DNA from: a virus
DNA: 29,346 nucleotides
IMG/VR virus record: IMGVR_UViG_3300043449_001143
Coordinates: 1-29,346 of that record
Direction: 5' to 3' (one strand)
Part shown: piece by piece, positions 1 to 29,346 of the stretch
Numbering within the stretch: the stretch's first letter is position 1
Layout: every line of letters begins with the position of its first letter
The notes under the pieces: model-generated
Told to the model about the DNA's origin: nothing
The model's input: the letters and a program-made list of their open reading frames with translations, nothing else
The model's database searches: none
Translations under genes and position numbers: made by a program

Positions 1-63
1 CCCGTATGGTTCTCGACTTTCTCTCGCTCGACCGGTACCTTGAACGCAAGCTAGGAGGCCGGA

Positions 64-432
64 ATGGCCATCGAAAGGCGTAAGCCACGCGATCGCGCAG
101 CCAACTACGGAAAGCTGCCCGACACGCAAGAGCGCGTGGAGTACCTGCGCGACGCGCTGCGGCAGGCCGAGGGCATGGTCACGAAGGCTGAAGAGGCACG
201 GTCGTGGCAGGCCGCAGTCAGCGCGAAGCGGCTCGCACTGCAGACGCGCGACGAGCTCGACCTCGCGCTCGCGAAGGCGTCCGCACCCGACGACACGATG
301 AGCGACGAGCAGCTCCTCGCCATCATGGTCCAGGCAATCGCCTCGCTTCCGACTCAGCACCTCGAGCGCCTCGAGGACGCGATCGGTATCCGACGTGGAG
401 CTCCTCCCGTGCGACTGGTTGAGACTGCTTGA
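64..432 (+). CDS. Small charged phage protein of unknown function, first gene before the packaging module
   Basis: This 122-residue protein starts at an ATG with a strong AGGAGG ribosome site about 6 bases upstream (around 52-57). The sequence is helical and charged, with an Arg/Lys-rich start (MAIERRKPRDRA), a middle section that looks like a helical hairpin, and a second helical section near residues 78-110. I see no catalytic motif. Its position upstream of the terminase would suit a small terminase subunit or an accessory packaging protein, but no clear helix-turn-helix is visible, so the function is left open. A promoter-like element follows it before the next gene, so it may belong to a transcript that starts further upstream, across the window edge. 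Confidence 0.7.
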   Translation: MAIERRKPRDRAANYGKLPDTQERVEYLRDALRQAEGMVTKAEEARSWQAAVSAKRLALQTRDELDLALAKASAPDDTMSDEQLLAIMVQAIASLPTQHLERLEDAIGIRRGAPPVRLVETA

Positions 433-438
433 AAAAAA

Positions 439-481
439 GTGCGCTAATCTCCTTGCCACCAGAATAGCGGTGCGCTAATCT
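439..481 (+). repeat. Two 12-bp direct repeats, possible operator
   Basis: GTGCGCTAATCT occurs at 439-450 and again at 470-481. The copies are 31 bp apart, about three turns of the helix, so both would face the same side of the DNA. The second copy overlaps the -10 box of the promoter-like element described next. A dimeric regulator binding both copies is an inference; the repeat itself is certain. Confidence 0.7.
453..481 (+). promoter_or_regulatory. Promoter-like site for the small genes upstream of the terminase
   Basis: TTGCCA at 453-458 and TAATCT at 476-481 are separated by 17 bp. The -35 box matches consensus at five of six positions and the -10 box at three of six, including the key TA...T positions. 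The site lies in a 99-bp gap and points toward the gene at 532. It was found by eye only. Confidence 0.45.
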
Positions 482-531
482 ATTCATGTCGGGGGGCGAT
501 GAAGCCCACGACGATGAAGGAGACAAACACC

Positions 532-714
532 ATGACGAACACCACCTACACCATCTGCTTCTACCGCAACGGTGAGCTTGTTCAGGAGATCGACCGAGCC
601 GACCGTATGTCTGCGGAGCTGGTCGCGATGGACGGCTTCAAGGCTGGATGCGAGGTCAGCATCTACACCAGCAACGGCAAGACGCTCAAGGGCTGGAACA
701 AGAGGATGGCGTGA
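532..714 (+). CDS. Small hypothetical protein
   Basis: This is a 60-residue protein. The ATG at 532 is preferred because GAAGGAG at 516-522 sits 9 bases upstream. An earlier in-frame ATG at 499 has only a G run immediately next to it. The sequence reads as beta strands (TTYTICFYRNGELVQEI) followed by a helix and another strand, like a small alpha/beta fold, and has no recognisable motif. Its stop codon overlaps the GTG start of the next gene, so the two are probably translated together. Function is unknown. Confidence 0.65.
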   Translation: MTNTTYTICFYRNGELVQEIDRADRMSAELVAMDGFKAGCEVSIYTSNGKTLKGWNKRMA

Positions 715-887
715 GCCGCGGGGGCTCCCGCCCCGGCGCCGGCCGCCCTCGGAAGTTCTCCGAGGGGACCGCAGTGCCGCGCACGATCCGGCTTCCCGAG
801 ATCGTGTGGGTGGCGTTGCAGGAGCGCGCTGACGACGAGGGCGTGTCGCTGGCGCAGCTGGTAGCCTCGCTCGTGAGGCCGGCTTGA
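711..887 (+). CDS. Ribbon-helix-helix DNA-binding protein
   Basis: This 58-residue protein starts at a GTG that overlaps the stop of the previous gene by 4 bases (GTGA). The N-terminus has the basic motif GSRPGAGRPRK (about residues 5-15), common at the front of small phage DNA-binding proteins. A short strand follows (VPRTIRLP), then two helices (EIVWVALQERADDEGVS and LAQLVASLV). That order is the Arc/CopG-type ribbon-helix-helix pattern. Such proteins bind DNA as dimers, often at repeated operators, and the direct repeats at 439-481 are an obvious candidate target, though this is inference. A role in packaging as a small terminase-like protein is less likely but possible. Confidence 0.7.
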   Translation: MSRGGSRPGAGRPRKFSEGTAVPRTIRLPEIVWVALQERADDEGVSLAQLVASLVRPA

Positions 888-1090
888 CCAGCGCCCCCCT
901 GGAGTGTTCGGCCTGTCCAGGCTGGAGAGAGAAGGAGCGCGACCTGTTCAACATGCGCGGCACGTTCCGGATCATGGAGCGCGAGCAGATCGCCGAGTGG
1001 CTTAAGGACGAGAGCGAGCGGCTAGACGAGCCGGCGCTCTACGCCGCGGCAGAGCGCATCCTCGCGTTCGCGCACAAGGTGAAGCGGTGA
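884..1090 (+). CDS. Small hypothetical protein with one CxxC motif
   Basis: This is a 68-residue protein with a TTG start that overlaps the stop of the preceding gene by 4 bases. It has one CSAC motif near the N-terminus (Cys8 and Cys11), too few cysteines for a complete zinc site in a monomer. The C-terminal part is two helices (REQIAEWLKDESERL and EPALYAAAERILAFAH). This part resembles the C-terminal module of the two early proteins at 24767 and 25009. Its own stop overlaps the terminase start, so the chain from 532 to 2475 is translationally coupled. Function is unknown. The TTG start is chosen for the coupling, not for a strong ribosome site. Confidence 0.6.
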   Translation: MTSAPLECSACPGWREKERDLFNMRGTFRIMEREQIAEWLKDESERLDEPALYAAAERILAFAHKVKR

Positions 1091-2475
1091 ACCTCGCCTC
1101 TCTCGCCACGGCGACGAACACACTAGCGCGCCGGGCACACGCGGACCCGCTGGCCTACTTCCGTCCGACGCCACCGCAGCTCGCCTTCCTCTCAAGCAAC
1201 CATCCGATCCGCTTGCTCCGCGCCGGGAACCAGCTGGGCAAGACGTGGGCGGGGCTTGCCGACTGCATCTATCGGTGCCTCGGGTCGCACCCGTACACGC
1301 TCGTGAAGGCAGCGCCCATCGAGGCGTGGGTCGTTGTCGTGTCGTGGGAGCAGAGCCTGTCGGTACAGGCGAAGCTCTGGCAGCTGCTCCCCAAGGACAG
1401 TATCGATCCAGACTGCGAATACACCCCGGGGAGGGGCTTCCGTGGGCGCACACCCGTGGTTCGCTTCCGGAACGGATCGGTCCTTCGTATCCGCACGGTG
1501 AATCAGGGGGCGCTGGCGCTGGCGGGATCAACCATCGACTACGTCCTAATCGACGAGCCCCCGCCCGAAGAGATCTGGTCCGAGCTCGCGGCACGCGTGC
1601 TGCGCCAGCGAGGGCGCATCGCGATCACGCTTACGCCCATCGGGCTCTCCCTCGGGTGGCTGAAGAAGCTGGTCGAGGAGCAGGTGGTTCAGGATCTGCA
1701 CTTCCCGCTCACGGTCGAGAACACCACGCCTATCGGCGGGCGTCCTCTGCTCACGCGCGAGGACATCGACAAGCTCGAGGGGCAGGTGCTCCCTCAAGAA
1801 CGCGCCCAGCGCATCCACGGCGAGTGGGACAGCGGGTGGGTCGAGGGTCGCGTGTTCAAGATGTTTGACCCGACGACGCACGTCCGCGCCGATGTTCCGG
1901 CTGGCGAGGCGCTGATCGGCGTGGGCATTGATCACGGCACGGAGGCCGGAGCACAAGTCGCCGTCCTGACGGCGCTGGTCCGCGACGGCGGCGAGGGGCA
2001 CCCGAAGATCTGGGTGCTGGACCAGATCGTTTCGGACGGCATGACTACGCCGGACCAGGACGCCGCCGCGCTCCTCGCGATGCTCAAACGATGCGGGCTG
2101 CGCTGGGAGAACGTTGATCGGTGGGTAGGCGACCGCAAAGTGTACGGCAAGAGGAACGGCTCGCTCAAGTCGAACGCGATGCTCATGTCCTCGCTCGAGC
2201 GCGCGCTGAAGCTCCCCACGGGTAGCCTACCCTTCCGCATCCACACGGCGTATAAGCCTCGCGGCTCGGTGTTCGAGGGTTACCGGGTGCTGTCCGCGGC
2301 GATGCTCCGCAACGACTTCAGCATCAACCCGCGGTGCCGCGGCCTCATTGACGACCTACAGAAGTTCGACGGGCGAGAGGCCAGCGAGCATAAGCACAGC
2401 ATAGACAGCCTCAGGTACTGCCTCGAGCTTTACACCCGGCGACTTTATCAGCCAACTGCGATAAGACTAGGCTAG
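1087..2475 (+). CDS. terL: Terminase large subunit (DNA packaging ATPase and nuclease)
   Basis: This 462-residue protein should power DNA packaging into the prohead and cut the DNA. It starts at a GTG that overlaps the previous stop codon. The N-terminal ATPase half has Walker A AGNQLGKT at residues 46-53, Walker B VLIDEP at about 153-158 and the coupling motif TLTP at about 181-184. The C-terminal half looks like the RNase H-fold nuclease, with acidic residues in GIDHG (Asp282), VGDRK (Asp349) and HSIDSLRY (Asp440). Length and motif order fit the family well. It is followed by the portal gene, the usual order. The type of DNA end it makes cannot be told from the sequence. Confidence 0.95.
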   Translation: MNLASLATATNTLARRAHADPLAYFRPTPPQLAFLSSNHPIRLLRAGNQLGKTWAGLADCIYRCLGSHPYTLVKAAPIEAWVVVVSWEQSLSVQAKLWQLLPKDSIDPDCEYTPGRGFRGRTPVVRFRNGSVLRIRTVNQGALALAGSTIDYVLIDEPPPEEIWSELAARVLRQRGRIAITLTPIGLSLGWLKKLVEEQVVQDLHFPLTVENTTPIGGRPLLTREDIDKLEGQVLPQERAQRIHGEWDSGWVEGRVFKMFDPTTHVRADVPAGEALIGVGIDHGTEAGAQVAVLTALVRDGGEGHPKIWVLDQIVSDGMTTPDQDAAALLAMLKRCGLRWENVDRWVGDRKVYGKRNGSLKSNAMLMSSLERALKLPTGSLPFRIHTAYKPRGSVFEGYRVLSAAMLRNDFSINPRCRGLIDDLQKFDGREASEHKHSIDSLRYCLELYTRRLYQPTAIRLG

Positions 2476-2485
2476 TGGGGGGTCC

Positions 2486-4483
2486 ATGTACGCGTACACG
2501 AAGATGCCGCAGCCGCCGGCGCCGAGCAACCCCGACGAGGCCGCGCGCTGGGAACACACCCGGCATCGTCGCGCGCTGATGGAGGGACGCTGGCAGCGGC
2601 TCCTCGAGGACCGTCTCCAGATGCAGCTCGGCAGCACGCGCCGTCAGGCGTGGGGGGTGAGTGACATAAGCAGCAACCCGTTTAAAGTCGTGGCTACTGA
2701 GTTAGCCACCCTATATGACGCCCCCCCGGACGTTTCCCACAACACGGCGGGTGGAGCGGTCGACGCGCTGTGCGGGTCTAACGGGCTCATCGCGCGTGCC
2801 GGCCTCTGGCCGCAGATGGCACGGTTTCAGAGCATGGTCATCGCGCTTCGCGAGATGTGGATGCGGATCGATGTCGAGGACGATCGCCTGACCTACCGGC
2901 CGGTATCGCCCGACATGACGATCGCCGAGTCCGACCCGAGCCGGCCTACCGTCCCCCTGGCTTACGCCGAGATCCGTCTCCGGCACTTCCGCGGCGAAGC
3001 GGTGTGGCTGTGGGACGTGCTGGACATCCGCGACCCGTCGAACCCTTCCTACACGGTGCGTGTGGCGAAGGATGGAGGAATGGGCGAGGACGTGACCCTC
3101 GAGGTGCTCGGAGCCACCTACTCGGGCGAGGCGTACCCGTACCGTCGTGCGGACGGCACCCCGATCCTTCCGGTCGTGCTCTACCACGCGAGCCTTTACG
3201 GCGACCGGCTCTTCGACGCGTTCAACGGGATCGAGCTCTATGAAGGCTCGCTCAACCTCGCGGTTTACTACTCGTTCCTCGCGCACACGCTTCGCGATGC
3301 ATCGTTCCCGCAGCGGTGGGCGATTGGCGTGCGAGTGGCTGGCTCTGACATGGTGGACGGCGGCACACGCGGGCAGCGCGTCGAGGTCGTGACCGACCCG
3401 ACGACGATCCTGATGCTGGACGCTGCGATGGAACAGCAGCCACAGGTCGGACAGTTCAACGCGTCGGCCGACGTGGAGAAGCTCGAAGGGACGATCGCCG
3501 CCATCGCTCATCGCCTCGCCACCGACGCGGGCCTCTCGCCGAGCGAGATCCAGCGCACCAGCGGGAGCGCCAAGAGCGGCTACGCCATCAGTCTGTCCTC
3601 TGAGGGTAAGCGGACGGCACAGAGGAAGTACATCCTCCAGCAGCGCGATGCGGACGAGCGGCTCGTCGCGATCTCCGCGTCGCTGTTCAACCGGGCGACT
3701 GGATCGCAGTTCCCCGAGGGCGGCTACTCGGTCATGTACCGAGAGATCCCGCTCTCGCCCGAGGAGATGCAGAGCCGGCGCACCCACGCGCTCGAGATGA
3801 TGGCGGCTGGCCTGATGGACAAGGTCGAGGCGCTCCGTCTCTTCGGCAGCATGACCCACGAGGACGCCGTCGCGCGCCTCGAGCAGATCACGCTCGCGAA
3901 GGCCGCGGAGGCGCGCATGATGGAGAGCGCGCCGCCGGCCGTTGAAGAAGGAGAAACAGGAGGACGGCCGGCGACGGCCGCACCCGATGTATCCCCTGCA
4001 CACGCCGAGGCGATGGACGAAGTGGCCGAGGAACTAGACGCGGCCGAGGAGGCCCTCGCCGCTCTCGATCTGGACGAGGCGAACGCTGCCGTCGTGGCGG
4101 CAGTCATCGAGAGCCTCCGCGAGGCCCGCGGCTACCTCGGGCTCGGCCCGAAGGTCGAGGCTCAGGTCGAGATCCACGACGACATGGAAGAAGACGAGGC
4201 ACCACCCGAGGACGAGGCAGCACCCGAGGGTGTGGCGGCTCCAGAGGAGAGCGTGTCCGCCGCCGCTACGTCGGCTGGCGTCCCGGCTTCTGCGGTCGCG
4301 CTCAATGGAGCGCAGGTACAGGCCGCACAAGGCATCATCGCGAGCGTTGCGAAGGGCGAACTCCCGCGCGAGACGGGAGTGCAGATGCTGGTGCAGTTCT
4401 TCAACATGGCGCCCGACGCAGCCGACGCGCTTATGGGTGAGGTCGGACGGTCCTTCACCATCACGGCACCCGAGGCGAACTGA
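2486..4483 (+). CDS. Portal protein with a long acidic C-terminal part
   Basis: The portal forms the ring at one capsid vertex through which DNA enters and to which the tail attaches. This 665-residue protein follows the terminase and precedes the scaffold and capsid genes. The body to about residue 480 has the helical, mixed character of portals. The C-terminus, with LNGAQVQAAQGIIASVAKGE, resembles the end of many phage portals. Between them lies an unusually acidic and Ala/Pro/Glu-rich stretch around residues 485-595 (for example DDMEEDEAPPEDEAAPE), which makes the protein longer than the usual 450-550 residues. The start ATG has GGGGGG very close upstream; an in-frame ATG at 2504 is an alternative. 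Confidence 0.85.
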   Translation: MYAYTKMPQPPAPSNPDEAARWEHTRHRRALMEGRWQRLLEDRLQMQLGSTRRQAWGVSDISSNPFKVVATELATLYDAPPDVSHNTAGGAVDALCGSNGLIARAGLWPQMARFQSMVIALREMWMRIDVEDDRLTYRPVSPDMTIAESDPSRPTVPLAYAEIRLRHFRGEAVWLWDVLDIRDPSNPSYTVRVAKDGGMGEDVTLEVLGATYSGEAYPYRRADGTPILPVVLYHASLYGDRLFDAFNGIELYEGSLNLAVYYSFLAHTLRDASFPQRWAIGVRVAGSDMVDGGTRGQRVEVVTDPTTILMLDAAMEQQPQVGQFNASADVEKLEGTIAAIAHRLATDAGLSPSEIQRTSGSAKSGYAISLSSEGKRTAQRKYILQQRDADERLVAISASLFNRATGSQFPEGGYSVMYREIPLSPEEMQSRRTHALEMMAAGLMDKVEALRLFGSMTHEDAVARLEQITLAKAAEARMMESAPPAVEEGETGGRPATAAPDVSPAHAEAMDEVAEELDAAEEALAALDLDEANAAVVAAVIESLREARGYLGLGPKVEAQVEIHDDMEEDEAPPEDEAAPEGVAAPEESVSAAATSAGVPASAVALNGAQVQAAQGIIASVAKGELPRETGVQMLVQFFNMAPDAADALMGEVGRSFTITAPEAN

Positions 4484-4917
4484 TGCCCTTCATCTCGGAA
4501 CGTCAGCGCGACTATCTGAAGCGCGAGCACCCCGAGGTGTACCGGCGCTTCTTGCGCGACGAGCGCGCTATGGGCTTTGAGCTCCGCGCCCCCGTCGAGG
4601 TTGCAGCAGTCGCGAAGCGCGGGCTTGAGAACCGGCGCAAGTACGGACGAGGCGGGACGCTGGTCGGCGCGCGTCGCGCATCGCAGCTGGCGAGCCGCGA
4701 CGTGGTGAGCATCGACACGATCAAGCGCATGGTCGCGTACTTCGAGCGTCACGAGGTGGACCTCGAGGCTCCGGCCGCTCGCCCAGGGCATCCGCAGTAT
4801 CCGAGCGCAGGGCGCATCGCGTGGGATCTCTGGGGCGGCGCCCCCGGCCGTGCATGGGCGAAGCGTCAACTAGCAGTCTGGGAGCGCGTGCAAGCCGCAC
4901 GCGAGGAGGAAGAATGA
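4483..4917 (+). CDS. Conserved phage head-region protein of unknown function
   Basis: This is a 144-residue protein whose ATG overlaps the portal stop by one base (TGATG). Two parts can be seen. The N-terminal section (MPFISERQRDYLKREHPEVY) resembles a short conserved phage segment. The second section contains AKRGLENRRKYGRGGTLVG, then IKRMVAYFERHEVD, then YPSAGRIAWDLWGGAPGRAW. This conserved pattern turns up in phage head-module proteins of undetermined role. No protease triad is evident, so I do not call it a maturation protease. It also overlaps the next gene by 4 bases, which suggests tightly coupled expression with the portal and scaffold. Confidence 0.75.
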   Translation: MPFISERQRDYLKREHPEVYRRFLRDERAMGFELRAPVEVAAVAKRGLENRRKYGRGGTLVGARRASQLASRDVVSIDTIKRMVAYFERHEVDLEAPAARPGHPQYPSAGRIAWDLWGGAPGRAWAKRQLAVWERVQAAREEEE

Positions 4918-5477
4918 CCGAGGAAGGAACGACCACCACGACCACGACCACGGCAGAGGCCAACGACAACGGAGCGGGCGCCCGCATCCGGCAGCTCATC
5001 GCTCGCGTGAAGGAGCTCGAGGGGCGCGTCAGCGAACTGACGCCGCTCGCCGAGAGCGCCGAGAAGTACCGGGCGCAGATCGAGGAGGTCAAGGCCGCGA
5101 GCAAGGCCGAGCGCGAGGCGCTCCGCACCGAGCGCGAGATCGCCGCGGCTGGCATCACCGATGCCGAGGGCATCGACTACGTGCAGCACGCCTACAGCCG
5201 GCTCCCCAGCGAGGGCCGTCCCCCGCTCGCGGAGTGGCTCGCCAACAAGGACACGCTCCCGAAGGCAGTGCGCGCCTACCTGCCCGAGGCCGCACCCGCT
5301 GCGCCCGCAGCCCCTGCGGCTCCCGTTACGACGGCGATGCCGAAGGTCAACGCCGGCACGGTCACGCAGACGCCGCCGGCAACCACGGCGTGGACGCCCG
5401 AGGCGATCATGCGTATGACGCCCGCAGAGTTCAAGGCGAACGCAGCAGCGATCAAGGCAGCGTTCTCGGCCCCTTGA
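4914..5477 (+). CDS. Capsid scaffold protein
   Basis: Scaffold proteins guide capsid assembly from inside the prohead and then leave or are degraded. This 187-residue protein lies directly before the major capsid gene. The ATG at 4914 follows GAGGAGGA at 4903-4910 and overlaps the previous stop; an upstream in-frame start exists but lacks such a site. After a Thr-rich start there is a charged coiled coil (about residues 22-75: IRQLIARVKELEGRVSELT). An Ala/Pro-rich linker (EAAPAAPAAPAAPV) and a C-terminal helix (PAEFKANAAAIKAAF), which would contact the capsid protein, follow. This layout and position are typical of scaffolds. Confidence 0.85.
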   Translation: MTEEGTTTTTTTTAEANDNGAGARIRQLIARVKELEGRVSELTPLAESAEKYRAQIEEVKAASKAEREALRTEREIAAAGITDAEGIDYVQHAYSRLPSEGRPPLAEWLANKDTLPKAVRAYLPEAAPAAPAAPAAPVTTAMPKVNAGTVTQTPPATTAWTPEAIMRMTPAEFKANAAAIKAAFSAP

Positions 5478-5503
5478 CATTCTGTCACGCGTAGGCATAC
5501 CCT
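5474..5503 (+). promoter_or_regulatory. Promoter-like site for the major capsid gene
   Basis: A perfect TTGACA at 5474-5479 overlaps the scaffold stop codon. After an 18-bp spacer comes TACCCT at 5498-5503, which keeps the TA...T positions of a -10 box. Transcription would start near 5510, about 80 bases before the capsid ATG. An extra promoter here would raise capsid expression above that of the surrounding late genes. Confidence 0.55.
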
Positions 5504-5507
5504 AGCC

Positions 5508-5524
5508 GTGGGGACACTCCCCAC
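5508..5524 (+). promoter_or_regulatory. Hairpin at the expected 5' end of the capsid mRNA
   Basis: GTGGGGA at 5508-5514 pairs perfectly with TCCCCAC at 5518-5524 around a 3-base loop. It lies right where a transcript from the TTGACA site would begin. A stem at the extreme 5' end can protect an mRNA from decay, which would suit a highly expressed structural gene. That role is inferred. The rest of the leader, to the AGGAGG site at 5581, shows little else. Confidence 0.45.
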
Positions 5525-5591
5525 GCGCTCGGGGCAAGCTCCCGTAAAAAGCGACAGGCGCGGCAACCTCGAACCTCTTTAGGAGGCCACT

Positions 5592-6515
5592 ATGGCCAAC
5601 ATCGATTTTGCCGCTCTCGACGGCTTCTCCCGCGCCGCTGCGGTGCTCTACCAGTCCATCGTGATGAAGCTCGCCGACACCGGCAGCCTTCGCAACGCGC
5701 CGTGCTTCCTCAACGTGGGCAGCGTGAACGGCACCGGCTCCGACTCCATCCAGGTGCCCGTCGTCGGCCTCAACGGCACCGACATTATGAGCGCGCCCGG
5801 CGACGGTGTGAGCGTCAGCAACACCTCGATCACGAACTCGGCCGCTACGGTCGTGGTCGCGCGTCAGGCCCTCCGCTACGACCTCACGGACCTCGCCCGC
5901 GTCACCAACTCGGTGCCCGGCGGCGTGGATCTCGACGGTCTGTCGAACGCGATGGTCGCGGCCTTCAACGGCCGCTTCAACCAGCTCGCGTGCCAGCTCT
6001 CCTCGGGCTTCACAACGCAGGTCGGCAGCACGGGCGTGGACCTCACCACGGACACGTTCTACTCCGCTATCTTCGCGCTCCAGCTCCAGAGCGTGATGGG
6101 CGAGTACGACGTGATCCTGCACCCGCAGCAGTTCAATGACCTGATGAGCAGCCTTCGGGCGGAAACGGGTCCGGCGCAGTACATCGCGGCGAACCAGGAG
6201 CAGACTTCCGCTCTGGGCACGAGCTACCGTGGAAAGCTGTTCGGCGTCAACGTCCACCTGTCCTCGTATGTGCCGTCTGTAGGCGGCGTGGACTACCGGG
6301 GGATGATGCTCGGCAACGGCGCCATCGCCTACGCCCTCGGCACCCCGGCACCCATCGCGGCGGCTGGCGGCGTCATCATCCCGGCCGGCGCCCCCGTGGC
6401 GGTCGAGTGGGAGCGTGACGCGGCCTCGGGTCTCACCAAGGTCGTCGGCAGCGCCTTCCTCGGCGTTGCGGAGCTCCAGGACCTTAAGGGCGTCGGCATC
6501 CTGTCCGACCTGTGA
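5592..6515 (+). CDS. Major capsid protein
   Basis: This 307-residue protein should form the icosahedral shell and probably has the HK97-type fold. The ATG has AGGAGG at 5581-5586. Late sections such as YDVILHPQQFNDLMSSLR, YRGKLFGVNVHLSS and YRGMMLGNGAIAYA are the kind seen in the A-domain and core of HK97-like capsid proteins. The N-terminal part is rich in Ser, Thr and Val strands. There is no long N-terminal delta domain, which agrees with a separate scaffold gene just upstream. It has its own promoter-like site in front and strong hairpins behind, consistent with very high expression. The family assignment rests on position and general character, not a search. Confidence 0.88.
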   Translation: MANIDFAALDGFSRAAAVLYQSIVMKLADTGSLRNAPCFLNVGSVNGTGSDSIQVPVVGLNGTDIMSAPGDGVSVSNTSITNSAATVVVARQALRYDLTDLARVTNSVPGGVDLDGLSNAMVAAFNGRFNQLACQLSSGFTTQVGSTGVDLTTDTFYSAIFALQLQSVMGEYDVILHPQQFNDLMSSLRAETGPAQYIAANQEQTSALGTSYRGKLFGVNVHLSSYVPSVGGVDYRGMMLGNGAIAYALGTPAPIAAAGGVIIPAGAPVAVEWERDAASGLTKVVGSAFLGVAELQDLKGVGILSDL

Positions 6516-6521
6516 TGGTCT

Positions 6522-6578
6522 GCTAGGCTCTGCCTAGCGCCGAGGCGTGTCCGTGCTTATGGTACGGGCACGCCTTCG
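6522..6578 (+). terminator. Two hairpins after the capsid gene, possible terminator or mRNA stabiliser
   Basis: The first stem is GCTAGGC (6522-6528) with GCCTAGC (6532-6538) around a TCT loop. The second pairs 6543-6554 (AGGCGTGTCCGT) with 6564-6575 (ACGGGCACGCCT), 12 pairs including one G-T, around a 9-base loop. No T run follows, so this is not a textbook intrinsic terminator. It could partially terminate or act as a 3' stability element for the capsid mRNA. Confidence 0.5.
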
Positions 6579-6595
6579 TGCGTAAGGAGAAACAG

Positions 6596-7228
6596 ATGGC
6601 AGCAAACTTCGGAACGGCAGACGGCGGCAACTTCGCGGCGCAGCCTGCATCCCGCCCACAGGGCATGGCAACGATGCTGAACATGCCGAGCAACGCAGCG
6701 TGGTGGTACACGCATCATCCGGCGCACTGGCAGTGCGTGGACGGCGAGTGGCTCCCCGACCTCGGGCAGATGGTCGCGATCCCCGGCCTCAACCGCGTGG
6801 ACAAGAACGGCGACACGGCGCTCGCCGAGGTCCACCTCGGGAAGAAGGGCGTGACCGTCATCCCCTGGGAGGTTGAACCGGGTGGCTACTGCATCCAGTA
6901 CGCAGGCGCGAACGGTCCCGTGTTCTTGAGCAAGTGGGAGAAGCCGAAGCTCGTGGCGGGTCAGACGCGCATGACGGTGGACACCGAGGGCTACCGTGTC
7001 TTCCTTCGGCGCCTCGTCGCTGACGGCGTGATCAAGATCCCCGACCCCGACTTCATCGGTGTGATCATCGAGCGCCAGGAGCGCGTGGTGAGCGAGCACC
7101 AGACCCGCGCGCCGACGCACCCCGGCAGCGCGCTCGCGCTCCCCGTCGAGCAGAAGCGCCTCGAGGACATGCGCGCCGCACGTGAGCGCATGTATACTCC
7201 CGTCAAGGGACCGAAGGCGAAGGTATGA
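6596..7228 (+). CDS. Head-region structural protein of unknown function
   Basis: This is a 210-residue protein. The ATG at 6596 is chosen because AAGGAGA at 6584-6590 lies 5 bases upstream; a GTG at 6578 is in frame but lies inside the hairpin region. The sequence has a Trp/Tyr/His-rich section (AWWYTHHPAHWQCVDGEWLP), several strands, and a C-terminal helical basic tail (KRLEDMRAARERMYTP). Its place directly after the capsid gene suits a minor head or head-decoration protein, but no specific family is recognised. It overlaps the next small gene by 4 bases. Confidence 0.75.
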   Translation: MAANFGTADGGNFAAQPASRPQGMATMLNMPSNAAWWYTHHPAHWQCVDGEWLPDLGQMVAIPGLNRVDKNGDTALAEVHLGKKGVTVIPWEVEPGGYCIQYAGANGPVFLSKWEKPKLVAGQTRMTVDTEGYRVFLRRLVADGVIKIPDPDFIGVIIERQERVVSEHQTRAPTHPGSALALPVEQKRLEDMRAARERMYTPVKGPKAKV

Positions 7229-7368
7229 GCGGGGAGCGTAAGGACATCGCAGCAGCGAAGGAGTCCATGACGCGCCGGCTCATCGAGGGCGGCATGCCGC
7301 CGCAGCGCGCCGAGCAGGTCGCGCGCCAGCAAGCGCAGAAGGCGGATCGTCGCGAACGCGATAAGTAA
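7225..7368 (+). CDS. Very small basic helical protein
   Basis: This 47-residue gene fits the gap exactly. Its ATG overlaps the preceding stop codon (ATGA) and its TAA is 15 bases before the next gene. The protein is charged and helical: MSGERKDIAAAKES, then MTRRLIEGGMPPQRAEQ and a very basic end (KADRRERDK). The section RLIEGGMPPQRAEQVARQQA reads as two short helices with a turn. Similar tiny genes occur in head-tail regions of phages, but no function can be given. The tight overlap with its neighbour is the main support. Confidence 0.6.
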   Translation: MSGERKDIAAAKESMTRRLIEGGMPPQRAEQVARQQAQKADRRERDK

Positions 7369-7383
7369 CGGTAGGGGGACACG

Positions 7384-8145
7384 ATGAGCATCAGCGAGAC
7401 GCTCTACACGGCACGGTTTCGCTCTGGCGAGACGATCGAGCGTGGGCGTAACCAGGATCTCACCTGTCCAGTCTACCGTGCGGGTGCGCTCGTCGCGCCG
7501 ATCTCGGGCACGCTCACGGTCTACCGTGCGGATGGGACGGTCGTGGTCAACGCCGCGGCCGTGACCATCACGGGCAGTGTTGCGACCTACGCGCTGCTCG
7601 GGACGGTGACCACGTCGCTCGCGCTCGAGGAGGGCTGGCTTCTGGAGTGGATGCTCCAGATGACGGCCACGATGCAGAACGTCTTTCGCAACGACGGCGC
7701 CCTCGTCCGTCGCACGCTCTACCCGGTCATCACCGACGCAGACCTGTTCCAGCGTCACAGCGACCTTCCGGCGCTGCTCGCGACCGGAGCCACCTCGTAC
7801 CAAAGTTACCTCGACGAAGCTTGGGGTACCCTGACTAATAGGATCGTGGCTCAAGGCCGCAGACCCTATTTGATCATCCAGCCGAGCGCGCTGCGTGACG
7901 CGCACCTCGCGCTGACGCTCCAACTCGTATTCCTCGACTTCCAGACATCAGCCGGTGAGGGCGCTAGGTGGCAAGCCCTTTCCGAGCATTACGGCCGCGC
8001 CTACACCGAGGCGTGGGGCCAGCTCCGTTTCAACTACGACGAGAGCGACGAGAATAAGGTCAACCCGAACACGAAGAAGAGCGGCACCTCGACGGTGTGG
8101 CTCAATGGGCGCGGCGGCTATCCGACCTTCGGTGGCTGGTACTGA
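7384..8145 (+). CDS. Probable head-tail connector or tail-joining protein
   Basis: This is a 253-residue protein with a G-rich ribosome site (AGGGGG) ahead of its ATG. The N-terminal third is a beta-rich domain (LTCPVYRAGALVAPISGTLT, and VYRADGTVVVNAAAVTITG) resembling an immunoglobulin-like or beta-sandwich unit. The remainder is helical (YQSYLDEAWGTLTNRIV, then HLALTLQLVFLDF). Helical adaptor domains of this kind dock beneath the portal in phage connectors. Position between the head genes and the tail terminator candidate supports a head-completion role. The fusion of a beta domain to a helical adaptor is unusual enough that I keep the call general. Confidence 0.65.
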   Translation: MSISETLYTARFRSGETIERGRNQDLTCPVYRAGALVAPISGTLTVYRADGTVVVNAAAVTITGSVATYALLGTVTTSLALEEGWLLEWMLQMTATMQNVFRNDGALVRRTLYPVITDADLFQRHSDLPALLATGATSYQSYLDEAWGTLTNRIVAQGRRPYLIIQPSALRDAHLALTLQLVFLDFQTSAGEGARWQALSEHYGRAYTEAWGQLRFNYDESDENKVNPNTKKSGTSTVWLNGRGGYPTFGGWY

Positions 8146-8588
8146 TGGCGAGCAAGACGGTACGGCAACTGCGCGAGGACGTGACCGCTCGCATCCTCAC
8201 GCTCACGGGATGGAAGGAGTCGCGCGTGGCTCCCGACAATTTTGGTCGGGATGCGGACTCCATCGCACATCGCGCTTTTGCGGTTCTGCCCACATCGACG
8301 GATGACCTGCGCGCCTACCGCGGGCGCCCGGCAGAGGGCCTCCTCGTGGAGACGACGCTCGAGGTGCGCTACTCCTGGCGCCTCGCGCCGAAGGGCATGA
8401 GCGACAGTTACGACGATGCCCTCGATGGAGAGCAGAGCGTGATCAACAAGCTGATGGCCTACGATACGACGTGGCCGCAGTCCTACAAAGTGCAGGTCAT
8501 CAGCACCACGCGCGAAACGTCGGTACTCGGCGAATGGGTCGTAGGTGTGATAACGTTCCGCATCGTCCACACGCTTCCGCTTCAATAG
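8145..8588 (+). CDS. Probable tail terminator or tail-completion protein
   Basis: This is a 147-residue alpha/beta protein. The ATG overlaps the previous stop by one base (TGATG). Secondary structure reads as helix (KTVRQLREDVTARILTLTG), strands (LLVETTLEVRYSWRL), helix (GEQSVINKLMA) and strands (YKVQVISTTRETSV, VVGVITFRIVHTLP). Tail terminators of siphoviruses have about this size and pattern and lie just before the tail tube gene, as here. No sequence signature is decisive, so the assignment depends on order and fold pattern. Confidence 0.6.
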   Translation: MASKTVRQLREDVTARILTLTGWKESRVAPDNFGRDADSIAHRAFAVLPTSTDDLRAYRGRPAEGLLVETTLEVRYSWRLAPKGMSDSYDDALDGEQSVINKLMAYDTTWPQSYKVQVISTTRETSVLGEWVVGVITFRIVHTLPLQ

Positions 8589-8597
8589 GGGGTCCAC

Positions 8598-9095
8598 ATG
8601 GCTATCTCGAGTGTCGTGAAGAACTACCGGGACGGCACGCTGACTTTCAGCGATGCCACTACTCCCACGCCGCTGTCTATGACCGTGCAGTATGAGAGCG
8701 GGGACTTCTCGATCTCCGGTCTCGGTACGCTCCGCGAGACGACGACCTACCTCGACCGCGGGGAGTTCGGGAGCCTCCGAAACACTGCTCGGTCATTCCC
8801 GAGTGGATCCTTCTCGGCGCATTTCACGGACCTGACTGACGCTACCGGCGGCACGCTTTACGATGTCGCGACGATCAGTGGATACTTCGCCTCGATGGTG
8901 TCCACGCTCGGAAGCGCCAGCGATGTCAAGACCTACAAGCTCGTTTGGACCTGTGAGGGGTCCAACTTCGGGGACAGCGGGGATCACGTCCTTACCCTCA
9001 ATGACGTTCACGTTACCGGCGTGGATGTGGCGGAGGGAGACCCCACCTCCTACACGATCAACTTCGTCGTGTACGGAACGATCACGGCCGTCTAA
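8598..9095 (+). CDS. Probable major tail (tube) protein
   Basis: Stacked rings of this protein would form the tail tube. It has 165 residues, an almost all-beta sequence (for example LTFSDATTPTPLSMTVQYES, then TYKLVWTCEG and TYTINFVVYGTITAV), and sits between the tail terminator candidate and the tail chaperone gene. That is the standard place for the tube gene. The ATG has GGGGG just upstream. A strong terminator-like hairpin follows, as expected for the second most abundant structural protein. Confidence 0.75.
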   Translation: MAISSVVKNYRDGTLTFSDATTPTPLSMTVQYESGDFSISGLGTLRETTTYLDRGEFGSLRNTARSFPSGSFSAHFTDLTDATGGTLYDVATISGYFASMVSTLGSASDVKTYKLVWTCEGSNFGDSGDHVLTLNDVHVTGVDVAEGDPTSYTINFVVYGTITAV

Positions 9096-9123
9096 CCCCG
9101 CACGGGATAGCATCCCATGCCCG

Positions 9124-9158
9124 ACGCCCCCCGTGCTACATGGTGCGGGGGGCGTTTC
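9124..9158 (+). terminator. Intrinsic terminator-like hairpin after the tail tube gene
   Basis: ACGCCCCCC (9124-9132) pairs perfectly with GGGGGGCGT (9147-9155). Four further pairs, GTGC with GTGC including two G-T pairs, close a 6-base loop. TTTC follows directly. The stem is very stable, but the T tract is short, so leaky termination that lowers downstream tail gene expression is more likely than a full stop. Confidence 0.65.
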
Positions 9159-9175
9159 ACGTCGAAGGAGGAAGG

Positions 9176-9532
9176 ATGGAAGTCACTCTCGGGAAGCACA
9201 AGGTCACGCTCAAGAAGCCGGCGTCGTTCATGTCGGCGCGCGAGGTCACCATCGCCGTGGGCGTTAGCGCCCTGCGCGGTCTAGGTGCGGCGCTCGGCGT
9301 GTGCTGGGCGAGCAAGCCGCTCAAGGCCACGCTAGCCGGATGCAAGTACGACGCGCTCGCTTACGGTGGCGCTGTCGTGGACGAGCTGGTCGCCCTGGGC
9401 GTGACCGAGGCCGAGATCTACACGGCCGGGAAGGAGGCCCTCGACCTCGTGATCGAGGCCATCCCGCGCGAGCCCGAGGTCGCGACCGTCGAGGGTTTTA
9501 CCGATCCGGAGCCGGAGCCCTCGACGCCGTAG
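9176..9532 (+). CDS. Tail assembly chaperone, short form (G-type)
   Basis: This 118-residue protein is the unshifted product of a tail chaperone pair. In siphoviruses such as lambda, the short and long forms bind the tape measure protein during tail assembly and are not in the finished tail. The ATG at 9176 follows AAGGAGGAAGG. The sequence begins with strands (MEVTLGKHKVTLKKPASF) and is then helical (REVTIAVGVSALRGLGAALG, then EAEIYTAGKEALDLVIEAIP), ending in an acidic Pro-rich tail (TDPEPEPSTP). Location between the tube gene and the tape measure region and the slippery site near its end support the call. Confidence 0.85.
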   Translation: MEVTLGKHKVTLKKPASFMSAREVTIAVGVSALRGLGAALGVCWASKPLKATLAGCKYDALAYGGAVVDELVALGVTEAEIYTAGKEALDLVIEAIPREPEVATVEGFTDPEPEPSTP

Positions 9533-9726
9533 CCCTCGAGATCGGGCTCACGTTCTGCGGCGATCCTGACGCGTTCTATTCGTGGACACGCGACCAGCAA
9601 GAGCGCGTCCTCGCGTGGTGGCGCGTCAAGCACACGCCGCCGCCGAAGCCTCAACGCGGGAAGCCGCGCGAAGGTGATAGTATGTCCCCCGAGGCGCGAG
9701 CCTTCTGGGGGATCGGTGGCGGGTAA
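9176..9726 (+). CDS. Tail assembly chaperone, long form made by -1 frameshift (GT-type)
   Basis: Ribosomes that slip back one base at GGGTTTT (9493-9499) would read 108 codons of the short form and then continue in the -1 frame from 9499 to the TAA at 9724-9726. This gives a protein of about 183 residues. The added part (YRSGAGALDAVALEIGLTFC, then DPDAFYSWTRDQQERVLAWW, then a basic Pro-rich section) has the look of the T-type domain, including the DPDAFYSW...QERVLAWW helix. The downstream frame has no suitable start of its own, which fits expression only as a fusion. The frame arithmetic agrees exactly with a -1 shift. Confidence 0.85.
9493..9499 (+). other. Programmed -1 frameshift site GGGTTTT
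   Basis: In the reading frame of the short chaperone the bases read GAG-GGT-TTT-ACC, so GGGTTTT has the ideal X XXY YYZ form. After the slip, GGT re-pairs on GGG and TTT on TTT. About 15 bases downstream, GAGCCC (9515-9520) can pair with GGGCTC (9544-9549), with a possible inner CTCGA/TCGAG stem. This might stimulate the slip; the structure is a guess. Confidence 0.85.
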
Positions 9727-10363
9727 GAAGATCACGGTAGGTCGAGCGACTACTGCCATCGGGCCGGAACTCGACCGCGCAGTGGATCAACTCATCCGCG
9801 ACCTCGCGGGTGACGTGGTCGAAGTCATCGAGGGTATCGCCGAAGGTCTTGCCGAGAACGCGCGCAAAAAGTGGTATGAAAACGTGAGGAAACGCACGGG
9901 CAAGTCTGGCGCTGGCAACGACTACCGCCTTGAGGTGCGTGGCGATTCCATCAGGGGCGTCATCTTCAACGATGCCAAGCAGGGAATGAAAGACCCAAAG
10001 ACGCAGGGCATGATGCGCCGTACATGGATCGAGGGCAGCTACGCCTACTTTGTGCATCGCCCTGGTCCATTGTCGACGCAGCTTCAACGTCTGAACATGG
10101 AAGAATACAGGGAGGTCATGAAGTACTACCGAGCCACGGGACGCATACCCGAAGGCATGGTAGCCACTGCCATGACCGACAAGCTCGGAAGGAACCGGCC
10201 TGTCGGCGTGTCCAAGAATGTCCCGAATCCAGATCGGTTTGACGGGAAAAACCTATGGAAACTGCTCGTGCTAGACCCTAGCAAGCAGGCGATCAAGGTC
10301 AGCCTAAGCGACCTTGATAAGGCGATGACGGCAAGTGGGAAGCGATTCGCAAAGGGGGTCTAG
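9716..10363 (+). CDS. Tail-region protein of unknown function
   Basis: This is a 215-residue protein. GTG at 9716 is preferred (VAGKKITVGRA) because GGGGG at about 9706-9710 lies upstream and overlap with the chaperone is only 11 bases. A GTG at 9674 would add 14 residues. The N-terminal half is helical and charged (ELDRAVDQLIRDLAGDVVEV, then AEGLAENARKKWYENVRKR). The rest mixes strands with a Tyr-rich helix (MEEYREVMKYYRATG). It loosely recalls the HK97 gp10-type head-tail proteins, yet its position after the chaperone genes is atypical for that group. It ends directly at the tape measure start. Confidence 0.7.
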   Translation: MAGKKITVGRATTAIGPELDRAVDQLIRDLAGDVVEVIEGIAEGLAENARKKWYENVRKRTGKSGAGNDYRLEVRGDSIRGVIFNDAKQGMKDPKTQGMMRRTWIEGSYAYFVHRPGPLSTQLQRLNMEEYREVMKYYRATGRIPEGMVATAMTDKLGRNRPVGVSKNVPNPDRFDGKNLWKLLVLDPSKQAIKVSLSDLDKAMTASGKRFAKGV

Positions 10364-12445
10364 ATGGCTACCGCAGAACTTACCGTCAGCGCCAACCTCT
10401 CGGGGCTGCGTCAGCAGCTGGAGAGCATCCCCGGCCTGACGGCAGAGCAAGCGCGGCTCATGACGGCCGAGCTAAACAAGAGCATCCGCGCGAGCGAGCG
10501 TGCGGCGAAGGCTGCGGCCGATGCCAGCAAGCGGGCAATGGCTAGCGCCTCTGAGAGCGCGCGTGAGGCGGCTGCGGACGTTGGCAAGGTCGGAGATCGC
10601 TTCGGGACCGTAGGCTCCTCTGCGGGCAAACTAGCGGGCGCTCTGTCGATGCTGGGGCCGGCGCTCGGCGACAGTGCGCGGAACGTGGCCGACCTCGCGG
10701 ACGTGGGCGAGGTGGGTGCGCTGGCGTTCGAGGGCTTCGGTGCGGTGCTACTCCCGCTGACGGCTACGCTCGCACTCTTCGCTGCCGGGCTGGCACCCAT
10801 CGGCGAACTCATTGTCGAGGAACAGCGACGGGCAGAGGCGACTGCTGCGGCACTCAAGAAGTACGAGGCGGCGACCGCCGCTGCCGAGGCTGCGAACACG
10901 AAGTTCGCGACAAGCCTCTCTGGCGTGAACGATTACGTGCGGATCGCTACAGGTCTAGAGTCGCTCGCGGCGCAGAGCGCCCGAAAGCGTGGCGAGGCTC
11001 TCCGCGCAGAGGCCGACGCGCAGATGGAGGCCACGAGGGCGCAGATCGCAAGCGCCGACGAGTTCCTCGCTCTGCGAAAGGTCGAACAGGATGCGATCAC
11101 CACGCGCATCCTTCTCGGAAAGGCGACCGAGGAAGAGGTCGCGAAGCTCGCAACGCTCGGTCCCGAGATCGAGGCTATCAACGCCGCCCAGGCTCGCCGT
11201 CGTGCGCGTCTGGAGGAGGTCAACGCATCGACCGAGGACAGTATCGAGTTCATGCGTCTCGAGGCCGAGGCCATCGATCAGGTCGCCCGCAACGACAAGC
11301 GCGAAGCCGAGGCGAAGGCCGCACGCGAGAAGGCGTCGCGGGCGCATGCTGCGGCGCTTGAGGTCGAGGCAGAGAAGCAGCGCGAACTAGACGCTATTCG
11401 CGCACGGGCACAGTCCGTCATCGACTCTGAACTGACGCAGGCAGGTCGCATCATCGAGCAGCAGCGTGAACTCCGCGCCCAGTTGGAGAAGAACCCTGCC
11501 GCGTTCGGAGCAGTGACGGCGGCAATCGCCGTGCTCGATCGCCAACTCGAGGCGCTGGATGATCAGGAGATCGACGCCTACCTGAAGCGTCAGGCCGATG
11601 CGGCGAAGGAACTTCAGACGGCGTTTGAGGCGCTGATCCCGCCCGAGGTTCCGACCCGTCAAGAGCAGTTCGCCACGCTGACCGATCAGGTCACCGAGGC
11701 GATGCGTAACGGGACGATCACCTTCGAGGACTACCAGAAGAAACTCAAGCAGATCCAAGAGGCACAGGAGGAGACTTTCAGCCTCGAGGCTCTCGCCGCT
11801 TTTTTCGACGGAGTGCGGTCCAAGACCTCGCAGATGTTCTCGGACTTGAGCGCAGTAAGCGAGTACTACACCGAGCAGTCGAACGAGAAGGTCAAGGAGG
11901 CCGTCGCGGCGCGCAAGTCGCTCGGTAAGGACGCCACCGAGGACGAGAGGAAGCAAGCCAAGCAGCGCGTCGAGGACGCGAAGGACGCGGCGCGCAAGGC
12001 GTTCGAGGTCAATAAGGCGCTTCAGATCGCGCAGATCGTCGTGAACACGGCAGCAGCGGCTACTCAGGCGGCGGCAGCGGTGCCTCCTCCATTCAACATC
12101 CCGCTTGTCGCAGCGGCGATCGCTGCCGGTGCCGTGCAGTACGCGAAGGTGCAGAGCACGCAGCCGAAGTTCCACGCTGGCGGGCTCATCGGCCAGCCGG
12201 ATGAGCAGACCGCGATCGTGCGCCGCGGCGAAGCTGTGCTCAACCCGATGGGGCGCAGTCTCCTCGGCGACGACACCATCCGCGCAGCGAACGCCGGTAT
12301 GGGCAGCGGGTCCGGCGGTCATGCTGTGCAGGTCGTGTACAAGCACAAGTCCTTTGACTACTTCGTGCGCGATCACCTGCGAACGAACGCGACCCTTCCG
12401 CGTGCGTTAAACGCTGGGCGTAGGCTCGGGCAGAGGGGAGGCTGA
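10364..12445 (+). CDS. Tail tape measure protein
   Basis: The tape measure spans the tail tube, sets its length and is ejected ahead of the DNA. This 693-residue protein is Ala-rich and almost entirely helical, with long charged coiled coils (about residues 195-345 and 480-560). A hydrophobic stretch lies near residues 127-146 (AVLLPLTATLALFAAGL). A second hydrophobic segment is near 565-600. The C-terminus carries FHAGGLIGQPDEQTAIVRRG followed by EAVLNPMG, a frequent tape measure ending. By the rule of about 1.5 angstrom per residue, the tail would be roughly 100 nm long. It follows the chaperone pair, as expected. Confidence 0.92.
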   Translation: MATAELTVSANLSGLRQQLESIPGLTAEQARLMTAELNKSIRASERAAKAAADASKRAMASASESAREAAADVGKVGDRFGTVGSSAGKLAGALSMLGPALGDSARNVADLADVGEVGALAFEGFGAVLLPLTATLALFAAGLAPIGELIVEEQRRAEATAAALKKYEAATAAAEAANTKFATSLSGVNDYVRIATGLESLAAQSARKRGEALRAEADAQMEATRAQIASADEFLALRKVEQDAITTRILLGKATEEEVAKLATLGPEIEAINAAQARRRARLEEVNASTEDSIEFMRLEAEAIDQVARNDKREAEAKAAREKASRAHAAALEVEAEKQRELDAIRARAQSVIDSELTQAGRIIEQQRELRAQLEKNPAAFGAVTAAIAVLDRQLEALDDQEIDAYLKRQADAAKELQTAFEALIPPEVPTRQEQFATLTDQVTEAMRNGTITFEDYQKKLKQIQEAQEETFSLEALAAFFDGVRSKTSQMFSDLSAVSEYYTEQSNEKVKEAVAARKSLGKDATEDERKQAKQRVEDAKDAARKAFEVNKALQIAQIVVNTAAAATQAAAAVPPPFNIPLVAAAIAAGAVQYAKVQSTQPKFHAGGLIGQPDEQTAIVRRGEAVLNPMGRSLLGDDTIRAANAGMGSGSGGHAVQVVYKHKSFDYFVRDHLRTNATLPRALNAGRRLGQRGG

Positions 12446-12447
12446 TC

Positions 12448-15400
12448 ATGGCTAACGCCGTTACCGTCAACGCTCTGCGAGGCATCCTCGTCCACGACGA
12501 GCGCATCAATGCGGCGTCCTTCAATGAGCCGCTCTCGACGCTCTCACAGGCTGGCCCGCGCCCAGGCGTACCGGTCCCCACGCGCGCGACCGACATGGTC
12601 CTCGAGGCGAGCGGCGACAGTTTCGAGGGCAGCACCATCACGGTGCAGACGGTGCGAGCCGGCGGCGTGTCGGCATCCCCTGACGGCGAGATCGAGCCGG
12701 GTGCCTTCGCGATGCGGACGAACGGGCTGAACTGGCTGGGCTGGAATGGTCCGCTCGTGTTCTCCGGGTGGAGCCCCCTGCACACATTCGCTTCGGGCGG
12801 TGCTGCGAACCAGTACGGCAACATGCACGCGGTGCACACCGACGATGGGACGATGCTCACGACGGCGCAGCGGTTCACGTCTGCCGGGTCGATCCGCAAC
12901 CTCGTCGTGCTTCGCACAGTCGGCTCCACCACGACGACGGTTGTCGTGGACACACAGGCCGCGGCGCTCGTGGCGTACTGCCCCACGCTCGTCAAGCTCC
13001 CCGAGGGTCGTCTCCTTCTGCTCTCCACGAAGGCCGTGACCGGCGGGCAGTACACGATCCGCGCGTGGATCTCGACGGACGACGGCGCGACGTGGACGCG
13101 CAGTGCGGACAGCGTGATCCGCGACGAGCTCGACGGCGCCGTGGTGGTCCCGCGCCGACTGCGTGCGGCGTACAGCAACGGTCAGATCCTCATGTTGCTC
13201 GCCTTCCGCGACACGTCGGCGGCGGTGGCTGACTCGTTCCGGCACTACGCGAGCGCGGACCTCGGGGCATCCTTCGCCCTCGTGCAGAGCGTTGACAACA
13301 CGACCGCAGCTAACGACTACACGGGCGGCGTTCACGACATCGTGGCCACGCCCTCCGGGACGTTCCTCGTCGTGTTCTGCGCCTCGTCGCGCAGTGCTCC
13401 ATACGACTACGGCGCCAACTCCACGGTGCTGTACAAGGTGCTGCCTTCGGCGTGGGTCGCGTGGCAGACGGTCCTCTCGCAGACGATCACTGGCCTCGGC
13501 TCTCCGAGCGCAAACCTGACAGCGGGCGGGTCGCTCTCGACCAGCACTGAACTCTGTGCCACGCGCGACGAGGACGGCGCCGTCTACGTGTTCGCTCTCG
13601 ACTTCGCGACGAGCCAGCAGACGCAGATCGTGCGGAGCACCTCGGATGTGTTCACCGACTGGGTCGAGGTGGGGCTTCCTTCGGCGACTGTCCCGAACGT
13701 CGCATGGAACTCGGGCGGCTTCGAGTGGATCAGCGGCACGATCTCGGCGTACAACGGCACGCTTCGCCTCGTGTCCTCGTGGGACTCCGCGACGTGGCCG
13801 GGTCAGATTGGGATCACCACGTTCGCCGGCTACTCCACGGCGTGCATGCCTTGGTATCCGGCGACCGAGGCGACCTCGGACAAGCTGCTCGGGTCGCGCC
13901 TTACGTGGCATCCGCACTGGCTCCCCGACTCCGCCGGATGGACGCTCGCGACGGCTGGCGTTCCTACGGTCACGCTCAACGCTGCCGGCTACCTCTCGAT
14001 CGTTAGCCCTGCTGCGGCCGTCAACACGTACACGCAGGCAGGCCCTGCGCTCACGGCGAACCACACGGTGGCAGCGTTCGCCGAGTGGATCGCGACGACG
14101 GATCGCAGCGAGATCCGACTCGCATCGAGCAACGGCACGCAGACCTATGGCATCCGCGTGCGCTGCTCTGGCACGACGGTCGATGTCCTCGACAGCAACG
14201 GCGGGGCCTCGCTCGGGTCGGCTAGCATCACGGCCGGCTCGCGCATCCAGATCCGCGCCTTCCTCGAGAACAACGGAGCCACGGCAAACGCCGTCGTGTA
14301 CCTCGGCACGGGAGCGGGCGGCTTCATCACGCTGCGGCCGTCGAACCGCATCGTGAACGTGAACACGGTCAGCAACGCGGGTGTGACTGCCGCAGGTACC
14401 TCGGTGACGTGGGGGCAGTTCTCGCTCGTCAACCCTGCCGAGTCTCGCTGGTACGGCGTGGGCTGGATGGCGGCGGCGGGTGTGAGCAGCGTGTACAACC
14501 TCACGCTCCCCACCGACCTCCCCGGTCGCCCATTCTCGGCGTACCCGCAAACGCTGGACTACGGCACGCTGGTCCGCGCCGTGGCTGGCCCGACGCTCGC
14601 TGGCGATGAGTGGACGATCACGCCGCGGTATGACTACGCAATCTCGAACGTCCTCGTCAGCGAGGCCCCGTCGCCGCGTCAGTCGTGGCGCTCGGTCGAT
14701 GCGACCCAGCACCAGCTGACGTGGGTCATCGAGACGGGAGCCGGCGCAGTCACTCCGCTGCGTGGGCCTCTCGGGGCGCTCTATCTGGGCGGCGTCAACT
14801 TCAGGACGGCTACCCTTGAGGGTCGGAACGGAGCCGGCGCGTGGGTGAGCCTCGGCGTGATCGACATGGCGGCGCAGAGCCGGCCGCTCAAGTGGGTGCG
14901 TAACGGTACGATCATCGAGCCGGACACGAGCAGCGCCACGAGCGCCGGCTACTTCTGGCCGCACGGCATCCTCCGCGGGGCGCGCTTCGTGCCGGACACG
15001 ACTGCCGTTGCCGGGCTCACGGCGAAGGTGATCTCGAACAGCAGCGAGGGCAACTGGACGAACCAGAGCGGGCGCCGGCTGCGCCTCGATGTGGCGAGCA
15101 CCTCGGGCCTCGGGGCGAGCGGCACGAACGGCGCGATCGTCCACCGGAGCGGACTGCTCGTGTGGAACAACGACCCACGCTACAACGCGTACAGGCTCAC
15201 GATCCCGGCGCAGCACACGGTCGAGGACTACTTCGAAATCGGAACGCTCGTCCTCGGGCACATCCTCGCTTTCGGACGCCGGTACAGCTGGGGGCGCACG
15301 GTGCAGACCTCGCCGAACACGACCCTCACGACGGGTCGAAGCGGCGCACGTCGAGCGCAGAACTTCGGCCCATCGCGCCGGTCTGTAGAGTTTGGGTGGA

Positions 15401-15753
15401 CGGATGGCACCGACCTATCCGCAGTCCGACAGGCTGGACCTGCGGACTACGTCAACGCCGCGGCCTCGGGAGGTGGCGAGGCCGCGGCTACCTGGTTCGA
15501 CGCGCCGCTCTCGATGGAGGGCCTCGTGCGCGAACTCTACGGGAGTCAGACGCCAGTCGTTTACCTCCCGTGGATCGAGCGTCAGGCGCTCGGCACGGTC
15601 TACACGGCGAGCCATCCCGACCTGATGATGTACGGCCGGATCGTTTCCGACGTGAGCATCGAGACGGTACAGGGCGAAGAGTGGATCGCCAGTGGCGAGG
15701 CTAACGGCGAGGTCGTGCGGACCTCGGTGATCCGACTCGAGGAGGAGGTATGA
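12448..15753 (+). CDS. Large tail protein with sialidase-like Asp-box propeller domain
   Basis: This 1101-residue protein follows the tape measure, where distal tail and tip proteins lie. Residues of about 100-470 look like a sialidase-type beta propeller. Two Asp-box motifs (S-x-D-x-G-x-x-W/F) are clear: STDDGATW at 209-216 and SADLGASF at 269-276. Repeated strand segments also fit. A beta-sandwich or lectin-like region follows (about 495-660). The last 350 residues, including WNNDPRYNAYRLTIPAQH and a conserved-looking LVRELYGSQTPVVYLPW section, resemble distal-tail or tip domains. The propeller may bind or degrade surface glycans. I did not find the arginine and FRIP signature needed to claim sialidase activity. 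GGGAGG precedes the ATG. Confidence 0.75.
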   Translation: MANAVTVNALRGILVHDERINAASFNEPLSTLSQAGPRPGVPVPTRATDMVLEASGDSFEGSTITVQTVRAGGVSASPDGEIEPGAFAMRTNGLNWLGWNGPLVFSGWSPLHTFASGGAANQYGNMHAVHTDDGTMLTTAQRFTSAGSIRNLVVLRTVGSTTTTVVVDTQAAALVAYCPTLVKLPEGRLLLLSTKAVTGGQYTIRAWISTDDGATWTRSADSVIRDELDGAVVVPRRLRAAYSNGQILMLLAFRDTSAAVADSFRHYASADLGASFALVQSVDNTTAANDYTGGVHDIVATPSGTFLVVFCASSRSAPYDYGANSTVLYKVLPSAWVAWQTVLSQTITGLGSPSANLTAGGSLSTSTELCATRDEDGAVYVFALDFATSQQTQIVRSTSDVFTDWVEVGLPSATVPNVAWNSGGFEWISGTISAYNGTLRLVSSWDSATWPGQIGITTFAGYSTACMPWYPATEATSDKLLGSRLTWHPHWLPDSAGWTLATAGVPTVTLNAAGYLSIVSPAAAVNTYTQAGPALTANHTVAAFAEWIATTDRSEIRLASSNGTQTYGIRVRCSGTTVDVLDSNGGASLGSASITAGSRIQIRAFLENNGATANAVVYLGTGAGGFITLRPSNRIVNVNTVSNAGVTAAGTSVTWGQFSLVNPAESRWYGVGWMAAAGVSSVYNLTLPTDLPGRPFSAYPQTLDYGTLVRAVAGPTLAGDEWTITPRYDYAISNVLVSEAPSPRQSWRSVDATQHQLTWVIETGAGAVTPLRGPLGALYLGGVNFRTATLEGRNGAGAWVSLGVIDMAAQSRPLKWVRNGTIIEPDTSSATSAGYFWPHGILRGARFVPDTTAVAGLTAKVISNSSEGNWTNQSGRRLRLDVASTSGLGASGTNGAIVHRSGLLVWNNDPRYNAYRLTIPAQHTVEDYFEIGTLVLGHILAFGRRYSWGRTVQTSPNTTLTTGRSGARRAQNFGPSRRSVEFGWTDGTDLSAVRQAGPADYVNAAASGGGEAAATWFDAPLSMEGLVRELYGSQTPVVYLPWIERQALGTVYTASHPDLMMYGRIVSDVSIETVQGEEWIASGEANGEVVRTSVIRLEEEV

Positions 15754-17342
15754 GCGATCGGTGGACCGAGGCTGAACTGCGCGGCGAGATCTACTGGGTG
15801 CTATCCATCCAGTGGGCCGGCGGTACGTTCTACCTGTCCACCGACTCGCTCTACATCACAGACGGCGCGGACACGATCACCACGACGCCCGACCTTGTGG
15901 ATTACCCGGCGGTCGAGGAAGCCCTCGAGATCTGGAGCGTCGAGGCTCCGCGCCTCTCGGTGCCGCTCTCGTTCATCCTTCCGGTCGATGTGCCTGGACT
16001 GATCGCCGAGGGGCACGCCCTCGACGGCGCAGTGGGCGAGCTGTCGCAGTGGGCAGCGGGTACGGACTGGGACGAGCGCCGCGTCGTGGTGAGCGGGAAG
16101 CTGGTCGATCCCGAGTACGGCGCCGAGTGGGAGCCCGTTACGTGCTCGCTCGAGGAGATGGTCGCCGACGATCAGACGACGCTCCCCGTACAGCCGATCA
16201 CGATCGCCTCGTGGCTCGCCGAGGCGGTGGCGGGGACGAGCGCAGCACAGGCAGGCGATACCGGCGTGATCGTGCCGATGGTGTGGGGCACCCCCGGCGC
16301 AACGACTGCGGCCGGTAGCCCGGCTCCGGTTATCGGGACGAGCGGCTCGCTGGTATACCTGGGCATCGCGTGCCACTACGTGGAGGCGTTCTCGGTGGAC
16401 ATCATCGATAGCGCCGGCACGACGGAGACGTTCCCGGTTTACTACACCGACGTGCGGTCCTACTTCGGCGTGACGCGCGGGATGCCGGTCGTCGCGTGGG
16501 TCGTGCTCAACACGGGCACCACGTCGCTCGTGCTGACCGACCCGCTCTTCGCCATCTGGAACAACGGTGCGGCGCTCGTGGACGAGAGCAGTCAGGCCAT
16601 CCGCGGAGTGGGTGACCTGCTCGGGCACGTCCTTCGCACATCGGCGCTGCGTGTGGACTACGGCCGCGTTGATGCCGTGCGTCCCTTGTTGAACCAGTAC
16701 CAGACGAGCGGCTACATCGATGAGGTCGTGGCGCTCGGGGAGTACATCACCGAGGTGCTCGGCGCCGTGTTCCCCTTCGCGATGGCTGGCGGGCAGGGCG
16801 GTGTCTACCCGTTCCTGTGGCCGGTCTACCCGAACGCCACGTCGGCTATCACGGTCCTATCGACCGACCTCGACCCGAACCTCGAGCGCGTCGGGCGCAT
16901 CTCTTACGAAGGCTCTGACGAGGTCGCCACCGACATCGAGCTCCGGTACACCTGGAACCCGCAGACCGAGGGCTACATGGTCGCCCGCTCGGTGGGCGGC
17001 GAGGTGTCCGTCGCGGACCCCGACCGCATCACGATCGCGCAACTCATCGGGCCGAGGTCGCGCTACGGTCTGCGGCGCAGAGTGCTCGAGACGACGGTCG
17101 TGCATGACGCCGTGACAGCGAGTAAGGTGCTCCTCGCGCAGGCGGCACGCTACGGACAGCCGGCGCGCATGGTTCAGTACATCGCCCCGCGTCGGTACGG
17201 CTGGCTTCGGCGTGGTGATCTGATCGCGCTCACCGACATCGAGGTCGCGGCATCGTCGCAGCTCTGCCTTATCGAAGGCGTGCAGTGGACCGAGGACGGC
17301 GCGCTTACGCTCACGCTGCGATACATCGAGGCGGGGGCCTGA
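15750..17342 (+). CDS. Tail tip or baseplate hub protein
   Basis: This 530-residue protein overlaps the preceding stop by 4 bases. It is rich in strands and has a middle helical section around 290-345 (GVGDLLGHVLRTSALRVDYG). The end reads like a tip-hub domain, with GDLIALTDIEV and QLCLIEGVQWTEDGALTLTL, the pattern of a protein that meets the tube and closes the tail. Position between the large tail protein and the fibre-type genes agrees with a hub or tail-associated protein. No peptidoglycan hydrolase motif is visible. Exact equivalence with a lambda-type component is uncertain. Confidence 0.7.
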   Translation: MSDRWTEAELRGEIYWVLSIQWAGGTFYLSTDSLYITDGADTITTTPDLVDYPAVEEALEIWSVEAPRLSVPLSFILPVDVPGLIAEGHALDGAVGELSQWAAGTDWDERRVVVSGKLVDPEYGAEWEPVTCSLEEMVADDQTTLPVQPITIASWLAEAVAGTSAAQAGDTGVIVPMVWGTPGATTAAGSPAPVIGTSGSLVYLGIACHYVEAFSVDIIDSAGTTETFPVYYTDVRSYFGVTRGMPVVAWVVLNTGTTSLVLTDPLFAIWNNGAALVDESSQAIRGVGDLLGHVLRTSALRVDYGRVDAVRPLLNQYQTSGYIDEVVALGEYITEVLGAVFPFAMAGGQGGVYPFLWPVYPNATSAITVLSTDLDPNLERVGRISYEGSDEVATDIELRYTWNPQTEGYMVARSVGGEVSVADPDRITIAQLIGPRSRYGLRRRVLETTVVHDAVTASKVLLAQAARYGQPARMVQYIAPRRYGWLRRGDLIALTDIEVAASSQLCLIEGVQWTEDGALTLTLRYIEAGA

Positions 17343-17875
17343 TGGCACGCGTACCGCTCACACGGAATAGTACCGGACAGTTCGCCCGCGTGGCGCAGCT
17401 GGTCGCTGGGTCGAACGTGACGATCTCCGAGAGCCTTACCGGCGAGGTGCTCACGGTGACGGTTGCCGCGTCGGGTGGCGGCGGTGGCGGTGGGACGCCG
17501 GCCTCATCGGTCGTGTCGGAGCAGTCCTTCGGACAGAGCCCGGCCGTAGGAACCTCGACGGATTACGCACGCGGGGATCACACGCACGGCACGCCAGCCG
17601 TCCCCGCTCACTCTGCCCTGTCCTCGCTCGGATGGACCTCGAGCGGGCACACGGGCAGCAACACGAGCGTCGCAGCGTTCGATGGATCTGGCGCAGCGCA
17701 GGCAGTGCAGGCGACCGCAGATGAGACGATGCTCGTTCGTCGTGGTGGAACGCTCCAGTGGGTAGCCATCGTAGCGGCTCTTTCGTTGATGAACGATCCC
17801 GAGGTGGACGAGGACTTCATCCTCGACCAGATCACCACGTCTAGCGCCGAAGTGGCGCCGGGGGTCATCTCCTAA
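17342..17875 (+). CDS. Short tail fibre or fibre-base protein with HxH metal-type motif
   Basis: This is a 177-residue protein overlapping its upstream neighbour by one base. The N-terminal strands (ARVAQLVAGSNVTISESLTG) are followed by a run of seven glycines (about 45-51). DYARGDHTHG follows at about 74-83. The DHTHG motif is widespread in trimeric phage fibres and spikes, where the two histidines can bind a metal ion on the trimer axis. An Ala/Ser-rich section and an acidic helix (DPEVDEDFILDQI) end the protein. It probably connects the tail tip to a receptor-binding part encoded next. Confidence 0.75.
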   Translation: MARVPLTRNSTGQFARVAQLVAGSNVTISESLTGEVLTVTVAASGGGGGGGTPASSVVSEQSFGQSPAVGTSTDYARGDHTHGTPAVPAHSALSSLGWTSSGHTGSNTSVAAFDGSGAAQAVQATADETMLVRRGGTLQWVAIVAALSLMNDPEVDEDFILDQITTSSAEVAPGVIS

Positions 17876-18855
17876 TGGCACTCACTCCGCTCAACTGGAA
17901 GTATGTCGGTACGGCCACGCTCGCGTCCAGCACAGTGCCGAACATGCTCGACGCGATCTATACACTAGGGACGGCTACGACCTATGCGAACGGCACGACG
18001 CGCACGCCCGGCAGTAATAGCGCCTGGACATGGGCGCGTCAGCAGATCGCCGGCACGACCGAGGCCGCATACGGCAACCCACCGACGAACGCGCTCGGTA
18101 TGCGGTACATCGTCGGAGGAACGACCTCGACTGCGCGTGCATACACGCTTCTGACGCCGGACACGACGACCTCCGTCAACCTGATCGTTGCCGGCATGAA
18201 CCGAGGCAGCGGGGCCTATGGCAACTGGTACGACGCGCAGCCGTTCACGTCGGGCTTCTCGGGCTACTGGCGTGCATCGCGTCTGTTTTCTTCGATAGCC
18301 TACGACCGGGTGGCGATGTGGGAGTCTCAAGAGGGCTGCATTATCCAGATGTTCGTAGCTTCTTCCGCTGTATCTACGTCAACGCTTGCGATCGGCGCGC
18401 TCATTGACCCGCTTTCAACGGCAGCGGGAACGGCAGAGAGCGATGGGCGCATCTACTGCATGAGCGCGCAAGGAAGCACGACCAATATGTCCGCGACGTG
18501 GGCGAGCATCGGAGCCGCCGACGGCGGTTTCCTCGGGCACTACACCGTAAACATCAGCTCACACTTCGGCGCGTTCAATAACGGAGCCACCACGGTCACC
18601 GGTCTGATCCGCACGCTAGCGCCGATGATCTCGACCTCCTTCCCGACCGGGTGGGCCAACCGTGCAGGCGAGATCCCGCGGATCCCCGTACAGGTCAGTC
18701 AGTTCAACTCGACCTATTGGGGCCAGCTGCGCGAGATGTACTACACCACAGACGCGTCCAGCACGACAACGTGGCGCTATCTCGGCGTGGAGCAGGGATA
18801 TATCGTGGCCTACCATCCATCCACCGGGGGCGATGCCCTGATGCTGAAGGTCTGA
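17875..18855 (+). CDS. Tail-associated, possibly receptor-binding, protein
   Basis: This is a 326-residue protein, coupled to the fibre gene by a one-base overlap (TAATG). The sequence is rich in Ser, Thr, Gly and aromatic residues and mostly beta-like, as in secreted or virion surface proteins, with no charged coiled coil. Segments such as WTWARQQIAGTTEAAYGNPP and YGNWYDAQPFTSGFSGYW suggest a compact globular domain. Its position after the fibre gene and its composition are consistent with a receptor-binding tip. No family is recognised, so this is inference from context. Confidence 0.65.
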   Translation: MALTPLNWKYVGTATLASSTVPNMLDAIYTLGTATTYANGTTRTPGSNSAWTWARQQIAGTTEAAYGNPPTNALGMRYIVGGTTSTARAYTLLTPDTTTSVNLIVAGMNRGSGAYGNWYDAQPFTSGFSGYWRASRLFSSIAYDRVAMWESQEGCIIQMFVASSAVSTSTLAIGALIDPLSTAAGTAESDGRIYCMSAQGSTTNMSATWASIGAADGGFLGHYTVNISSHFGAFNNGATTVTGLIRTLAPMISTSFPTGWANRAGEIPRIPVQVSQFNSTYWGQLREMYYTTDASSTTTWRYLGVEQGYIVAYHPSTGGDALMLKV

Positions 18856-18856
18856 C

Positions 18857-19045
18857 ATGGACTGCACCGATTACATCCTCTCCGTCGTGTCGGCGAACCC
18901 GAGCGTCGTTACGATCGATCTTCAGGCGGGCGCCACTGTGGACGCCACGCGCCTCCCGGCTGGTGTGACGGTCGAGCCGTGGGCAGAGGACTGGAGCGAG
19001 GGCCTCGACGCGAACGGCACTCTGGTCGTGCGTTTCCGAGCGTAA
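18857..19045 (+). CDS. Very small beta-rich protein
   Basis: This is a 62-residue protein whose ATG lies one base after the preceding TGA. The sequence alternates short strands (DYILSVVSANPSVVTIDLQA, then GVTVEPWAEDW and GTLVVRFRA), consistent with a small beta domain. It is acidic overall. It sits between the presumed receptor-binding gene and the membrane protein gene. It may be a tail accessory or fibre-capping protein, but nothing in it identifies a function. Confidence 0.55.
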   Translation: MDCTDYILSVVSANPSVVTIDLQAGATVDATRLPAGVTVEPWAEDWSEGLDANGTLVVRFRA

Positions 19046-19078
19046 TGCGCTAGTATCGGGCCATCGGATGGGGGTCTG

Positions 19079-19354
19079 ATGGGCGCAGAAACACCGACAG
19101 CGTGGACGCAGAAGCTCGTTCCCGTGCCTGTGTGGGCGCTCCTTGTGCTCGGTGCGGCGATGGCCGGCGGCGGTGGGATGCTAGGGATGTCCCAGGCCGA
19201 AGCCTCGGGGACCATCGACCCGGCACAGATGGAGCAGATGCTCTCCTCGCAGCGCCGCATCGAGGGTCGCCTCGACGCTATCGAGCGCCAGCTGGCGACT
19301 GTCGCCGCGATGGCCCACACGCACACCGGAGTGATCAATGCCCCTGTCCCCTGA
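19079..19354 (+). CDS. Small single-span membrane protein, holin or spanin candidate
   Basis: This is a 91-residue protein with GGGGG upstream of its ATG. One membrane span lies at about residues 15-38 (VPVWALLVLGAAMAGGGGML). A helical segment follows (about 48-76, MEQMLSSQRRIEGRLDAIER), predicted to form a coiled coil. A single span plus coiled coil upstream of an endolysin fits a phage lysis accessory such as a holin or an inner-membrane spanin. It could also be a virion-associated membrane protein. The next gene starts 17 bases inside its end. Confidence 0.6.
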   Translation: MGAETPTAWTQKLVPVPVWALLVLGAAMAGGGGMLGMSQAEASGTIDPAQMEQMLSSQRRIEGRLDAIERQLATVAAMAHTHTGVINAPVP

Positions 19355-19523
19355 CGAGATCGTCAAGCTCCCCGCCGAGGTCGTCGTGCTCCTCGACGCG
19401 ATCAAGGATGCCCGCGCGGTCGACGGCGACGGCGGCACGAAGATCACCCGTGCAGAGCGCCGCAAGCTGCTCGCGCTCGCTGGCAAGCTCGTGTACCTGC
19501 TCACCATCGACGCCCTCGACTAG
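19338..19523 (+). CDS. Small protein with a degenerate EF-hand-like loop
   Basis: This is a 61-residue helical protein that overlaps the previous gene by 17 bases. Two helices (SPDEIVKLPAEVVVLLDAIK and RAERRKLLALAGKLVYLL) flank a loop, DGDGGTKITRAE, at about residues 29-40. The loop keeps acidic residues at positions 1, 3 and 12 and Ile at position 8 of a calcium-binding EF-hand, but has Thr where Gly is usual at position 6. Calcium binding is therefore possible, not established. Its place in the lysis region is its only functional hint. Confidence 0.6.
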   Translation: MPLSPDEIVKLPAEVVVLLDAIKDARAVDGDGGTKITRAERRKLLALAGKLVYLLTIDALD

Positions 19524-19531
19524 GAGGCCAC

Positions 19532-19882
19532 ATGCCTGCTCTCGACCTCTCCGGTATCAAGCAGTATCCGTACGTCTCCAGCACGACGACGCCGGGCACC
19601 TCGAACCTGTGCCGGATCATTCTCCTCCCCCAGGGCGTCAGCCTCCAGATCACGCTCAACAACCGAGACAACGCCACAAAAGGGCTTGCCTTCAGCTTTG
19701 ACCAGACCCTCACGGATGGCGGCGCCGCGCCGCCTACCTACTTCAGCGTAGCCGACTCCGTGGTAATGAAGTGCAGCCGCAACCGCATCAGTGGGTTCTC
19801 CGGCGTCACGCAGGTCGCAGTCTTCGCGCCGTCGCACACGTCCGTCAACTGCGAGATCCTCATCGAAGAGGACGGCATCTGA
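19532..19882 (+). CDS. Small beta-rich protein, possible virion or decoration protein
   Basis: This 116-residue protein has a strong TAGGAGG ribosome site. It is dominated by beta strands (RIILLPQGVSLQITLNNRDN, GVTQVAVFAP and CEILIEEDGI) with a Ser/Thr-rich middle, like a small beta sandwich. There is no signal peptide or membrane segment. It sits between the EF-hand-like gene and a membrane protein gene, and its stop overlaps the next start. A structural role is more likely than a lysis role, judged only on composition. Confidence 0.6.
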   Translation: MPALDLSGIKQYPYVSSTTTPGTSNLCRIILLPQGVSLQITLNNRDNATKGLAFSFDQTLTDGGAAPPTYFSVADSVVMKCSRNRISGFSGVTQVAVFAPSHTSVNCEILIEEDGI

Positions 19883-20421
19883 TGGACCCGATCCACGTCG
19901 AGGAACCTGCTCCCGCGGTGACTGCTCCTGAGCAGACGCCCGAGAAAGACGCCATCGTGGCGAGCGTGACGGATGACGCCGCGCTCATCGCCCACGAGGC
20001 GCAGGCCGCGACCCCGTCGCCCGAGGAGATCGTCACGATCGCCCAGGGCGCGCAGGACGGCGGGATGATCGGCGTGGTCCTCGCCATCGTTGCGGTCCTC
20101 GGTGGCGGCGCCGGGTGGAAGTTCTACAGCCAGCACAGCAAGCAGAAGGCCGACCTCGCCGCGAAGCAAGCTGAACTCGCGCACGACCTCGCTATGGCAG
20201 AGATCAATGCGAAGATGCAGGTCCCTACCGTGAGCCCGCCGCCGTGCGTGGCAGCGCACACGTCCCTCGAGGCGCGTATCGCCGCGGTCGAGGCCAAAGC
20301 CTCTCGCATGACCTCGATCGACTTTCCCGACGACTTCGACGCCGAACTCTTGATCGCGCGCGTCGAGAAGCTCGAGAAGGCCGCGAAGAAGAAGCCCGCG
20401 CCCGCAGGGAGGAAGCCGTGA
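19882..20421 (+). CDS. Membrane protein with coiled coil, holin or spanin candidate next to the endolysin
   Basis: This is a 179-residue protein starting one base inside the preceding stop. The first 60 residues are acidic and Pro/Ala-rich (VEEPAPAVTAPEQTPEKDA). One membrane span follows at about 69-90 (GMIGVVLAIVAVLGGGAGW), then a charged coiled coil (about 92-118, KQKADLAAKQAELAHDLAM) and a second one near 155-170. The C-terminus is very basic (KAAKKKPAPAGRKP). The endolysin starts 4 bases before its end. This arrangement suits a protein that gives the endolysin access to the wall, though its span is internal rather than near the N-terminus as in typical spanins. Confidence 0.6.
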   Translation: MDPIHVEEPAPAVTAPEQTPEKDAIVASVTDDAALIAHEAQAATPSPEEIVTIAQGAQDGGMIGVVLAIVAVLGGGAGWKFYSQHSKQKADLAAKQAELAHDLAMAEINAKMQVPTVSPPPCVAAHTSLEARIAAVEAKASRMTSIDFPDDFDAELLIARVEKLEKAAKKKPAPAGRKP

Positions 20422-20873
20422 ACCTGTCCCCGCACTTCACGTTCGATGAGCTCACACGCACCGGTCAGACGGCGCTCCAGGGCGTCAACCGTCAGGAGGC
20501 GCAGGCGTGTATGCCCGCGCTGACCGCGCTTGCGACCACGGTCCTCGAGCCCATCCGGGCGAAGTTCGGCGCCGTTCGGATCAACAGCGCGTTTCGTGGA
20601 CCTGCGGTCAACACGGCGGTGGGCGGGAGCAAGACCTCGCAGCACATGAGCGGGCAGGCCGCGGACATTGTGGTGCCCGGCGTGGCCCTTGAAGTCGTCT
20701 TCGCGTGGATCGTGAAGGAGAGCGGGCTTCCGTTCGGACAGGCGATCCTCGAAGGCCCCGGCGGCAAGGTGTCGTGGATCCACATCAGTCTCGGCGAGCC
20801 TTGGCGTGCGAAGGACAAGTCGCGTCAGGCGCTCACCTGGGACGGCAAGACCTACGCGGCATGGAAGGGCTAG
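20418..20873 (+). CDS. Endolysin, zinc peptidase of the M15 family
   Basis: This 151-residue enzyme should cut peptide cross-links of peptidoglycan to free progeny. It starts at GTG overlapping the previous stop, with GGGAGGAAG just upstream. The N-terminus, SPHFTFDELTRT, is typical of the peptidase M15A group. Zinc ligands are visible: His76 and Asp83 in SQHMSGQAADIVV and His122 in WIHISL. RINSAFRGPAVNTAVGGSKT marks the conserved middle. There is no signal peptide or cell-wall-binding domain, so export would rely on the membrane proteins encoded just upstream. A tail-linked lysin is the alternative, but the position at the end of the late operon favours lysis. Confidence 0.88.
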   Translation: MNLSPHFTFDELTRTGQTALQGVNRQEAQACMPALTALATTVLEPIRAKFGAVRINSAFRGPAVNTAVGGSKTSQHMSGQAADIVVPGVALEVVFAWIVKESGLPFGQAILEGPGGKVSWIHISLGEPWRAKDKSRQALTWDGKTYAAWKG

Positions 20874-21190
20874 ACGTTTCGTGTACGGTCGAGGTCGGCG
20901 AGGTGCTGTCCATCGCCGACCCTCGACTACACGACTGCGCGTGGCCCGAGGGCCTTACATTGACTGCCCACGTCATCGAGGTGGACCCTGTCGTGGTGCG
21001 CGTGCGTGTGACCACGCATCGGCTCTGCAACGAGGCCGAGGACGAGGCCGCGCAGGTCCGGCGCGTGTGGCGCCGTGCCGTCGCAAAGGCGCGTCAGGCG
21101 TGGGGACCAGAGTTCACGGTCGAGACAGTCCGCGGCGACTGCTCGGCTGACGTGCGCTCTGCTGACGTAGACGTGCTCGAGACACGATAG
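20861..21190 (+). CDS. Hypothetical protein at the end of the late operon
   Basis: This is a 109-residue protein. The ATG at 20861 lies inside the last 13 bases of the endolysin gene; a later GTG near 20881 is an alternative. Strands near the start (VSCTVEVGEVLSI, GLTLTAHVIEVDPVVVRVRV) are followed by a basic helix (AAQVRRVWRRAVAKARQAW) and a last strand segment. It ends where the leftward operon also ends, so the two transcripts run into each other. Neither a terminator nor a conserved domain is evident. Function is unknown. Confidence 0.6.
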   Translation: MEGLDVSCTVEVGEVLSIADPRLHDCAWPEGLTLTAHVIEVDPVVVRVRVTTHRLCNEAEDEAAQVRRVWRRAVAKARQAWGPEFTVETVRGDCSADVRSADVDVLETR

Positions 21191-21281
21191 CGGACAGCAC
21201 GCACACGGCGACCCGTGCGAGCAGCTGGACCATCGCACCCACGATGAGCACGATGGTCGCGACGGTTAGCCACGCGAGCAT
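21114..21281 (-). CDS. Tiny membrane protein at the end of the leftward operon
   Basis: A 55-codon frame starts at an ATG (21279-21281 read on the minus strand) 16 bases inside the end of the preceding gene and stops at TGA (21114-21116). The product begins MLAWLTVATIVLIVGAMVQL, continues hydrophobic to about residue 33 and then becomes strongly basic (SRARLRQQSARQ). This gives one or two spans with a positive end facing the cytoplasm. Overlap of 77 bases with the convergent late gene and lack of a strong ribosome site keep confidence moderate. Such small membrane proteins in early operons often modify host or lysis behaviour, but no role can be assigned. Confidence 0.45.
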   Translation of the reverse strand: MLAWLTVATIVLIVGAMVQLLARVAVCVLSAIVSRARLRQQSARQPSSRRGLSRP

Positions 21282-21469
21282 GCTTCGTGGTACGCCGCGC
21301 GCATCTGCCTGTTCTCCTCGCGTACCTGCTCAAGCGCCGCTAGGCCCTCGGCCAGCACCTCACCGGGCGTAACGCCCTGGTGCTCTGGGTTAGCGCAGCG
21401 CCATGCAAGGCGACGGAGAGCGGACTGCGCCCGGTCGATCGCCGGGCAGGTATGACCGGGGGGCTTCAT
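21266..21469 (-). CDS. Small early protein of unknown function
   Basis: This 67-residue protein is coupled to the upstream gene by a 4-base overlap (ATGA) and has GGAGG in front. It has two cysteines (HTCPAI, RCANPEHQG) and is otherwise helical, with an acidic helix (GEVLAEGLAALEQVREENRQ) toward the C-terminus that could dimerise. It belongs to the leftward early operon with the annealing protein and exonuclease. No domain is recognised. Confidence 0.65.
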   Translation of the reverse strand: MKPPGHTCPAIDRAQSALRRLAWRCANPEHQGVTPGEVLAEGLAALEQVREENRQMRAAYHEACSRG

Positions 21470-21909
21470 GGCGCAGCCTCCAGAGCGGCGACGAGGGCCT
21501 CGGCTTCTACTGTATGCACTCCTGCAACTCGGTCATGCGGAGAGCGAAGCCACACGCGCGAGACGCTCCATCCCTTCCCGTTCGGAACGACCGCAAGGCG
21601 TGGTTCCTTGTGATGCTCACGGACGAGCGCAAGCAGGCATCCGAGTGTGGCTGGATCGGTGAGGTCGGGAATGTGCGTGAGGTCTGCCCACAGGTACTCG
21701 GGCACGCCTTCGTTATCGTATGGGTATTCAGACGCGGACACCATCTGCATGCCGTCGTCGTCTCGCATGGCGAGGACGCGACCATGTGGAACAACGATAA
21801 GGCCATGTGTGCTCGTAAAAATCATACATCCTATTGCCATCCCCGGCATCCACTTCCAGCCCTTGCAGGCGACGGCACGGCGAGCGAGTGCGACCTGCTC
21901 ATCGGTCAT
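21466..21909 (-). CDS. Conserved hypothetical phage protein
   Basis: This is a 147-residue protein, minus strand, overlapping its upstream neighbour by 4 bases. Its start, TDEQVALARRAVACKGWKWM, and the later DLTDPATLGCLLALVREHH are patterns I recall from many phage hypotheticals of unknown role, where they occur at opposite ends of a short protein. Between them are strands (CMIFTSTHGLIVVPHGRVL) and an aspartate-rich turn. It has no enzyme motif. As part of the early operon it may act on host processes or replication, but that is only context. Confidence 0.75.
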   Translation of the reverse strand: MTDEQVALARRAVACKGWKWMPGMAIGCMIFTSTHGLIVVPHGRVLAMRDDDGMQMVSASEYPYDNEGVPEYLWADLTHIPDLTDPATLGCLLALVREHHKEPRLAVVPNGKGWSVSRVWLRSPHDRVAGVHTVEAEALVAALEAAP

Positions 21910-22235
21910 CGCTCACTCCGCATCGCCACGTCGATCAGGCTCGCGACCTGGGCGCGGTCCATGTTCTCGGTCGGCTCCACTTTAGTGTATGCACTATTCA
22001 CGTCCACGAGGCCCATCGCCACGGCGGCGCCCTCGGCCTGACGCTGCGCGTCCTCGAGCGACGAGGCCCGGCCGCGCTGGTCGGTGATGGGGTCGCGGGT
22101 CATGAGCTCCCACGAGTAATGACCGGCGGCGCTCTGGTTGACGATGAGGTGCGCCCCGTCACGCAGGGAATGCGTCCAGGCGATGTGCGTGGTCGGCTTG
22201 CTGATGGCGATCACGGTCCAGTCAAGGATGGGCAT
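21906..22235 (-). CDS. Small early protein of unknown function
   Basis: This is a 109-residue protein with GGAG before its ATG, overlapping the end of the exonuclease gene by 14 bases and the next gene by 4. It has an alternating strand start (LDWTVIAISKPTTHIAWTHS), a section YSWELMTRDPITD, a helix (SLEDAQRQAEGAAVAMGLVD) and a last basic helix. This could be a small alpha/beta domain. No motif or family is recognised. Confidence 0.65.
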   Translation of the reverse strand: MPILDWTVIAISKPTTHIAWTHSLRDGAHLIVNQSAAGHYSWELMTRDPITDQRGRASSLEDAQRQAEGAAVAMGLVDVNSAYTKVEPTENMDRAQVASLIDVAMRSER

Positions 22236-22890
22236 CGGAGGCTCCGGAGAGAAGGTGATGGATGCTGCGCGTCAGCAGCACGTCGTTCAAGCAGTACGCC
22301 GTGATGGCGTCCTTCTTGCCGGCGAGCCACATCGGGTGGACCTCGGAGCCGTGCCCGGTCTTGCCCTCTAGGCCGAGCAGCTCGGACAGGTCCGCGAGGC
22401 TCACGCGCTCACGCGATGGGAAGGCCATGTACATGGTGTCGGTGACCATCTTGCGATGCTCTGCGTTCACGTCGTGGAACCATGCCGCGAGGTTGTGCCG
22501 CAGCCGTGCAGCCGTGAGGTGAAGCCGAGGCAGGTCGAACCCGAGCACGTTGTGCCCGACGATGTGAGCCGACCATGCGTCATGCTCACGCAGCCACCAC
22601 TCCAGCTCGGTGAGCATGCGGCGCTCGTTGTCGTCGTCGGTCCCACCGAGGAACGTCATGCCGCGCACCTCCCGGCCGTCATCGAGTGCGGCGCCGATGC
22701 ACGCGATACGCGACACTCGCCAATCGAGGGCCGAGCGTCCCCACTCGCGGTCGAAGTTCTCCTCCACCCACGCGTTGATCGTATCGGGCTTCTTGTGGGT
22801 CGCCGGCACCCTCGAGCGCACGTAGGCGACCTGCCGGTCACGCGACCACGCCAGCGGCGGGAGCGTCTCGATGTCGATGTAGAGGTGCAT
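22222..22890 (-). CDS. 3'-5' exonuclease of the DnaQ-like DEDDy fold
   Basis: This 222-residue protein probably degrades single-stranded DNA ends, and sits in an operon with a strand-annealing protein. Motif I is DIET (Asp6, Glu8). Motif II is GHNVLGFD (Asn114, Asp119). Motif III is YCLND (Tyr199, Asp203), which identifies the Tyr-type DEDD group. It looks like the stand-alone relatives of the exonuclease domain of family B polymerases. The ATG at 22890 overlaps the upstream stop by one base; a GTG at 22893 would add one residue. GAGGAG precedes it. Polymerase motifs are absent. Whether it provides ends for annealing or proofreads for a host polymerase cannot be told. Confidence 0.82.
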   Translation of the reverse strand: MHLYIDIETLPPLAWSRDRQVAYVRSRVPATHKKPDTINAWVEENFDREWGRSALDWRVSRIACIGAALDDGREVRGMTFLGGTDDDNERRMLTELEWWLREHDAWSAHIVGHNVLGFDLPRLHLTAARLRHNLAAWFHDVNAEHRKMVTDTMYMAFPSRERVSLADLSELLGLEGKTGHGSEVHPMWLAGKKDAITAYCLNDVLLTRSIHHLLSGASDAHP

Positions 22891-23039
22891 CACTTCTCCT
22901 CGAGGTAGGGCGCGACGAACATGCCGATCGGCCCGAGCGTGAGCGAGAGCAGCGCCATGGGGACATCACCCGCCCACGCGAACAGGCCGAAGAACACGGC
23001 GGCGGCGAGGGGGGACAGAGCGTAGACGGTAGAGGACAT
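22890..23039 (-). CDS. Tiny two-span membrane protein between the exonuclease and annealing protein
   Basis: This 49-residue frame has a strong AAGGAGA site upstream of its ATG (23037-23039 on the minus strand). It fits neatly between two DNA-metabolism genes, and its TGA overlaps the exonuclease ATG. The sequence MSSTVYALSPLAAAVFFGLF gives one span, then AWAGDVP as a short turn, and MALLSLTLGPIGMFVAPYL a second span. The end is acidic-basic (EEK). Good ribosome site, spacing and coupling support a real gene. Membrane insertion is clear; function is not. Confidence 0.7.
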   Translation of the reverse strand: MSSTVYALSPLAAAVFFGLFAWAGDVPMALLSLTLGPIGMFVAPYLEEK

Positions 23040-23070
23040 GAGTGGATCTCCTTAAACGTAGATGGGTGGA

Positions 23071-23844
23071 CTAGAACGGAATGTCGTCGTCGCCCGGCGG
23101 GGGCGCGCCGCGCATCTCGGCCTCGAGGTGACCGCCGGGGATCGGGGCCTGTGCCGGCGGTGCCTTGTAGCGCCAGATCACACCCGTGCAGGACTTGTCC
23201 TTGCACTTGAAGTCGGGCGCCTTGGGGTTCGTCTTCTTCTCACGGTTGTCCCACATCTGCCCACCGCACTCGGGGCAGTCGGTCGAGCGATGGTAGGACT
23301 CGACGGTCGCGCCCGGCGCCAGACGATCGGCCACGCGCTTCGCAGTCGCGTCGAGGCGAGCCTTCACGTCGGGCGGCGGCACGAGCGGCTCCTCGCGGGT
23401 GTACTCCGCACGCGCCGTCTGCGGACGAGGCGCCATGCTGGCGGTACGCACAGGCTGGCTCGCGACCTCTCCATCGTCGTCATCGCTGACCACGCCCACG
23501 ACCGAGGCGAGCGTGTAGCGGCGCAGGTAGGTGAGGATGGAGCCCACAACCTGCGGGTTCTCCTGGGCGGGGCGCACCCCGATCGTGCTTCCGATGTACT
23601 GCCCGCTCGCGTGCATCAGCGTGGTCGTGAGCGTGACCTGTCCAGCCTCGTCGCGGCCGGGCAGCTGGGTGACGGAGAGGCCGTGCTTCGCGAGGGGACC
23701 GCGGCACGCGTCCATGATCGAGGCGAGGTCGGCGTAGCGCGACTTGAAGTGCGGGTTGGTGGCGTCCTTGCTGGCGGCGTTCATCTCGCCCTGTGCGGCG
23801 GCGAGGGCCTTCGCCAGCTCGCCGAGGTTCTCACTCTGGTACAT
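23071..23844 (-). CDS. erf: ERF-family single-strand annealing protein with zinc ribbon and SSB-like tail
   Basis: ERF proteins anneal complementary single strands in phage recombination. This form has 257 residues. The ATG at 23844 has GAAGGA upstream; a longer frame beginning at 23883 runs into promoter DNA and is rejected. The ERF core is residues 1-125, with NPHFKSRYADL and GSILTYLRRYTLASVVGVVS as signatures followed by an acidic run DDDDG. A flexible linker leads to a zinc ribbon (Cys190, Cys193, Cys214, Cys219; CPECGGQMWDNREK). The last residues are GDDDIPF, matching the tip of E. coli SSB. That tip in SSB recruits many repair and replication proteins. Confidence 0.88.
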   Translation of the reverse strand: MYQSENLGELAKALAAAQGEMNAASKDATNPHFKSRYADLASIMDACRGPLAKHGLSVTQLPGRDEAGQVTLTTTLMHASGQYIGSTIGVRPAQENPQVVGSILTYLRRYTLASVVGVVSDDDDGEVASQPVRTASMAPRPQTARAEYTREEPLVPPPDVKARLDATAKRVADRLAPGATVESYHRSTDCPECGGQMWDNREKKTNPKAPDFKCKDKSCTGVIWRYKAPPAQAPIPGGHLEAEMRGAPPPGDDDIPF

Positions 23845-23864
23845 CGTGTTCCTTCGTCGGGGGG

Positions 23865-23893
23865 TTGACGACCCGACACCCACATACTATGAA
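23865..23893 (+). promoter_or_regulatory. Rightward early promoter for the regulator, resolvase and primase operon
   Basis: TTGACG (23865-23870) and TATGAA (23888-23893) are separated by 17 bp. The -10 box overlaps the leftward -10 box by two bases, so both promoters cannot hold polymerase at once. The start would be near 23900, about 30 bases before the regulator ATG. Confidence 0.65.
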
Positions 23894-23912
23894 TGGGTTC
23901 ACGGAACGTCAA
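23884..23912 (-). promoter_or_regulatory. Leftward early promoter for the annealing and exonuclease operon
   Basis: Read on the minus strand, TTGACG (23907-23912) and TAGTAT (23884-23889) are separated by 17 bp. Five of six -35 positions and four of six -10 positions match consensus. Transcription would start near 23878, about 34 bases before the ERF start codon. Confidence 0.7.
23897..23907. promoter_or_regulatory. Possible regulator operator, GTTC-ACG-GAAC
   Basis: GTTC (23897-23900) and GAAC (23904-23907) form an inverted repeat with a 3-bp centre. It covers the expected rightward start and lies inside the leftward spacer, so binding could affect both. It is the best nearby candidate for the XRE regulator, but one short site is weak evidence. 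Confidence 0.35.
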
Positions 23913-23929
23913 CCCGTGGAGAGATAAAA

Positions 23930-24139
23930 ATGGGATCGCTCGCAGACAGACGTAAAGCCGCCGGGCTCACGCAGGCGCAGCTCGCCGACCTCGTCGGCGT
24001 CGGGATCAGCGCCATCAAGGCATACGAGAACGGGCGCCGCCGGCCGGCCGCTCGCGTGATCATCGAACTCTACAAAGCCCTCGGCCTCACGTCGAAGGAC
24101 ATCGCCGAGCTCTACATGACCGAAGGAGGTGGACAGTGA
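23930..24139 (+). CDS. XRE/Cro-type helix-turn-helix regulator
   Basis: This 69-residue DNA-binding protein is the first gene of the rightward early operon. The ATG at 23930 has GGAGAGA upstream. Nearly the whole protein is one HTH_3 domain: LADRRKAAGLTQAQLADLVG gives helices 1-2, VGISAIKAYENGRRRPA the recognition helix and following turn, then VIIELYKALGLT. It lacks the oligomerisation and cleavage domain of CI-type repressors, so it resembles Cro or a simple one-domain regulator. Its place beside the overlapping promoters suggests it controls them and may autoregulate. No integrase is present nearby, so lysogeny is not shown. Confidence 0.88.
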   Translation: MGSLADRRKAAGLTQAQLADLVGVGISAIKAYENGRRRPAARVIIELYKALGLTSKDIAELYMTEGGGQ

Positions 24140-24327
24140 CCGCAGAGGAGATCATGGCCCTGCGCCTGATGATGGAGAAGCTGATCATGCACGCGGGCGA
24201 CTGCGAGCGCCGGCTCGCCCTGGAGCGTAGCCGCAGCGACCACCTCGAGCGCCTCGCGATCCAGTGGGCGGCGCGTGCCGGTAAGGCCGAGGCCCGCCTC
24301 GACGCGGCCGACAAGGTGAAGCCATGA
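24136..24327 (+). CDS. Small coiled-coil early protein
   Basis: This is a 63-residue protein starting at GTG, overlapping the regulator stop by 4 bases, with GGAGG upstream. It is almost wholly helical: MTAEEIMALRLMMEKLIMH, then CERRLALERSRSDHLERLAI and AGKAEARLDAADKVK. This probably forms a coiled-coil dimer. It has one cysteine and no known motif. The tight coupling to the regulator and the resolvase suggests a role in control or replication, but nothing specific can be claimed. Confidence 0.65.
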   Translation: MTAEEIMALRLMMEKLIMHAGDCERRLALERSRSDHLERLAIQWAARAGKAEARLDAADKVKP

Positions 24328-24770
24328 TCGAGCGCAACTACACCATCCTCCTCGAGCCGCGAGGCAAGGGCCGTCCCGTGTTCACGCGCGCGACCGGGAG
24401 CGCCCGTACGCCGGAGACTACCCGTGCGTGGGAGCACGAGGCGGCGCACCAGCTGCGCCAGCAGCACGGTGACGTCCCGTGCGACGAGACGAGCCCGCTG
24501 TGGGAGGCCGAGATCCGCGCCTACCATCCGCGCCCGAAGGCCCGCCCGGCGTACATCGAGCGCGGCGTGTGGGCGCTGCCCGACTACAGTCTGCGGGCGA
24601 CCTCGCGGCACGACCTGGACAACGTCGTGAAGATCACCCTCGACGCGATGCAGATCGCCCGCGTAGTGCAGAACGACCGGTGCATCGTCAGCATCGCGGC
24701 GTCCTCGTGGTTTGCCTGGGGGACCGAACAGCCGCGAGTCGAGGTCACCATGCGTCAGGTGTGGCCATGA
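24324..24770 (+). CDS. rusA: RusA-family Holliday junction resolvase
   Basis: RusA cuts four-way DNA junctions, removing branches from recombining or packaging DNA. This protein has 148 residues, slightly longer than E. coli RusA at 120. Conserved features are GKGRPVF (about 14-20), HDLDN (Asp97 and Asp99) and NDRCI (Asp118). These three acidic residues have the same spacing as Asp70, Asp72 and Asp91 of RusA, the metal-binding catalytic set. LDNVVKITLDAM fits the family helix. The start overlaps the previous gene by 4 bases. Together with the annealing protein and exonuclease it makes a full recombination set. Confidence 0.88.
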   Translation: MIERNYTILLEPRGKGRPVFTRATGSARTPETTRAWEHEAAHQLRQQHGDVPCDETSPLWEAEIRAYHPRPKARPAYIERGVWALPDYSLRATSRHDLDNVVKITLDAMQIARVVQNDRCIVSIAASSWFAWGTEQPRVEVTMRQVWP

Positions 24771-25012
24771 GCAAGGACGTGGTCTACTACGGCCCTGCGT
24801 TCCTCGAGAGCCTTAAGCGAGAGGTCGAGAACGAGAACATCGCGCAGTCCTATGACATGGGGCGTGACCTCGAGCGCGCCGCGGTCCTCGCCCTGCTGGA
24901 TCGCGAACTGGAGATCGCCGAGGTGCACGACCTGCTCGTCGGCACGGTGCGGCTGCGGCAGCTGCGAGACATCATCGAACGCGGCGAGCACCGCCGCGAG
25001 GAGGAGACGTGA
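24767..25012 (+). CDS. Small early protein with a repeated C-terminal helical module
   Basis: This is an 81-residue protein that starts in the last codons of the resolvase gene (ATGA). The N-terminal part is SKDVVYYGPAFLESLKREVE. The C-terminal part (LERAAVLALLDRELEIAEVH ... RLRQLRDIIERGEHRREEE) shares the ERAAV...GEHR pattern with the next gene and loosely with the gene at 884. This resembles a phage-only helical module found in many accessory genes of unknown role. It is acidic with basic patches and has no enzyme signature. Confidence 0.65.
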   Translation: MSKDVVYYGPAFLESLKREVENENIAQSYDMGRDLERAAVLALLDRELEIAEVHDLLVGTVRLRQLRDIIERGEHRREEET

Positions 25013-25377
25013 CCTTCAACCTTGACGAAATCATCGAGCGTGCGGTCTACATCTCACCAGGCGTGCATCGCATAGTGCCGACGGAAGACTTCGCCGCCAT
25101 GGTCGAGCGCATCGAGGATCTAGAACTTCATCTCGCGTCAGCCATCAAGGAGCGGGACGAGTACCGGTCAAGGATCGACGCCATGTTCTGGTGCGAGGCG
25201 TGCGACCGACTTGAGATCGAACGCGCCACCCCAGAGAACGCCGGCCGCGAGGAGCGCGCCGCCGTGGTGGCGTTCCTTCGCGAGGGCGACACGGTGTGCA
25301 TGCAGTGCGGCGACCGCGCCACGCTCGACCTCGCGTATCGCATCGAGTGCGGCGAGCATCGCAAGGAGAAGGCATGA
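25009..25377 (+). CDS. Zinc-ribbon early protein sharing the neighbour's C-terminal module
   Basis: This 122-residue protein starts at GTG, coupled by 4 bases. The N-terminal half is helical, with a coiled coil (FAAMVERIEDLELHLASAIK). Four cysteines form two CxxC pairs (Cys62/Cys65 in WCEAC and Cys97/Cys100 in VCMQC), likely one zinc site. Embedded between and after the pairs is EERAAVVAFLREGD and LDLAYRIECGEHRKEK, the module shared with the preceding gene. In this gene a zinc ribbon appears to be inserted into the module. Nucleic acid or protein binding is plausible; no exact function can be given. Confidence 0.65.
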   Translation: MTFNLDEIIERAVYISPGVHRIVPTEDFAAMVERIEDLELHLASAIKERDEYRSRIDAMFWCEACDRLEIERATPENAGREERAAVVAFLREGDTVCMQCGDRATLDLAYRIECGEHRKEKA

Positions 25378-25601
25378 ACTGCACCCGATGCGGCAAGCCG
25401 TCGAGGGTCGTGGACACCCGCCAGCCCGACGCCACGGGCGGCGTCTACAACGGGCGCATCCGCAAGGCCGGTGAGGTGGCCAGCTGGTACACGTCGGACA
25501 TCGTGGTTCGTCGTCGCGTGTGCGCGGAGAAGCACGAATGGTTCACGGTCGAACTCACGACCGCGGACGTGACCTCGATGGTCGAGGAGGGCAAGCCATG
25601 A
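25374..25601 (+). CDS. Small NrdR-like zinc finger protein without an ATP-cone
   Basis: This is a 75-residue protein, coupled to the previous gene by a 4-base overlap. Its start, MNCTRCGKPSRVVDTRQ, followed by RRRVC and HEWFTVE resembles the zinc ribbon of the ribonucleotide reductase regulator NrdR (CxxC ... DSR ... RRRxC ... RFTT). Candidate zinc ligands are Cys3, Cys6, Cys50 and His54. The ATP-cone that senses nucleotides in NrdR is missing. Phages carry such short forms; binding to DNA is the most likely role, perhaps to host nrd boxes. That target is inference only. Confidence 0.7.
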   Translation: MNCTRCGKPSRVVDTRQPDATGGVYNGRIRKAGEVASWYTSDIVVRRRVCAEKHEWFTVELTTADVTSMVEEGKP

Positions 25602-25963
25602 CCAGCGAGATCGAGCCGGGCCTCGTGCTGCTCTGGATCATGGAGCGCATGGACGGTGTACCCATCGAGTACATCGCGAACCGTGAGCGTATGCACGTCC
25701 GACGCGTGCGGCGCACGCTCATGGAGTGGGGATGCCCGAAGCCACGCTATCGGATGCGCGACGAGTACCACGAGGCCCTCGCGCTGTGGAACACCGGGAC
25801 GTTTACATGGAAGGAGATCGTGGAGGAGACGCGCTCCACCATGGACCACAAGACCTTGCAGTGCGCCGTGACTACCTGGGCGAGCAAGGAGGGCCTCGAG
25901 TACCGTGTCGGACGCCAGCGAGGCGCACGCCCGATGCGGCAGCGCAAGGAGAAGGCGGCGTGA
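25598..25963 (+). CDS. Putative DNA-binding early protein with two helix-turn-helix-like segments
   Basis: This is a 121-residue protein coupled to the previous gene, with GGAGGGC before its ATG. Two segments look like helix-turn-helix units: IEYIANRERMHVRRVRRTL (about 22-41) and WKEIVEETRSTMDHKTLQCA (about 68-87), each followed by a basic turn or helix (EWGCPKPRYRM and GRQRGARPMRQRKEKAA). This would suit a regulator or initiator that contacts DNA. The gene lies two positions upstream of the replication helicase. No family is recognised, and secondary structure was judged by eye. Confidence 0.6.
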   Translation: MTSEIEPGLVLLWIMERMDGVPIEYIANRERMHVRRVRRTLMEWGCPKPRYRMRDEYHEALALWNTGTFTWKEIVEETRSTMDHKTLQCAVTTWASKEGLEYRVGRQRGARPMRQRKEKAA

Positions 25964-26211
25964 TGCAGCTCTCTCTATTCTCGCAGCATCAGGCGATGGT
26001 CGATGGAGTGAAGCCACCGAGGCCACCGAGGCCACCGAGCTGGATGGATGAGATCCAGCCGTACGAGCATGACCTAAAGGCACGGATGCGCCACGTCCTC
26101 GCGTTCTGGACGCCGAAGAGCGAAGAGGAGTGGCTCGCCTGGGCGCCGCACCTCATCGGACCTCTACCAGAACGGTGGGAACGATACCGGGCGAGCTTCG
26201 CGGATGGTTGA
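25963..26211 (+). CDS. Small early protein with a PPR repeat linker
   Basis: This 82-residue protein starts one base inside the preceding stop, with AAGGAGAAGG just upstream. After MQLSLFSQHQAMVDG comes a short repeat KPPRPPRPPSW encoded by three near-identical 9-base units (CCACCGAGG). A Trp-rich helical section follows (RMRHVLAFWTPKSEEEWLAW, HLIGPLPERWERYRASF). The N-terminal QLSLF pentapeptide resembles the clamp-binding consensus QLxLF, so contact with the host DNA polymerase sliding clamp is possible. That motif is short, and the assignment is tentative. Confidence 0.6.
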   Translation: MQLSLFSQHQAMVDGVKPPRPPRPPSWMDEIQPYEHDLKARMRHVLAFWTPKSEEEWLAWAPHLIGPLPERWERYRASFADG

Positions 26212-26237
26212 CGCGCTCTGACGGATGCTGTTAGCGT
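26208..26237 (+). promoter_or_regulatory. Promoter-like site for the primase-helicase gene
   Basis: TTGACG (26208-26213) overlaps the end of the preceding gene. After 18 bp comes TAGCGT (26232-26237), with TA...T retained. The geometry matches the capsid promoter. Transcription would start near 26243, exactly at the 5' edge of the structured leader. Confidence 0.5.
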
Positions 26238-26241
26238 AGAA

Positions 26242-26323
26242 CTGTCCTGCACCGGGACGCGGGCGGCCACCCGCACGCGGGGGCATCATGCCCCCGCGTC
26301 CTCCCCCGGTCGGACAGGTGCAG
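26242..26323 (+). promoter_or_regulatory. Structured leader upstream of the primase-helicase gene
   Basis: The 114-bp gap can fold as a three-way junction. The outer stem pairs CTGTCC (26242-26247) with GGACAG (26312-26317) and ACCGGG (26251-26256) with CCCGGT (26305-26310). Inside it lie a 5-bp hairpin (GCGGG 26259-26263 with CCCGC 26270-26274) and a perfect 12-bp stem (26275-26286 with 26288-26299). A competing pairing joins CTGCACC (26247-26253) to GGTGCAG (26317-26323), covering the only ribosome-site-like bases. This suggests a possible RNA switch or a DNA cruciform; neither is proven. Confidence 0.5.
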
Positions 26324-26325
26324 AC

Positions 26326-28647
26326 ATGACGGTAAGCATTATGGGCCAGAAGGCCCAGGTCTACGCGCGCAAGAAGGGATGGAAGGTCTTTCCGCTTCGC
26401 GAGCGCGAGAAGATGCCCGCGACGGCAAACGGATTCAAGGACGCCACGAGCGACCTTGAGGAGATCGCGCGCCTGTGGGGCGACCGCGAGTACAACATCG
26501 GGCTTGCAACGGGCGAAGGATCCGGCGTGTGGGTGTTCGACGTGGACGGAGACGCGCCGAAGGGCGGCGGTCTGACCGGACCCGAAGCCCTCGCGCTACT
26601 CGAGGAGCGCCACGGCGCACTGCCGCCTACGCTCATGGTCAAGACCGGGAACGGAGCGCACTACTACTACCGCATGCCGGTCGGGCGTGACCTTCGCAAC
26701 CGCGCACGCATCACGATCGACGGTCAGCGTACCGGCCTCGATGTGCGAGCCGATGGCGGCTATGTCGTGCTGCCTCCCAGCGTGCATCCGAATGGTCAGG
26801 CGTATGCCTTCGTCAAGGGCTGCAACGAGGTGAGCGATGCACCAGACTGGCTGCTCGACGCGCTCTACCCGCGCAAACCGGAGCCGGCGCCGAAGCCCAA
26901 TACGACGCCCTCGGCGACGGACGAGGACATAGCGACTGGTGCCGAGGTGCTTCAGATCGCCGCGCAGCGAATCCTTACCTGCACCGGCAGTCGGCACGAT
27001 GCGATCTATCGGGAGAGCGCCGTTATCGGTGAACTCGTCGCGGGTGGGTGCATCGACCGAGGAGCGGCGACCGCTGCTCTGGTCGCAGCTGGGATCGAGG
27101 CAGGGAAGCCAGAGGTCGAGGTGCGCCGCACGGTACGCGATGGCCTCGACCGTGGCGCACAGCATCCGCGACGCTTCTCGGATGCGCCGTCTGCGATCCC
27201 GGCGACGCTCTACCGACCGAGCGACGTAGGCAACGCCGCGCGCCTCGTCGACCGCTTCGGTGGCGATGTCCGCTGGTGCGACACCGCCCAGGGAGAGGGC
27301 TGGCTCGTGTGGGACGGCAAGCGATGGTCACCGGACAGCATGCGCCGTGTCGATGCCATGTCCCGCGAGGTTGCGGTCGATGTGGTGACCTACGCCGCGG
27401 AACTTCAGGAGCGCGCTCGAGCAGCATCGGCCGCAGCCGGACAGACGACGACCCCGGCACAGCAGCGCGCCCTGGCGCAACTCCGCAGCGAAGCGAAGTC
27501 ATGGATGCTGTGGGCGCGACAGAGCGAGATGGTGTCCCACCTGTCAGCCGTGGCGAAGGTGGCGCGTACCGACGTGGCTATCGCCCACGAGGCCCTCGAT
27601 GCGGACCCGTGGCTGCTCAACACGCAGAACGGGATCGTTGACCTTCGCAACGACGCGCAGCGCCCGCACGAGCGCGAGGCGCGCATGACGAAGATCGCTG
27701 GGACGGAGATGGGCAACCGGTACGGATGTCCGACGTGGGTGGCGTTCCTGACGCGCATCATGGGCGGCGATACCGAGATGGTGTCCTTCATCCAGCGGGT
27801 CGTGGGCTACTGCCTCACGGGCAGCACCCGTGAGCAGTGCCTGTTCATCCTTTACGGGAACGGGAGCAACGGGAAGAGTACCTTCCTCGACACGCTGCGC
27901 GCCGTCATGGGTGACTACGCCATGCACGCACGCGCGGAGACGTTCGTTCGGAACAGCAAAGGCGGCATCCCGAACGACATCGCTGCACTGCGTGGGGCGC
28001 GCCTTGTGACCGCTTCCGAGCCGGATCAGGGAGAGCAGTTGGACGAGGGCCTCGTGAAGGAGATGACCGGCGATGCCGCCATGACGGCGCGCTTCATGCG
28101 CTCGGAGTTCTTCACGTTCACTCCGAACTTCAAGGTTCTTCTCGCGACGAACCATCGCCCGATCATCCGGGGAACGGACAACGGTATCTGGCGCCGCATC
28201 CGGCTCGTGCCGTTCACGGAGACCATCGCCGACCACGAGAAGGACCGCGACCTCGGGGCGAAGCTCGCAGCCGAAGCACCGGGCATCCTCGCCTGGGGCG
28301 TGCAGGGATGCATGGAGTGGCAGCGCATCGGACTCGCGCCGCCCGCGGCCGTCCTCGACGCCACGCAGAAGTATCGCGACGACATGGACCTCCTCTCGGA
28401 GTTCCTCGGCGAGAAGTGCTACTTCACGGGTTCGGTGGGGAACACGGCGCTCTACCAAGCGTTCAGCGCGTGGTCGGTGGCGAACGGCGAGCGCCCTCGA
28501 TCCCACAAGTGGCTCACGCGGAACCTCGAGGACCGAGGGTACACGAAGGATCCGAGCCGCACGAACGGACGTGGCTGGATCGGTCTGTCGCTGCGAGACG
28601 AGGTCTCTGCGCCATCGAGGGGCGACTCCCGCGGCTACTGGTCCTAG
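26326..28647 (+). CDS. Replication protein: prim-pol primase fused to SF3 helicase
   Basis: This 773-residue protein combines priming and unwinding for phage DNA replication. The N-terminal prim-pol domain (about 5-180) has the catalytic DVD in VFDVDG (Asp72, Asp74), the HYYYR segment (about 112-116) and GLDVRADGGYVVLPPS. A linker and a D5-type middle region follow. The helicase has Walker A GNGSNGKST (511-519), Walker B LVTASE (560-565), sensor ATN (607-609) and arginine finger GIWRRIRLVPF. The C-terminal domain (from about 690) includes the winged-helix-like section common to P4-type primases. It starts weakly (AGGTG upstream) after a structured leader. A candidate origin follows immediately. 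Confidence 0.92.
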   Translation: MTVSIMGQKAQVYARKKGWKVFPLREREKMPATANGFKDATSDLEEIARLWGDREYNIGLATGEGSGVWVFDVDGDAPKGGGLTGPEALALLEERHGALPPTLMVKTGNGAHYYYRMPVGRDLRNRARITIDGQRTGLDVRADGGYVVLPPSVHPNGQAYAFVKGCNEVSDAPDWLLDALYPRKPEPAPKPNTTPSATDEDIATGAEVLQIAAQRILTCTGSRHDAIYRESAVIGELVAGGCIDRGAATAALVAAGIEAGKPEVEVRRTVRDGLDRGAQHPRRFSDAPSAIPATLYRPSDVGNAARLVDRFGGDVRWCDTAQGEGWLVWDGKRWSPDSMRRVDAMSREVAVDVVTYAAELQERARAASAAAGQTTTPAQQRALAQLRSEAKSWMLWARQSEMVSHLSAVAKVARTDVAIAHEALDADPWLLNTQNGIVDLRNDAQRPHEREARMTKIAGTEMGNRYGCPTWVAFLTRIMGGDTEMVSFIQRVVGYCLTGSTREQCLFILYGNGSNGKSTFLDTLRAVMGDYAMHARAETFVRNSKGGIPNDIAALRGARLVTASEPDQGEQLDEGLVKEMTGDAAMTARFMRSEFFTFTPNFKVLLATNHRPIIRGTDNGIWRRIRLVPFTETIADHEKDRDLGAKLAAEAPGILAWGVQGCMEWQRIGLAPPAAVLDATQKYRDDMDLLSEFLGEKCYFTGSVGNTALYQAFSAWSVANGERPRSHKWLTRNLEDRGYTKDPSRTNGRGWIGLSLRDEVSAPSRGDSRGYWS

Positions 28648-28874
28648 TAGGACACTTCGTAGGACACATCGCTACCTTCTACGATGTAGTCCACGACGAC
28701 ATTAGGACACATGGGACACTTTCTTTCGACATCATTCCCGCATATGAGAATGGTATACAAAGCGTAAACCCCACGTATACGCAGAGATCATACTCGGATC
28801 TCCTGTCCTATGTGTCCTAATGTGCGCCGGCACGCGATCCTAGAAGGCGGCAATGTGTCCCATCAACTGTCCTA
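28648..28874. repeat. Inverted array of eight TAGGACAC-like repeats, candidate replication origin
   Basis: The gene-free 242 bp after the primase-helicase hold four repeats in one orientation: TAGGACAC at 28648, 28660 and 28703 and TGGGACAC at 28712. Four more lie in the opposite orientation: TGTCCTA at 28804, GTGTCCTA at 28812, GTGTCCCA at 28855 and TGTCCTA at 28868. They flank a core (28720-28803) visibly richer in A and T than the rest of the window, with two GTATAC palindromes. An extra GTCCTA at 28641-28646 makes a palindrome with the first copy. Symmetric iterons, an A+T-rich core and a neighbouring initiator-type gene are typical of an origin. Operators for an early regulator are the alternative. 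Confidence 0.65.
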
Positions 28875-28889
28875 GAGTGGAGGCAAGTC

Positions 28890-29174
28890 ATGCGAATGAA
28901 AGAGAGCGTCAAGATCCATCAGGTCATCCCGGCCGCGCCGGGTACGAGGGCGGTCCTTGAGGTGCTGAATGCTGACGCCACCAAGGGGCGCATGATCGAA
29001 CCGATCATCCTCTTTGCCCTGGTCGAGGATCTCGAGGAAGGCGGCAACCGGTTCGTGATCCCGATGGACGAGATGGGCGGATGGTTCGAGGCCGACGTGA
29101 ACACCAACTACGTCAAGGCGATCCTCGCACCGGGTCAAGAGCCAGAGCCGTGGATGATGGACACGAACACCTAG
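28890..29174 (+). CDS. Small hypothetical protein beyond the candidate origin
   Basis: This is a 94-residue protein with GGAGG at about 28878-28882 and an ATG at 28890. Mixed strands and turns (KIHQVIPAAPGTRAVLEVLN, PIILFALVEDLEEGGNRFVI) lead to an acidic Pro-rich end (GQEPEPWMMDTNT). It contains no known motif. It is the last gene of the rightward set and lies just past the repeats, whose last copy is within 16 bases of its start codon. A regulator bound to that copy would affect its expression. Confidence 0.65.
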   Translation: MRMKESVKIHQVIPAAPGTRAVLEVLNADATKGRMIEPIILFALVEDLEEGGNRFVIPMDEMGGWFEADVNTNYVKAILAPGQEPEPWMMDTNT

Positions 29175-29346
29175 GGTGCGCGTTCCGCGACCCCACGTTA
29201 AGGGATCGATGCGTGGATCTTCACGCGAACGTAGGGATCGGCGTCCCGGCAATGGTGCCGGGCGCCACTCCCGGCGACAGGAACGGGGCTAAACGCGCAC
29301 AAAAGGCGTGTATACTGACCGACACCCCCCCCGACCCCGTTAGGCT
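29175..29346 (+). promoter_or_regulatory. Gene-free end region with a hairpin and a -10-like box
   Basis: No gene was found in these 172 bases. CCCGGCA (29245-29251) pairs with TGCCGGG (29256-29262) around ATGG, a possible terminator for the early operon without a T run. The octamer AGGGATCG occurs twice near 29210-29240. TATACT at 29311-29316 is a good -10 box pointing rightward, but no -35 match precedes it. If the molecule is circular, this would feed the late operon at position 64. Eight Cs follow. Confidence 0.4.

Follow-up and report, generated by a model that had tools for sequence, protein, structure and literature searches.

An Exactly Mirrored Iteron Array Behind a PrimPol–SF3 Gene Is a Candidate Replication Origin of a Small Tailed Phage

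The Locus

The stretch of DNA analysed here (the window) is a virus record of 29,346 bases. Its proteins include a terminase, a tape measure protein, an endolysin, a RusA resolvase, and a repressor-like protein according to PHROGs; it is a small tailed phage. Microbacterium was considered as the host and rejected, because the sole match in the genome collection had 26% identity, which is too weak. The contigs of the window (1–15 and 29310–29346) and of its relative L003 (7740–7778) stop within a few bases of a common C-rich site, ACCCCCCCCGACCCCG, and the contig of another relative, L004, reads straight through it. This site, which lies about 550 bases from the array described below, is a probable cohesive end of the genome.

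The features of the replication locus are as follows:

26241–26325, plus strand: leader of the initiator gene, a long hairpin outside the origin (RNA fold −53.6 kcal/mol, z −3.75)
26326–28647, plus strand: replication initiator of 773 aa (Pfam, AlphaFold2, VIA-align)
28393–28596, plus strand: region coding for a predicted RFX-like winged helix, candidate iteron reader (AlphaFold2, Foldseek, exchange as a block relative to L003)
28648–28655, plus strand: iteron A, TAGGACAC (motif match)
28660–28667, plus strand: iteron B, TAGGACAC (motif match)
28679–28685, plus strand: element X of the left arm, CTACGAT (CTASGAT across all relatives), kept in all relatives and mirroring 28837–28843
28703–28710, plus strand: iteron C, TAGGACAC (motif match)
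28712–28719, plus strand: iteron D, TGGGACAC, 9 bp from C (motif match)
28723–28800, no strand: A+T-richer core between the arms, candidate DNA-unwinding element (base composition, duplex stability)
28803–28810, minus strand: iteron D′, TAGGACAG (motif match)
28812–28819, minus strand: iteron C′, TAGGACAC (motif match)
28837–28843, minus strand: element X′, CTAGGAT, mirror of CTACGAT (mirror position)
28855–28862, minus strand: iteron B′, TGGGACAC (motif match)
28867–28874, minus strand: iteron A′, TAGGACAG (motif match)

Structure of the Array

An earlier note on this DNA had described an eight-copy motif in two opposed clusters of four, and this arrangement is real. With at most one mismatch, TAGGACAC was found on the plus strand at 28648, 28660, 28703, and 28712 and on the minus strand at 28803, 28812, 28855, and 28867. 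Four of these eight sites are exact (28648, 28660, 28703, and 28812) and each of the other four has one mismatch. Counted from the first, the eight GGACA-centred sites have offsets of 0, 12, 55, and 64 in one arm and 158, 167, 210, and 222 in the other, which is an exact mirror about position 28761, with all four pair sums equal to 57522. There is also a fifth mirrored element, CTACGAT at 28679–28685 and ATCCTAG at 28837–28843 (element X), which had been missed before.

How far can such an arrangement be attributed to chance? Sixteen bare matches to TAGGACAC with at most one mismatch were found in the window against 13.7 expected, so the motif itself is not rare. The packing is another matter, with all eight GGACA words lying within 235 bases; elsewhere in the window no stretch of this length has more than four, and the maximum in 200 Markov simulations was five. 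When the four minus-strand sites were placed at random, an exact mirror appeared in 0.0003 of the trials. The signal that exceeds chance is thus the clustering and the exact mirror, not the motif count.

The first iteron starts at 28648, the base directly 3′ of the initiator stop codon. The block was said to be gene-free and to lie immediately behind the prim-pol/SF3 gene, and we agree: it is bounded by the stop at 28647 and by the start of the next gene at 28890, and contains no likely gene. A single mechanical open reading frame (28308–28820), in another frame of the primase gene, extends into it.

The core of 78 bp (28723–28800) has 55% A+T, compared with 34% genome-wide. A melting profile of the window, based on nearest-neighbour energies, placed the lowest duplex stability at the array block for window sizes of 60, 100, 150, and 235. 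Two GTATAC hexamers lie 24 bp apart in the core (28753–28782), and a third is at 29310, near the genome end. Cumulative GC skew climbs almost throughout the window (minimum at 570, maximum at 29262) and gives no origin signal, its turn being uninformative. The DnaA box TTAT[CA]CA[CA]A has zero matches across the whole window, and neither promoter-like nor terminator-like sites were found in a search near the array.

The Initiator and Its Leader

The initiator includes PrimPol (aa 11–175), D5_N (aa 304–479), and SF3 helicase (aa 509–624) domains according to Pfam, with a DUF5906 match as well; its N-terminal domain is Prim-Pol PF09250 (E 3.6e-42). The AlphaFold2 model of aa 296–773, made from an alignment of 64 sequences, has a pLDDT of 89.6. 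Its best matches in VIA-align were African swine fever virus PrimPol (Z 31.5) and the SaPI5 primase-helicase (7om0/7ola, Z 30.6), followed by poxvirus D5/E5, and the SaPI5 match takes in the C-terminal part. In this part AlphaFold2 places a winged helix at about aa 690–757, with helices at aa 706–719 and 727–736 and a wing strand at aa 750–752. For the C-terminal domain alone, the best Foldseek match was the RFX1 DNA-binding domain on DNA (1dp7, E 4e-3, probability 1.00). The predicted fold of the C-terminus is thus an RFX-like winged helix.

The leader carries TGTCC and GGACA, which had been taken as a hint that one protein might recognise both places. These words form the two outer strands of a single strong hairpin, and the hint fails because this hairpin is identical in the window and in L003 although the iteron flanks of the two differ. 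The hairpin is present in all six aligned sequences, and the pair CCTGCACC/GGTGCAG has become CCTCCACC/GGTGGAG in L004, L059, and L060, a change which looks compensatory. The leader thus looks like a structured RNA leader rather than a second iteron site, possibly for translational control. Its 3′ strand adjoins the primase start codon. No Rfam match was obtained, the leader included, and no tRNA was found.

Conservation in Relatives

Loss of the repeats in related phages was the first result named beforehand as telling against an origin. Among relatives of the primase gene taken from IMG/VR, we found the array behind the same gene in eight, and it travels with the prim-pol gene. Five of them (L003, L004, L005, L059, and L060) have left-arm offsets identical to those of the window. 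In L059 the left arm alone is seen, as the contig ends after it; L060 lacks one base of the right arm and L004 one base of the core.

The three other relatives differ in spacing. On each side of the L062 array, the innermost site is shifted by one base. L262 carries 5+5 iterons, with one extra at each outer side, and all five pair sums are 242. L267 has about one helical turn added per arm, again on both sides, its inner pairs being 20 bp apart instead of 9 and its pair sums 262–263. These changes hit both arms at once, and therefore the symmetry has been kept while the spacing changed. Throughout the relatives, the two innermost sites are 92–95 bases apart.

Linkage of the Array to the Initiator C-Terminus

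A further relative, L007, has 93–97% DNA identity to the window on both flanks, and the segment matching 25964–28896 of the window has been replaced. The replacement replicon (about 818–5002) comprises separate genes for PrimPol and a VapE-type helicase, behind which lies a GGTGGCACC repeat array. The window and L007 share the gene that follows the array, and this gene differs in L003, L004, and L060. Since this gene varies independently of the array, and since L007 swaps replication gene and array together, the array goes with the replication gene and not with its downstream neighbour. The exchange also bears on the two-HTH early protein, which the earlier note had named as a possible binder of the repeats. 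In L007, which has an unrelated array, the gene for this protein is 97% identical, and this makes the protein an unlikely binder.

Which part of the initiator follows the iterons? Between the window and L003, protein identity is 98.9% in PrimPol, 100% in the linker, and 98.0% in SF3, compared with 72.9% in the last 120 residues. The C-terminus of the window is closer to those of L059 (83.9%) and L060 (79.7%), though both are more distant elsewhere in the protein. The bases before GGACA are mostly TA or TG in the window, L059, and L060 and C throughout in L003, L004, and L005, so that iteron flanks group as the C-termini do. Flank agreement between the two arms within a phage was 0.70 against a permutation mean of 0.365, a value reached by 4 of 120 permutations in a test that takes in two dialect-sharing phages.

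As seen in these sequence comparisons, the array is co-inherited with the initiator gene and above all with its C-terminus. Since the C-terminal region adjoins the array, plain linkage could also explain their joint exchange. A simple residue-to-base code (Asn or Ala in NLEDRG/ALTDRG matched to purine or C before GGACA) fitted the first phages and was rejected, being broken by L262, which has an L003-like helix (RALTDRGYKQDP) yet GGGGAC iterons, and by L267 with its mixed flanks.

Survey of SF3 Loci

We surveyed 80 SF3 genes with enough downstream DNA, taking control windows from the same loci. Inverted 7-mer arrays with at least five copies were found behind 38 of the 80 genes and in 9 of 515 control windows (Fisher p about 4e-29); the loci are partly related, and therefore 38 of 80 is not a count of independent events. 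The SF3-associated arrays sit 3′ of the genes and hardly ever upstream, and their motif words vary among phages. Neighbouring copies on the same strand are most often 9–10 bp apart (35 of 66, from 36 distinct arrays). The phages T25, BPP-1, AcaML1, and GMA4 each carry their own array. Exact mirror order was rejected as a general law, being significant in only 3 of the 38 arrays; it is special to the family of the window and a few others.

A search by geometry alone (GGACA-4-GGACA-72..100-TGTCC-4-TGTCC) gave at least 120 stretches, many of the loci being near-duplicates. Among the matches listed, 63 genes of at least 200 aa have their 3′ end towards the array, with Prim-Pol in 30, DUF5906 in 25, AAA_25 in 24, and D5_N in 16. 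The scrambled word GAGCA in the same geometry gave 32 stretches, where five of the six large neighbour genes were again PrimPol/SF3 or VapE. The scrambled word therefore served poorly as a negative control, and the geometry counts for more than the word itself; GGACA as a special word was abandoned, though it may be commoner than others. Two of the genes whose 3′ ends adjoin GAGCA arrays of like geometry (L269 and L280) encode PrimPol-SF3 proteins with a C-terminal match to Pfam RFX_DNA_binding. Arrays of the TAGGACAC type also adjoin other replication helicases, namely AAA_25 in L046 (4036–4270), VapE in L013 (1015–1260), and SF3 in L031 (470–700).

Comparison with Known Origins

In SaPI origins, an A+T-rich stretch of about 80 bp is flanked by two sets of iterons. 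The window with its 4+4 iterons and 78-bp core resembles SaPI in this general layout, and in both the short iterons lie directly 3′ of the initiator gene. The SaPI5 initiator also combines primase, D5_N/SF3 helicase, and a C-terminal DNA-binding domain, which in the window is a predicted one. In contrast to SaPI, the window is a 29-kb tailed phage of its own and not a satellite, and has exact mirror order and element X. SaPI Rep is thought to bind as two hexamers (PMC7581432).

In phage P4, the winged-helix initiator alpha binds repeats, then unwinds and primes (PMC4234260). The P4 crr resembles our array in that type 1 repeats of 8 bp follow the alpha gene directly and occur in both orientations, and the spacings of 9 and 43 bp are common to both. 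However, alpha has a Toprim primase whereas the initiator of the window has an archaeo-eukaryotic PrimPol, and the P4 origin is split into ori1 and crr while the window has one compact array. In SCCmec, the isolated C-terminal domain of the D5-type helicase Cch2 binds short repeats that follow the operon of the helicase itself (PMC7581432); here there are only three AAGTG iterons, in direct repeat, and the primase is a separate CCPol-MP pair. Unlike a classical iteron plasmid or a DnaA-dependent origin, the window has no DnaA-box match beside the iterons or elsewhere. The candidate start site follows a design that is already known from satellite phages and pathogenicity islands, and the survey shows this design to be widespread.

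The Sulfolobus plasmid pRN1 also has a PrimPol-SF3-winged helix protein (ORF904), and the essential site follows the gene of this protein. The published stem of pRN1 (L139, about 5086–5185) contains inverted GGACA pairs 9 bp apart (TTGGACACTATGGACATAA), as in iterons C–D of the window, though they point away from the core and those of the window point towards it. In BPP-1, which we take to be a close relative of BIP-1, AACGAGGCA pairs are likewise 9 bp apart (L050, 5338–5454). Berkner et al. 2014 proposed that PrimPol-SF3-winged-helix proteins use a stem-loop and that pRN1 and BIP-1 lack origin iterons (PMC4234260). The pairs found in these stems suggest that it has been difficult to distinguish inverted iterons from stems. 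The pRN1 data themselves, in which a stem mutation was rescued by restored symmetry and sequence-specific binding was not found (PMC4234260), speak for a stem in pRN1. For this reason, and because its sites face the other way, we do not claim pRN1 as explained.

Alternative Readings of the Array

A stem-loop origin of the kind proposed for pRN1 and BIP-1 would also fit part of the evidence here, the initiator reading an extruded hairpin (cruciform) of the complementary arms instead of duplex iterons. The arms (28648–28718 and 28804–28874) are 75% complementary and pair well as single strands (DNA fold z −6.2), and spacer complementarity is slightly higher within phages than between them (0.58 and 0.53). 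However, arm-to-arm matching is concentrated in the iterons (0.83) and element X (0.77), against 0.49 in the spacers, and the iteron flanks co-change on both arms far more than the spacers do. Moreover, many SF3 arrays have no exact mirror order and therefore could not form one stem. These patterns make a stem-loop improbable in the window.

The iterons may be supposed to control only copy number or initiator expression, in an incompatibility-like way, with the true origin elsewhere. P4 offers a precedent, since type 1 repeats are present both in crr, behind the alpha gene, and in ori1, at a distance of several kb. Within the window, though, the array is the only GGACA cluster, and the easily melted core lies in the array itself, which renders this reading quite improbable.

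Could a phage repressor or activator use the array as operators, for the downstream gene (28890–29174) or for the primase operon? The array does occupy the intergenic gap ahead of that gene, and mirrored sites also suit dimeric regulators. Yet the downstream gene is not constant among the relatives that keep the array, and in L007 it is retained with another one; the search for promoter-like and terminator-like sites nearby was negative; and like arrays stand at the 3′ end of SF3 genes generally. We consider regulation of this kind very improbable.

Inverted-arm repeat arrays occur at attachment, partition, and recombination sites, and P4 attP has arm repeats, but the array can hardly be an attP, centromere, or resolution site, given that the scanned proteins of the window include no recognised integrase, ParA, or recombinase and that the array moves with the replicon module (L007) and with SF3 genes across phages.

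A Candidate Origin and Its Possible Mode of Action

The array is very probably the phage replication origin, as the earlier note had proposed, and the origin of a SaPI5/P4-like self-loading initiator encoded directly upstream. Its conservation, its movement together with the prim-pol gene, its position in the most meltable DNA, and the like arrays behind SF3 primase genes all support this reading. As such a candidate, it is another origin of the SaPI5/P4-like class, with unusually exact symmetry.

The C-terminal winged helix of the PrimPol-SF3 protein would bind the GGACA-centred iterons of each arm, which are paired about one helical turn apart. One hexamer would then build on each arm, the two having opposite polarity, and the two rings would melt the A+T-rich core. 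The SF3 motors would unwind outward and the PrimPol domain would prime both strands for the host polymerase. Binding, loading of a double hexamer, and melting are inferred here; one hexamer per arm would make the origin bidirectional, and it is the symmetry that suggests such firing.

A general origin grammar of PrimPol/SF3 replicons, and of some VapE and AAA_25 ones, is also conceivable, though we lean slightly against it. Iterons would be paired 9–10 bp apart and inverted around a core of 70–100 bp, the word being free and the geometry kept, and the stem-loops of pRN1 and the BPP-1-like phages would be such inverted pairs. In the family of the window, the two-fold symmetry would have been kept via concerted spacing changes because two hexamers load face to face.

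For a large group of phages, in most of which the start of replication is unmapped, the array provides a precise candidate origin. The window and L003 form a natural experiment, which points to the C-terminal domain as the origin reader. If the geometry-based rule is true, it would allow origins to be located in metagenomic phages, and a direct test of the disputed pRN1 stem-loop origin would become possible.
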